64,000 nt of DNA from Streptomyces sp. P9-A2 (lineage in GTDB: Bacteria; Actinomycetota; Actinomycetes; Streptomycetales; Streptomycetaceae): positions 1,984,001 to 2,048,000 of the forward strand of contig NZ_JAZIFX010000001.1 of NCBI RefSeq assembly GCF_036634175.1. Direction: 5' to 3'. This document shows, piece by piece, positions 1 to 64,000 of the stretch. A program made the position numbers and the translations under genes. The notes under the pieces were generated by a model. That model did not search any database. It saw only the letters and a program-made list of their open reading frames with translations, and was not told where the DNA came from. Numbering within the stretch: position 1 is the first letter of the stretch; each line of letters begins with the position of its first letter.

Positions 1-211
1 TGCCCTGCCCACCGGTGCCGTGGCAGCTGGCACAGCCGACCGCGTAGAGCTTCTTGCCCTCCTCGATGGTGAGGGATTGGGCGGTTTCGTCGGCCTGCGC
101 CTTGCTCGCGGGTGCGAACACGGCGTACAGCCCCCCGGTGCATGCCAGCGCGAGGAGCAGAACGACGAGCGCCGCCAACGGGTGGCGTCGTCGTACGGAG
201 AGCTTTTTCAC
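1..211 (-). CDS. qcrC: Cytochrome bc1 complex diheme cytochrome c subunit QcrC, N-terminal part
   Basis: Partial gene cut by the window edge; about 70 N-terminal residues are visible. It starts with GTG at 211 (VKKLSVRRRHPLAAL). A positively charged start is followed by one hydrophobic segment that anchors the protein in the membrane. A CASCH heme-binding motif follows near residue 65, the first of the two heme c sites of actinobacterial QcrC. QcrC carries electrons from the bc1 complex directly to the aa3 oxidase, replacing soluble cytochrome c. It lies 79 bases downstream of ctaE on the same strand, the usual ctaE-qcrCAB arrangement. Confidence is high from the heme motif and context; the rest of the protein is outside the window. 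Confidence 0.9.
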   Translation of the reverse strand, partial: MKKLSVRRRHPLAALVVLLLALACTGGLYAVFAPASKAQADETAQSLTIEEGKKLYAVGCASCHGTGGQG

Positions 212-290
212 GGATTACCCCGGTGTCAGGATCTTCTGCGTCGATGCTTCTGGTGAGTGCGCTTCTTCGAGCGCGCGGATTCGGGTCCGC

Positions 291-902
291 CTACTTGATC
301 ATGTAGATCGTGGCGAAGAGGCCGATCCAGACGACATCGACGAAATGCCAGTAATAGGACACGACGATGGCCGCCGTCGCCTGGTCATGGGTGAACCTCC
401 GAGCCGCGTAGGTCCGGCCCAGGACGAACAGGAAGGCGAAGAGGCCTCCCAGCACGTGCAGGCCATGGAAGCCGGTGGTCAGGTAGAAGACCGAACCGTA
501 GGCGTCCGAGGAGATGGACAGACCCTCGTGCTTGACCAGCTCGGTGTACTCGATGACCTGGCCGGCGATGAAGACCGAGCCCATGATGAACGTGACGATG
601 AACCACGCCCGGAGCTTCTTCACGTCACCGCGCTCGGCGGCGAAGACGCCGAGCTGGCAGGTGAGGGAGGAGAGCACCAGGATCGTGGTGTTCGTCAACG
701 CGAACGGGAAGTTCAGCGTGTCGGCCTTCTCCGACCAGAAGTCGGGTCCGGTCACCGATCGCAGGGTGAAATACATTGCGAAGAGGGCCGCGAAGAACAT
801 CAGTTCGGAACTCAGCCAGATGATGGTTCCGACGCTGGTGAGGTTCGGTCGATTGACCGACGGGTGCGCGTGCCCGGTGTCTACTGTCGTTGCTGTCGCC
901 AC
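291..902 (-). CDS. ctaE: Cytochrome c oxidase subunit III
   Basis: 203-residue integral membrane protein, subunit III of the aa3-type cytochrome c oxidase. Recognisable family segments include [18 protein letters not shown] near the start, the FHGLHV motif, and the C-terminal [18 protein letters not shown]; about five membrane helices can be seen. The start is the GTG at 902 ([14 protein letters not shown]), because the sequence upstream in this frame has no family similarity. No good ribosome binding site precedes it; instead a 15-base palindrome (904-918) abuts the start codon. It is the first gene of the ctaE-qcrCAB unit and is divergent from the receiver-like gene at 1104. Confidence 0.95.
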
Positions 903-903
903 G

Positions 904-918
904 CCGACATTATGTCGG
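904..918. promoter_or_regulatory. Perfect palindrome abutting the ctaE start codon
   Basis: CCGACAT-T-ATGTCGG: two 7-base arms around one central base, one base away from the GTG start of ctaE and about 190 bases from the divergent gene at 1104. A dyad over the expected initiation region suggests an operator, or a hairpin that hides the start codon. The protein that would bind is unknown. Confidence 0.4.
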
Positions 919-1014
919 TCGCTTATCCCGCCCTCACCCCGGGGGGTGCCGTTCGGTGCGTTCGCCCGTCGTGTACTGCCCGGATGGCCTATCGAAGCGG
1001 TGTCCGAACCAGTG

Positions 1015-1041
1015 TTGACAAGCTGCCGGAAGGGGTAGCAT
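1015..1041 (+). promoter_or_regulatory. Possible promoter for the receiver-like gene
   Basis: TTGACA at 1015-1020 and TAGCAT at 1036-1041 lie 15 bases apart, slightly shorter than the ideal 16-18. It is correctly oriented about 60 bases upstream of the GGAGGA ribosome binding site (1095-1100) of the gene starting at 1104. Tentative because of the short spacer. Confidence 0.35.
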
Positions 1042-1103
1042 CCGCGCCATCGGCACCACTGGTGCCGGACGATGCCGTGCCCCCTCACGAGTGTGGAGGA
1101 ACA

Positions 1104-1505
1104 ATGCAGGCGACCGCCACGGTGCTGGTCTACAGCGACAACTCAGGCACCCGGGAGCAGGTGCGGCTCGCCACCGGCCGGCGGCCGGCCCCGGACGTAC
1201 CCGTCGTGGAGTTCGTGGAGTGCGCGACCCTCCCGGCCGTCCTCAAGGAGCTGGAGCGGGGCGGGATCGATGTCTGCGTCCTGGACGGCGAGTCGTCGCC
1301 GGTGGGCGGTATGGGCGTGTGCCGCCAGATCAAGGACGAGATCTTCGCGTGTCCGCCGGTACTGCTGCTCATCGGCCGGCCCCAGGACGCCTGGCTGGCC
1401 ACCTGGAGCCGCGCGGAGGCCGCTGTGACGCTGCCGGTGGAGCCGGTGGAGTTCGCCTCGGCCCTGGCCTCCCTGCTGCGCCAGAAGCACGCCCTGAGCG
1501 TTTAG
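1104..1505 (+). CDS. Stand-alone receiver-like (CheY-fold) protein
   Basis: 133-residue protein resembling a single response-regulator receiver domain with no output domain. The first strand ends in VLVYSDN (acidic residues near 11-12). A candidate phosphoacceptor is Asp61 in [15 protein letters not shown], followed by an amphipathic CRQIKDE helix and a hydrophobic PPVLLLIG strand. The conserved switch Lys is not obvious, so phosphorylation is uncertain. The start ATG at 1104 is preceded by GGAGGA at good spacing. It is divergent from ctaE, and homologues sit beside the oxidase genes in other streptomycetes, so a role in respiration-linked signalling is possible but unproven. Confidence 0.75.
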
Positions 1506-1848
1506 GGCCTGTCCGGCGGATCAGGCCGGGGACGCGGGGGCCGGCACGCCCTCCCCCAAGCTCTTCGAGCAGGGGCCCCAGCGGCGTTGTCGTCGGTTGC
1601 CGACTCCCCCGAGCTCTCGGCTTCTCCCCCGAACTCTCGGCTCCGCTCGAACAGGGGGGACCCCCATGAACAGGGGGACCCCCATCGCGTCGACGCCCTC
1701 CTCCGCCTTGCGGCTGAACGCTCCCCCACGCTCGAACATGCTCGCGCGGGAGGGTCCCTCATCGCCCCCCGCTCGGCCCGGCCGGACAGACGCCGCCGGT
1801 CACCTCCGGCTCGATCCGCCGGACAGACCCCAGGGCCTTCCGTTCGGA
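1506..1848. repeat. Intergenic repeat-rich stretch with inverted copies of a dispersed 15-mer
   Basis: No gene is visible between the receiver-like gene and the L,D-transpeptidase. The stretch carries GCCTGTCCGGCGGATC (1507-1522) and its inverted copy GATCCGCCGGACAGA (1813-1827). There are also duplicated phrases such as CCCCCGAGCTCTCGGCTTCT / CCCCCGAACTCTCGGCTCC (around 1607-1645) and repeated GGGGGACCCCCAT (around 1655-1684). The same 15-mer recurs at 23598-23612. Such phrases are typical of short dispersed intergenic repeats in Streptomyces. It probably also serves as the transcription end for the convergent neighbours. Confidence 0.6.
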
Positions 1849-3120
1849 TCAGGCCGCCCGGGGGCGCAGCCGTGCCTGCTCCTCGGGGGCGGGGGCGGCT
1901 GCGGTGTCTCCCGCCAGGGCGCTGCCCGCGCGCCATTGGGCCCAGGTGAGGTTCCAGTCGCCGAAGCCGTTGCCGAACGGCTCCATGGTGGTGCCGCCCG
2001 AGTTGGCGACCTCGACGAGGTCGCCCTGGTCGAACGTGTCGAAGAACCACTCGGCGTCGTCGGTGCTCATGCCGACGCAGCCGTGGCTGACGTTGTCGTA
2101 GCCCTGGGAGCCGACGGACCAGGGAGCGGCGTGCACGTACTCGCCGCTCCAGGTCACCCTGGTGGCGAAGTGGACGGACATGTCGTAGGACTCGGAGGAG
2201 CCCTCGGCGATGCCGATGCTGGTGCTGAGCATACGTACGAGGCGTTCCTTGGCGAGGACGACCTTGACGCCGTTGCGGGTCTCGAAGCCCGGCTTGCCCG
2301 CGGTGACGGCGATCGTCCTGATCTCCTCGCCGCTCTTGTGGACCGTCAGCCGGTGCGCGGCGACGTCGACGACGGCTATGACCCGGTCGCCGGTCCTGAG
2401 GGTCAGCGGTTCGGCCTTGCCGCCCCTCAGCCGGTCGCCGATCCTGACGCCCTCCAGGTTGCTGCGCATCCTGACCGTGGCGTTCTCGGGCCAGTACTCC
2501 TTCGGGCGGAAGTGGAGCGACTTGTCGTCCACCCAGTGCCAGGCGCCGTCCACCGCGGGTGTGGAGGACACCTTGAGGCCGCGCTCCACGACGGCGCGCT
2601 GGGCGGGGTCCCGGACCGGTGCGCTCAGCTCGGCGGTGAGCGGCTGGCCGACGCCGTAGGTGCCCGTTCCGGGGCCGAAGGTGACGCCGAGGCTCTTGGC
2701 GTCGCCGCTCTTGGTGGCGAGCCTGCCCGTGGTGAAGGTGAGGACCTCGCGGCCCCGCGCGCCGTCCTCGTCCTCGGTGCTGACCCGGACCGTGTAGGCG
2801 GCGTCGGCGGCGAGCGGGGAGGTGCTGTGCCAGCGGCTGCCGTCGGCGGCGAGTTCGCCCGCCACGTGACGGCCCGCGGCGTCCACCGCCGTGACGTCGG
2901 TGATGCGCCCGTCGGAGTCCTCGGCCACGACCTCCAGGGGCAGGTCCGGGTCGGCCTTCTTCCCTTCGGAGGGACCGCTGAAGCTGATCCGGTCCGCGGC
3001 GTCGTAGGGCTCGGAGGACAGCCGGTCCTCGCCGGAGGAGCAGCCGGTGCCGCCCGCGCCGAGGGCGATCACCAGCAGCGTGCAGCCGACGACGGTGCGG
3101 TTTCGAGAAGCACGTCTCAT
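1849..3120 (-). CDS. L,D-transpeptidase lipoprotein with Ig-like and YkuD domains
   Basis: 423 residues. The N-terminus (RRASRNR, then a hydrophobic run ending TGC at Cys27) looks like a lipoprotein signal with a weak lipobox lacking Leu at -3. Residues about 40-250 form the immunoglobulin-like region of actinobacterial L,D-transpeptidases, and about 250-385 the YkuD catalytic domain. The hallmark SHGCVGM is at 345-351, with catalytic Cys348 and His346. These enzymes make 3-3 cross-links in peptidoglycan outside the membrane. The tail (PAPEEQARLRP) is short and probably disordered. It is a single gene between the ctaE and ctaCDF units; no direct link to respiration is implied beyond conserved location. 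Confidence 0.93.
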   Translation of the reverse strand: MRRASRNRTVVGCTLLVIALGAGGTGCSSGEDRLSSEPYDAADRISFSGPSEGKKADPDLPLEVVAEDSDGRITDVTAVDAAGRHVAGELAADGSRWHSTSPLAADAAYTVRVSTEDEDGARGREVLTFTTGRLATKSGDAKSLGVTFGPGTGTYGVGQPLTAELSAPVRDPAQRAVVERGLKVSSTPAVDGAWHWVDDKSLHFRPKEYWPENATVRMRSNLEGVRIGDRLRGGKAEPLTLRTGDRVIAVVDVAAHRLTVHKSGEEIRTIAVTAGKPGFETRNGVKVVLAKERLVRMLSTSIGIAEGSSESYDMSVHFATRVTWSGEYVHAAPWSVGSQGYDNVSHGCVGMSTDDAEWFFDTFDQGDLVEVANSGGTTMEPFGNGFGDWNLTWAQWRAGSALAGDTAAAPAPEEQARLRPRAA

Positions 3121-3226
3121 GACCTCACGCTAGGGAGCCTCGTCAACTGCGGCACGCCGAAAGGCTCGAACGAGTGACATCCCGTGCGGCCGAACGCGAC
3201 GCGGGGCCCGTGCGGCCGGACACGAC

Positions 3227-3266
3227 GCAGGGCCCGGACGCTCCTGAGGGAGTGTCCGGGCCCTGC
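3227..3266. terminator. Terminator hairpin after ctaF
   Basis: A 13-bp perfect stem (3227-3239 with 3254-3266) whose loop can extend the pairing through CTCC/GGAG. It lies 28 bases past the ctaF stop on the minus strand and between ctaF and the transpeptidase start, so it likely ends the ctaCDF transcript. Confidence 0.75.
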
Positions 3267-3293
3267 GCGGGACGCCCGTGTTACCGATGCGTA

Positions 3294-3692
3294 CTACTGG
3301 GTGCGGTTCTCACCGCGGTAGTACTCGAAGACCCAGCCCCAGAGGCTGAGCACGATCAGCGGTGCCGCGAAGTACATCAGCCACCAGCCGACGGCGACGG
3401 CCAGGAAGGCGACCGCGGCACCGAGGCCGAGACCGAGCGGCTGCCAGCTGTGCGGGCTGAAGAACCCGACCTCGCCGGCGTCGTCGGCGACGTCCGCCTC
3501 CTTGTCGTCCTGAGGACCCACGTCGACCCGCCGGGCGGTGAAGCCCAGGTAGAAGCCGACCATGATGCTCAGGCCGAAGGCCAGGAAGAGGGCCGTGGTA
3601 CCGGCCGGCTCCTTCGACCACACGCCGTAGACGACCGCCACGGCGAGCAGGAAGACGCTCAGCCAGATGAACATCTTGCCCTGGATCTTCAC
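3294..3692 (-). CDS. ctaF: Cytochrome c oxidase subunit IV (actinobacterial type)
   Basis: 132-residue protein with four hydrophobic segments (about residues 7-25, 33-52, 86-105 and 108-124). It matches the small actinobacterial subunit IV that stabilises the aa3 oxidase within the bc1-aa3 supercomplex. The start [12 protein letters not shown] and the end [10 protein letters not shown] are typical. Its ATG overlaps the ctaD stop in an ATGA junction (3689-3692), indicating translational coupling, and it closes the ctaC-ctaD-ctaF operon. Confidence 0.95.
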
Positions 3693-5425
3693 TTGCCGGC
3701 CTCCTTGCCGCCGGAGAGGACCTTCTCACCGTGACCGGTGTTCTCGAGCTGGTCGAGCGCGGCGATCTCCGGGTGGTGCAGGTCGAACGCCGGGGATTCG
3801 CTGCGGATCCGCGGCAGGGTGAGGAAGTTGTGGCGCGGCGGCGGGCAGGAGGTGGCCCACTCGAGCGAACGGCCGTACCCCCACGGGTCGTCGACCTCGA
3901 TCTTCTTGCCGTACTTGGCCGTCTTCCAGATGTTGTAGAAGAACGGCAGCATCGACATGCCGAGCAGGAACGACGCGATGGTCGAGACGGTGTTCAGCGC
4001 GGTGAAGCCGTCGGCCGCCAGGTAGTCCGAGTAACGGCGCGGCATGCCCTCGGCACCCAGCCAGTGCTGGACCAGGAACGTGCCGTGGAAGCCGGCGAAC
4101 AGCGTCCAGAAGGTGATCTTCCCGAGGCGTTCGTCGAGCATCTTGCCGGTGAACTTCGGCCACCAGAAGTGGAAGCCGGCGAACATCGCGAAGACGACGG
4201 TGCCGAACACCACGTAGTGGAAGTGCGCCACCACGAAGTACGAGTCCGTGACGTGGAAGTCCAGCGGCGGCGAGGCCAGGATGACGCCCGTCAGACCACC
4301 GAAGAGGAAGGTCACCAGGAAGCCCGCCGACCAGAGCATCGGTGTCTCGAAGCTCAGCGACCCCTTCCACATGGTGCCCAGCCAGTTGAAGAACTTCACC
4401 CCGGTCGGGATCGCGATCAGGAAGGTCATGAAGGAGAAGAACGGCAGCAGCACACCGCCGGTGGCGTACATGTGGTGCGCCCACACCGTCACCGACAGAC
4501 CCGCGATCGCGATGGTCGCGCCGATCAGGCCCATGTAGCCGAAGATCGGCTTGCGGGAGAAGACCGGGACGATCTCGGAGACGATGCCGAAGAACGGCAG
4601 CGCGATGATGTACACCTCGGGGTGACCGAAGAACCAGAACAGGTGCTGCCAGAGCAGCGACCCGCCGTTGGCCGGGTCGAAGATGTGCCCGCCGAACTTC
4701 CGGTCGTACTCGAGCGCGAAGAGCGCCGCCGCGAGCACCGGGAAGGCGAGCAGGACCAGCACACCGGTCAGCAGCACGTTCCAGGTGAAGATCGGCATGC
4801 GGAACATCGTCATGCCGGGAGCGCGCATGCAGATGATCGTGGTAATGAAGTTGACCGCACCGAGGATCGTGCCGAAGCCGGAGAGGGCCAGGCCCATGAT
4901 CCACATGTCACCGCCGAGCCCCGGTGAGCGGACGACGTCCGTCAGCGGGGAGTAGGCGGTCCAGCCGAAGCTGGCGGCGCCGTCCGGGGTGAGGAAGCCG
5001 CCGAGCGCGATCAGCGAGCCGAACGTGAACAGCCAGTAGGCGAACATGTTCAGCCGCGGGAAGGCGACGTCGGGCGCGCCGATCTGGAGCGGCATGATCC
5101 AGTTCGCGAAACCGGAGAACAGGGGCGTCGCGAACATCAGCAGCATGACCGTGCCATGCATCGTGAACGCCTGGTTGAACTGCTCGTTCGACATGATCTG
5201 CAGGCCCGGCCGGGCCAGCTCGGCGCGCATGACGAGCGCCATCACGCCACCGATGCAGAAGAACACGAACGACGACGCCAGGTACATGGTGCCGATCGTC
5301 TTGTGATCAGTGCTGGTGAGCCACTTGACGATCACATTACCGGGCTGCTTGCGCCGGACCGGCTGCTCGCCCTCGTAGGAGTCCACAGTCGCTGCGGCAC
5401 CCCGGGGTTCATTGAGGATGCTCAC
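3689..5425 (-). CDS. ctaD: Cytochrome c oxidase subunit I
   Basis: 578 residues with twelve membrane helices; it is the catalytic subunit that binds heme a and the heme a3-CuB centre where oxygen is reduced. Clear motifs are [23 protein letters not shown] (CuB His and cross-linked Tyr), [10 protein letters not shown] (paired CuB His) and [14 protein letters not shown] (heme a/a3 ligands). The start is GTG at 5425 (MSILNEPRG), giving a four-base GTGA overlap with the ctaC stop; longer upstream readings are inside ctaC in another frame. Length and residues are normal for the actinobacterial aa3 oxidase. Confidence 0.97.
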
Positions 5426-6381
5426 AGGATGTTCGCCTCCCGGTTCTTCTCGTGGCTCGTCTGGTCGATGCCGGCGGGAACGTAACCGGTCTGTCCCTTC
5501 TCCGCGAGCTCCTTGAGGTGCTGCTCGTAGCGCTCGGGGGAGACGACCTTCACGTTGAACAGCATCCGGGCGTGGTCCACGCCGCAGAGCTCGGCGCACT
5601 TGCCGAGGAAGGTGCCCTCACGGTTGGGGACCACCTCGAAGGCGTTGGGGTGACCCGGGATGACGTCCTGCTTCATCAGGAACGGCACCACCCAGAAGGA
5701 GTGGATGACGTCCCGCGAGGTCAGGACGAAGCGGACCCGCTTGCCCTCGGGCAGCCACAGGGTGGGGCCCGGGTTGTTGGTCTGCGGGTTCCGCGTCGAG
5801 GGGGTACCGCAGTCGTTGACACCGCCGGCGTCGGCCGGGAAGGCCTTCTTGTAAAGGTCCGGCACCGCCTCGAGTGCCTTGTCGGTCTTGGCGTCGCCGG
5901 TGGAACCCTCGACGTTCGCGATGTAGTTGAAGCACCAGCTCCACTGGAAGCCGACGACGTTCACGGTGACGTCCGGCTTCGGATCGAGCTTCATCAGCTC
6001 GGACTCGTCCCGGGCCGTGAAGTAGAAGAAGACCGAAACGATGATGAGCGGAACCACGGTGTACAACGCCTCGATGGGCATGTTGTAGCGGGTCTGCGGA
6101 GGTACCTCGACCTTGGTGCGGCTGCGCCGGTGGAAGAAAGCACTCCACAGGATCAGGCCCCACACCAGCGCGCCGATGGCGAGCGCGGCGGCCCAGGATC
6201 CCTGCCACAGGGAGAGGATTCGCTCGGCCCCCTCTGACGTGGGGGTGGGCATACCAAGGCGGGGGAAGTCCTCCCATGTGCAACCGGTGGCGGTTGCCAG
6301 GACCAGGCCCGCAGTCAGTGCCTGCAGCAGCTTCCGCCGCGTCGGGCGCCGCGGCGAGCGGTCGGAGCCGTTGGGACTCAC
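5422..6381 (-). CDS. ctaC: Cytochrome c oxidase subunit II
   Basis: 319 residues. The N-terminus has an RRPTRRK basic patch, a hydrophobic core and LATATGC, consistent with a lipoprotein signal. Two membrane helices follow (about 60-80 and 105-125), then the periplasmic-side cupredoxin domain. The CuA site is intact near the end: [14 protein letters not shown] with two Cys, a His and a Met. CtaC accepts electrons from the QcrC cytochrome. The GTG start at 6381 was chosen because GGGAAGG lies just upstream and the protein then has the usual length. It is the first gene of ctaC-ctaD-ctaF, with four-base overlaps between each pair. Confidence 0.96.
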
Positions 6382-6732
6382 GTAGCGCCTTCCCGAGAGT
6401 CTCGCCCGCGCTGTACGGCTGCGGCCTGGCCTTCTCGCTGGTCGGTCGCCGCCCTGCGTCGGGCAGGGGTTTGGATGTTTATGCGGACCAAACCCTAGCC
6501 GACGCCTTCCGGGGGGTCGCGGGGAGGGGGTCATACGCGCCGCCCGTCACCCCGAAGGGGTGGAAGGCGCGCCCGATGGCCGGGAGCGCGGCTCGTGCGG
6601 TGGCAACGGCCGGGCCCGGCAGGCACAAAGAGCGCCGGGGCGCTCGCGCCCCCACCTCCCCGTTCTCCTCCCCTTCCCGTTCCCCTCCGTCCCCACTCCC
6701 TCCCCCGCCGGGCCGCGGCTTACCGTTGCCGT
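6382..6732. other. Divergent intergenic region with a polypyrimidine tract
   Basis: A 351-base region between ctaC (minus) and the cysteine desulfurase fusion (plus); it must hold the ctaCDF promoter. An almost purely C/T tract covers about 6649-6712. TACCGT at 6721-6726 ends six bases before the ATG at 6733 and is a likely -10 box of a leaderless mRNA. I see no small gene here. Confidence 0.45.
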
Positions 6733-8211
6733 ATGGCCTACTTCGACGCCGCGTCCGCCGCTCCGCTCCATCCCGTCGGCCGTCAGGCCCTGTTGGCCGC
6801 GCTGGACGACGGGTGGGCCGATCCGGCGCGACTGTACCGGGAGGGCAGGAGGGCCCGGCTGCTGCTGGACGCGGCCCGCGAGGCGGCGGCGGAGGCGGTG
6901 GAATGCCGCCCGGACGAGCTGGTGTTCACCCCGTCCGGCACCCGGGCGGTGCATGCCGGGATCGAGGGCGCGCTGGCCGGGCGGCGGCGCGTCGGGCGCC
7001 ACCTGATCGTGTCAGCGGTCGAACATTCTTCCGTCCTCCATGCGGCTGAGGTCCACGAAGCCCTGGGCGGTTCGGTCACCGAGGTCGGGGTGGACCGCAC
7101 GGGGGCCGTGACTCCGGACGCCTTCGCCGGTTCGCTGCGGCCGGACACCGCGCTGGCCTGTCTCCAGTCGGCCAACCACGAGGTGGGGACGGTGCAGCCG
7201 GTGGCCGAGGTCGCCGAGGCGTGCCGGGCGGCGGGTGTGCCGCTGCTGGTGGACGCGGCCCAGTCGCTGGGCTGGGGGCCGGTGGCGGGCGACTGGTCGC
7301 TGCTCACGGCGAGCGCCCACAAGTGGGGCGGCCCGTCGGGCGTCGGGCTGCTCGTGGTGCGCAAGGGGGTGCGGTTCGCTCCCCGGGGACCGCTGGACGA
7401 ACGGGAGTCGGGGCGGGCCGCCGGGTTCGAGAACATCCCGGCGGTGGTGGCCGCGGCGGCCTCGCTGCGGGCGGTGCGTGCCGAGGCCGCCGAGGAGGCG
7501 GCCCGGCTGCGGGAACTGACGGAGCGGATCCGGACGCGGGTGCCCGCGCTGGTGCCGGACGTGGAGGTGACCGGCGATCCGGAGCGGCGGCTGCCGGGGA
7601 TCGTCACCTTCTCCTGTCTCTATGTCGACGGGGAGACGGTGCTGCACGAACTGGACGGCGCCGGCTTCTCCGTGTCGTCCGGTTCGTCGTGCACTAGCAG
7701 CACGCTCACCCCGAGCCATGTGCTGAGGGCGATGGGGGTGCTGAGCGAGGGCAACGTCCGCGTCTCGCTGCCGCCGGGGACACCGGCCGAGGACGTCGAG
7801 CGGTTCCTGACGGTCCTGCCGGGGGTGGTGGCGGGGGTACGGGAGAAGCTGGGGGCACCGGTGCCGTCCGGGGGCGGCGTACGGGACGCGGAGCGGGGCG
7901 ACGAGGAGAGCGGCGCCCCGCCCGTGGATACACCGACCGTGGATACACCGGCCGGGGGCACTCCGGCAGGGGCGTCCACGGCCGGGGGCGCGCTGGTCGT
8001 GGACGCGCTGGGCCGGCGGTGCCCGGTCCCGGTGATCGAGCTGGCCCGGGTGATCGGCGACGTGCCCGTGGGCGGCACGGTACGGGTCCTCGCGGACGAC
8101 GAGGCGGCCCGGCTGGACATCCCGGCGTGGTGCGAGATGCGCGGGCAGGAGTACGTGGGCGAGGAGCCGGCGGACCGGGGCTCGGCCTATGTGGTCCGCC
8201 GGGTCTCGTGA
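6733..8211 (+). CDS. Cysteine desulfurase fused to a TusA sulfur-carrier domain
   Basis: 492-residue two-domain protein. Residues 1-375 are a class V aminotransferase-fold cysteine desulfurase (NifS/IscS type). Lys197 in ASAHKWGG is the PLP lysine, NHEVG and VDAAQS are family motifs, and Cys320 in SSGSSC is the probable persulfide cysteine. A Pro/Gly/Thr-rich linker (about 376-418) leads to a TusA-like domain (419-492) with the CPVP motif, Cys430. The fusion suggests sulfur is passed from the desulfurase Cys to the TusA Cys within one chain; the final acceptor is unknown. The ATG at 6733 follows TACCGT by six bases with no ribosome binding site, so the mRNA is probably leaderless. Confidence 0.9.
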   Translation: MAYFDAASAAPLHPVGRQALLAALDDGWADPARLYREGRRARLLLDAAREAAAEAVECRPDELVFTPSGTRAVHAGIEGALAGRRRVGRHLIVSAVEHSSVLHAAEVHEALGGSVTEVGVDRTGAVTPDAFAGSLRPDTALACLQSANHEVGTVQPVAEVAEACRAAGVPLLVDAAQSLGWGPVAGDWSLLTASAHKWGGPSGVGLLVVRKGVRFAPRGPLDERESGRAAGFENIPAVVAAAASLRAVRAEAAEEAARLRELTERIRTRVPALVPDVEVTGDPERRLPGIVTFSCLYVDGETVLHELDGAGFSVSSGSSCTSSTLTPSHVLRAMGVLSEGNVRVSLPPGTPAEDVERFLTVLPGVVAGVREKLGAPVPSGGGVRDAERGDEESGAPPVDTPTVDTPAGGTPAGASTAGGALVVDALGRRCPVPVIELARVIGDVPVGGTVRVLADDEAARLDIPAWCEMRGQEYVGEEPADRGSAYVVRRVS

Positions 8212-8539
8212 ACGGCGGGGGCCCGGGCCCCGGGGATGCGGGGCCCGAGGGCTCGGTGACCCGGAGCCGAGGGCCGGTGACCCGGGAGCCGGGTGCCGGT
8301 GACCCGGGAGGCCGGTGACCCGGGAGCCGGGAATGCGGGGCCCGAGGGCTCGGTGACCCGGAGCCGAGGGCCGGTGACCCGGGAGCCCGATACCCCGGTG
8401 ACCCGGAGCCGAGGGCCGTTGACCCGGGAGCCGTTGCCCCGGGGCCCGATACCCCGGTGACCCGGCAGCCGGGGCCCGATGCTCTCGGGGTTCGGGGGCC
8501 GGGGCTCGGTGCCCTCGGGGTTCGGGAACCGCTGGTGCG
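8212..8539. repeat. Intergenic tandem-repeat tract
   Basis: 328 bases without a gene, filled with variants of GGTGACCCGGAGCCGAGGGCC. One 55-base segment (8236-8290) recurs identically at 8333-8387, and shorter copies continue to about 8525. It separates two convergent genes and can form many G/C hairpins, so it may stop transcription from both sides. Confidence 0.75.
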
Positions 8540-9514
8540 TCAGACCAGGTGCTTCTTCACCTCGGCCGCGGGCTCGTCGCCGTAGGCCTGGGCGAAGCGC
8601 TCCATGAAGTGGGCGCGGCGCAACTGGTACTCCTGGGTGCCGACGGTCTCGATGACCAGGGTGGCGAGCATGCAGCCCACCTGCGCGGCACGCTCCAGCG
8701 AGACGCCCCAGGCCAGTCCGGACAGGAATCCGGCGCGGAAGGCGTCGCCCACACCGGTCGGGTCCGCCTTGCGCTCCTCCTGGGCGCAGCCGACCTCGAT
8801 GGGGTCCTCTCCTGCGCGCTCGATGCGCACGCCGCGGGAGCCGAGGGTGGTGACGCGGTGGCCGACCTTGCCGAGGATCTCGGCGTCGCTCCAGCCGGTC
8901 TTGCTCTCGATGAGCCCCTTCTCGTACTCGTTGGAGAAGAGGTAGGTCGCCCCGTCCAGCAGTATCCGGATCTCCTCCCCGTTCATCCGGGCGATCTGCT
9001 GGGAGAAGTCGGCGGCGAACGGGATACCGCGGGTGCGGCACTCCTCGGTGTGCCGGAGCATGCCCTCCGGGTCGTCGGCGCCGATGGAGACCAGGTCGAG
9101 GCCGCCCACCCGGTCGGCGACCGTCTTCAGCTCGATCAGCCGGGCCTCGCTCATCGCGCCCGTGTAGAAGGAGCCGATCTGGTTGTGGTCGGCGTCCGTG
9201 GTGCACACGAAGCGGGCGGTGTGCAGCGTCTCGGAGATGCGGACGGAGGCGGTGTCGACGCCGTGCCGCTCCAGCCAGGCCCGGTACTCGTCGAAGTCGG
9301 AGCCGGCGGCGCCGACGAGGATCGGCCGGGTGCCGAGCTGCCCCATGCCGAAGGAGATGTTCGCGCCCACGCCGCCCCGGCGTACATCGAGCTGGTCGAC
9401 CAGGAAGGACAGCGAGACCGTGTGCAACTGGTCCGCGACGAGCTGGTCGGAGAAGCGTCCGGGGAACGTCATGAGGTGGTCGGTGGCGATGGAGCCGGTG
9501 ACTGCGATGCGCAC
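8540..9514 (-). CDS. PfkB-family carbohydrate kinase
   Basis: 324 residues, ribokinase/PfkB fold. Early GGVGANISFGMGQLG matches PfkB signature 1, and DPTGVGDAFRAGF near the C-terminus is signature 2 with the catalytic Asp and anion hole. The enzyme should phosphorylate a sugar or nucleoside with ATP in the cytoplasm; the substrate cannot be read from the sequence. Relatives are often labelled adenosine or ribo kinase. The GTG start at 9514 has AGGAGA upstream, and the encoded start MRIAVTGSIATDHL is where family similarity begins. It is transcribed alone toward the repeat tract. Confidence 0.9.
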   Translation of the reverse strand: MRIAVTGSIATDHLMTFPGRFSDQLVADQLHTVSLSFLVDQLDVRRGGVGANISFGMGQLGTRPILVGAAGSDFDEYRAWLERHGVDTASVRISETLHTARFVCTTDADHNQIGSFYTGAMSEARLIELKTVADRVGGLDLVSIGADDPEGMLRHTEECRTRGIPFAADFSQQIARMNGEEIRILLDGATYLFSNEYEKGLIESKTGWSDAEILGKVGHRVTTLGSRGVRIERAGEDPIEVGCAQEERKADPTGVGDAFRAGFLSGLAWGVSLERAAQVGCMLATLVIETVGTQEYQLRRAHFMERFAQAYGDEPAAEVKKHLV

Positions 9515-9644
9515 GGCGTGGACTCTCCTGAGGGAGGGGGATTGAAAGTCCACGCTATCTGGTGGGGGCCGTCCGATGAAGCCCGGCAAAACTACCCGAT
9601 AGTAGATCTTTCTTCGTGACCTGCGGCATGCATACGGTGCCGAC

Positions 9645-9854
9645 ATGACGAACCTCAAGGTCCACGCCCCCACTCAGGCCGACCTCGACGGCGACCTCGC
9701 GTCGCTGCGCGGCGACTGCGCCCGGATGGCTCCCCGCTGGACGGCACAGGCCCGGGACGCCGCCCGCCCGGTCTCCCCGTCCCTGATCCACGGCGTGTCC
9801 GTCCCCTCGTCCTCGGCCCGTCTGCTGGACGAGACGTCGGAGTACGGCGACTGA
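9645..9854 (+). CDS. Small conserved-type hypothetical protein
   Basis: 69-residue soluble protein (starts MTNLKVHAPTQADLDGD) with no recognised domain. Codon use has the strong G/C third positions of its neighbours, and no longer overlapping frame competes convincingly. TACGGT at 9633-9638 lies six bases before the ATG, a good leaderless -10 box, which supports it being real. It is divergent from the PfkB kinase and ahead of the large membrane protein. Two Ser/Ala/Arg-rich stretches suggest a flexible C-terminal half. Confidence 0.6.
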   Translation: MTNLKVHAPTQADLDGDLASLRGDCARMAPRWTAQARDAARPVSPSLIHGVSVPSSSARLLDETSEYGD

Positions 9855-10019
9855 GCCGGGTTCTTCCGCGGCCGGACCGGCGCCCGGGGAACCGTGCGCT
9901 CCTCCGTTGCGTCCCATCGCTGTCCCCCGTAAAGGGGATGCGGGATACGACCCGTCAGCAGTCCCGGTGCGACCGGGCAGGGTCTTCAGGGACAGCTGTG
10001 CAGCCGAAGGAGCGATGCG

Positions 10020-12473
10020 GTGAACACCGAGCGACCCGACAACGACGACGCCGGGGGACAGACCCCCGGCAGCGCGCGCGACACCGGGGGCGCTTCGGCC
10101 GACGGTGCGGACACCCCGCAGGGCGCGCAGTCCCCGGAGGGGGCCGCCTTTCCCGGCTCCTCCCCCGAGGTGCCCGCTCCGGAGACCGGCGAGTCCGGGG
10201 CGCCGGGGGCGGACACCGGGAACGCCGAGGCCGACGGCGACCGGCCGCCGGGCGGCGAACCCGAGAAGGCCCCGGGAGCCGGGAGCGAGGCCCCGGAGGC
10301 ATCTGAAGCCCGCACCGACCCCCCGCAGACCGGAGACACGGCGGACGGCGGGGCGGCGGACGGCGGGGCGGCGGACGGCGGGGCGGCGGAAGGCGCCGAG
10401 GGCCGTGGGCCGAAGAGTGACTCCGTGCCCGCCCCCGGCGCCCAGGGCGGACGGTCGGCGCCCGGGGACGCCGGGACCGGAGCTCCGTCCGCCGGGGACG
10501 CGCAGGCCGGCTCCGCACCCACCGACGCCACCACGCCGTCGGCGCCGAAGCCGGTGGACGCGCGCGCACCCGGTGCGGAACCCCGGGCACCGCAGGCGGA
10601 CGCACCGGAACCCCGGGCCCAGGAGACCGGCGCCGACAGGCCGTCCGCGTCGGAGAGCACGGACGCGACCTCGCCCGGAGCGGAGCCTGAGGCACCGCGG
10701 ACCAATGGTGCCAAGACCCCGGCGCCGGATGCCGCAGCCCCCGGGAGCGCTGCCGCGGAGGCGGACGGCGGCGAGAACGACCAGGTCGCCGCGAACGAGT
10801 CTGTGGAGGCTCCTCGGAGCCCGGACGGGACTACGGCGGCCGAGGAGCCGAAGGCCGAGTCCGCGGTCACCGGGGTTTCCGGGCCCGATGCGCCCTTGGC
10901 CGGGGCCGCCGCCGGTGACGGTGCGGTGACGGACGAGGACGAGGGGCGTACCGGTGCGGGCCACGGTGCCACCGCGGCCCCCGCCGACGTGCACCGTGAC
11001 GGTGACGGACCCGGAGCCGCGCGGTGGCGGTCGCCGGGGCTGGTCGCGGCGGTGGCCGCGGCGGTGCTGCTGGTCGGGGGCGGTGGGGCGTATCTCGCCG
11101 CCAGTGCCGTCGGCGGGTCGGGCGGCGGTACGACTCCGGGTGCGAACGGGGACGGCACTCCCCCGCCGCTCACCCTCGACGCCTACGCCGAGGGCGGGGC
11201 GCACGGCATCGCGCCGGGTGAGCCCAACCCGTACGGTGCCGCCTACCGCGCCGACGGCCCGCTCCCCGAGGGGCCCGGCTCGGCGCCGGTGTACCGCGCT
11301 CAGGGGCAGATCACCGAGGCGCAGGTGACCGGCCTGGCGCAGGCGCTCGGGGTCGACGGGAAGCCGGTGGCGGAGGGCGATGCCTGGCGGATCGGCGGCA
11401 AGGACGGCAGCGGGCCCACACTGCGGGTGGACCGCCGGGCCCCCGGCACCTGGACGTTCAGCCGGTACACGCCGGGCCCCGACGCCTGCACGGGCAAGGG
11501 CGGGACCTGCGAGGCCCCGTCGGCCGGCGACGCCCCCGCGGTGGGCGAGGAGGCCGCGAAGAAGGCCGCCGCGCCCGTGCTGAAGGCGGTGGGCCAGGAC
11601 GACGCGAAGCTCGACGCCGGCCAGGCGATGGGCGTCAAGCGGGTGGTGAACGCGGAGCCCGTGGTCGGCGGGCTGCCGACGTACGGCTGGACGACCGGGG
11701 TGGTCGTCGGCGCCGGCGGTGAGGTGGTCGGCGGCAGCGGCCGGCTGTCGACGCCGGTGAAGGCGGACACGTATCCCGTGACGGGCGCGGAGAAGGCGCT
11801 GGAGCTGCTGAACACGGCGCCGGGCGCCGGGGAGCGCGCGAAGATCGGCGGCTGCGCCACTCCCGTACCGCTGGAGGGCGACGACCGGCAGGCGCAGCAG
11901 GAGCCGTGCGCCACGGTGACGACCCTGCCCGCCAAGGACACGGTCACCGTCGAGAAGGCGGTGTTCGGGCTGGCCGCGCACTCGGTGGACGGACAGCAGG
12001 CACTCGTACCGTCCTGGCTGTTCGAGGTGCGGCCGACGAAGGCGCAGGACGGCGGCACGGTCACGTACCCGGCGGTCGAGCCGGAATACCTCGCCCCGCG
12101 GGCACGGACCGGGGAGACCGGCACGCAGCCGGCGAAGCCGGGGGACGGTGACCGGCCGACCTCGGCGCCGGCCGCACGCGATGTCGCCGTCGAGGGCTAC
12201 ACCGCCGAGGGCGGCGAGCTGACGGTGACCTTCACCGGCGGGGTGTGCGCCGACTACAAGGCCACGGCGGACGAGAGCGGCGGCCGGGTCGCGGTCACCG
12301 TGACCGAGACGCCCTGGCCGGACAAGGTCTGCATCCTGATCGCCAAGGAGTACCAGCAGACGGTGCGGCTCGACGCGCCGCTGGCCGGCCGCGACGTGGT
12401 GGACGCCGACGGCGAGCCGGTGCCGCTGCACAAGGACGGCGCGCGGCTTCCCGCGGCGCCTTCGGAGCGGTGA
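10020..12473 (+). CDS. Large single-pass membrane protein with a long disordered N-terminus
   Basis: 817 residues. Residues 1-335 are Gly/Pro/Ala/Asp/Glu-rich and probably disordered, including five-residue repeats (GGAAD) encoded by a 15-base tandem repeat near 10340-10392. A basic WRSPG turn and one membrane helix follow at about 340-362. The C-terminal about 450 residues would be outside the cell, with several Cys (PDACTGKGGTCEAP, IGGCATP, GGVCADY, KVCILI) that may form disulfides. GTG at 10020 is preceded by AAGGAG. It resembles Streptomyces Pro/Ala-rich membrane proteins that sit before erpA; no function is known to me. A terminator hairpin follows directly. Confidence 0.88.
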   Translation: MNTERPDNDDAGGQTPGSARDTGGASADGADTPQGAQSPEGAAFPGSSPEVPAPETGESGAPGADTGNAEADGDRPPGGEPEKAPGAGSEAPEASEARTDPPQTGDTADGGAADGGAADGGAAEGAEGRGPKSDSVPAPGAQGGRSAPGDAGTGAPSAGDAQAGSAPTDATTPSAPKPVDARAPGAEPRAPQADAPEPRAQETGADRPSASESTDATSPGAEPEAPRTNGAKTPAPDAAAPGSAAAEADGGENDQVAANESVEAPRSPDGTTAAEEPKAESAVTGVSGPDAPLAGAAAGDGAVTDEDEGRTGAGHGATAAPADVHRDGDGPGAARWRSPGLVAAVAAAVLLVGGGGAYLAASAVGGSGGGTTPGANGDGTPPPLTLDAYAEGGAHGIAPGEPNPYGAAYRADGPLPEGPGSAPVYRAQGQITEAQVTGLAQALGVDGKPVAEGDAWRIGGKDGSGPTLRVDRRAPGTWTFSRYTPGPDACTGKGGTCEAPSAGDAPAVGEEAAKKAAAPVLKAVGQDDAKLDAGQAMGVKRVVNAEPVVGGLPTYGWTTGVVVGAGGEVVGGSGRLSTPVKADTYPVTGAEKALELLNTAPGAGERAKIGGCATPVPLEGDDRQAQQEPCATVTTLPAKDTVTVEKAVFGLAAHSVDGQQALVPSWLFEVRPTKAQDGGTVTYPAVEPEYLAPRARTGETGTQPAKPGDGDRPTSAPAARDVAVEGYTAEGGELTVTFTGGVCADYKATADESGGRVAVTVTETPWPDKVCILIAKEYQQTVRLDAPLAGRDVVDADGEPVPLHKDGARLPAAPSER

Positions 12474-12490
12474 CGGGAGGCTGAAGGCCC

Positions 12491-12528
12491 GAAGGCGGCG
12501 GTCCCGTGGGAACGGGACCGCCGCCTTC
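12491..12528. terminator. Bidirectional terminator hairpin
   Basis: 16-bp perfect stem (12491-12506 with 12513-12528) and a six-base loop between the convergent membrane-protein gene and erpA. It starts 18 bases after the plus-strand stop. Confidence 0.75.
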
Positions 12529-12579
12529 GTGGTGCACCGTGCCGCCCTGGAGAGGTCCCGGAGCGGCGGTGGAGTCTGT

Positions 12580-12936
12580 TCAGCTGAAGGAGTCGCCGCA
12601 GGCGCAGGAGCCCGTGGCGTTCGGGTTGTCGATGGTGAAGCCCTGCTTCTCGATGCTGTCGACGAAGTCGATGGTGGCGCCGCCCAGGTACGGGGCGCTC
12701 ATCCGGTCGGTGACGACCTTCACGCCGTCGAAGTCCTTCTCCACGTCGCCGTCGAGGGAACGCTCGTCGAAGAAGAGCTGGTAGCGCAGGCCGGAGCAGC
12801 CGCCGGGCTGGACGGCGACGCGCAGGGCGAGGTCGTCACGGCCTTCCTGGTCGAGCAGCGCCTTGACCTTGGCCGCGGCGGCTTCGGTCACGAGGATGCC
12901 GTCGGTGACGGTGGTGGTCTCGTCCGATACGGACAT
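12580..12936 (-). CDS. erpA: A-type iron-sulfur cluster carrier protein
   Basis: 118 residues, HesB/IscA-like fold. The three cluster ligands are present: Cys47 in GGCSGLRY and Cys111/Cys113 in SCACG. The protein accepts a nascent Fe-S cluster and delivers it to apo-enzymes. Its position divergent from nadA, whose product needs a 4Fe-4S cluster, is suggestive but not proof of a client relation. A perfect 12-base palindrome lies 39-50 bases upstream of the ATG and could be an operator. Length and motifs are normal for actinobacterial ErpA. Confidence 0.93.
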   Translation of the reverse strand: MSVSDETTTVTDGILVTEAAAAKVKALLDQEGRDDLALRVAVQPGGCSGLRYQLFFDERSLDGDVEKDFDGVKVVTDRMSAPYLGGATIDFVDSIEKQGFTIDNPNATGSCACGDSFS

Positions 12937-12974
12937 CTACATCTCTCCCGGGTTGTACGGAGACTGCTTGCCGA

Positions 12975-12986
12975 CGGTTGCAACCG
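12975..12986. promoter_or_regulatory. Perfect 12-base palindrome upstream of erpA
   Basis: CGGTTGCAACCG is its own reverse complement and lies 39-50 bases upstream of the erpA ATG, in the promoter-proximal zone. It is a candidate operator; the binding protein is unknown. Confidence 0.4.
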
Positions 12987-13082
12987 GAGGGGCCGCGGAT
13001 TCATTCCGGGCCGGGAACGTGTTCTCTCGGCTCCGTCTTCATGCTCGCACACGCCCCGGCAAGCGGAAAACGGTCCATCCGG

Positions 13083-13165
13083 CCCTCTTCCGGACACCGC
13101 CCCGGAAACAGCCCCCGGACCTCACCCCGGAACCTGCCCCGGAAACCGCTCCGGAACCGCCGAAG
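13083..13165. repeat. Degenerate short repeats in the erpA-nadA gap
   Basis: Several copies of a CCCCGGAA-type phrase spaced about 15-17 bases apart in the 419-base divergent region between erpA and nadA. No gene is seen in the gap. The functional signals appear to lie nearer each start (12975-12986 for erpA, 13226-13270 for nadA). Confidence 0.45.
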
Positions 13166-13225
13166 TCCGGCCGGGAACGAACGAGCCTCCACCGGGATTC
13201 ACGTCACATGGACGCTATGGCCGTC

Positions 13226-13270
13226 GTCAAACTGACGCGAGCCGGATATGATAGATAGCGTCAATTCGAC
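13226..13270 (+). promoter_or_regulatory. nadA promoter with paired candidate operators
   Basis: Two 11-mers with the form GTCAAnnnGAC lie at 13226-13236 and 13260-13270, 34 bases apart, about three helical turns. A good -10 hexamer TATGAT (13247-13252) sits between them. The layout looks like a repressor flanking a promoter. NAD-synthesis genes in actinobacteria are commonly repressed in response to NAD or nicotinamide, but the regulator cannot be named from this sequence. Confidence 0.5.
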
Positions 13271-13355
13271 GAGAAGTTGAACCGGTGTCCCGCTTGTCCC
13301 GCCGGGTCCGCTCCATGCGGACCCGGCGAGCCGCAGAACAGAAAGGGTGCGTGTC

Positions 13356-14540
13356 GTGACCACCGCCCAGACCCAGGAGCTCGACGTCCAGCCGTCGCCC
13401 CTCGCCCTGCTGCTCCTCGGCCGGGAGGCCGACCCGAGGAGCGAGCGCGGTGTGGAGTGTCCCGGAGACCTCCCCTCGCCGTCCGACCCGGACCTGGTGG
13501 AGCGCGCCCGCGCCGCCAAGGAGAAGCTCGGGGACAAGGTCTTCGTCCTCGGCCACCACTACCAGCGCGACGAGGTCATCCAGTTCGCCGACGTCACGGG
13601 CGACTCGTTCAAGCTGGCCAAGGACGCCGCCGCGCGCCCGCAGGCCGAGTACATCGTGTTCTGCGGTGTGCACTTCATGGCCGAGTCGGCGGACATCCTC
13701 ACCGGCGACGACCAGAAGGTGGTCCTGCCGGACCTCGCGGCCGGCTGCTCCATGGCCGACATGGCCACCGCCGAGCAGGTCGCGGAGTGCTGGGACGTGC
13801 TGACCGAGGCCGGGATATCCGACCGGGTCGTGCCCGTCTCGTACATGAACTCCTCCGCCGACATCAAGGCCTTCACGGGCAAGCACGGCGGCACCATCTG
13901 CACCTCCTCCAACGCGAAGCGCGCCCTCGACTGGGCCTTCGAGCAGGGCGAGCAGGTCCTCTTCCTCCCCGACCAGCACCTCGGCCGCAACACCGCGGTG
14001 CGGGACCTGGGGATGTCCCTGGAGGACTGCGTCCTCTACAACCCGCACAAGCCGAACGGCGGGCTGACGGCACAGGAGCTGCGGGACGCGAAGATGATCC
14101 TGTGGCGGGGCCACTGCTCGGTGCACGGCCGCTTCAGCCTGGACTCGGTCAACGACGTGCGCGAGCGCATCCCGGGCGTGAATGTCCTGGTCCACCCCGA
14201 GTGCCGGCACGAGGTCGTGGCCGCGGCGGACTACGTCGGGTCGACCGAGTACATCATCAAGGCGCTGGAGGCGGCCCCGGCCGGTTCCAAGTGGGCGATC
14301 GGCACGGAGCTGAACCTGGTGCGCCGGCTGGCGAACCGTTTCGCTCCCGAGGGCAAGGAGGTCGTCTTCCTCGACAAGACGGTCTGCTTCTGCTCCACCA
14401 TGAACCGCATCGACCTCCCCCACCTGGTCTGGACCCTGGAGTCCCTCGCCGAGGGCAACCTGGTCAACCGCATCGAGGTGGACAAGGAGACCGAGCAGTT
14501 CGCCAAGCTGGCCCTGGAGCGGATGCTGGCACTGCCGTAA
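13356..14540 (+). CDS. nadA: Quinolinate synthase
   Basis: 394-residue 4Fe-4S enzyme of de novo NAD synthesis that condenses iminoaspartate with dihydroxyacetone phosphate to quinolinate. Cluster ligands are recognisable: Cys103 in FCGVHFMAESA, Cys254 in WRGHCSVH and Cys346 in CFCSTM. The GTG at 13356 is preferred over the in-frame GTG at 13347 because GAAAGGG (13341-13347) is then at normal ribosome-binding distance. It is monocistronic: the upstream region has a dedicated promoter and a perfect terminator follows 12 bases after the stop. nadB and nadC are not adjacent. Confidence 0.95.
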   Translation: MTTAQTQELDVQPSPLALLLLGREADPRSERGVECPGDLPSPSDPDLVERARAAKEKLGDKVFVLGHHYQRDEVIQFADVTGDSFKLAKDAAARPQAEYIVFCGVHFMAESADILTGDDQKVVLPDLAAGCSMADMATAEQVAECWDVLTEAGISDRVVPVSYMNSSADIKAFTGKHGGTICTSSNAKRALDWAFEQGEQVLFLPDQHLGRNTAVRDLGMSLEDCVLYNPHKPNGGLTAQELRDAKMILWRGHCSVHGRFSLDSVNDVRERIPGVNVLVHPECRHEVVAAADYVGSTEYIIKALEAAPAGSKWAIGTELNLVRRLANRFAPEGKEVVFLDKTVCFCSTMNRIDLPHLVWTLESLAEGNLVNRIEVDKETEQFAKLALERMLALP

Positions 14541-14551
14541 CCACGTCGACC

Positions 14552-14601
14552 ACGACGGAGGGCCTGCCCGGAACCGAAGTTCCGGGCAGGCCCTCCGTCG
14601 T
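14552..14601. terminator. Perfect 23-bp hairpin terminator after nadA
   Basis: 14552-14574 pairs completely with 14579-14601 around a CGAA tetraloop. It lies between the convergent nadA and RND transporter genes and can serve both. Confidence 0.85.
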
Positions 14602-14623
14602 ACGCGACCGACTCGCGAACCGG

Positions 14624-17600
14624 TCAGACCTGCGCCGACGCCGTGTCGTCCGCGGACTCGGCGGACTTCTCCGCTTCCGCCGGCTCCGCTTCGTCCCCGG
14701 CCGCCGTGTCCTTCTTCAGGGCCTTCTTCTTCGCGCGCCGCTCCTTGCGGAGCTCCAGCATCGCGTAGAGGGTCGGGACCAGGAGGAGGGTCAGCAGGGT
14801 CGAGGTGATCAGACCGCCGATCACCACCACGGCCAGCGGCTGCGCGATGAAGCCGCCCTCGCCGGTGACGCCGAGCGCCATCGGGAGCAGGGCGAAGATC
14901 GTCGCCAGGGCCGTCATCAGGATCGGGCGCAGCCGGTGCCGGCCGCCCTCGATCACGGCCTCGACGACACCGTAACCCTGGGCGCGGTACTGGTTGACCA
15001 GGTCGATCAGCACGATCGCGTTGGTGACCACGATGCCGGTCAGCATCAGCATGCCGATCATCGCGGGGACGCCCATCGGGGTGCCCGTGACGATCAGCAG
15101 GCCGATCGCGCCGGTCGCCGCGAACGGGATGGACACCAGCAGGATCAGCGGCTGGGCGAGCGAGCGGAAGGTGCCGACCAGGAGCATGAAGATGATCGCG
15201 ATCGCCGCGAGCATCGCCAGGCCCAGGTTGGCGAACGCCTCGTCCTGGTCCGCGGACACGCCGCCGATCTCCGCCGTCGCGCCCGCCGGGAGGGTGAGCG
15301 CGTCGATCTTCGTCTGGAGCTCCGCGCTGACCGCGCCGGTGTTGTCGCCGGTCGGGCGGGCGGTGACGGTGGCGGAGCGCTGGCCGTCGATCCGGGTCAT
15401 GGACACCGGGCCGTCCACCAGCTCGACGGTGGCGATGTCGCCCAGCTCCACCGGGCCCAGGGGCAGCTTCTTCAGTTCGGCCAGCGTGGTGGCCGGCTCT
15501 GCCGAGCGGATGACGACGTCGCGCTCGGTGTCGTCGAGGACCGCCTTGGCGGCCGGGGTGCCCCGGACCGCCTGGGCGACGGCGGCGCCGAGCGTCCGGT
15601 CGTCGAACCCGGCCGCGGCGGCACGGGAGGTGGCCTCGACGGAGATCCGCGGCACGCTCTGCGACAGGTCGCTGGTGACGTCCGTGACGTCGTCCAGCGA
15701 GGCCACGGCCTCCTGGACCTGGTCGGCCGCCTTGCGCAGCACCTGCGCGTCGGCCGCCTTGACGACGACGCTCAGGTCCTGGCTGCCGAATCCGTCGCCG
15801 CCCGCGATGGTGGTGGTGCCGATGCCGTCGAGTTCGCCGAGGCCCTTCTCGATGCGCTTCTGCACGTCTGCGGAGGACGCGGAGTCATCCAGCATGACCT
15901 GGTAGGTGGCCTGGTTGCTGTCCGTACCGCCGCCGAAGGCGGCCATGAAGCCGGACGAGCCGATGGTGACCTGGTGGTCCTTGACGCCCTTGGTGTCGCC
16001 GAGCAGCTTCTCGACCTTCTTGGCCTGCTCGTCGGTCGCCGCGAGGCTGGTGCCGGGCTCCAGCTCCTGGCGGACCGTGAGGACCGGCTGCTCGCCCTGG
16101 TCGAAGAAGTTGGTCTTGAGCAGCGGGGTCATCCCGAGGGTGCCGATCAGGACGACGGCGGCGATGCCGATACTGGCCAGCCTGCGCCGGGTGGCGAAGC
16201 CCAGGACGGAGACGTAGACGCGCTGGAGGCGGCTCTTCGCCTCCTTCTCCTCGGCAAGCCGGCGGGCTTCCTCGGCGTCCTCGGGGGTGCCCTTCGGGGG
16301 ACGCAGGAACCAGTACGACAGGACGGGGACGACCGTCAGCGACACCAGCAGGGAGGCGAGCAGCGCCGCGGTGACGGTGAGGCTGAAGGAGCCGAACAGC
16401 TCCCCGACCATGCCGCCGACCAGGCCGATCGGCAGGAAGACGGCGACGGTGGTCAGCGTCGCGGAGGTCACCGCGCCGGCCACCTCACGGACGGCGACCA
16501 GGATCGCCTCGCGGCGCTCCTCGCCGTAGCCGAGGTGCCGCTTGATGTTCTCCAGGACGACGATGGAGTCGTCGACGACCCGGCCGATCGCGATGGTCAG
16601 CGCGCCCAGGGTCAGCATGTTCAGCGACAGGTCGCGCGTCCACAGCACGATCAGCGCGAGCACGATGGACAGCGGGATGGACACCGCGGTGACCAGGGTC
16701 GAGCGGATCGAGGCCAGGAAGACCAGGATCACCAGGACCGCGAAGACCAGGCCGAGCGCGCCCTCGACGGTCAGGCCCTCGATGGCCTGGGCGACGGCCG
16801 GGCCCTGGTCGCTGACGACGGTGAGGTCGGCGCCCGCGCCGAGTGCCTCGCGCAGCTCGGGCAGCTTCTCGTCGACGGCGTCCGAGATGGCGACGGCGCT
16901 GCCGTCGTGGTCCATGGTGACCACCACGGCGAGGCTGGGTTCGCCGTTGGTGCGGGTGAGGGAGTCGGCCCTGGCCTCCTGCTGCTCGACCTTCGCCACC
17001 GAGCCGAGACGGACCGGCTTGCCCTTGCCGCCGGGCTCGCCGGTGACCATCAGGTCCTCGATCTGCTCGAGCGAGGTGTAGCCGCCGCCCACCTGGACGG
17101 TGCGGTTGGCGCCGTCCTCGTCGAAGGAGCCGGCCGGGACGGTCGCGCCGCCCGCCTGGAGGGCCTGCAGGAGCGACTGCGTCGTGAGGCCGGCGTCGGC
17201 GAGCTTCGCGTCGTCGGGGGTGACGGTGACCTGGAGGTCCCGTACGCCGTCCACGGCGACCTGGCCGACGCCGTCGATGGCCTCCAGCTCGGTGACCACT
17301 GTCCGGTCGAGCTGGTCGGCGAGGGCCTGCTGGTCCTTGTCGGAGGTGACGGCGAGGACCACGGTCGGGATGTCGTCGGTGCTGCCGGCGACGACCTGCG
17401 GGTCCACGCCGTCGGGCAGCACGGCCCGGGCCCGGTTGACGGCCTGCTGGACGTCGGCGACGAGCTGCTTGGTCTCGTTGCCGAAGTCGAAGGAAGCCAT
17501 GATCACGGCGTTGCCCTCGCTGGCCGTCGAGGTGACGCCGGAGATGCCGTCGACGGCCTCCAGGTTGTTCTCGATGGGCTCGACGACCTGCTTCTCCACC

Positions 17601-17776
17601 ACGTCCGGGGACGCGCCCTGGTAGGGGGCGATCACGGAGATCATGGGCAGTTCGATGGTCGGCAGCAGCTGCTGCTTGAGCTGAGGTATCGCGATCGCCC
17701 CGAACACGAGCGCGACGATCGACATGAGTCCGATCAGGGCGCGTTGCGCGAGGCTGAATCTGGCCAGCCAGGACAT
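14624..17776 (-). CDS. RND-family efflux transporter (HAE1/AcrB type)
   Basis: 1050-residue proton-driven exporter. The layout is the RND one: a helix at residues 12-30, a first large extracytoplasmic loop, a helix block 2-6, a second loop, then helices 8-12. The TM4 acidic pair is in VVDDSIVVLENIKRH near residue 405. GQEP-type porter segments such as LLPTIELPMISV and PYQGASPDVVEKQVVEP are typical. The C-terminus is a Lys/Glu/Ala-rich cytoplasmic tail of about 40 residues. No membrane-fusion protein or outer channel is adjacent, as expected for a monoderm. The substrate is unknown. The start ATG is at 17776. Confidence 0.93.
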   Translation of the reverse strand: MSWLARFSLAQRALIGLMSIVALVFGAIAIPQLKQQLLPTIELPMISVIAPYQGASPDVVEKQVVEPIENNLEAVDGISGVTSTASEGNAVIMASFDFGNETKQLVADVQQAVNRARAVLPDGVDPQVVAGSTDDIPTVVLAVTSDKDQQALADQLDRTVVTELEAIDGVGQVAVDGVRDLQVTVTPDDAKLADAGLTTQSLLQALQAGGATVPAGSFDEDGANRTVQVGGGYTSLEQIEDLMVTGEPGGKGKPVRLGSVAKVEQQEARADSLTRTNGEPSLAVVVTMDHDGSAVAISDAVDEKLPELREALGAGADLTVVSDQGPAVAQAIEGLTVEGALGLVFAVLVILVFLASIRSTLVTAVSIPLSIVLALIVLWTRDLSLNMLTLGALTIAIGRVVDDSIVVLENIKRHLGYGEERREAILVAVREVAGAVTSATLTTVAVFLPIGLVGGMVGELFGSFSLTVTAALLASLLVSLTVVPVLSYWFLRPPKGTPEDAEEARRLAEEKEAKSRLQRVYVSVLGFATRRRLASIGIAAVVLIGTLGMTPLLKTNFFDQGEQPVLTVRQELEPGTSLAATDEQAKKVEKLLGDTKGVKDHQVTIGSSGFMAAFGGGTDSNQATYQVMLDDSASSADVQKRIEKGLGELDGIGTTTIAGGDGFGSQDLSVVVKAADAQVLRKAADQVQEAVASLDDVTDVTSDLSQSVPRISVEATSRAAAAGFDDRTLGAAVAQAVRGTPAAKAVLDDTERDVVIRSAEPATTLAELKKLPLGPVELGDIATVELVDGPVSMTRIDGQRSATVTARPTGDNTGAVSAELQTKIDALTLPAGATAEIGGVSADQDEAFANLGLAMLAAIAIIFMLLVGTFRSLAQPLILLVSIPFAATGAIGLLIVTGTPMGVPAMIGMLMLTGIVVTNAIVLIDLVNQYRAQGYGVVEAVIEGGRHRLRPILMTALATIFALLPMALGVTGEGGFIAQPLAVVVIGGLITSTLLTLLLVPTLYAMLELRKERRAKKKALKKDTAAGDEAEPAEAEKSAESADDTASAQV

Positions 17777-18034
17777 GGGTTACGGATCTCTCTTCTGTGA
17801 GCGTGTGTGAGCGGTTGGGAACGTCTGCGAGCGGTTGGAAGTGCGGTCTGAAGGGGGGTGGGAAGTACGGTCACCGGCACCGTCCGACGCGCGGTCACGG
17901 GCACGGGCGGGGGCACGGCGGCTCAGCCGGGTGCCCGCTCTACACAGTGGTGCATGGGGAGGGGCCGATCCGTAGGCCGGGAGTCCCGTTCCTCGGGGCG
18001 GCGGCTACTCCCCCCGCAGTACACGCGGTCGCGT

Positions 18035-18721
18035 TCAGTCCGCCCTCGGGCGGACCAGGCCGGACTCGTAGGCGGTGACCACCAGCTGGGCCCGGTCGCG
18101 GGCGCCCAGCTTGGCCATGGCCCGGTTGACGTGTGTCTTCACGGTCAGCGGGCTGACCTCCAGGCGTTCGGCGATCTCGTCGTTGGAGTGGCCGCCGGCG
18201 ACCTGGACCAGCACTTCGCGCTCCCGCACGGTCAGCGAGTCGAGCCGCCGCGCGCGGGCCGGGTCGAGGTCGGCGCCGTCGGACGGGCCCGCCTGGGCGA
18301 GGAAGCGGGCGATCAGGCCCTTGGTGGCGGCCGGGGACAGCAGGGCCTCGCCCTCGGCGGCGATCCTGATGGCGCTGAGCAGTTCGCCGGGTTCGGAGCC
18401 CTTGCCGAGGAAGCCGGAAGCGCCGGCCCGCAGCGACTGCACCACGTAGTCGTCGACCTCGAAGGTCGTCAGGATCACCACGCGGACCCCGTCGAGTTCG
18501 GGGTCCGCACTGATCAGGCGGGTGGCCGCGAGACCGTCGGTGCCGGGCATCCGGATGTCCATGAGGACGATGTCGGCGCGCTGTTCACGGGCCAGCCGGA
18601 CCGCCTCGGCGCCGTCGGCGGCCTCGCCCACCACCTCCATGTCCGGCTCGGAGTCGACGAGGACGCGAAAGGCGCTGCGCAGCAGGGCCTGGTCGTCGGC
18701 GAGCAGGACGCGGATGGTCAT
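18035..18721 (-). CDS. NarL/LuxR-type response regulator
   Basis: 228 residues: receiver domain 1-120 with acidic Asp9/Asp10, phosphoacceptor Asp55 (VLMDIRMPG) and switch Lys107, and a LuxR-type helix-turn-helix at about 165-225 (LTVREREVLVQVAGG, then SNDEIAERL). It is the partner of the kinase encoded directly upstream on the same strand, with a 50-base gap. Targets are unknown; the neighbouring RND exporter and psp genes are natural candidates. The ATG at 18721 is preceded by a GGGGGGAA stretch. Confidence 0.93.
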   Translation of the reverse strand: MTIRVLLADDQALLRSAFRVLVDSEPDMEVVGEAADGAEAVRLAREQRADIVLMDIRMPGTDGLAATRLISADPELDGVRVVILTTFEVDDYVVQSLRAGASGFLGKGSEPGELLSAIRIAAEGEALLSPAATKGLIARFLAQAGPSDGADLDPARARRLDSLTVREREVLVQVAGGHSNDEIAERLEVSPLTVKTHVNRAMAKLGARDRAQLVVTAYESGLVRPRAD

Positions 18722-18771
18722 GGGTTCCCCCCGGGAGCTCTGGTCACGGGCCGCACCGGGCCGTGGACGGG

Positions 18772-20013
18772 TCACGAACCGTCCTGGGCCGCGGACGTAC
18801 GGGTCTCGACGGGCAGGATCGCATGGACGCGGAAGCCACCGCCGTAGCGGGGGCCGGTGGTGAGGGTGCCGCGCAGGGCGGTGACGCGTTCCCGCATGCC
18901 GAGCAGACCGTGGCCGCCGCCGTCGCCCGCGGGGGCTTCCTGCCGGCCGGCGCCGGTGCCGTCGTCGAGGACGGTGACCTCGAGGTGCGGGCCCACCCGG
19001 ACGACGCTGACCTCAGCCTTCGCCACGGCGCCCGCGTGCTTCTGGACGTTGGTGAGCGCCTCTTGAATGATCCGGTAGGCGGCCAGGTCGACGGCGGCCG
19101 GCAGCGCGGAGGCGTGCTCCGGGCGCTGGTCCTCGCGGGCCACCAGGACGTGCAGGCCGGCGTTGCGGAAGGTACCGGCGAGGTCGTCGAGGCGATCCAG
19201 TCCGGGGGCGGGCTCGGTGGGGGCCTCGGGATCTCCGGACTGGCGCAGCAGGCCGACGGTGGCCCGCAGTTCGCCGAGCGCCGAACGGCTGGCCTCGCGT
19301 ACGTGGGCGAGGGCCTCCTTGGCCTGGTCGGGCCGCTTGTCCATGACGTGGGCGGCGACCCCGGCCTGGACGTTGACCAGGGCGATGTGATGGGCGACGA
19401 CGTCGTGCAGGTCGCGGGCGATGCGCAGGCGCTCCTCGGCGACGCGGCGGCGGGCCTCCTCCTCGCGGGTGCGTTCGGCCCGCTCGGCGCGTTCCCTGAT
19501 GGCCTGGACGAAGGCACGGCGGCTGCGGACGGCGTCCCCGGCGGTGGCGCCGATCCCGGTCCAGGCGAGGATCCCCAGGTTTTCCTGGGCGTACCAGGGC
19601 AGCGGGCCGGCGATCATGGCGGCGCCGGTGAGGACGGTCATGGTGAGCAGGCCGACCCGCCAGGTGGTGGGGCGGTCGGTGGTGGAGGCGACGGTGTAGA
19701 GCGCGACGACCACGCACATCGAGAGCGGGGCGCGGGGGTCACCGGTGACGGACTCCACCAGGGAGACCCCGCCGGTGAAGGCGAGGACCGCGAGGGGCGC
19801 CCGGCGCCTCAGGACGAGTGCGGTGGCGCCGAGCACCATGAGGACCAGGCTGAGCGCGTCAGGCGTGCGCAGCGCCCAGGTGACGCCGTCGGGGCCGTGC
19901 GGCTCCACGAGGGACCCGGCCACCATGCACACCAGGACGCCCGCGGCCAGGGCCGCGTCCAGGGCGAAGGGATGCGCGCGCAGCCGGCGCCGGGCGCGCT
20001 GGAAGGTGCTCAC
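18772..20013 (-). CDS. Membrane sensor histidine kinase, NarL/DesK family
   Basis: 413 residues. The N-terminal about 155 residues hold several membrane helices with very short outside loops, suggesting that a membrane-associated signal is sensed. A coiled-coil segment follows (about 165-195). His203 in IARDLHDVVAHHIALV is the phosphorylated His (HisKA_3), then the N-box EALTNVQKHAG and the G-box GHGLLGMRERV of the ATPase domain. It is transcribed ahead of its response regulator. The start is a GTG at 20013. Confidence 0.93.
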   Translation of the reverse strand: MSTFQRARRRLRAHPFALDAALAAGVLVCMVAGSLVEPHGPDGVTWALRTPDALSLVLMVLGATALVLRRRAPLAVLAFTGGVSLVESVTGDPRAPLSMCVVVALYTVASTTDRPTTWRVGLLTMTVLTGAAMIAGPLPWYAQENLGILAWTGIGATAGDAVRSRRAFVQAIRERAERAERTREEEARRRVAEERLRIARDLHDVVAHHIALVNVQAGVAAHVMDKRPDQAKEALAHVREASRSALGELRATVGLLRQSGDPEAPTEPAPGLDRLDDLAGTFRNAGLHVLVAREDQRPEHASALPAAVDLAAYRIIQEALTNVQKHAGAVAKAEVSVVRVGPHLEVTVLDDGTGAGRQEAPAGDGGGHGLLGMRERVTALRGTLTTGPRYGGGFRVHAILPVETRTSAAQDGS

Positions 20014-20107
20014 GACGGTTCACCGTACGGGGTCGCGGGAGCGTACGGGGTGCGGGCCGGGGGTGGACCGGTGGTGAGGACCGCACCTGTCGTGAACGGA
20101 CCGACAG

Positions 20108-20162
20108 TGAGCGGTACGCGGGTGAGCGGTTCCGGTATGAGCGGTACGCGGGTGAGCGGTTC
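20108..20162. repeat. 25-base direct duplication with 30-base period
   Basis: The 25-mer beginning TGAGCGGTACGCGGGTGAG occurs at 20108-20132 and again at 20138-20162, between the kinase start and the PspAA stop. It is noncoding on both sides. Confidence 0.6.
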
Positions 20163-20191
20163 GGCCGCGGGTGGCCCGGCGGGCCGGGGGC

Positions 20192-20500
20192 TCATGTGCC
20201 GGGGATCGGTCCGTCGCCTGGGCCCGGGATCAGTCCGTCGTCGTCGCTGAGCAGTTCCCGGACCTCCTCGATCGTCGCGTCCGGGGAGGGGAGGATGAGG
20301 TCGGAGGGTTCCAGGGCGTCGTCCGGCAGCGGCTCGCCGAGCTCGTGGACCCTGTTCAGCAGGGCGGTGAGGGTGCGGTGGAAGCCGGGGCCGTCACCGT
20401 TGTCCATCTCGACGACGAGTTCCTCGTCGAGTTTGTTCAGCTCGGCGAGGTGGCTCTCGGCCAGAGCCACCTGCCCCTCCCCCATGATCCGTACGATCAT
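20192..20500 (-). CDS. pspAA: PspA-associated protein PspAA
   Basis: 102-residue acidic cytoplasmic protein beginning MIVRIMGEGQVALAE, matching the small PspAA partner encoded next to pspA in actinobacteria. The middle (ELNKLDEELVVEMDNGD) is helical, and the C-terminus is Pro/Gly/Asp-rich. It is encoded just downstream of pspA on the same strand with a 64-base gap, so co-transcription is likely. It presumably modulates PspA assembly in envelope stress; the exact biochemical role is not established. Confidence 0.85.
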   Translation of the reverse strand: MIVRIMGEGQVALAESHLAELNKLDEELVVEMDNGDGPGFHRTLTALLNRVHELGEPLPDDALEPSDLILPSPDATIEEVRELLSDDDGLIPGPGDGPIPGT

Positions 20501-20564
20501 GTCGGCCTCCTGAGCCGCCCTCGCGGGGGCTCGGTCGTCGTCGGCACGGTCTCCCGTGCGGCGG

Positions 20565-21362
20565 TCACTGCTTGTCGAACCGCGGGGTGTCCTGCGGCTG
20601 CTGCTGGGCCTGGGACTGCTCGCTGCCGCCCTCGATGGCCTGCTTCTGGCCGGAGGTGCCCCCGGCCAGCTCGGCCTTCATGCGCTGCAGTTCCAGCTCC
20701 ACGTCCGTACCACCGGAGAGCCGGTCCAGCTCGGCCTGGATGTCGTCCTTGTGCATGCCGGACTGGTCGTCGAGGACGCCGGAGGCGAGCAGCTCGTCGA
20801 TGGCACCGGCCCGCGCCTGGAGCTGGGCGGTCTTGTCCTCGGCCCGCTGGATCGCCTGCCCGACGTCGCCCATCTCCTCGGAGATGCCGGAGAAGGCCTC
20901 GCCGATCCGGGTCTGTGCCTGCGCCGCCGTGTACGTGGCCTTGATGGTCTCCTTCTTCGTGCGGAAGGCGTCGACCTTGGCCTGGAGGCGCTGGGCCGCG
21001 AGGGTGAGCTTCTCCTCCTCGCCCTGGAGCGTCGCGTGCTGCGTCTCCAGGTCCGTCACCTGCTGCTGGAGGGCGGCGCGGCGGGAGAGGGCCTCGCGGG
21101 CGAGGTCCTCACGGCCCAGCGCGAGCGCCTTGCGGCCCTGGTCCTCCAGCTTGGAGGACTGGCCCTGCAACTGGTTGAGCTGGAGCTCCAGGCGCTTGCG
21201 GCTGGTCGCCACGTCGGCGACACCCCGGCGGACCTTCTGGAGCAACTCCAGTTGTTTCTGGTACGAGTAATCGAGGGTCTCGCGCGGATCCTCGGCCCGG
21301 TCAAGGGCCTTGTTCGCCTTCGCGCGGAAGATCATCCCCATACGCTTCATGACACCGCTCAT
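20565..21362 (-). CDS. pspA: Phage-shock protein A / IM30 family membrane-stress protein
   Basis: 265 residues, nearly all helical coiled coil, with the PspA/Vipp1 pattern (MGMIFRAKANKALDRAEDP, then long heptad stretches up to about residue 225) and a Gln/Ser/Gly-rich tail. PspA oligomerises on the inner face of the membrane and limits proton leakage during envelope stress; the S. coelicolor homologue (SCO2168) is stress-induced. The ATG at 21362 (MSGVMKRMG) is taken; an internal ATG at 21350 is also possible. The neighbouring two-component system may belong to the same response. Divergent from the DUF3043 gene. Confidence 0.93.
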   Translation of the reverse strand: MSGVMKRMGMIFRAKANKALDRAEDPRETLDYSYQKQLELLQKVRRGVADVATSRKRLELQLNQLQGQSSKLEDQGRKALALGREDLAREALSRRAALQQQVTDLETQHATLQGEEEKLTLAAQRLQAKVDAFRTKKETIKATYTAAQAQTRIGEAFSGISEEMGDVGQAIQRAEDKTAQLQARAGAIDELLASGVLDDQSGMHKDDIQAELDRLSGGTDVELELQRMKAELAGGTSGQKQAIEGGSEQSQAQQQPQDTPRFDKQ

Positions 21363-21647
21363 GGGCTTCGCGCGCCCCCTTCTGACGGACTCCGGCTCAC
21401 ACTTCTGCGACAGACCCCACAGTACGGGCCCTGCATCCATTACCGCACTGTCCAGGGGTGGATGCGCTCATCCCCAAGGACGACTGCGCATCCTCCCGAT
21501 CCGGCGCAGGGAGTAGGTGATCCCCGGGTGCCGGCCGGACAACCCGCCCCAAGTCGCACACAACGCCCCCGCCTGTCTGTCCTCTACAGACGCGTGGTGT
21601 TGCCGGATCGTTCCCCCCGGGGCTGGGGTCCAACCCCGGATACCCCG

Positions 21648-21653
21648 TACCCT
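21648..21653 (+). promoter_or_regulatory. -10 box TACCCT of a probable leaderless mRNA
   Basis: The hexamer ends eight bases before the GTG at 21662 and there is no ribosome binding site between them. This is the arrangement of leaderless transcripts, common in Streptomyces. Confidence 0.45.
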
Positions 21654-21661
21654 TGGGTTTT

Positions 21662-22258
21662 GTGTTCCGTAGCCGTGCCAAGGAAGAGAAGGCCCACGCC
21701 GACAAGGCGACGGTGACCGACTCCAAGCAGACCCGCCACCCGGAGGCCCCGAAGGGCCGTCCCACGCCCAAGCGCAGCCAGGCCCAGACCCAGCGGCGCA
21801 GCGTGGCCAATACGTCGATGACGCGCAAGGAGGCCGCCAAGCGGCAGCGTGACGAGCGTCGTGCCGCGATGGAGCGCCAGCGCCAGGCGCTGGCCAGCGG
21901 CGACGAGCGCTACCTGCCCGCCCGTGACAAGGGGCCGGTGCGCCGGTTCGCGCGCGACTACGTCGACTCGCGGTTCAACATCGCGGAGTACTTCCTGCCG
22001 ATGGCGGTGATCATCCTGGTGCTGAGCATGATCCGGATGCCCCAGGTACAGAACGCCGCGCTGCTGCTGTGGCTCGTCGTGATCGCGATGATCGTGCTCG
22101 ACTTCTTCGTGACCGGCTTCCGGCTGAAGAAGCGGCTGGCCGAGCGCTTCCCCGACGAAAAACGCCGCGGCGCCGTCGCCTACGCGCTGATGCGCTCGCT
22201 GCAGATGCGCCGGCTGCGCCTGCCCAAGCCCCAGGTCAAGCGCGGGGAACGGCCCTGA
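21662..22258 (+). CDS. DUF3043 membrane protein
   Basis: 198 residues. A charged, Lys/Arg/Gln-rich N-terminal half (residues 1-105, including TPKRSQAQTQRRSV and SMTRKEAAKRQRDERR) precedes two membrane helices at about 112-131 and 138-157, then a basic C-terminus. This is the layout of actinobacterial DUF3043 proteins, whose function is unknown. GTG at 21662 (MFRSRAKEEKA) is chosen over the upstream TTG at 21653 because the family begins here and a -10 box sits just before it. Its stop overlaps the apparent start of the next methyltransferase gene. Confidence 0.88.
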   Translation: MFRSRAKEEKAHADKATVTDSKQTRHPEAPKGRPTPKRSQAQTQRRSVANTSMTRKEAAKRQRDERRAAMERQRQALASGDERYLPARDKGPVRRFARDYVDSRFNIAEYFLPMAVIILVLSMIRMPQVQNAALLLWLVVIAMIVLDFFVTGFRLKKRLAERFPDEKRRGAVAYALMRSLQMRRLRLPKPQVKRGERP

Positions 22259-23118
22259 GCACCACGCCGTTCGTCGACGGCGAGGCACCGGCGACGGTGC
22301 CCGCGCAGACCCCGCCCGCACAGAGCTCGCCCGCACAGGCCCCGCCCGGTCCGGGCGGGCCGTCCGGTGACCTGCGGGAGGTCGTCCAGCAGGAACTGCT
22401 GGCCCGCCAGCTCGACGAGCAGATAGTGGGGCGGTTCCCGGTCGGGCGGCGGCTGCGCGTGCTGGACGTCGGCATGGGCCGCGGCACGCAGGCGCTGCGC
22501 CTGGCACGGGCCGGCCACCAGGTGACCGGTCTGGAACGGGACGCGGGGATGGTCTCCGCCGCGCGCGCGGTGCTCGCCGGGGAACCCGAGGGCATCCGGG
22601 AGCGGGTGCGGGTAGTCGAGGGCGACGGCCGCGACACCGGTGTGCACTTCCTGCCGGGCAGCTTCGACGTGGTGCTCTGCCACGGCGTCCTCATGTACGT
22701 GACGGAGCCGGACCCGCTGGTGGCGGGGCTGGCCCGGATGCTCGCGCCCGGCGGCCTGCTGTCGCTGCTGGTGCGCAACGGCGACGCGCCAGCGATGCGG
22801 CCCGGGCTACGCGGCGACTGGGCCGGGGCGCTGACCGCGTTCGACACGGCGTGCCCCGCGGACGACTCGGACGCCGGAGTGCGGGCCGACCGGCTGGCGG
22901 ACCTCAAGGCGACCCTCGCGGGGCTCGGGGCGCCGCTGCACACCTGGTACGGGGTGCGGGTCTTCACGAACACGGCGGTGGACGGGGCGAGCGCCGCGCA
23001 CACCCCCGGCTGCCCCGACGACCTGACGGCGCTCCTCGCGGTCGAGGAACGGGCCGGCCGCACGGACCCCTACCGCGGGGTGGCGGCACTGCTCCACCTG
23101 TGCGGCGTACGGGGCTAG
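22255..23118 (+). CDS. SAM-dependent methyltransferase
   Basis: About 287 residues, class I methyltransferase fold. Motif I is LDVGMGRGTQALRLA near residue 70, followed by an acidic strand end (GLERDAGM), VVEGDGRDTG and FDVVLCHGVLMYV. Substrate unknown. The start is unclear: no ATG/GTG/TTG lies at the gene junction, but CTG at 22255 would make a CTGA four-base overlap with the preceding stop. The first conventional start is GTG at 22297, which would still leave the whole catalytic domain. A hairpin begins at its TAG stop. Confidence 0.85.
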   Translation: MSTTPFVDGEAPATVPAQTPPAQSSPAQAPPGPGGPSGDLREVVQQELLARQLDEQIVGRFPVGRRLRVLDVGMGRGTQALRLARAGHQVTGLERDAGMVSAARAVLAGEPEGIRERVRVVEGDGRDTGVHFLPGSFDVVLCHGVLMYVTEPDPLVAGLARMLAPGGLLSLLVRNGDAPAMRPGLRGDWAGALTAFDTACPADDSDAGVRADRLADLKATLAGLGAPLHTWYGVRVFTNTAVDGASAAHTPGCPDDLTALLAVEERAGRTDPYRGVAALLHLCGVRG

Positions 23119-23149
23119 AAGACTCACCAAGATCTTCATGAGTCTTCTA
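23116..23149. terminator. A/T-rich hairpin starting at the methyltransferase stop codon
   Basis: TAGAAGACTCA (23116-23126) pairs perfectly with TGAGTCTTCTA (23139-23149); the first three bases are the stop codon itself. It is unusually A/T-rich for this genome and probably acts as a transcription end. Confidence 0.65.
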
Positions 23150-23225
23150 GGACAGACCCTGGCGGACGTGGGACGGGCGAGGGCCGAAGCCCCCGCCCTG
23201 AAGGTCATGTCGCCCTCGCCCGGAT

Positions 23226-23316
23226 TCTCACGTCCGGGGGCTTCACGCCCGGGACTTCACGCCCCTGGGTTCACGTCCGGGGCTTCACCCCCGGGGTCCA
23301 CGTCCGTGGGTTCACG
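23226..23316. repeat. Short tandem repeats 3' of the small minus-strand gene
   Basis: Five to six variants of TTCACGTCCGGGGGC lie in tandem, directly after the stop of the gene at 23312-23524 on the minus strand. Confidence 0.6.
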
Positions 23317-23524
23317 CCTCTTCCGCGTGCAGGCTCATCGGCCCGTAGATCTCCGTGGTGTCCTCCAGCAGCCGCACCTGGTCGGCGCCACCCTCCACCA
23401 GGGCCTTCCAGTTCTCCCCGATCCAGGACTCGGCGTCCCCCTGCGTGGTGAATTCCTCCGGCGTCACCGCGGGCTCGACCTGCGTCCCGTCGGCCTTCTC
23501 GAACCGCCACGTCCATGCCGCCAT
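23312..23524 (-). CDS. Small conserved hypothetical protein
   Basis: 70-residue acidic cytoplasmic protein beginning MAAWTWRFEKADGT and ending GPMSLHAEEA. No recognised domain, but the pattern (Trp-rich start, evenly spaced Glu/Asp) and codon use look like a real gene. The start at 23524 is fixed by a strong GGAGG six bases upstream; the further upstream ATG in the same frame at 23554 lacks one. It is divergent from the CobU-type gene. Function unknown. Confidence 0.75.
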   Translation of the reverse strand: MAAWTWRFEKADGTQVEPAVTPEEFTTQGDAESWIGENWKALVEGGADQVRLLEDTTEIYGPMSLHAEEA

Positions 23525-23597
23525 GTACGCCTCCATGGGTATGAGCACCTGCACGACAGGAGCCGGATCATGGTCCGGCTCCTGGAGCAGAGCCTAG

Positions 23598-23612
23598 AGC
23601 CTGTCCGGCGGA
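23598..23612 (+). repeat. Third copy of the GCCTGTCCGGCGGAT repeat
   Basis: Identical to 1507-1521 and to the inverted copy near 1813-1827. It lies in the gap between the small gene at 23312 and the CobU-type gene, away from any coding frame. Confidence 0.6.
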
Positions 23613-23686
23613 TGATTCGGGGGATCATCGGTGTCAGTGCCCGGTCGGGCGCGCAGGAGCCGTGGGGAGGGGCGAAAATCGGGTCC

Positions 23687-24886
23687 GTGGAACTCACTCT
23701 GCTCGGCACCGGTGCCCCAGCGGGCCTGCCCCGCCCCGACTGTCCCTGCGCCGCCTGCGCGTCCGCCGCCGGCCCCCGCGCGCGCGCCGCGACCTCGCTG
23801 CTCGTGGACGGCTCGCTGCTGCTCGACCTGACGCCGGGCGTGGCGTTCGCCGCCGCCCGCGCGGGGCATTCGCTGGGCGGTGTGCGCCAGGTGCTGCTCT
23901 CCCATCCGCACGACGGCCCCGCGGTCGAGGTGCCCGCCGGGCTGCCGCAGCCCGGCCGGGTGCCGGACGGCCGGGAGCTGGCGCTGCTGACGGGCCACCG
24001 GGTGCGGGCACTGGCGCTGGACGCACCGGGCACCGGGTACGCGGTGACCGGCCCGGACGGGCAGCGGCTGCTGTATCTGCCGCCGGGCACGGCGCCGGCC
24101 GGTCTGGAGGAGCCGGCCGAACCGTACGCCATGGTGCTGCTCGACGTCGTGGGGCGTCCGGACGGGCTGGCGCGGCTGCGGGCGGTGGGTGCGGTGGGGC
24201 CGACGACGGACGTCGTCGCCGTGCATCTCGACCACGACGTGCCGCCGGGCGCGGAGGAGCGGCGCCGGCTCGCGGCGGCCGGGGCGCGCGCCGTGCCGGA
24301 CGGGACCACGCTGGAGGTGGGCGCCTACGAGCACGTTCCCGATCTGCCGCGCCGGACGCTGGTCCTGGGCGGGGCGCGGTCCGGCAAGTCGGTGGAGGCC
24401 GAGCGCCGGCTGGAATCCCTGCCCCAGGTGCTGTACGTGGCGACCGGCGGGTCCCGCAACGGGGACACCGAGTGGGCGGCCCGGGTGTCGGCCCATCAGG
24501 AGCGGCGGCCCGGGTCCTGGCGGACCGTGGAGACCTGCGATGTGGTGCCGTTGCTGGGGACCGACGGGCCGCCGCTGCTGGTGGACTGTCTGTCGCTGTG
24601 GCTGACGGACGCGATGGACTCCGTCGGGGCGTGGGACGACGCCCAGTGGGCGGACGGCGGGGAGCGGGCGCTCAAGGAACGGGTGCGCGAGCTGACGGAC
24701 GCGGTGCGCGCGACCCGGCGGACCGTGGTCGCCGTCTCCAACGAGGTGGGTTCGGGCATCGTCCCCGCCACCGCGTCCGGCCGCCGGTACCGGGACGAAC
24801 TCGGGCGGCTGAACGCGGCGTTCGCGCAGGAGTGCGAGCAGGTACTGCTGGTCGTGGCCGGCCAGGCACTGGTGCTCCGGGGGTGA
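23687..24886 (+). CDS. cobU: Adenosylcobinamide kinase/guanylyltransferase with N-terminal MBL-like domain
   Basis: 399 residues. The C-terminal part (about 222-399) is the bifunctional CobU enzyme of cobalamin nucleotide-loop assembly: P-loop GGARSGKS near residue 228, then VATGGSRNGDTEWAARV, VDCLSLWLTD and VSNEVGSGIVP. The N-terminal about 215 residues (ELTLLGTGAPAGLPRPDCP start) resemble a metallo-beta-lactamase fold like PhnP, but the expected HxHxDH appears only as SHPHDG, so hydrolase activity is doubtful. Start GTG 23687 follows a GGGGAGGGG stretch. cobT and cobS follow within 6 kb, though each seems separately transcribed. Confidence 0.88.
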   Translation: MELTLLGTGAPAGLPRPDCPCAACASAAGPRARAATSLLVDGSLLLDLTPGVAFAAARAGHSLGGVRQVLLSHPHDGPAVEVPAGLPQPGRVPDGRELALLTGHRVRALALDAPGTGYAVTGPDGQRLLYLPPGTAPAGLEEPAEPYAMVLLDVVGRPDGLARLRAVGAVGPTTDVVAVHLDHDVPPGAEERRRLAAAGARAVPDGTTLEVGAYEHVPDLPRRTLVLGGARSGKSVEAERRLESLPQVLYVATGGSRNGDTEWAARVSAHQERRPGSWRTVETCDVVPLLGTDGPPLLVDCLSLWLTDAMDSVGAWDDAQWADGGERALKERVRELTDAVRATRRTVVAVSNEVGSGIVPATASGRRYRDELGRLNAAFAQECEQVLLVVAGQALVLRG

Positions 24887-24937
24887 ACAGCCGGTGCCTG
24901 GGCGGGGGCCGGGGCAGGGTGCGAGGCCGGGGCGGGG

Positions 24938-26095
24938 TCAGTTCGCCGGCTTTCGGGCGATGATCCGGTACGCGTTGGCGAACGGGGTGTGCCGCAGGAC
25001 GGGCGCCAGCGCGAGGTCCGTCAGCGCCGCGACGGCGACCAGCGGGGCGCCCGCGCGCAGCAGTACGGCACGCGCCTGCTGCTGGAACGGGGTCGGCGGG
25101 ATCGCGCGCCAGGGGGCGTCCGGGGCGGGCAGGGCACGGGAGAGGGCCAGCGCGGTGGCGCCGGCCAGGTCGTACGGGACGTACAGGGAACGGTGCCCGG
25201 ACCTGGACGTGCCGGACCTGGACGTGCCGGACCTGGCGGCGGACCCGGTGATGCCGGGCCCGGTGGTGACGATCGCACAGCCGAGTGCCTCCAGTTCGGC
25301 CCGGAGGTTGCGCGGCGGCAGCAGGTGGAGCCGGCGGGGCTGGTCGTAGGACAGCCACCGGTTGCCGAACAGAGCGGCGAACACGCAGCCGGGGTCCAGG
25401 GTCTCGATGAGCAGATGGCCGCCGGGGCGCAGGGCGTCCAGGGCGGCGTGGAGTTCCGCCCGCGGGTCGGTGGTGTGCTCGAGGTGGTGCAGCAGGCTGA
25501 CGACGTCGTAGCGGGCCGACACCCGGGCCAGCAGCTTCGGGTCCGTCAGCGCGCCGATGTGGGCCTCCTCTACGCGGCCGAGGACGCGGGCGCGTTCGAC
25601 GCGCGCGGTGAGGTCGGTGCCGTCGAAGGCGGTGTAGGGGAAGAACTCCCGCGCGATGTCCGGGAAGCGGCCGTGTCCGGTGCCGACGTCCAGCCAGCTC
25701 TCCGGTTCGCCGAAGCGCAGCATCGCGCGGGCCGTGGCCCGGCGGCGGCGCGGGGCGTCGCGCAGCGCGAGGACGTGGTCGGTGACGGCGTCCCGGGGGG
25801 CTCCGCGCGGTGTCCGGCGGTGGAAGGCCAGGCCCTCGGCGGTGAGCCGGGGGTTCTGGAAGGTGTGCCCGCATTCCCGGCACGCGTCGACGGTGAACCG
25901 GCCCGGCCGGTGCCGTCGCAGGTCTCCGGTGCGCAACCGGTTGCGCAGCCGCGTGGAGCCGCACCAGGGACAGTCTCCGCGGCGCGGCTCGTGCACCCGC
26001 ACGGAGGCCTGCTGGGCGGGGACGACCGGGGCGCGGGGGACGGCGGGCGCGTCGGCGGACGACGGGACGGCGGCGGGCGCGTCGGGTTCGGACAT
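24938..26095 (-). CDS. Zinc-ribbon SAM-dependent methyltransferase
   Basis: 385 residues. A Pro/Ala-rich leader (1-38) precedes a zinc-ribbon-like region, CPWCGS at about 42-47 and CRECGH at about 72-77. A class I methyltransferase domain follows, with motif I WLDVGTGHGRFPD near 134-146 and SLLHHLEHTTDP further on. This architecture (Cys-Cys pair, then methyltransferase) is common among polysaccharide- or lipid-modifying methyltransferases. A short run of RSGTS repeats near residue 286 comes from a 15-base tandem repeat at about 25199-25238. The start ATG is at 26095; the C-terminus has possible hydrophobic helices. Substrate unknown. Confidence 0.85.
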   Translation of the reverse strand: MSEPDAPAAVPSSADAPAVPRAPVVPAQQASVRVHEPRRGDCPWCGSTRLRNRLRTGDLRRHRPGRFTVDACRECGHTFQNPRLTAEGLAFHRRTPRGAPRDAVTDHVLALRDAPRRRRATARAMLRFGEPESWLDVGTGHGRFPDIAREFFPYTAFDGTDLTARVERARVLGRVEEAHIGALTDPKLLARVSARYDVVSLLHHLEHTTDPRAELHAALDALRPGGHLLIETLDPGCVFAALFGNRWLSYDQPRRLHLLPPRNLRAELEALGCAIVTTGPGITGSAARSGTSRSGTSRSGHRSLYVPYDLAGATALALSRALPAPDAPWRAIPPTPFQQQARAVLLRAGAPLVAVAALTDLALAPVLRHTPFANAYRIIARKPAN

Positions 26096-26116
26096 GGCGG
26101 CTCCGGATGAGTCGGG

Positions 26117-26330
26117 CGGGGCGAGCGGGGACAGAGGGGTGAGCGGAAGAGGCAGTGGAGGGGCGAGCAGGACGAGCAGGAGCGAGAAGGGGCAAGCGGG
26201 AGGAGCGAGCGGGAGCGGTTGAGCAGGAGGGGTGAGCAGGAGGGGCGAGCAGGAGGGGTGAGCGGGGGCAGAGAGAGCGAGCAGGGGCCGAGGGGGTGAG
26301 CAAGGGCCGAGGGGGTGAGCAGGATGGGTG
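26117..26330 (+). repeat. Polypurine repeat tract upstream of cobT
   Basis: About 210 bases nearly all G and A on the plus strand. It contains three copies of a 13-mer (GAGCAGGAGGGGT or C; 26221-26259) and two of a 19-mer (26279-26297 and 26298-26316). It fills most of the divergent gap between the methyltransferase (minus) and cobT (plus). No gene is seen. Confidence 0.7.
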
Positions 26331-26513
26331 GAAGGGACTCGGGTACTGGTCGGACGGGCGGGGCACAGTGATGACATTCCCTTGCAAAACGTTACGGATC
26401 GGATGGCGCTCCCGGGCGCAACGACGTCGGGGTGGCGTCGCCCGGTGGGTGGGATTCCGACGACGGGCCCCAGGGCTCCGGCGTGTTCGAGCCGGGCCGG
26501 TACTGTTCGGCGA

Positions 26514-27707
26514 ATGAGCGCGCTTAATCTCGACGACTTCACCGATCTGATCGAGCGTCCGGACGGCGGGGTACGCCGTGACGCGGAGGCGCGTCGCGAG
26601 CGCCAGATCGTGCCGCCCGGGTCACTGGGCCGCCTCGACGAGCTGGGCGAGTGGCTGGCCGCCGCACAGTCCGCGGTGCCGGTGCGGCCGGTCGAACGGC
26701 CGCGGGTCGTCCTCTTCGCCGGTGATCACGGGATCGCCCGGCAGGGTGTCTCGGCGCGGCCCGCGGGCAGCGCCGGGGAACTGGTGCGCGAGGTGCTGGA
26801 GGGCGGCCGTCCGGTGTCCGTGCTGGCCCGGCGGCTCGGGGTGCCGGTGCGGGTGGTCGACATGGCCCTGGACTGCGATCCGGACACCCTGCCCGAGGAC
26901 GTCGTACGGCACCGGGTGCGGCGCGGCAGCGGACGGATCGACGTCGAGGACGCGCTGAGCCCCGAGGAGGCCGAGGCGGCGTTCCTGGCCGGGGTCGCGG
27001 TGGCCGACGAGGAGGCCGACTCCGGTACGGACCTGGTGGTGCTCGGCGATGTGAGCGTGGGCGGGACCACGGCGGCGGGTGTGCTGGTGGGCGCGCTGTG
27101 CGGGACGGACGCGTCCGTGGTCACCGGGCGCGGCGGGCTGGCGATCGACGACCTGGCCTGGATGCGCAAGTGCGCGGCGGTCCGCGACGCGCTGCGGCGG
27201 GCCCGGCCCGTGCTCGGCGACCAGCTGCGGCTGCTGGCGACGGTGGGCGGGGCCGACCTCACCGCGATGACGGGCTTCCTGCTGCAGGCCGCGGTGCGGA
27301 AGATGCCGGTCGTGCTCGACGGGGTCGTGACGGCGTCGTGCGCGCTGGTGGCGCAGCGGATCGCCTTCCGGGCGCCGGACTGGTGGCTGGCCTCGCACGA
27401 CAGCGGGGAGCCGGGCCAGGCGAAGGCACTGGACCGGATGGCGCTGGAACCGCTGCTCTCCCACGGCGTCACCGTGGGCGAGGGCACGGGTGGCCTCCTG
27501 GCCCTCCCCCTGGTCCAGGCGGCGGCCGCCCTGGCCGCGGAACTCCCGGAACGCCCGAAGGAGCCGGAGGGGCCGGAGACACCGGAGACACCGGAAGCAC
27601 CGGAAGCACCGGAAGCACCGGAGACACTGGAATCCTCGGAGCAGCCGGCCGTGGCGGACGACCGGCCGAAGGAGTCGAAGACCTCGGCAGTACCGAAGCC
27701 CGAGTAG
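26514..27707 (+). CDS. cobT: Nicotinate-nucleotide-dimethylbenzimidazole phosphoribosyltransferase
   Basis: 397 residues. Transfers phosphoribose from nicotinate mononucleotide to 5,6-dimethylbenzimidazole, activating the lower ligand of cobalamin. Family motifs are PPGSLGRLDELGEWLA near residue 37, VLFAGDHGIARQGVS, LVVLGDVSVGGTTAA and GVTVGEGTGG with the catalytic Glu. The C-terminal about 55 residues are an added Glu/Pro tail with EAP/ETP repeats, encoded by a 9-base tandem repeat (about 27565-27625), beyond the catalytic fold. ATG 26514 is preceded by TACTGT (26501-26506) seven bases away, suggesting a leaderless mRNA. No B12 riboswitch is seen upstream. Confidence 0.93.
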   Translation: MSALNLDDFTDLIERPDGGVRRDAEARRERQIVPPGSLGRLDELGEWLAAAQSAVPVRPVERPRVVLFAGDHGIARQGVSARPAGSAGELVREVLEGGRPVSVLARRLGVPVRVVDMALDCDPDTLPEDVVRHRVRRGSGRIDVEDALSPEEAEAAFLAGVAVADEEADSGTDLVVLGDVSVGGTTAAGVLVGALCGTDASVVTGRGGLAIDDLAWMRKCAAVRDALRRARPVLGDQLRLLATVGGADLTAMTGFLLQAAVRKMPVVLDGVVTASCALVAQRIAFRAPDWWLASHDSGEPGQAKALDRMALEPLLSHGVTVGEGTGGLLALPLVQAAAALAAELPERPKEPEGPETPETPEAPEAPEAPETLESSEQPAVADDRPKESKTSAVPKPE

Positions 27708-27820
27708 CCGTCCCCGTACGTCCCTCGCGCCCGCTCCCGGAGCAACACCCCACCCCGTCGCCCGCGTTCGACGGAGCGGGGAAAGGTCCCGGCCCCGGAC
27801 CGACATGGCGGTCCGGCCGA

Positions 27821-27856
27821 GGCAGCGGCAGCGGCAGCGGCAGCGGCAGCGGCAGC
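27821..27856 (+). repeat. GGCAGC hexamer repeat, six copies
   Basis: Six perfect tandem copies of GGCAGC in the 265-base convergent gap between cobT and the membrane protein gene at 27973. It is not in a supported reading frame. Confidence 0.75.
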
Positions 27857-27972
27857 GGGGGAAGTCTTTCCGCCGGGCACTCGCCGGCTCCACCCCCGGG
27901 AAGGCGTTCCGGGCAGCCCGCACCCGTACCGGCCGAAGGGCCGCGCCCCGGCGCAAGCCCTCCGCCCGTCCG

Positions 27973-28737
27973 TCACCCGCGTTCGAGCGGGCGGGGCGGG
28001 TCGGGGTCGGGCTTGCCGCCGAGCCAGTCCTGGACGGCGCGGCGGGGCGCCGACCAGCGGAGGTCGTGGTGGTAGGCGCGGAGGACGGCTTTGGCGCGGG
28101 CGCGGTGCCTGCGCCGGTAGAAGCGCCGGGACCACGGGGAGCCGGGACGGGCCAGCCGCAGCGCGCCGATCACGGCGATGACGGGGACGATCACGCCGAA
28201 CACGGCGATCCTCGCCTTGCCCTTGCTCAGGGCGATGAGCGAGAAGAGGAAGTTGACCGCGACGTTCAGGGCGACCCCGGCGCGGTTCTGGAGTTCGTCC
28301 TCGCTGAGGTCGTTGACCCCGAACGGGGAGAACCCGGCCAGCACCAGCCCGACCAGGGCGGCGGTGAGGACGACCACCTCGACGCTCTGCCGGCCCGCCT
28401 CGGTCCAGTAGACGTCGTCGAGGTGCAGGATCAGCGCGAACTCGTCCAGGACGAGACCGGCGCCGATGCCGAAGACGACCGCGCTGAGCGCCGACCCGAA
28501 GCCGTGCCGGCCGCCCGCCACCGCGCCGAAGCCGCCGACGACGGTGAGGATCACGCCGGGCACGACGTGGTGGATGTGCAGGCCGCCCGCCTCGACGTTG
28601 CCGAAGGGGCCCTTGCCGGTCCGGATCAGCCGGGTGACGGCCCGGGTGATCACGAAGGTGAGGACGAAGGCGGTGAGGGCGAGAAGCAGCGGCAGCTTGC
28701 CCGGTTCGATGATGTTCCGCTGCAGCCAATGTCCCAT
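27973..28737 (-). CDS. Integral membrane protein of unknown function
   Basis: 254 residues with about six hydrophobic helices (residues about 15-35, 57-75, 83-103, 118-137, 155-168 and 174-192). A conserved-looking HIHHVVPG motif follows the first helix, and an LDEFALILHLDDVYW segment in the middle has acidic and His residues suited to metal or lipid binding. The C-terminal 55 residues are Arg/His-rich and cytoplasmic. I do not recognise a named family. The ATG start is at 28737; it is divergent from cobS with a 60-base gap that also holds the cobS -10 box. Confidence 0.82.
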   Translation of the reverse strand: MGHWLQRNIIEPGKLPLLLALTAFVLTFVITRAVTRLIRTGKGPFGNVEAGGLHIHHVVPGVILTVVGGFGAVAGGRHGFGSALSAVVFGIGAGLVLDEFALILHLDDVYWTEAGRQSVEVVVLTAALVGLVLAGFSPFGVNDLSEDELQNRAGVALNVAVNFLFSLIALSKGKARIAVFGVIVPVIAVIGALRLARPGSPWSRRFYRRRHRARAKAVLRAYHHDLRWSAPRRAVQDWLGGKPDPDPPRPLERG

Positions 28738-28797
28738 AAGCGCACTTTATCCACGGCTGCCCGGGGCGCCCTGCTGACCACCGGGTAACCTGCGCCG

Positions 28798-29589
28798 GTG
28801 CCCGCACCCTTCCCGACCTCGCTGTCCGACGGTCTGCGCTTCGCCTTCGGCACCCTGACCGTGCTCCCGGTCCGGGTGGCCCGCTGGGACCGCCCGGCCG
28901 CGCGCGGCGGCATGCTGTGCGCTCCGCTCGCCGGGCTGGTGGTGGGCGCCGCGGCCGCCGCCGTCGGACTCCTGCTGCTGTTCCTCGGCGTGGGCGCGTC
29001 GCTCGCCGCCGTCGCCACCGTCGCCGTACCCGCCGTTCTCACGCGCGGGCTGCACCTCGACGGGCTGGCCGACGTCGCGGACGGGCTCGGCAGCGGCAAG
29101 CCGGCCGCGGACGCGCTGCGGATCATGAAGCAGTCGGACATCGGGCCGTTCGGCGTGCTCACCCTCGTCCTGGTGCTGCTGGCCCAGACGGCCGCGCTGG
29201 CCCGGGCGTACGACGACTCCTGGACCCGGGGCGCGCTCGCCGCCGTGGTCGCGGCGGTCGCGGCCCGGCTCGTCCTCACCCTCGCCGCCCGCAGCGGGGT
29301 GCCGCCCGCCCGTCCGGAAGGGCTGGGCGCCGCGGTCGCCGGGGTCGTCCCGCGGGCGGGTGCGGCGGCGGTCGGGCTCGCGGTGGCCGGGGGCGCGGCG
29401 GCCGGGGGCGCCCTCCTCGGCGCGGACGGCGTCGTCCGTACCGTCCTCGCGGTGCTGCTGTCGGCCGCGGCCGCGGAACTCCTCCTGCGGCACTGCGTCC
29501 GCCGCTTCGGCGGGGTCACCGGCGATGTGTTCGGCGCGCTGGCGGAGACCGCGGCGACGGCCGTCCTCGTCGTCGCCGCGCTGGGCTGA
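28798..29589 (+). CDS. cobS: Adenosylcobinamide-GDP ribazoletransferase (cobalamin synthase)
   Basis: 263-residue polytopic membrane enzyme that joins adenosylcobinamide-GDP with alpha-ribazole to finish the cobalamin loop. Diagnostic motifs are the FGTLTVLPVR start, TRGLHLDGLADVADGLG with the metal-binding Asp cluster, and RIMKQSDIGPFGVL. The GTG at 28798 follows TAACCT (28786-28791) by six bases, so translation is probably leaderless. Together with the CobU-type enzyme and cobT it forms a scattered late-cobalamin cluster. Confidence 0.93.
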   Translation: MPAPFPTSLSDGLRFAFGTLTVLPVRVARWDRPAARGGMLCAPLAGLVVGAAAAAVGLLLLFLGVGASLAAVATVAVPAVLTRGLHLDGLADVADGLGSGKPAADALRIMKQSDIGPFGVLTLVLVLLAQTAALARAYDDSWTRGALAAVVAAVAARLVLTLAARSGVPPARPEGLGAAVAGVVPRAGAAAVGLAVAGGAAAGGALLGADGVVRTVLAVLLSAAAAELLLRHCVRRFGGVTGDVFGALAETAATAVLVVAALG

Positions 29590-29627
29590 ACCGTCCACGA
29601 GGCCCCGGGGCCCGTCCGGTACGGGTC

Positions 29628-30500
29628 TCAGCAGGCCCGGCGCCAGACCCCCAGTTCGTACTTCTTCAGCAGGGAACTCAGCCGCAGCCGCCGGGAGTCC
29701 GCGCAGAAGCGGTCGGTGGGCAGTTCGTACTCGGCGTGGAAGACGGCCTTGCCGGCCTCGACGAACGGGGTGAGCCGCGCGCACTCGCCGTACTGGGCGC
29801 ACTGCTCGTTGACCGCGAAGTCGTAGTCGCCGACCAGTTGCGGGATCTGGTCCAGGTCGTTCTTCAGGCCGACGGCCAGGCCGCGTTCGTGGGCGAGCCG
29901 GGCGATCAGGCGGTTGTAGCGGAGCTGGTCGGCGGCGGTGAGCGGGAACCCGGTGCGGTTGCGGTAGCCGTCCATGTTGTCCGGCTCCACCGCGTCGAAG
30001 CCCTTGTCGCGGCACATGTCGAACCGCTCGGCCATGATCGGTCCCAGCACGTCGGTACGCCGGATGTCGAGCCAGCGCTCGCCCTCCCAGCCGTTGCCGC
30101 GGCCGATCACCTCGTCGGGGAAGTCGCCGGCGTCGGGGCGGAAGTCCTCCCAGGCGCCCGTGGACAGATAGCAGATGACCTTCCGGCCGTCGCGGTGCAA
30201 CCGCGCGACCGTGTCCCCCGAATGGTCGAACCCGTCGATGTCGTAGACCGGTACGTCCACGGAGGTGTCGAGGCGCCCGCTGAGCTGCCACTGCCAGTCG
30301 GTGCCGGGACGCGGCTGCCAGCGGGGACCGCTGCTCCACCCGGACCCGGAGCCGGACCCGGATTCGGACCCGGATTCGGACCCGGATTCGGACCCGGAGC
30401 CGGGCCCGGGGTCCGTTCCCGAGGCGCAGCCCGCGAGCAGCAGCAGCAGCAGCGCGCACAGGGCGAGCGGCACGGCAAGCAGTCCTGGGGGTCGTCTCAT
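29628..30500 (-). CDS. GH114-type endo-alpha-1,4-polygalactosaminidase lipoprotein
   Basis: 290 residues. The signal peptide ends in a good lipobox, LLLAGC (Cys near 25). A low-complexity Ser/Gly/Glu linker (about 28-54, encoded by a 12-base repeat around 30340-30400) leads to a TIM-barrel-like domain. Segments VPVYDIDGFDHSG, VICYLSTGAWEDFRPD, FDAVEPDNMDGY and GLAVGLKNDLDQIP match the GH114 (DUF297) family, whose characterised members cleave galactosamine polymers. Acidic residues in EPDNMDG are likely catalytic. The protein would act outside the cell, tethered to the membrane. Divergent from pepA. Confidence 0.88.
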   Translation of the reverse strand: MRRPPGLLAVPLALCALLLLLLAGCASGTDPGPGSGSESGSESGSESGSGSGSGWSSGPRWQPRPGTDWQWQLSGRLDTSVDVPVYDIDGFDHSGDTVARLHRDGRKVICYLSTGAWEDFRPDAGDFPDEVIGRGNGWEGERWLDIRRTDVLGPIMAERFDMCRDKGFDAVEPDNMDGYRNRTGFPLTAADQLRYNRLIARLAHERGLAVGLKNDLDQIPQLVGDYDFAVNEQCAQYGECARLTPFVEAGKAVFHAEYELPTDRFCADSRRLRLSSLLKKYELGVWRRAC

Positions 30501-30756
30501 GGGTGTCCCTCACCTTCGCCGCCGTCAGGCGGTCCGCGGGCAGGGCCCCGACGACGGCCGCCACGTCACCGATCGGTGAAGACCCGCGTGAGGGAGTGGA
30601 CACACAGACGCGCGTAGTCTCGTCCGGAGTGTCGCCGTACCGGGGACGGCCCCGCCGAGACCGTACCGCCAGGTCGCCGTCAGGGTCGGCGCCGGGCCGG
30701 TCGACCCACACCTTTCGGCCACAGCAACTTCACATCGGAAGCGAGAATTCACCACC

Positions 30757-32298
30757 GTGACTGCTCTCACTCTCAGCACCGCCGCGTTGCCCGGCCTGCG
30801 GGCCGACGCGATCGTGATCGGTGTCGCCAAGGGCACTGCGGCCGGGCGCCCGGTCGTCGTACCGGGCGCCGAAGCCGTGGACAAGGCCTACGACGGCGGG
30901 CTCGCCGGCGTCCTGGAGACCCTCGGCGCGTCCGGCGCCGAGGGTGAGGTGACGAAACTCCCCGCGCCGACCGGCTTCAAGGCGCCGCTCGTGGTCGCGG
31001 TGGGTCTGGGCACCCGGCCCGAGAAGGACGCCGCACCCGACACCGAGGCACTGCGCCGGGCGGCCGGCGTGGCCGCCCGCGCCCTGTCCGGATCCAAGAA
31101 GGCCGTCTTCGCCCTCCCCATGACGGACGCCGCCGACGCCGGCGCGGTCGCCGAGGGCGCGCTGCTCGGCGCGTACTCCTTCGACGCCTACAAGAGCGGC
31201 GACGACACCGGCGGCAAGAGCAAGAAGAAGGATCGCGGGGCGCCGCTCGCCGAGGCCGTGCTGGCCGGCGTGAAGTCCCGCGACAAGGCGTTCAAGGCGG
31301 CCGTGGAGCGTGCCACCGCGGTGGTGGAGGAGCTCAACCGGGCCCGCGACCTGATCAACACCCCGCCCAACGACCTCGACCCCGAGGCGTTCGCCGCCGT
31401 CGTGCAGGCCGCGGCCGAGGAGCACAGCATCAAGGTGCAGGTGCTCGACGAGAAGGCGCTGGCCAAGGGCGGCCACGGCGGCATCCTCGGCGTGGGCGCC
31501 GGCTCGGCGTCGGGTCCGCGGCTGGTGAAGCTGTCGTACACCTCCGCCAAGGCGAAGAAGCACCTCGCCTTCGTCGGCAAGGGCATCACGTACGACTCGG
31601 GCGGCATCTCGCTGAAGCCGGCCGGGCACAACGAGACGATGAAGTGCGACATGAGCGGCGCCGCCGCCGTGTTCGCCGCGGTCGTCGCCGCCGCCCGCCT
31701 CGGCCTCGCGGTCAATGTCACCGGCTGGCTGGCCCTGGCCGAGAACATGCCCTCGGGTTCCGCGACCCGCCCGGGTGACGTGCTGCGCATGTACAGCGGC
31801 AAGACGGTGGAGGTGCTCAACACCGACGCCGAGGGCCGTCTGGTCCTCGCGGACGCGCTGTGGGCCGCCTCGGAGGAGAAGCCCGACGCGATCGTGGACG
31901 TCGCGACGCTGACCGGCGCGATGGTCCTGGCGCTGGGCAACCGCACCTTCGGCATCATGGCGAACGACGACGCCTTCCGCGCCGCGGTGCTGGAGGCCGC
32001 CGAGGAGGTCGGCGAGCCCGCCTGGCCGATGCCGCTGCCGGAGCACCTGCGCAAGGGGATGGACTCGACCGTCGCCGACATCGCGAACATGGGCGAGCGG
32101 ATGGGCGGCGGACTCGTCGCCGGTCTCTTCCTGCGCGAGTTCGTCGGCGAGGGCATCACCTGGGCCCACCTCGACATCGCGGGGCCGGCCTTCAACGAGG
32201 GCGGCCCGTTCGGGTACACGCCCAAGGGCGGTACGGGTTCGGCGGTACGGACGCTGGTCCGCCTCGCGGAGCAGACGGCGGCCGGCGAGCTGGGCTGA
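30757..32298 (+). CDS. pepA: Leucyl aminopeptidase (M17)
   Basis: 513 residues. M17 cytosolic aminopeptidase with two metal ions. Motifs are VGKGITYDSGGISLKP with the catalytic Lys and metal Asp, CDMSGAAAV, and the family signature NTDAEGRLVLADAL. The N-terminal about 180 residues form the regulatory domain with a Lys-rich loop (KSKKKDRG). It releases N-terminal residues during peptide turnover. GTG at 30757 follows a GAAGCGAG stretch. A long promoter region (30501-30756) separates it from the divergent GH114 gene. Confidence 0.95.
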   Translation: MTALTLSTAALPGLRADAIVIGVAKGTAAGRPVVVPGAEAVDKAYDGGLAGVLETLGASGAEGEVTKLPAPTGFKAPLVVAVGLGTRPEKDAAPDTEALRRAAGVAARALSGSKKAVFALPMTDAADAGAVAEGALLGAYSFDAYKSGDDTGGKSKKKDRGAPLAEAVLAGVKSRDKAFKAAVERATAVVEELNRARDLINTPPNDLDPEAFAAVVQAAAEEHSIKVQVLDEKALAKGGHGGILGVGAGSASGPRLVKLSYTSAKAKKHLAFVGKGITYDSGGISLKPAGHNETMKCDMSGAAAVFAAVVAAARLGLAVNVTGWLALAENMPSGSATRPGDVLRMYSGKTVEVLNTDAEGRLVLADALWAASEEKPDAIVDVATLTGAMVLALGNRTFGIMANDDAFRAAVLEAAEEVGEPAWPMPLPEHLRKGMDSTVADIANMGERMGGGLVAGLFLREFVGEGITWAHLDIAGPAFNEGGPFGYTPKGGTGSAVRTLVRLAEQTAAGELG

Positions 32299-32697
32299 GC
32301 CGACCGGTCGCGGCGGGACCCCGTGCGCGGGCAGGACGGGGCCCCGCCGACCGGGCCGGCCGGGTCACGCCCTGCCGGCCCGGTCGTGCCCTGCCCGGGT
32401 CATGCCCTGCCCGGGTCGTGCCCTGCCCCGGTCATGTGTCATGCCCTGCCCGGGTCGTGCCGCGGAGACGTGTCGTAGGGGTCGTCACGCGTGCTCACCT
32501 TGCCCGCGACGGGCGGGTGTTCGAACGTGGGACGCCTCACACCGCCGCCCCACGTCTCGTTCCGCGTCGACAAGTGCGAGGATAGGGCTCGGCAGGACAG
32601 GGCCCCACCGAAGGGCCGAAGGCAAAAAAGCGGCCGGACACCAGCCGCCGACCGGTCGCTGGAGACCGGCGTGGCGCACATGCATGGAGGACGTGAC
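32299..32697. repeat. Intergenic region with 16-17 base tandem repeats
   Basis: 399 bases between pepA and lpd. About 32384-32460 holds four or five copies of GTCATGCCCTGCCCGG-type units. The rest must contain the pepA terminator and lpd promoter; a TCGACA...GGATAGGG pair near 32568-32588 is a weak candidate promoter. No gene is seen. Confidence 0.6.
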
Positions 32698-34086
32698 GTG
32701 GCGAACGACGCCAGCACTGTTTTCGACCTAGTGATCCTCGGCGGTGGCAGCGGCGGTTACGCCGCGGCTCTGCGCGGGGCGCAGCTGGGCCTGGACGTCG
32801 CCCTGATCGAGAAGAGCAAGGTCGGCGGTACCTGCCTGCACAACGGGTGTATCCCCACCAAAGCCCTGCTGCACGCGGGAGAGATCGCCGACCAGGCCCG
32901 CGAGAGCGAGCAGTTCGGTGTGAAGGCCACCTTCGAGGGCATCGACATGGCGGCCGTCCACAAGTACAAGGACGACGTGATCTCGGGCCTGTACAAGGGT
33001 CTGCAGGGTCTGATCGCTTCCCGCAAGGTGACCTACATCGAGGGTGAGGGCCGGCTGTCCTCGCCGACCTCCGTCGACGTGAACGGTCAGCGGGTCCAGG
33101 GCCGCCACGTCCTGCTGGCGACCGGCTCCGTGCCGAAGTCGCTGCCGGGCCTGGAGATCGACGGCGACCGGATCCTCTCCTCCGACCACGCCCTCGTCCT
33201 GGACCGGGTGCCGAAGTCCGCGATCGTGCTGGGCGGCGGCGTCATCGGCGTCGAGTTCGCCTCCGCGTGGAAGTCGTTCGGCGCCGAGGTCACCATCGTC
33301 GAGGGCCTCAAGCACCTCGTCCCGGTCGAGGACGAGAACAGCTCGAAGCTGCTGGAGCGGGCGTTCCGCAAGCGGGGCATCAAGTTCAACCTGGGCACCT
33401 TCTTCCAGAAGGCCGAGTACACCCAGGACGGCGTGAAGGTCACCCTCGCCGACGGCAAGGAGTTCGAGGCCGAGGTCCTGCTCGTCGCCATCGGCCGCGG
33501 CCCGGTCTCGCAGGGCCTGGGCTACGAGGAGGCCGGGGTCGCCATGGACCGCGGCTACGTCCTGGTCGACGAGTACATGCGGACCAACGTCCCGACGATC
33601 TCCGCGGTCGGCGACCTCGTCCCGACGCTCCAGCTCGCGCACGTCGGCTTCGCGGAGGGCATGCTGGTGGCGGAGCGGCTGGCCGGTCTGAAGACCGTCC
33701 CGGTCGACTACGACGGCGTGCCCCGGGTGACGTACTGCCACCCGGAGGTCGCCTCCGTCGGCATCACCGAGGCCAAGGCCAAGGAGATCTACGGCGCGGA
33801 CAAGGTCGTCGCCCTGAAGTACAACCTGGCGGGCAACGGCAAGAGCAAGATCCTCAAGACCGCGGGCGAGATCAAGCTCGTCCAGGTCAAGGACGGTGCG
33901 GTGGTCGGCGTCCACATGGTCGGCGACCGTATGGGCGAGCAGGTGGGTGAGGCCCAGCTGATCTACAACTGGGAGGCGCTGCCTGCCGAGGTCGCCCAGC
34001 TGGTCCACGCCCACCCGACGCAGAACGAGGCGCTCGGCGAGGCGCACCTGGCCCTCGCGGGCAAGCCCCTCCACTCCCACGACTGA
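32698..34086 (+). CDS. lpd: Dihydrolipoyl dehydrogenase (E3)
   Basis: 462 residues. FAD-dependent E3 that reoxidises dihydrolipoyl groups and makes NADH. It has the FAD-binding GGGSGGYAAAL (residues about 15-25), the redox-active disulfide Cys46-Cys51 in GGTCLHNGCIP, the NAD motif VLGGGVIGVEFAS near 180, and the interface catalytic HAHPTQNE near the C-terminus. GTG at 32698 has GGAGG seven bases upstream. It is followed 60 bases later by the E2 gene; together with aceE at 37.3 kb this provides E1, E2 and E3 for 2-oxoacid oxidation. Confidence 0.97.
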   Translation: MANDASTVFDLVILGGGSGGYAAALRGAQLGLDVALIEKSKVGGTCLHNGCIPTKALLHAGEIADQARESEQFGVKATFEGIDMAAVHKYKDDVISGLYKGLQGLIASRKVTYIEGEGRLSSPTSVDVNGQRVQGRHVLLATGSVPKSLPGLEIDGDRILSSDHALVLDRVPKSAIVLGGGVIGVEFASAWKSFGAEVTIVEGLKHLVPVEDENSSKLLERAFRKRGIKFNLGTFFQKAEYTQDGVKVTLADGKEFEAEVLLVAIGRGPVSQGLGYEEAGVAMDRGYVLVDEYMRTNVPTISAVGDLVPTLQLAHVGFAEGMLVAERLAGLKTVPVDYDGVPRVTYCHPEVASVGITEAKAKEIYGADKVVALKYNLAGNGKSKILKTAGEIKLVQVKDGAVVGVHMVGDRMGEQVGEAQLIYNWEALPAEVAQLVHAHPTQNEALGEAHLALAGKPLHSHD

Positions 34087-34146
34087 CGTCCTCGGTCACG
34101 GGCGCGACGACACAGACTTCCGCACTTCTAAGGAGCAACCGAAACC

Positions 34147-35940
34147 ATGGCGGTTTCCGTAACCCTTCCGGCGCTCGGCGAAAGCGTCACCGAGGGCACT
34201 GTCACCCGATGGCTGAAGGCCGAGGGCGAGCGCGTCGAGGCCGACGAGCCGCTGCTCGAGGTCTCCACCGACAAGGTCGACACCGAGATCCCGGCTCCGG
34301 CCTCCGGCGTGCTGTCCTCCATCAAGGTCGCCGAGGACGAGACCGTCGAGGTCGGTGCCGAGCTGGCCCTGATCGACGACGGCAGCGGTGCCCCCGCCGA
34401 GGCCCCGGCCCCGGCCGCCGAGCAGCCCGAGCCCGCCGCCGCACCGGCCCCTGAGCCGGCGGCGGCCGCCCCCTCCACCGAGCAGCCCGCCCCGGCTCCG
34501 GCGCCCACCGCCGACGCCACGGCCGGCGGCGGCTCCGCCGAGGGCACGGACGTGGTCCTGCCCGCGCTCGGCGAGTCCGTCACCGAGGGCACCGTCACCC
34601 GCTGGCTGAAGTCGGTCGGTGACAGCGTCGAGGCCGACGAGCCGCTGCTCGAGGTCTCCACCGACAAGGTCGACACCGAGATCCCGGCGCCCACCTCGGG
34701 TGTGCTGCTGGAGATCACGGTCGGCGAGGACGAGACGGCCGAGGTGGGCGCCAAGCTCGCCGTCATCGGCGCTCCGGGTGCCGCTCCGGCGGCTGCCGCC
34801 CCGGAACCGGCTTCCGCCCCGCAGGCCGCCCCCGCACCGGCTCCGGCCGCGACTCCGGAGCCCGCCCCGGCTCCGGCCGCACCTGCACCTGCTCCGCAGC
34901 AGGCCGCCCCGTCCCCCGCGCCGGCGGCTCCCGCCGCTCCGGCTCCGGCCGCTCCGGCTCCCACCGCTGCCGCGCCCGCCGCGGCTCCGGCCGCCGCGCA
35001 GCCGGCCGACGACGGCGCCTACGTGACCCCGCTGGTGCGCAAGCTCGCCGCCGAGCACGGCGTTGTCCTGTCCACCGTCAAGGGCACCGGCGTCGGTGGC
35101 CGTATCCGCAAGCAGGACGTGGTGGCGGCGGCCGAGGCCGCGAAGGCCGCCCCGGCCGCCGCTCCCGCGCCGCAGGCGGCACCGGCCGCCAAGCGGGCCC
35201 CGGTCCTCGAGGCCTCGCCGCTGCGCGGCCAGACCGTGAAGATGCCGCGGATCCGCAAGGTCATCGGCGACAACATGGTCAAGGCGCTGCACGAGCAGGC
35301 GCAGCTGTCCTCGGTCGTCGAGGTCGACGTCACGCGGCTGATGAAGCTGCGGACGCGGGCCAAGGAGTCGTTCGCGGCCCGCGAGGGCGTCAAGCTCTCC
35401 CCGATGCCGTTCTTCGTCAAGGCCGCCGCCCAGGCGCTGAAGGCCCACCCGGCCGTCAACGCCCGGATCAACGTGGACGAGGGGACCATCACCTACTTCG
35501 ACACCGAGCACATCGGTATCGCGGTGGACTCCGAGAAGGGCCTGATGACCCCGGTCATCAAGAACGCCGGTGACCTCAACATCGCCGGCATCTCCAAGGC
35601 CACGGCCGAACTGGCGGGCAAGGTCCGGGCGAGCAAGATCACCCCGGACGAGCTGTCCGGCGGGACCTTCACCATCAGCAACACCGGTTCGCGCGGTGCG
35701 CTGTTCGACACGATCATCGTGCCTCCGGGCCAGGTCGCGATCCTGGGCATCGGTGCCACGGTCAAGCGTCCGGCCGTCATCGAGACGGAGGAGGGCACGG
35801 TCATCGGCGTCCGCGACATGACGTACCTGACGCTGTCCTACGACCACCGTCTGGTGGACGGCGCCGACGCGGCCCGTTACCTGAACTCGGTCAAGGCGAT
35901 CCTGGAGGCGGGCGAGTTCGAGGTCGAGCTCGGCCTGTGA
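34147..35940 (+). CDS. sucB: Dihydrolipoamide acyltransferase (E2) with two lipoyl domains
   Basis: 597 residues. Two N-terminal lipoyl domains are joined by Ala/Pro linkers: about 2-78 (lipoyl Lys43 in TDKVDTE) and about 135-212 (Lys174 in the same motif). A peripheral-subunit-binding domain lies at about 291-328 ([15 protein letters not shown]), and the acyltransferase domain at about 355-597 has the catalytic HRLVDG at His567/Asp571. In actinobacteria one E2 of this type serves the pyruvate complex and probably the 2-oxoglutarate complex; the symbol sucB follows common annotation and could equally be dlaT. AAGGAG precedes the ATG. It needs LipA/LipB products at 49.7-51.7 kb. Confidence 0.95.
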
Positions 35941-35979
35941 TCCACGGCCACTGAAACCGGGTCGCCGACCCCGGTCCCT

Positions 35980-36015
35980 GGTGCCCCCGTCCGGAAGTCT
36001 CCGGGCGGGGGCACC
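35980..36015. terminator. Terminator hairpin after the E2 gene
   Basis: 15-bp stem with a single G-T wobble (35980-35994 with 36001-36015) beginning 39 bases after the stop codon. Confidence 0.75.
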
Positions 36016-36362
36016 GTCGTGTGCGCGGGGACGGGGCGAGGGACGGGTGGGGGTGGACGGTGCGCGGGGGACGGTGCGGTGGTGGACGGTGGACGGGATC
36101 CGGTGCACGGGCCGCGCGGGCCTGGCCGTACAGCCCGTCCGGGACTCGGCGCATACGTCGTGGGACGTGACGTATGCGCCGTGTAAGCCTCGTCTCACCT
36201 GCTCCAAAGCACCCTGTGCGCCCCTCCCGGACGGCGTCACAGCCGTATTGTCTAAGGGTCAAACGCCCTCAAGGGTCCTGTCCGTCGTCCGTCCGCCGCC
36301 CCTCGACGGGGGGCCCTTCGGGCGGCTGCCCCGGATTCACGAGCCCTGTTCAAGGAGCACTC
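36016..36362. other. Upstream region of the GntR gene
   Basis: About 350 bases with no gene. The first part is G-rich with repeated GGACGGT phrases (36040-36110). TATTGTCTAAGG at 36246-36257 may contain the -10 box of the GntR gene; the same TATTGTC is found in the aceE promoter (37220-37226). Confidence 0.35.
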
Positions 36363-36986
36363 ATGACCGCGCCCGTCGTCCACTCGCTGCGCGAGCAGAT
36401 CCGCGAGCACATCCTGGAAGGGATCATCAGCGGGCGCTGGCAGCCGGGCGAGCGGATCGTGGAGCGGCGGATCGCGACGGAGCTGGAGGTCAGCCAGACA
36501 CCGGTGCGGGAGGCGCTGCGCGAGCTGGAGTCGCTGCGGCTGATCGAGTCGGCGCCCAACAAGGGCGTGCGGGTGCGGAACCTCTCGGCCACCGACCTGG
36601 AGGAGAGCTACCCGGTGCGGGCGGGTCTCGAGGCGATCGCCGCGGAACTGGCGGCGGACCGGCTGTCGGAGGACTGCTCGGCGCTGGAGCCGCACGTCGC
36701 CGCGCTGTACGAGGCCGACCGTGTCGCCGACGGCACGGGCCAGGTGCGGCACACGGTCGCCTTCCACCGCGAACTGGTCCGTGCGGCCGGCAACTCGGTG
36801 CTGCTGCACACCTGGGAGGGCCTGGGCATCGAGGTCTTCACCGCCCTGTCCATCCGCTGGCTGGGCACGGTCCAGCAGTCCTACGCGGAGGAGCACCAGG
36901 ACCTGGTGGCTGCGTTCCGTCGCCGTGATCCGCGGATCGCGGAGATCGTGAAGGCCCATGTACTGGGGTGCGCGCCCCGGGCGTGA
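36363..36986 (+). CDS. GntR-family regulator, FadR/FCD subfamily
   Basis: 207 residues: N-terminal winged helix (about 8-75, with ERIVERRIATELEVSQTPVREALRELE) and C-terminal all-helical FCD ligand-binding domain (about 85-200, with His in HTVAFHRELV that often helps bind a metal). FCD regulators respond to small organic acids. Being directly upstream of aceE and downstream of the E2 gene, it is a good candidate for control of pyruvate dehydrogenase, as PdhR is in enterobacteria; this is inference. ATG 36363 is preceded by AAGGAG. Confidence 0.92.
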   Translation: MTAPVVHSLREQIREHILEGIISGRWQPGERIVERRIATELEVSQTPVREALRELESLRLIESAPNKGVRVRNLSATDLEESYPVRAGLEAIAAELAADRLSEDCSALEPHVAALYEADRVADGTGQVRHTVAFHRELVRAAGNSVLLHTWEGLGIEVFTALSIRWLGTVQQSYAEEHQDLVAAFRRRDPRIAEIVKAHVLGCAPRA

Positions 36987-37067
36987 GCCCGGCGCGGGCC
37001 TCGGGCGGCAGGCGCTCGAGCCCGTACGGGAACACCCGGACGTGCGCCGGGGCGCCCGCCGGAACCC

Positions 37068-37079
37068 GTGTCGCGACAC
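37068..37079. promoter_or_regulatory. Perfect 12-base palindrome between gntR and aceE
   Basis: GTGTCGCGACAC is self-complementary, 82 bases after the GntR stop and 256 bases before aceE. It could be an additional operator; no further evidence. Confidence 0.3.
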
Positions 37080-37163
37080 CTGCGGAGACCCGCGCTCACC
37101 TGCGAAAACATCCCCTTTTTCACGTCACTCGGTGCCACCTCCCCGGGCACCGCGTGCCGACTT

Positions 37164-37226
37164 TCTTGAAATCAAGAGATTTTCACCTGAACTCTTTGAT
37201 CGATCATCGATCAGCAGGTTATTGTC
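37164..37226 (+). promoter_or_regulatory. aceE promoter region with two palindromes
   Basis: This unusually A/T-rich patch has two dyads: TCTTGA-AA-TCAAGA (37164-37177) and TGATCGAT-C-ATCGATCA (37197-37213, 8-base arms). TTGATC (37196-37201) and TATTGT (37220-37225) are 18 bases apart and make a plausible promoter whose -35 box is covered by the second dyad. This is the geometry of a repressor operator. The adjacent GntR protein is the obvious candidate binder, unproven. Confidence 0.55.
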
Positions 37227-37334
37227 ACCGACGGGGTCTCCATCAGAGACCTCAGCCCTGTCCTGCCAAAGACCAAGGGCAACCCCGAACCCTTACCGAT
37301 GAGGGAACCCCCTTCGACTGAGGAAGGCGGCGAC

Positions 37335-40037
37335 ATGACCGACCCCAAGGCCATCCAGCCGAGTGAGCTGGACCAGCTCCCGGACCGCGACCCCGAGGAG
37401 ACCGCCGAATGGCGGGCCTCGCTCGACGCCGTCGCCAAGGCAGCCGGCCCGCACCGGGCCGCGTACCTGATGCGCCGTACGCTGGAGCGCGCCGAGGGCG
37501 CCGGCATCGCACTGCCGCGGCTCCTCGAGACCGACTACGTCAACACCATCCCCACCGCCGCCGAGCCCGCCGTGGACGGCGACGAGGCGATGGAGTCCCG
37601 TATCACCGCGTGGAACCGCTGGAACGCGGCGGCGATGGTGAGCCGCGGCAGCAAGTACGGCGTCGGTGGCCACATCGCCACCTTCGCCTCCGCGGCCTGG
37701 CTCTACGAGACCGGCTTCAACCACTTCTTCCGCGGCAAGGAGGGGGACGGCTCCGGCGACCAGCTCTACATCCAGGGCCACGCCTCCCCCGGCATCTACG
37801 CCCGTGCCTTCCTCGACGGCCGGCTGACCGAGGCGCACCTCGACAACTTCCGCCGCGAGGCCGGCGGCGACGGACTGCCGTCCTACCCGCACCCGCGGCG
37901 CCTGCCCTGGCTGTGGGAGTTCCCCACGGTGTCGATGGGCCTGGGCCCGATCTCCGCGATCTACCAGGCGCGGTTCAACCGCTATCTGACCAGCCGCGGC
38001 ATCAAGGACCTGTCGAACTCCCACGTGTGGGCGTTCCTCGGCGACGGCGAGATGGACGAGCCGGAGTCCACCACCGCGCTCACCCTCGCCTCCCGCGAGG
38101 GCCTGGACAACCTGACCTTCGTCATCAACTGCAACCTGCAGCGGCTCGACGGTCCGGTCCGCGCCAACTTCAAGATCGTGCAGGAGCTGGAGGCCCAGTT
38201 CCGCGGCGCCGGCTGGAACGTGATCAAGAGCCTGTGGGGCACCGCCTGGGACGAGCTGTTCCAGCTGGACACCACGGGCGCGCTGGTCCGCCGCCTGCGC
38301 GAGGTACCCGACGCGCAGGTCCAGACGTACCAGACCCGCGACGCCGCCTACATCCGCGAGGACTTCTTCGGCAAGGACCCGGCGCTCGCCGAGATGGCGA
38401 AGCTGCTGAGCGACGACAAGATCATCGAGTGCTTCCAGCTCTCGCGCGGCGGCCACGAGGCCCGCAAGGTCTACGCCGCCTACCGCGCCGCGCTCTCCCA
38501 CACGGGCGCGCCGACCGTGATCCTGGCCCAGACGGTCAAGGGCCACACGCTCGGCGACGGCTTCGCGTCGAAGAACGCCAACCACCAGATGAAGAAGCTG
38601 TCGGCGGACGAGTTCAAGGCGATGCGTGACCGCCTCGAACTGCCGATCAGGGACAGCGACTTCGTCGACGGCGAGGTCCCCTACGGCCACCCGGGCGCCG
38701 ACTCCCCCGAGGTCCGTTACCTCCAGGAGCGGCGCGCGGCCCTCGGCGGTCCGGCCCCGGCCCGCCGCGTCCACCCGGTCGCGCCGCTGCCGGCCCCGGC
38801 CGAGAAGGCGTTCACCGCCTTCGACAAGGGCTCCGGCTCGCAGAACGTGGCCACCACCATGGCGTTCGTCCGCCTGGTCAAGGACCTGGTCCGCGACAAG
38901 GAGACCGGCAAACGCTGGGTGCCGATCGTCCCCGACGAGGCGCGCACCTTCGGCATGGAGTCGCTCTTCCCCTCACTGGGCATCTACTCGCCCAAGGGCC
39001 AGACGTACGAGCCGGTCGACCGCGACCAGCTGATGTACTACAAGGAGGCCAAGAACGGCCAGATCCTCAACGAGGGGATCACCGAGGCCGGTTCCATGGC
39101 CAGTTTCATCGCCGCCTCCACGTCGTACTCGACGCACGGCGAGCCGGTGATCCCGTTCTACATCTACTACTCGATGTTCGGCTGGCAGCGCACGGCCGAC
39201 CAGATGTGGCAGCTCGGCGACCAGCTCGGCCGCGGCTTCCTCGTCGGCGCCACCGCCGGCCGTACCACCCTCACCGGTGAGGGCCTCCAGCACGCCGACG
39301 GCCACTCCCCCGTCATCGCGGCGACCAACCCGGCCGCGCTGACGTACGACCCGGCGTTCGCGTACGAGATCGCCGTCATCGTCAAGGACGGTCTGCGCCG
39401 GATGTACGGCGAGGCGGCCCCGGGCGAGGACCAGAACGTCTTCTACTACCTGACGGTCTACAACGAGCCGGTCCGGCAGCCGGCCAAACCGTCGGCCGCC
39501 GGGATCGACGAGGGCATCCTCAAGGGCCTGTACCGCTTCAACACGGCGGAGTCGGCCGGACTGGCCCCCGCGGCCAACGCCGCGCGGATCCAGCTGCTCG
39601 GCTCCGGTACGGCGATCCACTGGGCGCTGAAGGCGCAGCGGCTGCTCGCCGAGGAGTGGGGCGTGGCGGCCGACGTGTGGTCGGCGACGTCGTGGACCGA
39701 ACTGCGCCGGGACGCGCTGGACGCCGACGCGGCGCTGCTGCGCGGCGAGGAGCGGGTGCCGTACGTCCGGCAGGCACTCCAGGGTGCCGAGGGTCCGGTG
39801 CTGGCGGTGTCCGACTACATGCGCCAGGTCCCCGACCAGATCGCGCAGTGGGTCGAGCAGGACTACTCCTCGCTGGGCGCCGACGGTTTCGGCCTGTCGG
39901 AGACCCGTGAGGCGGCCCGCCGGCACTTCGGTGTCGACGCCGAGTCCATCGTCGTCGCGGCGCTGGCGCAGCTCGCCCGGCGCGGCGAGGTGCAGGCCAC
40001 GGCCGTGAAGGAAGCGCGCGAGAAGTACGGCCTGTAA
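37335..40037 (+). CDS. aceE: Pyruvate dehydrogenase E1 component, homodimeric type
   Basis: 900 residues, the single-chain E1 used by gamma-proteobacteria and actinobacteria. The thiamine diphosphate motif starts GDGEMDEPE at residue 236 and ends with INCNLQ. Other E1 segments are GHIATFASAAWLYE and FYIYYSMFGWQRTADQMW. It decarboxylates pyruvate and acetylates the lipoyl groups of E2. The ATG at 37335 has AGGAAGG upstream. It is transcribed alone from a regulated promoter and is closed by a perfect terminator at 40083-40118. Orthologous to S. coelicolor aceE1 (SCO2183) by position and sequence. Confidence 0.97.
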   Translation: MTDPKAIQPSELDQLPDRDPEETAEWRASLDAVAKAAGPHRAAYLMRRTLERAEGAGIALPRLLETDYVNTIPTAAEPAVDGDEAMESRITAWNRWNAAAMVSRGSKYGVGGHIATFASAAWLYETGFNHFFRGKEGDGSGDQLYIQGHASPGIYARAFLDGRLTEAHLDNFRREAGGDGLPSYPHPRRLPWLWEFPTVSMGLGPISAIYQARFNRYLTSRGIKDLSNSHVWAFLGDGEMDEPESTTALTLASREGLDNLTFVINCNLQRLDGPVRANFKIVQELEAQFRGAGWNVIKSLWGTAWDELFQLDTTGALVRRLREVPDAQVQTYQTRDAAYIREDFFGKDPALAEMAKLLSDDKIIECFQLSRGGHEARKVYAAYRAALSHTGAPTVILAQTVKGHTLGDGFASKNANHQMKKLSADEFKAMRDRLELPIRDSDFVDGEVPYGHPGADSPEVRYLQERRAALGGPAPARRVHPVAPLPAPAEKAFTAFDKGSGSQNVATTMAFVRLVKDLVRDKETGKRWVPIVPDEARTFGMESLFPSLGIYSPKGQTYEPVDRDQLMYYKEAKNGQILNEGITEAGSMASFIAASTSYSTHGEPVIPFYIYYSMFGWQRTADQMWQLGDQLGRGFLVGATAGRTTLTGEGLQHADGHSPVIAATNPAALTYDPAFAYEIAVIVKDGLRRMYGEAAPGEDQNVFYYLTVYNEPVRQPAKPSAAGIDEGILKGLYRFNTAESAGLAPAANAARIQLLGSGTAIHWALKAQRLLAEEWGVAADVWSATSWTELRRDALDADAALLRGEERVPYVRQALQGAEGPVLAVSDYMRQVPDQIAQWVEQDYSSLGADGFGLSETREAARRHFGVDAESIVVAALAQLARRGEVQATAVKEAREKYGL

Positions 40038-40082
40038 CGAAGCAGGGCCCGTGACAGGGCACCCGGTCCCGCGGACCGTGAA

Positions 40083-40118
40083 GGCAGGAGGCCCCCGCTG
40101 CGGCGGGGGCCTCCTGCC
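40083..40118. terminator. Perfect 16-bp hairpin terminator after aceE
   Basis: 40083-40098 pairs without mismatch with 40103-40118 around a TGCG tetraloop, 45 bases after the stop codon and directly before the WYL regulator gene. Confidence 0.85.
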
Positions 40119-40123
40119 GCATC

Positions 40124-41545
40124 ATGGGCCGCATGCGTGCTGCCCGGCTGATCAAGATGGTGCTGTTGCTCCAGTCCCGGCCCTCCATGACCGCCGCCGA
40201 ACTGGCGCGCGAGCTGGAGGTGTCGGAGCGGACCGTCACCCGGGACGCGCAGGCGCTGTCCGAGGCCGGGGTTCCGGTGTACGCGGAGCGGGGGCGGGCC
40301 GGCGGGTACCGGCTGGTCGGCGGATACCGGACCAGGCTGACGGGACTGGCCCGCGGCGAGGCGGAGGCGCTGTTCCTGTCCGGGGTGCCGGGCGCGTTGC
40401 GCGAGATGGGGCTCGAGGACACGGCCTCCGCGGCCCGGCTGAAGGTGTCGGCAGCGCTGCTGCCCTCCCTGCGGGACGCGCCGAGGACGGCGGCGCAGCG
40501 GTTCCATCTGGACGCCCCGGGCTGGTTCCGCGAGGTGCCGGCGCCCGAGCTGCTGCCGGCCGTGGCGGACGCGGTGTGGGACGACCGCCGGGTCGTCGCG
40601 CGCTACCGGCGCGGGGACACCGAGGTGGAGCGGGAGCTGGAACCGTACGGGCTCGTACTCAAGGCGGGCGTCTGGTACCTGTGCGCGCGGGTGCCGGGGC
40701 GGAAGGCGTCGGAGCGGGGGCCGTCGGGCCCGGGGGCCCACCGGGTGTACAGGGTGTACCGGATCGACCGGTTCACGGCGGTGGAGGCGGTGGCCGGGGC
40801 GGATGCGGGTCCAGGCCCGGGTCCGGGTCCGGGCCCGGGCCTAGGTGCGGGTCCGGGCCCGGGTGCGGGTCCGGGCCCGGGCCCAGGTGCGGGTCCGGGC
40901 CCGGGCCCAGGTGCGGGTCCGGGTCCGGGCCCAGGTGCGGGTCCGGGTCCGGGCCCGGGTCCGGGCCCGGGTCCAGAGCCGGGTCCGGGTCCAGAGCCGG
41001 GTCCAGAGCCGGGTCCGGGTCCAGAGCCGGGTCCAGAGCCGGGTCCGGGTCCAGAGCCGGGTCCAGGTGCGGGTCCAGGACCGGGTCCGGGTCCAGGTGC
41101 GGGTCCAGGTCTGGACCCAGGTGCGAGTGCGGGTCCGGGCCCGGGTGCAAGTACGGGTCCGGGTCCAGGGCCGGGTGCGGGTGCGGCACGTTTCGAGCGC
41201 GACCCGGAGTTCGACCTGCCCGCGTTCTGGGCGGAGCGGGCGGAGCAGTTCGCGCGCTCGATCCTGCGGGCGGAGGTGGTGGTACGGCTGTCGCCCGAGG
41301 GAATGCGCGCGCTGCCGCACGCCGTGGACGCGGTGGCCGCGCGGGAGGCACTGGCCGGGGCGGCCGGGACCGGGGCGGACGACGACGGCTGGGTGACGGT
41401 GACCCTGCCGGTGGAGTCCGAGGAGGTCGCCCGTACCCAGCTGACGGCGCTGGGCCCCGAGGCGGAGGTACTCGCGCCCGCCTCGCTGCGGGAGTGGTTC
41501 GCCGCCCAGGCCGTACGGCTGGCCCTGCTGTACGGGAGGAATTGA
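40124..41545 (+). CDS. WYL-domain transcriptional regulator with a Gly-Pro repeat insertion
   Basis: 473 residues. A DeoR/HTH_11-type winged helix (about 1-60, MTAAELARELEVSERTV) is followed by a WYL domain (about 155-225, with LEPYGLVLKAGVWYLCAR). A C-terminal WCX-like part (about 358-473) starts at FDLPAFWAERAEQFARS. Between them, residues about 228-354 are almost pure Gly-Pro with Ala or Glu, encoded by a hexanucleotide-type tandem repeat (40805-41187). Typical members lack this insertion and are about 320-340 residues. The reading frame is open throughout, so the repeat is translated if the gene is expressed. An alternative start is ATG 40133. Confidence 0.85.
   Translation: MGRMRAARLIKMVLLLQSRPSMTAAELARELEVSERTVTRDAQALSEAGVPVYAERGRAGGYRLVGGYRTRLTGLARGEAEALFLSGVPGALREMGLEDTASAARLKVSAALLPSLRDAPRTAAQRFHLDAPGWFREVPAPELLPAVADAVWDDRRVVARYRRGDTEVERELEPYGLVLKAGVWYLCARVPGRKASERGPSGPGAHRVYRVYRIDRFTAVEAVAGADAGPGPGPGPGPGLGAGPGPGAGPGPGPGAGPGPGPGAGPGPGPGAGPGPGPGPGPGPEPGPGPEPGPEPGPGPEPGPEPGPGPEPGPGAGPGPGPGPGAGPGLDPGASAGPGPGASTGPGPGPGAGAARFERDPEFDLPAFWAERAEQFARSILRAEVVVRLSPEGMRALPHAVDAVAAREALAGAAGTGADDDGWVTVTLPVESEEVARTQLTALGPEAEVLAPASLREWFAAQAVRLALLYGRN
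40805..41187 (+). repeat. Hexamer-type tandem repeat encoding (Gly-Pro)n
   Basis: About 380 bases of GGGTCC/GGGCCC/GGTGCG/GAGCCG units in frame inside the WYL regulator gene. Longer repeating blocks such as GGTCCGGGTCCAGAGCCG (around 40978-41060) show recent expansion by slippage or unequal exchange. The repeat is open in several frames on both strands, which explains the long shadow frames here. Confidence 0.9.
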
Positions 41546-41598
41546 TCCGCGTATTCCGGGGTGCGTCCCGGGGTTCCAGGGCCGATGCTTGACGCGTG

Positions 41599-42117
41599 AT
41601 GGACGAGACGGAGTTCTGGGAGCTGGTCGACACCGCCCGCGGGGACGCCGAGGGCGACCCGGAGGAGCAGGCCGACCTGCTCGTGGAGCGGCTCGCGCAG
41701 CTGGATCCGGAAGCCGTCCTCGACTTCGCCCGGCACTTCGAGGCCCGCTACCACCGCGCCTACCGCTGGGATCTCTGGGGCGCCGCCTGGGTCCTCCTCG
41801 ACGGGGCGAGCGACGACGCCTTCGACTTCTTCAGGTGCTGGTTGATCGGCCAGGGCCGCGAGGTCTACGAGGGCGCGTTGCACGACCCGGACGCGCTGGC
41901 CGATCTGCTGGACGACTTCGACGAGGAGATCGACGGCGACGGCGAGGAGCTCGGTTACGCGGCGGACGAGGCGTACGAGCAGCTCACCGGCACCGTGGCC
42001 CCCGACCTGGACCTTCCCGCGGGCCCGGCCGAGCCCGCGGGCACGCCCGCCGACTTCGAGAACGACTCCTTGCTGGCCGAGCGCTATCCCCGGCTCTGGG
42101 ACCGGTTCCGTCCCTGA
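41599..42117 (+). CDS. DUF4240 protein
   Basis: 172-residue acidic cytoplasmic protein starting MDETEFWELVDTARG, the family opening, with DFARHFEARYHRAYRWDLWGAAW and FDFFRCWLIGQGREVYEGAL in the middle. DUF4240 proteins are widespread in Streptomyces and have no known biochemical role. GTG at 41596 is the codon before the chosen ATG and cannot be excluded. It is convergent with the amidase gene, with only 15 bases between the stops. Confidence 0.88.
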   Translation: MDETEFWELVDTARGDAEGDPEEQADLLVERLAQLDPEAVLDFARHFEARYHRAYRWDLWGAAWVLLDGASDDAFDFFRCWLIGQGREVYEGALHDPDALADLLDDFDEEIDGDGEELGYAADEAYEQLTGTVAPDLDLPAGPAEPAGTPADFENDSLLAERYPRLWDRFRP

Positions 42118-42132
42118 GCCCCGGGGGCCTGC

Positions 42133-43065
42133 TCACCTCGGGGTCCCCGCGATCCGGCTGTTCTCCCCCTGCGCCTTTTCCTGTGCTTTTTCCTGTGCCT
42201 TCTGCTGCTGCTCCTGCAGGCTTCCGGGGTCCGGCCGGCGACCCTGCAGTTCTGCCGCCATCTCCCTGATCCTCGGCAGGCGTGCTTGCAGGGCGGCGCC
42301 CGGACAGCTGGTCATGAAGCCGTCGCTGTGGCCCGCGAGGGCGGGCAGCATCGCGGTGGTGCCGGCCGCGTACCGGCTGCCGCCGTTGCTGGAGACCAGC
42401 CGGACGTCGGATCGCGGGTCGGTGCCGGACAGACCGAGCTTCCAGGCGGCCAGCTCGGCGATCGCGCGCTCCATCGCGGGTGGCACGGCCACCCCGGCGC
42501 TGAAGGTGCCGAGCGCGGCGATGCCCGTGCTGCGGTGGTTGAAGCCCTGGGTGTGGGCGCCGGTGACGGGACGGCCGGTGCCGCCCGCGCGGCCTTCGTA
42601 GATGGTGCCGCAGCGGTCGACGACGAAGTTGTAACCGATGTCGTCCCAGTCCCGGGCAGTGGTCTGGCCCTCGTAGAGGCTGCGAATCTGGGTGGGGGCC
42701 CCGGCGCAGTCGTAGTCGTTGGGCGAGTCGGTGTGATGGACGAAGACGGCGACGACCTTGTCGTCGTAGCGCGGGGGCGGTTGTTCGCGGCCGGCGTCGC
42801 CCACCCAGGCCGCTCTCGACACGATGGGCGGCCTGGACGCCGTGTGGGCGGCCGTCTCACGGACGGGGGCCGGGGCGGCGGCCGAGGGCTCCGCGGCCCG
42901 TTCGACTCCGTACGCGCACAGCACCAGGGCGGCCGCCGCGGCGACGCCGGGCAGGCAGCCGAACAGCACTTTGACGGTCCTGGGCAGGCTCGTACGGCCG
43001 GTTCCGCGGGATATCCGGGAAGCATGGCGCGGCCGCGCTCCCCTTGGTCTTCTGAGGACACGCAT
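42133..43065 (-). CDS. Peptidoglycan-recognition-type N-acetylmuramoyl-L-alanine amidase
   Basis: 310 residues. A basic N-terminus and one hydrophobic segment (about 32-54) act as a signal or anchor. The amidase_2/PGRP domain spans about 78-270: zinc ligands are in VFVHHTDSPNDY, GHSDGF and TSCPG, and IGYNFVVDRCGTIYEGRAGG is the family signature. It should cleave or bind the amide bond between MurNAc and the stem peptide. The C-terminal tail has repeated KAQE units (about 288-302) encoded by short repeats. The ATG at 43065 was chosen because the region upstream overlaps the promoter zone of the divergent protease. Confidence 0.9.
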   Translation of the reverse strand: MRVLRRPRGARPRHASRISRGTGRTSLPRTVKVLFGCLPGVAAAAALVLCAYGVERAAEPSAAAPAPVRETAAHTASRPPIVSRAAWVGDAGREQPPPRYDDKVVAVFVHHTDSPNDYDCAGAPTQIRSLYEGQTTARDWDDIGYNFVVDRCGTIYEGRAGGTGRPVTGAHTQGFNHRSTGIAALGTFSAGVAVPPAMERAIAELAAWKLGLSGTDPRSDVRLVSSNGGSRYAAGTTAMLPALAGHSDGFMTSCPGAALQARLPRIREMAAELQGRRPDPGSLQEQQQKAQEKAQEKAQGENSRIAGTPR

Positions 43066-43277
43066 GTCTTCACTGTGGGGCGGACAGAGCGGGCCCGCGA
43101 CGTGGCCGTGCCAACCGGTGGAACCATCGTCCGGGTCCACGGCGGAACCATCGTCCGGGTCCTCGGCGTTCTTCCGGGTACACGCGCGTGCGACCGCTTT
43201 CCGGTGGTCACCCGCGCGTGGCTGATCACCGGGCCCCTCCCCCACGTATGAGAGGGCCCGAGAGAAAGGCGGCGTGC

Positions 43278-44462
43278 GTGGACCTGCTCGACATCCTGCT
43301 GTTGCTGGTCGTCCTGGCCTACGCGGCGTCCGGCTACCGGCGCGGTCTGCTGGCCGGCTGCGTGTCGCTGGCCGGTTTCGTGGGCGGTGCCCTCGTCGGC
43401 GTGTGGATTCTGCCCTGGGTGATGGACCTGGTGACCCCGGGGACCACCGGGGCCACCGTGACGGCCCTGGTCACGGTGTTGCTGCCGGCGGCCGTGGGCC
43501 ATGAGCTGGCGGGCCGGCTGGCGCTGCGGCTGCGTCGGGAGCTGGACCGGGGGCCGCTGCGGGTGGCGGACGGCGTCGGCGGGGCGGTGGCCAACTCGGT
43601 GGCCGTGCTGATCGTGGCCTGGGTGATCGCGTCCGTCCTCGGTGCCTCCTCGTCCCCGCTGATCACCTCCGCGATCCGGGACTCGCGGCTGCTCGGCACG
43701 GTCCACGAGGTGATGCCGGACAGCACCCCCGCGTGGTTCTCGCGGGCCACCTCAGCGCTGACCGAGGCGGGTTTCCCGCAGGTCTTCAACCCGTTCGAGA
43801 ACGAGTCGACGGCCGAGGTCGCCGAGCCCTCCGGCGACAGCGTCACCGCCGCCGCCACCCGGGCCGCCCAACGGAGCACGGTGAAGGTCGAGGGCGTCGC
43901 GGGTCTCCAGGGCCGCGAGGGCAGCGGCTTCGTGTACGCGACGGAGCACGTGATGACCAACGCCCATGTGGTGGCCGGCATCGACGAGCCGACCGTGCGG
44001 GTCGGCGGCGTCGGGCGGGCGTACGAGGCCCGGGTGGTGCTGTTCGACCCGCAGAAGGACGTGGCCGTGCTGTACGTGCCCGAACTGCGGGCGCCCGTCC
44101 TCCGGTTCGTCGACGACGCCGACCGCGGCGATTCGGCGGTCGTCGCGGGCTACCCGCAGGACGGCGATCTGAATCTCCAGGCGGCGACGGTCGCGAACCG
44201 GGTGCAGGCGAGAGGACGGAACATCTACGGCGACCAGGGCGTCACGCGCGAGATCTACTCCATCCGCTCCACCGTGCGCCCCGGCAATTCCGGCGGGCCG
44301 CTGCTGAGCACCGACGGCCGGGTGTTCGGCGTGGTGTTCGCCCGGTCCACCTCGGACGTGGAGACCGGCTACGTCCTGACCGCGGCCGAGGTCGCCGGCG
44401 AGGCGGAGCGCGCGGCGAACGCGACGGCACCGGTGGACACGGGAGAACCGGTGACGTCGTAG
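43278..44462 (+). CDS. MarP-type membrane serine protease
   Basis: 394 residues. The N-terminal CvpA-like part has four membrane helices (about 1-120); the C-terminal chymotrypsin-like protease domain (about 185-370) lies outside. The catalytic triad is complete: His230 in TNAHVV, Asp261 in DPQKDVAVLYV and Ser338 in PGNSGGP. MarP of mycobacteria activates a peptidoglycan hydrolase and is needed for acid resistance; the same role here is inferred, and the neighbouring PGRP-type amidase is an attractive substrate. The GTG at 43278 follows AAAGG. Confidence 0.93.
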   Translation: MDLLDILLLLVVLAYAASGYRRGLLAGCVSLAGFVGGALVGVWILPWVMDLVTPGTTGATVTALVTVLLPAAVGHELAGRLALRLRRELDRGPLRVADGVGGAVANSVAVLIVAWVIASVLGASSSPLITSAIRDSRLLGTVHEVMPDSTPAWFSRATSALTEAGFPQVFNPFENESTAEVAEPSGDSVTAAATRAAQRSTVKVEGVAGLQGREGSGFVYATEHVMTNAHVVAGIDEPTVRVGGVGRAYEARVVLFDPQKDVAVLYVPELRAPVLRFVDDADRGDSAVVAGYPQDGDLNLQAATVANRVQARGRNIYGDQGVTREIYSIRSTVRPGNSGGPLLSTDGRVFGVVFARSTSDVETGYVLTAAEVAGEAERAANATAPVDTGEPVTS

Positions 44463-44641
44463 GCGGCGGGGTGGGCCGGTGGCATGCAAGGTGCGACCAG
44501 GTGTCGCGGTCCAGCAGGGCCGGTTCCCGCTCGTCGGAGTGGTGTGCGGCGCGGATCGACAGGCCGGGAGTGGGGGCACTTTACGGTCGGGTCCGTCGTG
44601 TTCCCGCCGTGATGCCCGGGCGGCGGGGCAGGATGGGAATC

Positions 44642-44772
44642 GTGACTCCGCTCCCCTCTCGAAAGAAGGGGGCTTCCCACCCGAGGGTCGCGGTCCAGCC
44701 CGAACCGATCCCTTGCGGGACACCAGAAACGTACGCCAGGGATTCGATTCCCCCACCGGCTGAAGTCGGTGG
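44642..44772 (+). ncRNA. Candidate structured RNA element, copy A
   Basis: Shares with 63283-63364 the conserved blocks GTGACTCC (44642-44649), GGGCTTCC, GCGGTCCA, CGAACCGA and a CCC-TTGC-GGG hairpin ending in CAC (44723). Between the blocks the stem sequences differ but still pair. It is followed by hairpin GGGATTCGATTCCC (44739-44752) and hairpin CCACCG-loop-CGGTGG (44753-44772) with GAAGT in the loop; both have counterparts in copy B, but on the 5' side there. It lies in the leader of the epimerase gene, ending 20 bases before its ATG. It may be an IS200/IS605-like or HEARO-like remnant, or a cis-regulatory RNA. Confidence 0.45.
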
Positions 44773-44791
44773 TTCCCTCGAAAGAGGTCCG

Positions 44792-45694
44792 ATGGAACCT
44801 TCCCGAATCGCGGTGGCCGGTGCGTCCGGCCTCATCGGCGGTGCACTCGTCCGGTCCCTCACCGCCGACGGGCACCGGGTGGTGCGCCTGGTGCGCAGGA
44901 CTCCCCGCGCGGAGGACGAGGTGCGGTGGGACCCGGAGCGGGGGTCCGTGGACGCGGCCGGGCTCGCCGGGTGCGACGCCGTGGTCAATCTCGCCGGTGC
45001 CGGGGTGGGCGACCACCGCTGGACACCCGAGTACAAGGCGCGGATCCGCGACGGCCGGGTGCGGGGCACGGCCGCGCTCGCCGAGGCGTTCGCCGGGATG
45101 GAGCGGGACGTACGGCCGCGGGTGTTCGTGAACGGCAGTGCGATCGGCTACTACGGCGAGACCGGCGACCGGACGGTCGACGAGAGCGCGCCGGCGGGCT
45201 CGGGCTTCCTGCCGGAGCTGTGCGTCGAGTGGGAGGCCGCCGCGGCACCGGCCCGGGAGGCGGGCGTGCGGACGGCGTTCGCCCGGACCGGGCTCGTGGT
45301 GGCCCGCGGGGGCAGGGCGTGGGGCAGGCTCTTCCCGCTGTTCCGGGCCGGGCTGGGCGGGCGGCTGGGCGACGGGCGCCAGTACTGGTCGTACGTCGCC
45401 CTGCACGACGAGGTGGCCGCCCTGCGCCATCTGCTCGACACCGACGGGCTGTCCGGGCCGTTCAACCTGACCGCGCCGCACCCGGCGACCAACCGTGAGA
45501 TCACCGCGGCGATGGCGCGGGTGCTGCGCCGGCCGGCGGTGTTCGCGGTACCGGCGCCGGTGCTGCGGACGGTGCTCGGGGAGATGGCCCAGGACGTGCT
45601 GGGCAGCGCCCGGGTGCTGCCGACACGGCTGCTGGAGTCGGGGTTCCGATTCGCGTTCCCGGACATCGAGGGGACGATCCGCGCGGCGCTGTGA
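44792..45694 (+). CDS. TIGR01777-family NAD-dependent epimerase
   Basis: 300 residues, extended SDR fold. The Rossmann motif GASGLIGGAL is at about 10-19. VNLAGAGVGDHRWTPEYKARI and VNGSAIGYYGETGD (active-site Tyr region) are typical of TIGR01777/SulA-like proteins. The C-terminal DUF1731 portion ends with GFRFAFPDIEGTIRAAL. Substrate unknown. ATG 44792 has an AAAGAGG upstream. Its leader contains copy A of the structured element. Confidence 0.92.
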   Translation: MEPSRIAVAGASGLIGGALVRSLTADGHRVVRLVRRTPRAEDEVRWDPERGSVDAAGLAGCDAVVNLAGAGVGDHRWTPEYKARIRDGRVRGTAALAEAFAGMERDVRPRVFVNGSAIGYYGETGDRTVDESAPAGSGFLPELCVEWEAAAAPAREAGVRTAFARTGLVVARGGRAWGRLFPLFRAGLGGRLGDGRQYWSYVALHDEVAALRHLLDTDGLSGPFNLTAPHPATNREITAAMARVLRRPAVFAVPAPVLRTVLGEMAQDVLGSARVLPTRLLESGFRFAFPDIEGTIRAAL

Positions 45695-46248
45695 CGGGAC
45701 GGCCTGGGCGGAGGGCACCCCGGGTGCGGAGGATGCCAAGGGCGCGGAGGGTGCCAAGGGCGCGGGCCCGCCGGGCGGGTGTGCCCTCGGTGACCGCGGT
45801 CCGCCGTCGAGGCCCCGGAACCACCCCGGCCCGGGACCACCGGAGCGCGGAACCACCCCGGCCCGGGACCACCGGAGCGCGGGGCCGCCAGGGCGCGGGA
45901 CCACCGGAGCGCGGGGCCGCCAGGGCGCGGGACCACCGGAGCGCGGGACCACCGGAGCGCGGGCCCGCCGGGGCGGGTGCGCCCTCGGTGACCGCGGTCC
46001 GCCGTCGAGGCCCCGGAACCACCCCGGCCCGGGACCACCGGGGCGCGGAACCACCGGGGCGGGTGCGCCCTCGGTGACGGTGGTGTGTCGTCCGGCGGGC
46101 GTATGCGACCGCCGTGCGCCCGTGCCCCTGTCGATGCGCGACTCCCCGGGTGCCCTCCCGGACCTAACCTCGAGCAGAACTCGGGTATTCCTGGGGCCTG
46201 TTGGGGGCATGACGTCTCCAGCGTCCGCGCAACCTCGAGGAGGGGCAC
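45695..46248. repeat. Repeat-filled intergenic region
   Basis: 554 bases without a convincing gene. A 61-base segment (45783-45843) recurs identically at 45981-46041, with near-identical flanks extending the match to about 80 bases and a third partial copy from about 46070. In between are many copies of GGGACCACCGGAGCGC and GGGCCGCCAGGGCGC. The last part must contain the promoter of the FAD protein gene, whose GAGGAGGGG ribosome binding site lies at about 46237-46245. Confidence 0.75.
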
Positions 46249-47643
46249 GTGCTTGAGCCCACGTACCAGGCGGACGTCGTCGTCGTGGGGGCCGGGATCG
46301 CCGGACTCTCCGCGGCGCGACGCCTGACCGGCGCAGGAGTCACCACCGTGGTCCTGGAGGCCGCCCACGCGGTGGGCGGCCGGATGGCCACGGAGAAGGT
46401 CGACGGCTTCCGGCTCGACAGAGTCGGGCAGTTGCTGTCCACGGCGTATCCCGAGCTGCGGCCGACCGCGGGCGTGGAGGGGCTCGTACTGCGCCCGTTC
46501 GCGCCCGGGATCCTGCTGCACAGCGACGGACGGCACCACCGCGCGGGCGTGCCCACCGGCGCGAGGGGCGCAAGGGGCGCACTTCATGCGGTGCGCGCCC
46601 TCGCGAGCGCCCCTCGGGCGGGGTCGGTGCCCAGGAGGCCGGTGGCCGTTCCCGGACGGCAGGTGTCCACACCCCGGAGCCGGACCGGTGCCCCGCTGGG
46701 CACCGCCGTCGACCAGGCCCGGCTGGGCGCCGCGTTCACCCGGCTCGCGGGCACACCGGTGGAACGGCTGCTGGCCCGGCCGGAGTCGACCGCCGCGGAG
46801 GCGCTGACGGCCCGGGGCCTGCCGGCCCGTACCGTCGACGGCTTCCTCCGTCCGCTGCTCGCCGCGCTGTTGTGCGACCCGGACCTCACCACGTCGAGCC
46901 GGTGCGCGGATCTCGCGCTGCGGGCCTTCGCGGCCGGGCGGCTGTGTCTGCCGGAGGGCGGCGCGGAGGCGTTGCCGGAGCTGCTGGCGCGGGGGCTGCC
47001 CCCGGGCACGGTGCGCACCGGCGTCCGGGCCGTCTCCGTCTCGACGACGTCGGTGACCACCGCCGAGCACGGCGAGTTCCGCTGCCGCGCGGTGCTGATC
47101 GCGACGGACGCGCGCGCCGCCGCGCAGTTGCTGCCGGGCCTGCGGGTGCCGGACTTCCACCCGGTGACGGTGGTGCACCACGCGACCGACGAGCCCCCGC
47201 AGACCGGCACCTCGCTGCTCCTGGACGCCGACCGGGGCGGCCCGGTGACGCACACGGCGGTGGTCAGCCGGGTCGACCCGTCCCGGGCCCCGGCCGGCCG
47301 CGCGCTGGTGTCGTCCACGGTGCTGGGCCCACCCGGAGCGCAGGTCGACGCGGACGTACGCGTGCACCTGTCCAGGCTGTACGGCATGCCGACGGCGCGC
47401 TGGGAGACACTGGCGGTCCACCACACCGCCGACGCCGTGCCGGCGACGCCTCCGCCGCACGATCTGCGCCGCCCGGTACGGCTGCTGGCGGGCCTGTACG
47501 TGTGCGGCGACCACCGCGACACCAGCACCGTGCAGGGCGCCCTGCACTCGGGCCGCCGCGCCTCGACCGCGATCCTGGCGGACCTGGGCGCGGACCGCCC
47601 CCTGCACACGGCCGACCCCCTTCCGACGGCCCGGGCGGCCTGA
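46249..47643 (+). CDS. FAD-dependent amine-oxidase-like oxidoreductase
   Basis: 464 residues. N-terminal dinucleotide-binding motif VVVGAGIAGLSAARRL (residues about 10-25), then the ribose-binding acidic LEAAHAVGGRMAT. The C-terminal GLYVCGDHRDTSTVQGALHSGRRAS is the FAD-closing motif of amine oxidase/protoporphyrinogen oxidase relatives. An Arg/Ala-rich loop at about 103-145 is probably flexible. Substrate unknown; relatives are often labelled NAD(P)/FAD-dependent oxidoreductase. GTG 46249 with a strong ribosome binding site. Confidence 0.9.
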   Translation: MLEPTYQADVVVVGAGIAGLSAARRLTGAGVTTVVLEAAHAVGGRMATEKVDGFRLDRVGQLLSTAYPELRPTAGVEGLVLRPFAPGILLHSDGRHHRAGVPTGARGARGALHAVRALASAPRAGSVPRRPVAVPGRQVSTPRSRTGAPLGTAVDQARLGAAFTRLAGTPVERLLARPESTAAEALTARGLPARTVDGFLRPLLAALLCDPDLTTSSRCADLALRAFAAGRLCLPEGGAEALPELLARGLPPGTVRTGVRAVSVSTTSVTTAEHGEFRCRAVLIATDARAAAQLLPGLRVPDFHPVTVVHHATDEPPQTGTSLLLDADRGGPVTHTAVVSRVDPSRAPAGRALVSSTVLGPPGAQVDADVRVHLSRLYGMPTARWETLAVHHTADAVPATPPPHDLRRPVRLLAGLYVCGDHRDTSTVQGALHSGRRASTAILADLGADRPLHTADPLPTARAA

Positions 47644-47936
47644 CCGCCCCGGCGGGCGGGACGGCGCCCCGCGCCGCCCCGCCGTCTCCTGGCCGGACAC
47701 CCCGCCCTCCACCGGCGCACGGGGCTTGTCCGGACCCGGGCAGCCGGGAGCCGGGGTCCGGGCAGCCCGGGGAGCCGTCAGTCCCTCCACGAGGCGTCAG
47801 GCGGCTCTCCGGCGGCCTCCCTGCGGCCCTCTTGCCGGATCCCGTGGCCCGGTGGTGGCTGCGGCGGCCGAGGGGCGCGTAGCCACCGTGGCCGCTCGGC
47901 CCGCGCCCCTCCGCCCGCGCCCCTCGGCGTCGCCGC
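47644..47936. other. Convergent intergenic region
   Basis: 293 very G/C-rich bases with several potential hairpins, for example CCGGACCC pairing with GGGGTCCGG around 47734-47764, which could end both convergent transcripts. No gene is visible. Confidence 0.4.
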
Positions 47937-49403
47937 TCAGCCGTACGCCGCGATCCTGTCCCGGTAGACGCGGACCGGTGCCGCGTCGCGGTAGGGCTCC
48001 AGGCGGCGTTCGAAGTCGCGGACGTACTCCACGGCCCGTACCGAGCGCATCTCGGCGGCCTGGCCCGCCGCCTCGGCGGCGATGAGGCAGGCCTGGTCGA
48101 GTTCGCCGAGACCGAGGCGCGCGGTGGCGAGGACGACCCGGCAGAACAGGCGGCTGCGGGCGTAGCCGGGGGCGCGCAGTTGCAGCGAGCGCTCCGCGTG
48201 CTGGGCGGCGGCCCGGAACTGCTGGAGGTCGCGGTGGCAGTGGCCGAACTCGTCCGCGAGCTGGGCCTCGTCGAAGAAGCGCACCCAGTGCGGGACCTCG
48301 TCGCCGGGCCGGGCGCTCTCCAGGGCTCGTTCGGCGCGTACCAGCGCCGCGGTGCAGGCACGGACCTCACCGAGCACCCCGTGCCCGCGCGCCTCCACGG
48401 CGTGCAGCAGGGCCTGCACCAGGGGCGGGGTGGAGCCGCCCGCACCCTGCTGGGCCACCCGCGCCAGTTGCACGGCCTCCCGGCCGTGGCCGAGGTAGAC
48501 GGCCTGTCGGCTCATGGTGACCAGGACGTACGCGCCGTAGGCCCGGTCCGCGGCCGCCTGGGAGAGGCGGAGCGCCTGGACGAAGTAGCGCTGGGCAAGC
48601 CCGTGCGCGCCGATGTCGTACGACGTCCAGCCGGCCAGCCGGGTCAGGTCGGCGACGGCGGCGAACAGGCGGCGTCCGGTCTGTTCGCCGTAGCTGCCGC
48701 GCAGCATCGGCTCGCACTCGTGCTCCAGGTAGCGCACCAGGGCCTGGCGGGCGTGGCCGCCGCCGTAGGCGTCGTCGAGGGTGCGGAACAACTCGCTCAC
48801 CGAGCGCAGGGCGGCGATGTCGCCGCCGGTGACCCGCTGGCCGGGACCGCGTTCGGCGGCGTGCCGGCGGCGGGCGGCGAACCCTGGCGGCCGCCCCGCC
48901 GGCCCGCCCGCCGACCGGATCTGGGCGGGAACGCGGAGCGGTGGCTCGGCGCGGGCCACCTTCTCGTCGGCGCGGCCGATGAGCCAGTCCCGGCTGGGCA
49001 CGACGAGCCCGGCCGAGGTGAAGGCGATCTTGCGCAGCTCGGCGTGACTGCCGGAGTCCTTGCGCCACAGCCCGCTGACGATGTCGATGGCCTCGTCGGG
49101 GGCGGCGGCGAACTCCAGGCCCGCGTAGACGGGGGCACAGGCGTCCAGGCCGAGGTCCTGGGCCGTGAGCCTGCGGCCGAGGCGCCGGGTGAAGACCTCG
49201 GCGATGAGCGCGGGTGTGGTGCCCCTGGGCTGCTGCCCACGCAGCCAGCGGGTGACGGAGGTCTTGTCGTATCTCAGGTCGAGCCCGTGTTCGAGACCGA
49301 GCTGGTCCACGCGACGGGCGAGTCCCGCGTTGGAGAACCCCGCTTCTGCGATGAGCGCGGCGAGCTGGCGGTTGGGGGTGCGCTGCGCGGGTCGTTCCGA
49401 CAT
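47937..49403 (-). CDS. XRE-type regulator with TPR-like C-terminus
   Basis: 488 residues. The N-terminal helix-turn-helix-like domain (about 1-70, with NRQLAALIAEAGFSNAGLARRV and YDKTSVTRWLRG) is followed by a linker and a long helical region (about 200-488) of tetratricopeptide-like repeats (ARQALVRYLEHE, AQRYFVQALRLSQAA, CLIAAEAAGQAAEM). This is the design of Streptomyces developmental regulators such as NsdA-type proteins. It may bind a peptide or a partner through the repeats. The ATG at 49403 is preferred (AGGAGA upstream); an in-frame ATG at 49457 would add 18 residues. Confidence 0.88.
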   Translation of the reverse strand: MSERPAQRTPNRQLAALIAEAGFSNAGLARRVDQLGLEHGLDLRYDKTSVTRWLRGQQPRGTTPALIAEVFTRRLGRRLTAQDLGLDACAPVYAGLEFAAAPDEAIDIVSGLWRKDSGSHAELRKIAFTSAGLVVPSRDWLIGRADEKVARAEPPLRVPAQIRSAGGPAGRPPGFAARRRHAAERGPGQRVTGGDIAALRSVSELFRTLDDAYGGGHARQALVRYLEHECEPMLRGSYGEQTGRRLFAAVADLTRLAGWTSYDIGAHGLAQRYFVQALRLSQAAADRAYGAYVLVTMSRQAVYLGHGREAVQLARVAQQGAGGSTPPLVQALLHAVEARGHGVLGEVRACTAALVRAERALESARPGDEVPHWVRFFDEAQLADEFGHCHRDLQQFRAAAQHAERSLQLRAPGYARSRLFCRVVLATARLGLGELDQACLIAAEAAGQAAEMRSVRAVEYVRDFERRLEPYRDAAPVRVYRDRIAAYG

Positions 49404-49711
49404 CTGCGGTGCGGTCTCCTGCCTTCCGGTGAACGTGGTGGTGCCCGGATGGCCCATGAGCAGCCGATGCGCATCCGTGAGCAGCTCTTATGACCTGCCG
49501 AACGGCGCGAATGTAGCGGAGAGTGAACGCTCGGTTGCGGCCTTCGATCCGCATTCATCCGATCGTGTGAGGATTGACCTCACGGCTGACGACGGACGGC
49601 GACCGGCCGCACGGTCGTACAGTTGCTTGGGCACGTTTCACGCCTTACCGCTTGTTTGCCTTACTGCCTTACTGCCTTACTGCCTTACTACCGTCTGGGG
49701 AGGCGCTTGCC
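49404..49711. repeat. lipB leader with four GCCTTACT repeats
   Basis: 308-base divergent region. Four perfect tandem copies of GCCTTACT occupy 49658-49689, with a degenerate copy near 49641, only 23 bases from the lipB GTG and just before its GGGGAGG ribosome binding site. The repeat has lower G+C than the surroundings. Confidence 0.75.
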
Positions 49712-50560
49712 GTGAGTGAGTTGCGGTTCGTCCGAATGGGTTTCGGAACCGAGTCCGTCGACTACCAGGTGGCCTGGGACGAACAGCGCCGGGTGCACGC
49801 GGCGCGGTTCGCCGACGAGGTGCCCGACACCGTGATCCTGCTGGAGCACCCCCCGGTCTACACGGCCGGCCGGCGCACCCAGGACAGCGAGCGCCCTCTC
49901 GACGGCACCCCGGTCATCGACGTGGACCGCGGCGGCAAGATCACCTGGCACGGTCCCGGCCAGCTGGTGGGCTACCCGATCCAGAAGCTGCCCCGCCCGG
50001 TGGACGTGGTGGCACACGTGCGGCGCCTGGAGGAGGCTCTGATCCGCGCCTCCGCGGAGTTCGGCGTGACCGCCACCCGCATCGAGGGCCGCAGCGGGGT
50101 GTGGGTGCTGGGCGACCCGGTCGAACAGCGTCCGGCGCGCTATGGAGGGGCGGCGCGCAGCGCTTCGGCCGAGGGTGGCGGCGGGCGACGGGCGGGCCTC
50201 TCCCTCGACTTCGACCCCCGCCTGACCGACGAGGAGTTCGACCCGCGGCTGAACGGCCCCGAGTACGCGCCCTCCAACGCCGGCCAGCGCCGCGAGGACC
50301 GCAAGCTCGCCGCCATCGGGATCAGGGTGGCCAAGGGCGTCACCATGCACGGCTTCTCGTACAACGTGCAGCCGGACAACAAGTGGTTCGACCGGATCAT
50401 CCCGTGCGGCATCCGCGACGCGGGCGTCACCTCCCTCGCGGCCGAACTGGGCCGCGACATCACGATCGACGAGGCGCTCCCGGTCGTCGAGCGCCACCTG
50501 CGCGACATCCTGGAGCACGCCGACCCGAAGCCCCGGGAGATCGTCCGCGCGAGCGCCTGA
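49712..50560 (+). CDS. lipB: Octanoyl-[acyl carrier protein]:protein octanoyltransferase
   Basis: 282 residues. Transfers octanoate from ACP to the lipoyl domains of E2-type proteins, the first step of lipoate assembly. Motifs are [17 protein letters not shown], the catalytic Lys198 (RKLAAIGI) and the catalytic Cys232 ([14 protein letters not shown]). An insertion of about 55 residues (137-195, Gly/Arg/Asp/Pro-rich) splits the fold between RSGVWV and the catalytic Lys; similar loops occur in other streptomycete LipB. GTG 49712 with GGGGAGG. lipA follows 149 bases later. Confidence 0.95.
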
Positions 50561-50709
50561 TCCGGACCGGGCCGGCCCGGTCCGGACGAGAGGCCCCGGC
50601 CTCGCGTCCGGGAATGCGCCCCGCGCCTCGGAGGTTGGCCTGACCGCCAGGCCCGACAAACACGGGCGTACCCTGGTGTACGCCGAAGAATCGAAGCTAG
50701 GGAGCCGAT

Positions 50710-51675
50710 GTGTCCGCAGTCGCACCCGACGGACGCAAGATGCTGCGCCTGGAGGTCCGCAACAGCCAGACCCCCATCGAGCGCAAGCCCGAGTGGATCA
50801 AGACACGGGCGAAGATGGGGCCCGAGTACACGAAGATGCAGAACCTCGTCAAGAGCGAGGGACTGCACACGGTCTGCCAGGAAGCCGGCTGCCCGAACAT
50901 CTACGAGTGCTGGGAGGACCGCGAGGCGACCTTCCTCATCGGCGGCGACCAGTGCACCCGGCGCTGTGACTTCTGCCAGATCGACACCGGCAAGCCTGAG
51001 GCCCTCGACCGGGACGAACCGCGCCGCGTGGGCGAGTCCGTGGTCACCATGGACCTGAACTACGCCACCATCACCGGCGTCGCCCGCGACGACCTGGAGG
51101 ACGGCGGCGCCTGGCTGTACGCCGAGACCGTGCGCCAGATCCACGCGCAGACCGCCGAGCGCGCGGACGGCCGCACCAAGGTCGAGCTGCTGGCCCCCGA
51201 CTTCAACGCGGTCCCCGAGCAGCTGGCTGAGGTCTTCTCCTCCCGCCCCGAGGTGTTCGCGCACAACGTCGAGACCGTGCCCCGCATCTTCAAGCGGATC
51301 CGCCCCGGCTTCCGTTACGACCGCTCCCTGGAGGTCATCACCGCCGCCCGGGACTACGGCCTGGTCACCAAGTCGAACCTGATCCTCGGCATGGGCGAGA
51401 CCCGCGAGGAGGTCGGCGAGGCGCTCCGGCAGCTGCACGACGCCGGCTGTGAGCTCGTCACCATCACGCAGTACCTGCGTCCGTCGGTGCGCCACCACCC
51501 CGTCGACCGCTGGGTGAAGCCGCACGAGTTCGTGGAGCTGAAGGAGGAGGCCGAGCAGATCGGCTTCTCCGGTGTGATGTCCGGCCCGCTGGTCCGCTCC
51601 TCGTACCGCGCCGGCCGCCTGTATCAGATGGCGGTCGAGAAGCGCGGTACGTACGTCGCGGCGCAGGCCGTCTGA
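50710..51675 (+). CDS. lipA: Lipoyl synthase
   Basis: 321-residue radical SAM enzyme that inserts two sulfur atoms into protein-bound octanoyl groups. The auxiliary 4Fe-4S cluster is bound by Cys56-x4-Cys61-x5-Cys67, and the radical SAM cluster by Cys82-x3-Cys86-x2-Cys89. The C-terminal RSSYRAG supplies the Ser ligand of the auxiliary cluster. GTG 50710 follows AGGGAG. With LipB it supplies the cofactor for the E2 at 34.1 kb; Fe-S delivery would need ErpA-type carriers. Confidence 0.96.
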
Positions 51676-51738
51676 CGCCACGTCCCCGCCCGTTCCAGCA
51701 CCGGGTGAGGCATCCGTGTGAACTCACGCACAAGATAC

Positions 51739-51750
51739 TACTGACCAGTA
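51739..51750. promoter_or_regulatory. Palindrome TACTG-AC-CAGTA
   Basis: Five-base perfect arms around AC, 64 bases past the lipA stop and just before a terminator hairpin. It resembles the TetR-type operator style (TACTG/CAGTA), but its position 3' of lipA is odd for an operator. It may belong to an unannotated transcript. Confidence 0.3.
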
Positions 51751-51764
51751 ATGGCCGAGAAGAA

Positions 51765-51809
51765 GCGGCCCCGGCCGTCCTCGCAGATGAGGGCGTACGC
51801 CGGGGCCGC
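51765..51809. terminator. Terminator hairpin after lipA
   Basis: 11-bp perfect stem (51765-51775 with 51799-51809); the 23-base loop can itself pair through CCTC/GAGG. Confidence 0.65.
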
Positions 51810-51947
51810 GTCGGCTTCCGCGGGGCTCGAACCTCGGCTTCATCTCCGTTTGACCGAGGGGTCACGCCCTGGTAACACCAATCAGTGACCCTGGAATCAC
51901 ACCACGTACTCCCATACCCGAAGACGTTTCGAGGGGGGACCTCCACC

Positions 51948-52151
51948 ATGCAGGCCGCGCCCGTCCGCGCCACCGCCATTCCGTCCTTCGGCACCGCCCT
52001 GCGCGCTGTCGAGTCACTTCTGATGAGCGGCGGTCAGCGCACCGCCCGCCGTAACGCCTGGACCTCCGTGCTGGAGGACCGCCGTCGCGCCAAGGACCGG
52101 GTCGAGGCACAGCGCGTACTCGACCGGTCCCCGACCGTCACCAGCCTCTGA
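51948..52151 (+). CDS. Small basic conserved-type protein
   Basis: 67 residues beginning MQAAPVRATAIPSFGTAL, rich in Arg and Ala with a helical, basic second half (SVLEDRRRAKDRVEAQRVL). No domain is recognised. A very strong GAGGGGGGACC precedes the ATG at 51948; the in-frame upstream start at 51885 is less likely. Located between lipA and a DUF4191 gene. Function unknown; the basic helix could bind nucleic acid, which is speculation. Confidence 0.75.
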   Translation: MQAAPVRATAIPSFGTALRAVESLLMSGGQRTARRNAWTSVLEDRRRAKDRVEAQRVLDRSPTVTSL

Positions 52152-52305
52152 TCCCTCTCCCCGCTTCCCGGACTCCGCCTGTCCCCACCAGGTTCCGCCC
52201 CGATGCCGGTTCCGCGCCCACTCCCCGCGCGGTGCCCGGCCTCCGCCCGGCCCCTCACGGACACTGCCGTCGTCCTCGCTCCAGAGGGCACGTAGACTTC
52301 GTGGC

Positions 52306-53007
52306 ATGGCGAGGAAGGAAACCGCAGCGGACGCTGCGAACCCCGGGCGACTGAAGCAGATCGCTCTGACCTACAAGATGACCCGCAGGGCCGACAAAAA
52401 GATCGGTCTTGTACTCGCAGCTGTCGGAATTGTCACCTTCGGTGTCTTCCTCGCGATCGGTTTCTTGATCGGTCACCCCATCTATCTCGGCATCCTGGGC
52501 TTCCTGCTCGCCTTCCTCGCGACGGCGATCATTTTCGGGCGCAGGGCCGAGCGAGCGGCCTTCGGGCAGATGGAGGGACAGCCGGGCGCTGCCGCGGCCG
52601 TACTGGACAACGTCGGCCGGGGCTGGACCACCACCCCCGCCGTGGCGATGAACCGCAATCAGGACGTGGTGCACCGCGCGGTCGGCAAGGCCGGCATCGT
52701 ACTGATCGCCGAGGGCAACCCGAACCGGGTGAAGAGCCTGCTCGCCGCCGAGAAGAAGCGGATGAACCGCATCGTCGCGGACGTGCCGGTGCACGACATG
52801 ATCGTGGGCACGGGTGAGGGGCAGGTCGAGCTGAAGAAGCTGCGCACGACCATGCTCAAGCTGCCCCGTGTCCTCACGGGCCCGCAGGTCACCGCGACCA
52901 ACGACCGGCTGCGCGCGCTGGGCGACCTGATGAGCAACATGCCCCTCCCGAAGGGCCCGATGCCCAAGGGTATGAAGCTCCCCAAGGGCGGCCCGAAGGC
53001 CCGCTGA
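52306..53007 (+). CDS. DUF4191 membrane protein
   Basis: 233 residues. Two adjacent membrane helices (about 33-54 and 58-76) follow a cytoplasmic start (MARKETAADAANPGRLKQ). The large C-terminal part is cytoplasmic and ends in a Pro/Met/Lys/Gly repeat (PKGPMPKGMKLPKGG). This is the DUF4191 layout found next to lipA/glnA in actinobacteria; function unknown. TAGACT (52293-52298) lies seven bases before the ATG, pointing to a leaderless mRNA. Confidence 0.9.
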   Translation: MARKETAADAANPGRLKQIALTYKMTRRADKKIGLVLAAVGIVTFGVFLAIGFLIGHPIYLGILGFLLAFLATAIIFGRRAERAAFGQMEGQPGAAAAVLDNVGRGWTTTPAVAMNRNQDVVHRAVGKAGIVLIAEGNPNRVKSLLAAEKKRMNRIVADVPVHDMIVGTGEGQVELKKLRTTMLKLPRVLTGPQVTATNDRLRALGDLMSNMPLPKGPMPKGMKLPKGGPKAR

Positions 53008-53029
53008 GGCCCCGTATACGACGCTTGCA

Positions 53030-53072
53030 CGAGGAGGGGGCGCCCGGAATGACTCCGGGCGCCCCCTCCTCG
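53030..53072. terminator. Perfect 19-bp hairpin terminator
   Basis: 53030-53048 pairs with 53054-53072 around an ATGAC loop, between the convergent DUF4191 and RDD genes. Confidence 0.85.
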
Positions 53073-53106
53073 CCGTACCGGCTTCGTCGTACCGGCATCC
53101 TCGGCG

Positions 53107-53574
53107 TCAGGCCCGCACCTCGACCGTGCGGGCGAGCCGGTCGTGCAGACCGCGGCCGTCGCGGTCCCAGATCAGGGCGGGGACGGCCAGGCAGAGCAGC
53201 GCCGAGCGGACCAGGCCGCGCACCGGCTGGACCCGGCCGCTTCCCAGGGCGACGACGCGCAGACCGAAGAGGCGCTTTCCGGGAGTGAACCCGACCGTGC
53301 CGACGGTGAGGACGCTCAGCGCGAAGAACAGCAGAAGCGCCCAGTTGCCGGTGCTCTGCCCGTAGCCGTCGGTGATGAGGCCGTATGCGATCAGGACGCA
53401 CAGCGCCCAGTCGACGGCCAGGGCGCCGATCCTGCGCCCCGGAGGGGCGATGGAGCCCGGTCCGTCCTCCGGAAGCCCCAGCTGCTCGCCCCGGTATCCG
53501 AACTCGGCGCCGGCCTCTTCGAGGGCCGCGCGCGGCCCGGAGAGCCACGATCCGATTGCCTGCCTGTTGTCCAC
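53107..53574 (-). CDS. RDD-family membrane protein
   Basis: 155 residues with the RDD pattern: PPGRRIGALAVDWALC (Arg then Asp in the first helix), a second hydrophobic pair (about 78-95), FTPGKRLFGLRV, and the C-terminal WDRDGRGLHDRLARTVEV with the second Arg/Asp set. RDD proteins are small polytopic membrane proteins, some of which exchange ions; the substrate here is unknown. The start is GTG at 53574. It is divergent from glnA. Confidence 0.9.
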   Translation of the reverse strand: MDNRQAIGSWLSGPRAALEEAGAEFGYRGEQLGLPEDGPGSIAPPGRRIGALAVDWALCVLIAYGLITDGYGQSTGNWALLLFFALSVLTVGTVGFTPGKRLFGLRVVALGSGRVQPVRGLVRSALLCLAVPALIWDRDGRGLHDRLARTVEVRA

Positions 53575-53728
53575 CCGACCACGGTACTGCGCCCGTGCAC
53601 GACCGGCGGAGGGTGGGGTGGACCGGGGAAGGCCCGGGGACCGGGGCCGGGCCGGGGCCGGGCCAGGGCCGGGAAGAACGACGATGCGACGGCGAGACCC
53701 GACCGGACTACCGTGAGAGATGAGCCGG

Positions 53729-53766
53729 TTAACTTGTGCGAAACAAATGGGTCACGCACGAGAAAT
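53729..53766 (+). promoter_or_regulatory. GlnR operator upstream of glnA
   Basis: Four half-sites with exact six-base spacing: TTAAC (53729-53733), GAAAC (53740-53744), GTCAC (53751-53755) and GAAAT (53762-53766). This fits the actinobacterial GlnR consensus gTnAC-n6-GaAAC repeated twice. GlnR is the OmpR-type nitrogen regulator known to act on glnA in S. coelicolor. The site is about 100 bases upstream of the glnA ATG. Confidence 0.8.
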
Positions 53767-53863
53767 CACCCCTGCCTAGGGTCGAGTGCAGCGTGGGCCG
53801 CCCGCACTGGCCGCACGAACGATCTACCACCCCGGCGGGACGGTCGGGAGTAGGAGGAGCTGG

Positions 53864-55273
53864 ATGTTCCAGAACGCCGACGAGGCCAAGAAGTTCATCG
53901 CGGACGAGGACGTCAAATTCGTCGACGTCCGGTTCTGCGACCTCCCGGGCGTGATGCAGCACTTCACGGTGCCTGCTGAGGCGTTCGACCCCGATGAGGA
54001 ACTGGCCTTCGACGGATCCTCGATCCGCGGCTTCCAGGCCATCCACGAGTCCGACATGGCGCTGCGCGCGGACCTCACGACCTCCAGGGTCGACCCGTTC
54101 CGCCGTGACAAGACGCTGAACATCAACTTCTTCATCCACGACCCGATCACGGGCGAGCAGTACTCCCGCGACCCGCGCAACGTCGCCAAGAAGGCCGAGG
54201 CCTACCTCACCTCCACCGGCATCGCGGACACCGCCTTCTTCGGCCCCGAGGCCGAGTTCTACGTCTTCGACAGCGTGCGCTTCAACACCTCGGCGAACGA
54301 GTCCTTCTACCACATCGACTCCGAGGCGGGCGCCTGGAACACCGGTGCGGTGGAGGACAACCGCGGTTACAAGGTCCGCTACAAGGGCGGCTACTTCCCG
54401 GTCCCGCCGGTCGACCACTTCGCCGACCTGCGCGCCGAGATCTCCCTGGAGCTGGACCGGTCCGGCCTGAAGGTCGAGCGCCAGCACCACGAGGTGGGCA
54501 CGGCCGGCCAGGCCGAGATCAACTACAAGTTCAACACCCTGCTCGCGGCCGCCGACGACCTGCAGCTCTTCAAGTACATCGTGAAGAACGTCGCCTGGCG
54601 CAACGGCAAGACCGCGACCTTCATGCCGAAGCCGATCTTCGGCGACAACGGCTCGGGCATGCACGTCCACCAGTCGCTGTGGACGGGCGGCACCCCGCTG
54701 TTCTACGACGAGCAGGGCTACGCCGGCCTGTCGGACATGGCCCGCTACTACATCGGCGGCATCCTCCGGCACGCCCCGTCGCTGCTGGCCTTCACCAACC
54801 CGACGGTGAACTCGTACCACCGCCTGGTGCCGGGCTTCGAGGCCCCGGTGAACCTGGTGTACTCGCAGCGCAACCGTTCCGCCGCGATGCGCATCCCGAT
54901 CACCGGCTCGAACCCGAAGGCCAAGCGCGTCGAGTTCCGCGCCCCGGACGCCTCCGGCAACCCGTACCTGGCGTTCTCGGCGCTGCTGCTCGCCGGCCTG
55001 GACGGCATCAAGAACAAGATCGAGCCGGCCGAGCCGATCGACAAGGACCTCTACGAGCTGGCCCCCGAGGAGCACGCCAACGTGGCGCAGGTCCCGACCT
55101 CGCTCGGCGCCGTCCTCGACCGCCTCGAGGCCGACCACGAGTTCCTCCTCCAGGGCGACGTCTTCACGCCGGACCTGATCGAGACGTGGATCGACCTCAA
55201 GCGCACCACCGAGATCGCCCCGCTGGCCCTGCGCCCGCACCCGCACGAGTTCGAGCTGTACTTCGACGTGTAG
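53864..55273 (+). CDS. glnA: Glutamine synthetase type I
   Basis: 469 residues. Makes glutamine from glutamate, ammonia and ATP; the main ammonium-assimilating enzyme. Motifs are FDGSSIRGF near the start, the metal-binding [12 protein letters not shown] and [15 protein letters not shown], the ATP-binding [16 protein letters not shown], and the adenylylation site Tyr397 in DLYELAPEE, so activity is probably controlled by GlnE. AGGAGGAG precedes the ATG. Expression control by GlnR is indicated by the upstream operator. Orthologous to SCO2198. Confidence 0.97.
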
Positions 55274-55410
55274 GAGGCAGGCCGGGTGTGCCCTGGGCTT
55301 GAAGCCCTGGCAACAGGCTGTGACCTGCGAAAGTCCGTCACCGCTTGTCTTCCGCCCCCTGGGCGCCGAGTGCGCACCGTCCCCTGACGTGATGCCAGAT
55401 ATCAGAACGC

Positions 55411-55453
55411 GGCGAGGGCCGCTCCCCCATGGTCGGGGGGAGCGGCCCTCGCC
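55411..55453. terminator. Strong hairpin downstream of glnA
   Basis: 18-bp perfect stem (55411-55428 with 55436-55453) and seven-base loop, 138 bases after the glnA stop. Confidence 0.75.
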
Positions 55454-56042
55454 AGTCCTGACGGTCAGGCAGGACGGTGCTACCGGCGCGGTACCGTGCG
55501 ATTCTGGGGCCGACCCCGCCAACCCGCCCCTGACCGGCTGATCGGTACCTCCCGCGCAGTGCGGTGGTGCTTCGGGAAGGGGGACGAACGCGATCTCTTG
55601 CACTGAGCCGCATCGTCCTCGTTGACGTCCACGTTCGGCGGGGAGAACCCTACGCCGCGGTGAGCGTCGGGCACGAGCTGCTCGGTACGAGCCCAACGCT
55701 GGGGTCGGTCCGTGTCGTGCACCGACTTGACGATCTGCGTCGTCTGCTGGAGTCCCATCAGCAGGCCGCCCATGCCTTGATGGTGTCCCACCAAGTGGTG
55801 TAGGCGATCAAGGCGCGAATCCGCAGGTCACCGTCAACGTCAGGGCTTTCCGGGCGTGAGATCGAGTGACGGTATGTCAGCCTGGGATTGATGGGTGCCC
55901 GATGCGGTGGATCTCTGCCGCCCTACGCCCGAGGTCAGGCTCACGGGCTCCGCGGCGGTGGTGATCCGGGATGCGACTGGCATGACGGTCCGTCAATAAG
56001 CTGACCGTCACCGATCGGTAGACCCTGGACGCGACCTGCAGC

Positions 56043-56156
56043 TTTCCACGTTGATCCCCTACACCACTCGGCGGGACACGATCCTGGCGGCGCGGGACCA
56101 GCGCTTGGAACTGCTCCCACAGAGGGTCGGTGATGGTTGAAGGCAGGACGGGCACG
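56043..56156 (-). pseudogene. Fragment of an IS5-type transposase N-terminus
   Basis: Reading VLPSTITDPLWEQFQALVPR and then RQDRVPP resembles the N-terminal opening of IS5-family transposases common in Streptomyces (pattern LPS-L-EPLW-QF-ALLP-R). Downstream of this the frame loses similarity, with no DDE region, so only a relic remains. No terminal inverted repeats were identified. Confidence 0.5.
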
Positions 56157-56573
56157 TGCCCTTCTGCTTGGCCATGGTGATCGTGGGCCTGTTGTCCAGG
56201 GCTGCGCCCGGTGCCCCCGACCGCCCAGGCGCGGTGCACGCCGCACCAGTGCCGTGGCGGGTAAAGCCAGCCGATTGGCCTAGCACTTGCGGGATGGCCG
56301 GGAGCATATGAGTGTTGTTAGTGGAACATCCGCTGCAGGGGAGTCGGCTGAGCGCCCAAAAAGCCTCGGGAGTGCGGAGCACGGAGCACAAGCCAGCCGC
56401 AGACCCCAAAGCCAGCAGCGTGACGTCAGGCGCCGCCCTCTATGGCAGGCGCACTCCAATCCCCCCAGACGGCACCTTGCACGCAATCGTGCCCACGCCT
56501 TGGCCTGCGTTTATCGCCTCGGCACGGTCGTCGGATCCGCCCCGAAGCACATCAACGCTCGATGGAGGCTGAA

Positions 56574-56981
56574 ATGTCTACTCGCACAAAGACCACTCTC
56601 GGAGCCATGGCCACCCTGGCCTCGCTCGCAGTCGCCGCGCCCATGGCGATCGGCACCACGGCGCACGCAGACGTCAACAGCGGGACCGTCAATGTCGTCG
56701 GAACCGTGAGTTGCCTCGGGCTTGGCGACAACTCGAGCCCGACCGGGGTGTCGATCACCACCACGGACGGGGTCACCCGTAATACCGCCCTCCGGACCGA
56801 GGACACAGACACGCTGTACAGCGTGACCTTCCCCAACATCCCGAAGACCGGGGGGACTAGGGCGATGGCAACGGTCACCTGCAAGGCCCCCAACGGTAAC
56901 GAGACGCCCTTCTCGAAGGAGATCAAGATAGACCGACCGGCACTCGCCAACCAGTTCAACCTGACCAGGGACCTCGGCTGA
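56574..56981 (+). CDS. Small secreted protein of unknown function
   Basis: 135 residues. Signal peptide of about 32 residues (MSTRTKTTLGAMATLASL core) with a likely cut after AHA. The mature part is Thr/Asn/Ser-rich with two Cys (VSCLGLGDN and VTCKAPNG) about 60 residues apart that may form one disulfide, suggesting a small beta-rich domain. The ATG at 56574 is placed by GGAG; ATG 56562 is in frame but lacks a ribosome binding site. A clear terminator follows. Base composition is lower in G+C than the neighbours, in line with an accessory origin. Confidence 0.75.
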   Translation: MSTRTKTTLGAMATLASLAVAAPMAIGTTAHADVNSGTVNVVGTVSCLGLGDNSSPTGVSITTTDGVTRNTALRTEDTDTLYSVTFPNIPKTGGTRAMATVTCKAPNGNETPFSKEIKIDRPALANQFNLTRDLG

Positions 56982-56991
56982 GCTTGTCCTT

Positions 56992-57023
56992 GAACCCCGA
57001 CGAGATCGTTTCTCGTCGGGGTT
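56992..57023. terminator. Terminator hairpin after the secreted protein gene
   Basis: 14-bp perfect stem (56992-57005 with 57010-57023), 11 bases after the stop. Confidence 0.8.
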
Positions 57024-57054
57024 CATCGTGCCCGGACGGCAGGCGCGGCAGCGA

Positions 57055-57447
57055 TCAGAGGGTGTTCTCGAACAGCAGCAGGTCGGGGGGCCGGCGGGGT
57101 TGTTCTTGATCACACCGCTGGTCGCGTCGCTGGTGATCCATCTGTTGCCGGTGGAGGAGGCGCCGCCGTTCGCACCCTTGTGGAGCACGCCGACACCCGC
57201 GACCGTGCGGGCTGGCCATGGAGGTGCCGCTGACGGCGTTGGTGTCGCCGAGGACCCAGGCGGAGGCGATGCCCACGCCTGATGCGTAAGGCTCCACGCA
57301 CGAGCCGTGGTTGGGGAAGGAGGCAGCGTTGTCGTTCTTGTCGGAGGCTGCGACCGTGGTCACACCGGAGGCGCCGGCCGGCGACGTGTCACAGGCGACT
57401 TCGCCGTCGTTCCCGGCCGCAACGGCGAGGAAGATACGGTGTTCATC
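57055..57447 (-). pseudogene. Truncated, frameshifted S8 subtilisin-like protease
   Basis: On the minus strand AVAAGNDG and TVAASDKNDNAASFPNHG lead to VSGTSMASPH, the active-site Ser region of subtilases. After that the frame shifts (a VLHKGANGG...NRWITSDAT piece lies in another frame) and the end DLLLFENTL lies back in the first. The Asp and His parts of the triad are missing. The gene is a 3' relic of a secreted protease. Confidence 0.7.
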
Positions 57448-57523
57448 TCAACTTCGCGAGAGGACCAGGTGACCTGACGGACGGCTGGCACACGGTGCAG
57501 CGCGTCCGTCATCGATCAGCACG

Positions 57524-57859
57524 TCACGTCCTCCGAGGAGGCGTCGCCTCCGTCGGCATCGCCTCGGTCCACATCGGTTCCGTCACGACGGCGGTCGGGG
57601 CGGTGAGCCGTTCGGCGGCGTACCGGAGTTCGTCCTCGCGCCGCGGATCGTACGGCTCCTGCGACGACCTGGCCACCCGGCCGCGGTCGGCGTAGGAGCC
57701 TGTAGGCGCCCCGGTCGCGCCGAGAGCGACGTCCGCGAGGCGGCGCCCGGCGGTGCTGCGGCCGATCCCTCGGCTCACGCCCGTCATCACGATGGGGTGC
57801 TGCGTGGAAGGCTCCTTCTGAGGCAGGCCCGACGACGCCTGACCGCCCCACGAGACCAT
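57524..57859 (-). pseudogene. Internally deleted short-chain dehydrogenase
   Basis: The 111-residue frame has an SDR start (VMTGVSRGIGRSTA, the TGxxxGIG cofactor motif) joined directly to what looks like an SDR C-terminus (LADVALGATGAPTGSYADRG and on). The catalytic Ser-Tyr-Lys part, about 150 residues, is missing. It is therefore probably a gene with a large in-frame deletion rather than a functional enzyme. Confidence 0.5.
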
Positions 57860-57968
57860 CTGCCCGGGTCAGGAGCTAGGCGCCCACGTGTGTCCGGAAC
57901 CCGCTTTCCCCGGTGAGCCCCGCGAGGGATGATTGAACTGACACTGTTGTTCGAGAGAGGTCACGGGG

Positions 57969-58229
57969 ATGTCCGAGAGGAACGACGAGGAGCGCGAGTT
58001 CGACATCAAGTGGGCGGACACGGCCGAGCACAAGGAGCCGTCGGCCCGCGCCCGTATGCTCGCCGCACGCTGGAAGGACAACCCTCCCGGCCCGGTCCCG
58101 TTCCGCGGCGAGCCGGAGCGCAGGGCGTCCCGCCGCTCGTCGTCGTCCTGGGTCTCCACCGCCGTGGTCCTCGGCTGCGTCGCCGCAGTGATCGTCTTCC
58201 TCGGCTACATCAACTTCCGGCCGTACTGA
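57969..58229 (+). CDS. Small single-pass membrane protein
   Basis: 86 residues. A charged cytoplasmic part (MSERNDEEREFDIKWADTAE) ending in Arg/Ser (ERRASRRSSSS) is followed by one C-terminal membrane helix (about 61-80, WVSTAVVLGCVAAVIVFLGY) and a short tail. Similar tail-anchored small proteins are found near glnA in other streptomycetes; function unknown. The ATG at 57969 is the only sensible start. Confidence 0.8.
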   Translation: MSERNDEEREFDIKWADTAEHKEPSARARMLAARWKDNPPGPVPFRGEPERRASRRSSSSWVSTAVVLGCVAAVIVFLGYINFRPY

Positions 58230-58289
58230 TCGCAGAGCGGCCGGGCACCCCCGGGGATCGGGGGCACCCGGCGCCGGTCAGGGCCCGGC

Positions 58290-58598
58290 TCAGCGGTTGT
58301 AGCGCATGAAGGCCCGGACCATGTGGCAGGTCGTGTCCGACGGCGTGTGGATGCCGATCAGGTTCGCCACGCCGCGTATCGTCTCGTTGCGGGCCTGGTC
58401 GGGGAGGTAGACGCCGGAGTCGAGCAGGGCGATGGCGAGCCGCATCGCCTTGAGGCGGCGGTTGTGCGTCACGTACCAATCCCGCGGGCGGCCCGGCGGC
58501 AGCGGCCGCTTCGTCACGGGCGCGCAGGGCATTTCGAGCTGGACGGCACGCTTCGCTGTGGACTGGATGGGCATCGGCTTGAGTGCGGCAACGGGCAC
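58290..58598 (-). CDS. Conserved hypothetical protein
   Basis: 102-residue basic protein. Notable segments are RPRDWYVTHNRRLKAMRLAI and LLDSGVYLPDQARNETIRGVAN, which look like conserved amphipathic helices. No family is recognised. GTG at 58598 is fixed by AGGAGG eight bases upstream; longer readings in this frame lack similarity and run under another gene. Function unknown. Confidence 0.75.
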   Translation of the reverse strand: MPVAALKPMPIQSTAKRAVQLEMPCAPVTKRPLPPGRPRDWYVTHNRRLKAMRLAIALLDSGVYLPDQARNETIRGVANLIGIHTPSDTTCHMVRAFMRYNR

Positions 58599-58830
58599 AG
58601 GGATCCTCCTGTCGCGGTCAGGGTGTCCACCGGGATCCACGCCGGCCCCGGCAACACCCTCGAACACTGCTCCTAGTTTACTGCCCGGCACTGACATTCG
58701 GGGAACCCGAAGCAGCCATCGAATGCCCAGGTGAGGCCGCAAATTGTGGCCGCGGAACACCCGGTCCGCAGGGGGCGTGTGAGGCCGGAGAGAAATCGAA
58801 CAGAGCCGGACCGGGCGTACGGTGGGCGGC

Positions 58831-59190
58831 ATGGAGATCTGGATCAATCCGGCCTGTTCCAAGTGCCGGAGCGCCATCAGCCTGCTGGACGCCGAGGGTG
58901 CCGGCTACACCGTCCGCCGTTACCTGGAGGACGTGCCGAGCCCGGACGAGATCCGGGAGGTGCTGGAGCGGCTCGGGCTGGAGCCCTGGGACATCACCCG
59001 CACCCAGGAAGCCGCCGCCGAGGAGCTCGGGCTCAAGGAGTGGCCGCGGGACGACGGATCGCGCGAGCGCTGGATCACGGCGCTCTCCGAGCATCCCCAG
59101 TTGATCCAGCGCCCGATCATCACCGCCGAGGACGGCACGGCGGTCGTGGCCCGCACCGACGAGGCGGTACGGGACGCCCTGTCCCGCTGA
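58831..59190 (+). CDS. ArsC/Spx-family thioredoxin-fold protein
   Basis: 119 residues starting MEIWINPACSKCRSAISLL. Cys9 and Cys12 form a CxxC, the remainder follows the ArsC thioredoxin-like fold, and LIQRPIITAEDGTAVVART is the family substrate-loop region with the conserved RPI. It could be a glutaredoxin-dependent arsenate-reductase-like enzyme, but there are no other ars genes here, so another reductase role is equally likely. TACGGT (58818-58823) is seven bases before the ATG, a leaderless arrangement. Confidence 0.88.
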   Translation: MEIWINPACSKCRSAISLLDAEGAGYTVRRYLEDVPSPDEIREVLERLGLEPWDITRTQEAAAEELGLKEWPRDDGSRERWITALSEHPQLIQRPIITAEDGTAVVARTDEAVRDALSR

Positions 59191-59306
59191 AGACCAACTC
59201 CCTTGTGACACAGGCCACTTCGGAGAGTTGGCCGGGGCGCTGAGCAACTCCGTTCGGGATCTCGTACATAGCGGCGTACGCTCCCCTACCGTTTCAGGAG
59301 GCGCGC

Positions 59307-60026
59307 ATGTCGCGCAGGAGAACGCTCGGCCCCAAGAAGAAGATCGCGCTGCTGGTGAGCGCGGTGACGGTGGCCGGTGGCGGTGCCTTCGTCATGGCGA
59401 GCACGTCGAACGCCTCCCAGGCGCCCACCACCAAGTCGGCGGCCGACTCGACCGTCTGTCAGGGCCTCGCCACCGCGCTCGGCAACAACCAGAAGTTCAT
59501 CGAGGGGCAACGGGCCGCTCCCGACGCGCTGTCCGAGGCGCGGATCGCCAACCGCGAAGCGGTCATCGCCGAGATCGAGCTCAAGCAGGAAGCCTCCGGG
59601 TGCACGGTTGGGGAGTCGGCTCAGGACTCCCAGCCCGCACAGCCCCAGCAGCCTGCGCAGCCCGAGCAGCCCGCCCCGGACGAGCAGGCCGGCGGGGACG
59701 AGCAGGCCGGCGGGGACGAGCAGGCGGGCGGGGACGACGCCGCGCAGAACCCGGGCGGCGGCGGCGCGGCGGCCTCCGGTGAGCAGGTGTGCAACGGCTC
59801 CACGATCACCCTCTCCGGCGAGGACGGCGCCCCGGCGGCGTCCAGCAACCAGTTCCCGGCCGGGACCAAGTTGAAGGTCACCAACCTGGACAACAACAAG
59901 TCCACGACCGTCGAGGTCACCGGCGTGTCCGGCAGCTGTGCCCTGCTCAACAACGCGGCCTTCGAGCAGGTCCGGGAGCCCGGCAAGTTCCTGATCCGCC
60001 GGGCGCTCATCGAGAAGGTGGGCTGA
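59307..60026 (+). CDS. Secreted protein with Gln/Gly-rich linker and a C-terminal beta domain
   Basis: 239 residues. A basic start and hydrophobic core (about 12-33) form a signal peptide. An N-terminal helical domain is bounded by Cys51 and Cys98 (VCQGLA to SGC). A Pro/Gln/Gly/Asp-rich linker (about 105-155) carries three GGDEQA repeats encoded by an 18-base tandem repeat (about 59690-59740). The C-terminal domain (about 159-239) has two Cys and a NQFPAGTKLKVTNLDNNKST strand pattern that resembles RlpA/expansin-like double-psi barrels. Its design matches the protein starting at 63419. Confidence 0.82.
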   Translation: MSRRRTLGPKKKIALLVSAVTVAGGGAFVMASTSNASQAPTTKSAADSTVCQGLATALGNNQKFIEGQRAAPDALSEARIANREAVIAEIELKQEASGCTVGESAQDSQPAQPQQPAQPEQPAPDEQAGGDEQAGGDEQAGGDDAAQNPGGGGAAASGEQVCNGSTITLSGEDGAPAASSNQFPAGTKLKVTNLDNNKSTTVEVTGVSGSCALLNNAAFEQVREPGKFLIRRALIEKVG

Positions 60027-60590
60027 GACCCGGGGGCAGGCCCGGAACCCGGAAGCACTCGTAAAAGCCCCCTGAGGCGCAGACCAAGTTCGGGGAGCGG
60101 GGCGTGCCGCAGCGCGCCTCCGCCCGGTCGCGCCCGGGGTGGGAGCCCTCCCCCGCTCGACCGCCGTCGAGAGCGGAGGAGGGCTCTCTGTCGTGTGCGG
60201 ACCGCCGTGCGGCGGCTGTCGCGTACGGCCCGTCGTACCGCCCGGTCGTGCCTGCCCGGTCGTACGGTCCAGTCGTGTACAGCCCTGTCGTGTACGGCCT
60301 CCTCACGTGATCCCGTCCCCTACGAGTCGCCCCCTGCACGCCGTGCTCACAGGGTGATCCGGGGACAACCGTCGCCGGTGACACGGGGTTCACACTCGGG
60401 CGATGGTCGGGAAATCGCCTGTTGGCAAGCTGCGTGCCGGCCGGCTCGATCTCTCCCCCGACACCCGCTGGTGAGGCGAGGGATGCCCGTCCACCGGGTG
60501 CCCCTCGCTTCGTCGGGTTTCGGACCGCCCCGGGCGTCCATGCCGTGAACGAGGCTCCTGCTGGGGCCCGGGGTCTGCTTCAATGGGGGC
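60027..60590. other. Intergenic region with hairpin and short repeats
   Basis: 564 bases. An imperfect 16-18 bp hairpin (60143-60186) may be the terminator of the secreted protein gene. After it, 60218-60300 holds about five CCGGTCGTACGG-type repeats of 15-17 bases. The rest shows no convincing gene; a 24-codon frame starting at 60400 is too short to support. Confidence 0.45.
60143..60186. terminator. Imperfect terminator hairpin
   Basis: GAGCCCTCCCCCGCTCGA pairs with TCGAGAGCGGAGGAGGGCTC with one mismatch and a two-base bulge, 116 bases after the stop of the secreted protein gene. Confidence 0.5.
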
Positions 60591-60825
60591 ATGGACGGTT
60601 TCCGGGAGCTCATCGCGACGGGTCGCCATGACCTCGAGCCCTTCTGGCCCTCCCGTCAGCACGACGACTTCGACCGGGAGTGTTGCCGCGCGACGACCGC
60701 GCCGGCCCTCTGACGCCGTACATCCCGGCCTTCCACCGGCGCGCACCGCGTACGTCCTCGACGAGCCCGGCCACGATCCCGCGGCCGTCGAGCCTCTCGA
60801 CGAACCCTTCGCGCGAAAGAGCTGA
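60591..60825 (+). pseudogene. Small gene apparently split by a frameshift
   Basis: An ATG at 60591 opens a 40-residue frame (MDGFRELIATGRHDLEPFWP start) ending at TGA 60711-60713. A second, protein-like frame continues right at that point (DAVHPGLPPARTAYVLDEPG to FARKS, stop at 60825). Joined, they give one small acidic protein of about 78 residues. Either the gene is disrupted, the base call is wrong, or recoding occurs. Function unknown. It lies just before the wHTH gene. Confidence 0.45.
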
Positions 60826-60831
60826 CTCCTC

Positions 60832-61521
60832 ATGGCGACCACTCGTCCTGTCTCCGCCGCGGCCGACGCGGCCACCACCGTCTCCGCGGCCCCCTCCGCC
60901 TCCCCCGCCCCGCTGGGCGCCCCTCTCAACACCTCACCCCACGCGTCCCGCACCGCGTCGGTGAACGGTCATCCGCGTCACCGGCTGCGGGCCGTCGCCC
61001 CGGACGAGGTGGTCACCGTCGCCGACCTGCTTCCGCCGGGGGCCACCTGGCTGCCCGCGCCGCAGCACAGCCTGCCCGCCCTGCCCGGACATCCGCCGAT
61101 GGTCGGCTACCTGGTGCTGGTCCCCGCCGACCAGCGGCCGCCGTTCCCGGTGGCGGTCCCGGGCCCCGGAACCGCCCAGCACCCCGGCACGGCTTCCGCG
61201 GCCGCACCCGCCGCCGACGCCGGCGCCGGCGCCACCGCCACCCAGCGGATCCGGGTCGACACCGTGCAGCGCACCACCGAGGTAGACGGTCGGCAACTCG
61301 ACCTCACCTACCTGGAGTTCGAGCTGCTCGCCCATCTCGTGGCCCATCCGAACCGGGTGCACAGCCGCGACCACCTGGTCGCCACGGTCTGGGGCTACGG
61401 CCATGTGGGCGACGGCCGCACCGTCGACGTCCACATCGCCCGGCTGCGCCGCAAACTGGGCGCGGAGCACCGGGGCACGATCCAGACCGTGCGCCGGGTC
61501 GGTTACAAGTACACCCCCTGA
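60832..61521 (+). CDS. Orphan winged-helix DNA-binding protein (OmpR-type output domain)
   Basis: 229 residues. The C-terminal about 95 residues are a Trans_reg_C winged helix (VDTVQRTTEVDGRQLDLTYL, then HPNRVHSRDHLVATVWGYGH and IQTVRRVGYKYTP). The N-terminal part lacks a phosphoacceptor receiver domain. It has a Pro/Ala-rich leader, a conserved-looking segment (APDEVVTVADLLPPGATWL, GYLVLVPADQ) and an Ala-rich linker. It therefore is not a classical two-component regulator; its signal is unknown. ATG 60832. Confidence 0.88.
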   Translation: MATTRPVSAAADAATTVSAAPSASPAPLGAPLNTSPHASRTASVNGHPRHRLRAVAPDEVVTVADLLPPGATWLPAPQHSLPALPGHPPMVGYLVLVPADQRPPFPVAVPGPGTAQHPGTASAAAPAADAGAGATATQRIRVDTVQRTTEVDGRQLDLTYLEFELLAHLVAHPNRVHSRDHLVATVWGYGHVGDGRTVDVHIARLRRKLGAEHRGTIQTVRRVGYKYTP

Positions 61522-61589
61522 GTCACCGTCGCTCTGCCCTCGGCAGATCCCTGTTCCCTCACGCCACCCGGTCCGGCAGAGTCCGACGT

Positions 61590-62621
61590 ATGAGGCTTCT
61601 GGTGCTGGGTGGTACGGAGTTCGCGGGACGGGCCGTCGTGGAGGCGGCCCTGGGGCGGGGCTGGGAGGTGACCGTCTTCCACCGGGGGCGGCACGCGGCC
61701 GTGCCGGGCGTGCGGTCGCTGCTGGGCGACCGCACCGCCGTCGACGGCCTGGCCGCCCTGGACGAGGCGGACGGCACGTGGGACGTCGTCGTCGACACCT
61801 GGTCGGCGGCCCCGCGGGCCGTCCGTGACACGGCGCGGCTGCTGCGGGACCGTGCCGGCCGGTACGTGTACGTGTCGAGCCGCTCGGTGTACGAGTGGCC
61901 CGCGCCCGCCGGAGCCACCGAGGAGGCCCCCCTGGTAGCGGGCGCCCGCGCGGACGCCGATCGCACCGACTACGCGCGGGACAAGCGGGGCGGCGAACTG
62001 GCCGCCGTGGACGCCTTCGGCGCCGACCGGTCGGTGCTGGTGCGGGCGGGGCTGATCCTCGGGCCGTACGAGAACGTCGGCCGGCTGCCCTGGTGGCTGA
62101 ACCGGATGGCCCGCGGCGGCCCGGTCCTCGCCCCGGGGCCGCGTGACCTGCCCCTCCAGTACGTCGACGTCCGCGACCTGGCCGAGTGGATCCTCGGGGC
62201 GGCCGAGCAGGGGATCGGCGGGCCGTACAACCTGACCGGCCCGCCGGGGCACGAGACGATGGGCACGCTGCTGGAGGCGTGCGCGGAGGTGACGGGGGGC
62301 ACGGCCGAGCTGCGGTGGACCGCACCGGAGACGATCCTGCGGGCGGGCATCGAACCGTGGACGCAGCTGCCGGTCTGGGTGCCGCCGGGCAGCGAGGCGC
62401 ACGACGCGATGCACGCCTCGGACGTCTCCCGGGCGCTCGCGACGGGGCTGCGCTGCCGTCCCGCCACCGAGACCGTGGCCGACACCTGGCGCTGGCTCCA
62501 GGACCTCGACGGGGCCGCGCCCCAACGCCAGGACCGGACGGCCAAGGGGCTCGACCCGGAGACGGAGGCGAAGGTGCTCGCGGAGATCGGGGAGAAGGGC
62601 GGAGGCGGGGAGAAGATGTAG
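61590..62621 (+). CDS. NAD-dependent epimerase/dehydratase family protein
   Basis: 343 residues, extended SDR. GGTEFAGRAV near the start is the Rossmann motif; VYVSSRSVYEW and YARDKRGGE supply the Ser and Tyr-x3-Lys of the catalytic site. YVDVRDLAEWILGAAEQG and GPYNLTGPPG are typical of the family. It resembles nucleotide-sugar or mRNA-binding-type reductases; substrate unknown. The C-terminal about 30 residues are charged and Gly-rich (KGGGGEKM). Confidence 0.9.
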   Translation: MRLLVLGGTEFAGRAVVEAALGRGWEVTVFHRGRHAAVPGVRSLLGDRTAVDGLAALDEADGTWDVVVDTWSAAPRAVRDTARLLRDRAGRYVYVSSRSVYEWPAPAGATEEAPLVAGARADADRTDYARDKRGGELAAVDAFGADRSVLVRAGLILGPYENVGRLPWWLNRMARGGPVLAPGPRDLPLQYVDVRDLAEWILGAAEQGIGGPYNLTGPPGHETMGTLLEACAEVTGGTAELRWTAPETILRAGIEPWTQLPVWVPPGSEAHDAMHASDVSRALATGLRCRPATETVADTWRWLQDLDGAAPQRQDRTAKGLDPETEAKVLAEIGEKGGGGEKM

Positions 62622-63181
62622 GCAACACCACCCCGGTGTCGGGGAGTTCGGCCCGGGACCGGGTGCCGCCGCTCGGCCGGACTCTGACGTCATGACCACA
62701 AGGCGCGGGACCACGGGCCGCATGAGCGGTGCCACAACGGCCACGGACCCCACGAGCGCGGAGGCCGGGAGGTTGGTGGCCATGAGTTCGGAGGCCATGA
62801 GTTCGGAGGCCATGGGTTCGGCGGCCATGGGTTCGGCGGCCGGGAGCAGGGGCACCAAGAGGGGCGGCGGGCGTGAACGACACACCAAGGGCCTTCCGAA
62901 ACGGCCCAGGGCCGGTCCGACGCGGCGATCGCCGGCAAGCTGGTGGTGACGGAGCGCGCCATCGCCAAGCACACCTCGAACATCTTCGCCGAACCGGGCC
63001 TGGAGGTCTCGGACGACGACAACCGGCGGGTGCCGGCGGTTCTCGCCCATCTCGGCCAGGGCAGGCGAAAGGGGACCCGGTCACGCACCCCACGTGGTCG
63101 ATCAACAACCCCCGGTACTCCAGGGGCTGTTGAAACCAGTGCGCCGGCAGGAACTTCTCATCGATTTCCGTTACGGATGAA
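62622..63181. other. Gene-poor stretch with a decayed gene and repeats
   Basis: Contains four copies of an ATGRGTTCGGMGGCC 15-mer at about 62782-62841, the LuxR remnant at 62901-63066, and a hairpin built from CAACAACCCC and GGGGCTGTTG (about 63104-63133). No intact gene is seen. Confidence 0.5.
62901..63066 (+). pseudogene. C-terminal fragment of a LuxR/NarL response regulator
   Basis: GRSDAAIAGKLVVTERAIAK, then HTSNIF and VSDDDNRRVPAVLAHL, is the DNA-binding helix-turn-helix end of a NarL-type regulator. No receiver domain or LTxREREVL motif precedes it, and the region upstream is repeat sequence, so it is a relic. Confidence 0.6.
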
Positions 63182-63364
63182 CACCCCCGGGGCGGCTCCC
63201 GTATTCAAGGGAGCCGCTCCGCTTCTGTCGGGCGATTCGATACCCGTAAGGGGGTGCTCCTCAGCGAAGTCAGAGGAGTTCAGTGACTCCACCCACCGCT
63301 GAGGCGGCGGGCTTCCAACCGAAGACTGCGGTCCAACTCGAACCGACCCCCTTTTGCGGGGCAC
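63182..63364 (+). ncRNA. Candidate structured RNA element, copy B (long form)
   Basis: P1 pairs CACCCCC (63182-63188) with GGGGGTG (63250-63256). It encloses P2 (63192-63200 with 63209-63217, nine perfect pairs) and P3 (CGGG at 63229 with CCCG at 63243, loop GATTCGAT). P4 follows (CTCCTC 63257-63262 with GAGGAG 63273-63278, loop AGCGAAGTCA). The conserved module GTGACTCC...CAC is at 63283-63364. Blocks GGGCTTCC, GCGGTCCA and CGAACCGA match copy A exactly, and the intervening stems differ while keeping pairing. It lies in the leader of the secreted protein gene, ending 55 bases before its ATG. Confidence 0.5.
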
Positions 63365-63418
63365 AGCGCGAACTACCAGAGCACCGGGAAGGCCGAGAGC
63401 CCCCTTGCGAGGAGAATG

Positions 63419-64000
63419 ATGGGACGCAATACAAGAAAACGCCGTATGCCGTTGGCCGCCAAGGCCGTGGCCGGGACGGCGGTCCTGGCGCTCGGTGGGG
63501 GCGGGCTGGTCTGGGCGAACTTCTACGCTTCGGCCGGCGAGTCGAACCAGTCGCAGAATCAGACGAAGGCGAACGCGGCACAGCAGATCGCCACGATCGA
63601 CTGCCCGGACGTGGGCCAGCAGCTCCCCGACGTGCCGGACCCGGCCCGCGGTGAGGTCGACGGCGAACTGGCCTCGATGGACCAGCAGATCACCGACGCC
63701 TATCAGAGCCTGGTCACCACCCGCCGGGCTCAGGCCGGGGACTCGCGGTACGTCCAGAACACCATTCTGGGTCCGCTCAAGGACCGGCGTAAGGCGCTCA
63801 TCGACCGGATCAAGCTGCAGATCACCCGCGCGGGCGGTCAGGCTCCCGGGAACCTGGACGAACTCGCCTCCTGCTCCGGCCGCCCCGCCGACCAGCCGCT
63901 GCCGACCGACGGTCAGAACGGTGACGGCCAGGACGGCGGTGGCCAGGACAACGGTCAGGACCAGGGCGACGGTCAGAACGACGGCGGTCAGAACGACGGC
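63419..64000 (+). CDS. Secreted protein, N-terminal part, related in design to the one at 59307
   Basis: Incomplete at the window end; 194 residues are visible. A basic start ([15 protein letters not shown]) and a hydrophobic core form a signal peptide. A helical domain bounded by two Cys (IDCPDV and LASCSG, about 90 residues apart) ends in a charged [16 protein letters not shown] helix similar to RIANREAVIAEIEL in the 59307 protein. A Gly/Gln/Asp repeat linker (DGGQN type) then runs off the window. GAGGAG at 63409-63414 favours the second of two adjacent ATGs (63419). The leader contains structured element copy B. Confidence 0.8.

Follow-up and report, generated by a model that had tools for sequence, protein, structure and literature searches.

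What is the structured stretch that precedes a secreted-protein gene near the end of the 64,000-nucleotide window of Streptomyces sp. P9-A2 DNA analysed here, and why does part of it recur in the same window? The initial annotation had read positions 63182..63364 as a conserved RNA in the leader of that gene, with unpaired blocks that recur exactly in a second place while the stems differ and keep pairing. Both observations hold: the four blocks at 63283-63346 reappear in the same order at 44642-44708, and the changes in the stems are truly compensated. Taken singly, the 8-mers GTGACTCC (5 in the window, 3.7 expected) and CGAACCGA (2, with 4.1 expected) are near chance, and GGGCTTCC occurs 9 times with 4.2 expected, a count reached in 4 of 100 shuffles. 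The ordered four-block pattern has 5 matches in the 8.4-Mb genome and none with a reversed control, and it is present in 22 of the 295 genomes of a genus sample versus 4 with the reversed control. Our best reading, to which we give a probability of about 0.85, is that both places hold a miniature IS200/IS605 element without TnpA and TnpB that has kept its two ends and an omegaRNA scaffold. The features of the two copies are the following:

63283..63418, minus strand: copy 1 of the miniature IS200/IS605-type element, 136 bp from its right end (63283) to its left end (63418)
63283..63368, minus strand: omegaRNA/reRNA-like scaffold core and right end of copy 1, assigned by homology to tnpB 3' ends
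63263..63282, minus strand: putative guide of the copy-1 omegaRNA, in the host leader adjoining the right end, placed by the reRNA layout in PMC8612924
63273..63278, plus strand: the host gene's native Shine-Dalgarno, GAGGAG, now separated from the gene by the insertion
63369..63418, minus strand: left end of copy 1, degenerate, placed by its position and the common ...GAGGAGAATG/ATGG boundary
63409..63414, plus strand: element-borne Shine-Dalgarno GAGGAG of copy 1, from the sequence (equivalent place in other copies: AGGAGACTG/ATGG)
63419..63422, plus strand: ATGG, which contains the start codon; as CCAT on the minus strand it is the motif targeted by insertion
63419..64000, plus strand: host gene of copy 1, a secreted-looking protein with DUF1996, running off the window
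44642..44791, minus strand: miniature element, copy 2 (150 bp), missing in the orthologues L212, L213, L217, L223 and others
44642..44727, minus strand: omegaRNA/reRNA-like scaffold core and right end of copy 2, assigned by the covariance model and tnpB-end homology
44753..44772, no strand assigned: left-end hairpin CCACCGGCTGAAGTCGGTGG of copy 2, from the sequence, matched by the left ends of L271, L272 and L351
44784..44787, plus strand: element-borne Shine-Dalgarno GAGG of copy 2, from the sequence
44792..45694, plus strand: host gene of copy 2, an NAD-dependent epimerase with DUF1731 (PF01370, PF08338)

The DUF1996 assignment comes from PF09362 (E 2.6e-28), matched with the longer reading frame available at locus L010. 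Short repeats lie close to both copies: GC-rich tandem-like repeats with GGGACCACCGGAGCGCGG units at 45690-46000, 3' of the epimerase gene, and a short tandem-like repeat with GGCCATGAGTTCGGAG-like units at 62770-62845, 5' of copy 1.

The borders first drawn were partly misplaced, with the element beginning only at 63283 and reaching as far as 63418. The first hairpins with their GAAGT loop (63182-63282), which had been counted in, are the gene's own upstream region and are partly matched in relatives without the element. The comparison with relatives also gives the exact junctions. The window reads ...GTCAGAGGAGTTCA/GTGACTCC...GAGGAGAATG/ATGGGACGC at the secreted-protein gene, and all eight relatives read ...GTCAGAGGAGTTCC/ATGGGACGC, apart from minor differences after the start codon; copy 1 has no counterpart in any of these eight orthologous leaders, in which the native GAGGAG lies directly 5' of ATGG, and its junction 5' of ATGG is precise. 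Like junctions without the element were found at manA (8 of 8 relatives) and at a pruA-like aldehyde dehydrogenase gene (8 of 8). At the epimerase locus, 14 orthologues, counting only loci in coding orientation, lack the element in the 150 nt upstream, and the cleanest junctions are those of L212, L213, L217 and L223. Since element-free relatives share the same junction, the element is at these four loci a precise insertion of 136-153 bp directly 5' of ATGG, without target duplication. Insertion 5' of ATGG is insertion 3' of CCAT on the antisense strand, which is how IS200/IS605 elements behave, entering 3' of a short fixed motif without duplicating it; left ends of the autonomous subfamily likewise follow CCAT in eight of nine legible cases, and TCAT in one. 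Some TnpB-linked left ends in the genome follow TTTGAT or CTGA-type motifs and not CCAT, and several subfamilies with different targets seem to coexist there.

The family to which these insertions belong was established with a covariance model of the element core, R1, built from 37 copies after five with indels in P4 (L010, L084, L121, L127 and L149) had been set aside from 42. Copy 1 scores 62.8 bits with it and copy 2 96.7. The model, a check that the initial annotation had proposed, finds seven copies in the genome (E <= 1.7e-7) and further ones in relatives. It also links the element to TnpB: among 44 loci examined, a tnpB reading frame was recognised beside the R1 match in ten, and in all ten it lies opposite in strand to the model match, so that on the strand of tnpB the element aligns with the gene's 3' or right end, as a reRNA does. 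In the window's own genome, 6 of 18 weaker R1 matches overlap or adjoin (by at most 52 bp) the ends of PF07282 domains, each on the opposite strand. Six more of the 18 (G000:C1 1111629, 1564718, 3185665, 3855997, 4579335 and 6002057) have equal scores of 21 bits and were taken as chance; they probably mark a multicopy gene, possibly in rRNA operons. The minus-strand reading of the element closes with ...GGAAGCCCCC...GGGGAGCGGAGTCAC, comparable to the tnpB right ends ...GAGAAGCCCCC...GGGGGAGGAGTCAC, and the scaffold core of copy 1 has GGAGTCAC as its terminal letters.

Complete relatives of the miniature exist in the same genome. Loci L271 and L272 each carry a transposase reading frame, tnpB and both matching ends: their left ends are 75-84% like that of the miniature over 44-65 nt, and their right ends close with ...GTGGAGTCAC and ...GAGGAGTCAC, respectively. 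Pfam finds a Y1_Tnp domain in the TnpA of L271 and TnpB domains in the TnpB of both; that of L272 matches the ISDra2 TnpB structure 8bf8 (E 1.7e-33), and both keep, by eye, D/E/D-like RuvC motifs. A further locus, L351 of genome G527, has a left end 91% identical to the miniature over 44 nt (E 6e-14), and R1 matches it where tnpB ends, again opposite in strand to the gene; G527 holds at least one full miniature as well (L185). Both ends of the miniature are thus homologous to those of tnpA+tnpB elements, which bears out an early hint at IS200/IS605-type ends. The statement that no nuclease gene is present is right for the window copies, which lack tnpA and tnpB, yet full elements with similar ends lie elsewhere in the genome, where PF07282 (TnpB) is matched 36 times, in 4 cases below the curated cut-off. 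The scaffold is a distant relative of the tnpB-linked ones, with about 16-36 bits at tnpB ends versus 50-100 for the genome's own miniatures. That complete elements carry the matching ends and scaffold argues that the window copies are miniature IS200/IS605 derivatives, consisting of ends and scaffold, whose genes were lost. The complete tnpA+tnpB element at L272 (G000:C1:7653000-7657700) appears to have disrupted the 3'-terminal portion of a gene, and we take the piece beyond it to resemble the end of an FAD-linked oxidase.

On which strand, then, is the RNA encoded? The ISDra2 RNA runs with tnpB (PMC8612924), and homology to tnpB right ends points to the minus strand here; the initial annotation most likely read the wrong one. 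Base pairing leans to minus as well and depends on how the helices are drawn: helices drawn for minus pair in 96.1% of cells there and in 83.5% when mirrored to plus, and those drawn first on plus pair there in 92.1%, with 41 G-U pairs on minus versus 35 on plus. In the helices chosen on minus, wobbles number 66 on minus versus 11 on plus, a count that omits one pair which, on plus, is U-G in 25 of 37 copies. For 40 of 42 copies the minus strand gives the more stable fold of the core (mean -37.7 versus -31.7 kcal/mol), about 4.2 of the 6.0 kcal/mol difference being accounted for by base composition alone; helices P1, P3 and P4 favour minus, P2 favours plus, and known tnpB-linked RNAs show an inconsistent preference, the tnpB strand being lower in three of six. 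A single sequence folds no better than its shuffles on either strand (z -1.0 to -0.2). Whichever the strand, the covariation is solid, with 31 double-change cells where shuffles give 10.9 and slid partners no more than 10; the lack of covariation that had been named as grounds for rejection is not what is seen, and base pairing is conserved as in a reRNA. With the compensated changes and the homology to the RNA at tnpB 3' ends, the description as a conserved RNA stands.

The element is patchily spread. R1 matches at E <= 0.001 occur in 26 of 297 sampled genomes of the bacterial family, 17 of them at E <= 1e-5, and at least five of the nine weaker genomes owe theirs to tnpB ends (L199, L200, L202, L203 and L205). 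Four of the 296 genomes in a class-wide sample are positive at E <= 1e-6, all from the genus of the window. One typical copy, used as query, had no match in phage and plasmid collections, nor did the ordered pattern in viral contigs. A scan of genome contigs for the exact pattern returned, among the matches listed, many chance ones from other phyla, and it was not used for the distribution. The TnpA subfamily is present in 10 of 297 genomes (E <= 1e-20) and overlaps with the 17 R1-positive genomes (E <= 1e-5) only in the window's genome, G000, and in G527. The remaining 15, among them G315 with its five copies, yielded no such Y1 transposase at E <= 1e-20. Co-occurrence of TnpA and miniature is thus weak, and as the matching TnpA is missing from most copy-bearing genomes, the mobiliser has perhaps been lost there.

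Movement and retention have nevertheless both left traces. Five copies, four from the window's genome and one from G142, are 90-96% identical, and their flanks are 59-65% identical in gapped alignment; such near-identity between unrelated flanks points to recent dispersal. Other copies are old: seven orthologous ones stand before one ABC-transporter ATPase gene (L084, L110, L147, L148, L153, L190 and L193). The 18-nt core GCGGTCCAGCCCGAACCG is identical in all seven, third codon positions are 72-97% identical pairwise, and the P1 stem varies in sequence and length while the core is kept, which suggests continued selection on the scaffold.

Most copies lie at start codons. A Shine-Dalgarno-like sequence and the start of a coding-like reading frame 75-200 nt downstream were found at 39 of 53 distinct copies, versus 497 of 4000 random points (12.4%); some copies belong to orthologous sets, with six in front of a single ABC-ATPase gene, so that the 53 are not fully independent, and the random points are unmatched for non-coding DNA. 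Dropped before this count were L025 and L123 (too short), L001 (a duplicate of L010) and L058 (no element). For 32 of these 39 copies, AGGAG or GAGG closes the leader just ahead of the start codon; the element thus provides a substitute for the ribosome-binding site that it displaces, and translation of the host gene would be preserved. Of the 273 ATGG sites in the window, a rough gene call puts 13 at predicted starts and a further 100 in non-coding DNA, and the target motif alone is therefore insufficient to account for the share at start codons; the survival of harmless insertions may explain it. Two copies in the window's own genome, L012 and L162, lie away from start codons. At three near-alike loci (L041, L144, L145) the copy gives way to a conserved stretch that looks non-coding, and no start codon follows the copy directly. 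As to the autonomous elements, the idea that they always sit at start codons was discarded, L272, L345 and L349 appearing by eye to lie inside genes; three further loci of autonomous type (L277, L279, L283) have only short reading frames behind the insertion point. Pfam domains were found in 25 of 28 downstream proteins scanned (37 are listed), which shows that the downstream genes are real and functionally unrelated: they encode an epimerase, ManA, an aldehyde dehydrogenase, an OtsA-like protein, adenosine deaminase, a biotin-synthase-like protein, Pup ligase and others.

This diversity bears directly on the suggestion that the element is a plus-strand, riboswitch-like leader RNA controlling the downstream gene. 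Such an RNA would lie just where the copies do, in 5' leaders and directly before start codons; the core shared by the seven ABC-ATPase copies despite variable third positions would suit it, as would the pairing that can also be drawn on plus in 92.1% of cells and the hairpin that may form over the Shine-Dalgarno in some copies (CCUCGAAAGAGG, by eye). Against it, no one pathway or metabolite links the downstream genes, the homologues are tnpB 3' ends on the other strand, and the same genes in the relatives examined go without the element, so that we consider a leader RNA distinctly improbable. Rfam gave no family at its gathering threshold, and sub-threshold matches at a lax setting were taken as chance. 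HEARO, the IscB-associated RNA brought up at the outset, was unmatched even at the lax threshold (two copies tried), and although an RNA rich in hairpins that precedes a reading frame and has a GTGA 5' border recalls it, R1 leads to tnpB right ends on the opposite strand, leaving the IscB assignment hardly credible. The element's GTG stands where the start codon was, and in copy 2 its frame runs open, with no stop, into the gene, as would befit a short leader peptide or an in-frame N-terminal extension. However, the distances from GTG to start fall in all three frames (23, 19 and 15 of 57 rows, a few of which are not real elements), many rows contain stops, and the changes in the core are compensatory; on the frame and stop statistics this candidate was rejected as having next to no chance of being right.

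The remaining alternatives accept the miniature and differ on what it does now. It could be dead, moved once by TnpA, its omegaRNA silent, and kept because its Shine-Dalgarno serves as the ribosome-binding site of the gene. The patchy spread, the rarity of a matching transposase among copy-bearing genomes and degenerate copies such as window copy 1 and L193 all agree with this. Yet the scaffold core is unchanged in the seven orthologous copies though neutral sites vary, and stem changes stay compensated; because both core and pairing should decay in a relic whose sole use is its ribosome-binding site, we regard a dead miniature as unlikely, while conceding it a real share of the probability. 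Alternatively, the omegaRNA could have been domesticated to steer TnpB or a nuclease-dead TnpB to host promoters, as in TldR systems. The core conserved at orthologous sites, a guide that would match the host leader and the many TnpB genes of the genome are compatible with such a role; but the insertion parts CCAT from the guide-matching sequence, and the element's own locus is thus no target, and the TnpB of L271 and L272, the two looked at, keep by eye their D/E/D-like RuvC motifs. We judge this role improbable too.

We therefore return to a mobile miniature, for which the observed ends, homology, precise insertion and dispersal, with full-length, domain-bearing TnpB encoded in the genome, permit the following scheme. 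An ancestral tnpA+tnpB element would have lost the genes between its ends, leaving ends and omegaRNA scaffold. A Y1 transposase (TnpA) supplied from elsewhere would excise the miniature as a single-stranded circle and paste it 3' of CCAT, the antisense of ATGG, without target duplication. Its left end would then adjoin the start codon and offer an outward Shine-Dalgarno, and the host gene would still be translatable from a leader now roughly 97-193 nt long. The right end would encode a minus-strand omegaRNA with the sequence just upstream of the start codon as its guide, and TnpB from elsewhere could cut empty alleles and so restore the element. That TnpA and TnpB would act in trans, and that CCAT would be the TnpB recognition motif, we infer by analogy with ISDra2: in that system (PMC8612924), TnpA places the circle on the 3' side of its motif, about 16 nt of flank close the reRNA, and TnpB cuts next to the motif of TnpA, the proposal there being that cutting of the empty site and repair restore the element.

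Carried to its end, this scheme describes a family of start-codon-homing TnpB satellites of about 150 bp, for which the antisense of the start codon would be both insertion and recognition motif, which would bring their own ribosome-binding site and omegaRNA, and which a TnpB encoded elsewhere would re-install whenever a sister chromosome lacks the copy; some copies would have persisted before one and the same gene in several species, with selection acting on their scaffold. We put this forward tentatively, as a possibility at rather less than even odds. If it is true, TnpB guide RNAs can live as separate mobile satellites, and a transposon can avoid damage by landing at start codons with a ribosome-binding site of its own. 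It would also be a caution that a conserved structured RNA in a bacterial leader may turn out to be the guide RNA of a mobile element, viewed on the wrong strand.

Miniature derivatives of IS200/IS605 elements and stand-alone omegaRNAs are known kinds, whereas for start-codon-targeted or TnpB-less omegaRNA elements no description was found in the open-licence literature searched. Non-autonomous derivatives such as the PATEs, which are MITE-like, consist of ends without genes and are mobilised in trans; unlike them, the miniature is found at start codons and has retained a conserved omegaRNA-like scaffold that appears to be constrained. Stand-alone omegaRNAs are guide-RNA loci without a nuclease gene that IscB or TnpB use in trans, whereas the miniature is a mobile element with exact empty sites, and use in trans would be assumed for it by analogy. 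The HEARO omegaRNA of IscB is likewise a structured RNA before a reading frame with GTGA at its border, and homology between it and the miniature was not found. With ISDra2 and IS608 (PMC8612924) the miniature shares palindromes at the ends, insertion 3' of a short motif without duplication, and a guide RNA made of the right end and the tnpB 3' end with the guide taken from the flank; it differs in having no tnpA or tnpB, in its length of about 150 bp, in its outward Shine-Dalgarno and in its CCAT target, mostly at start codons. It resembles TldR, the nuclease-dead TnpB repressors (PMC13418256), in placing a TnpB-type guide RNA near host promoters, but has no nuclease gene, and its guide would match its own flank. 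What appears to be new, measured against the open-licence literature, is the combination of exact placement at the start codon, a donated ribosome-binding site and a conserved antisense omegaRNA-like scaffold in one element.
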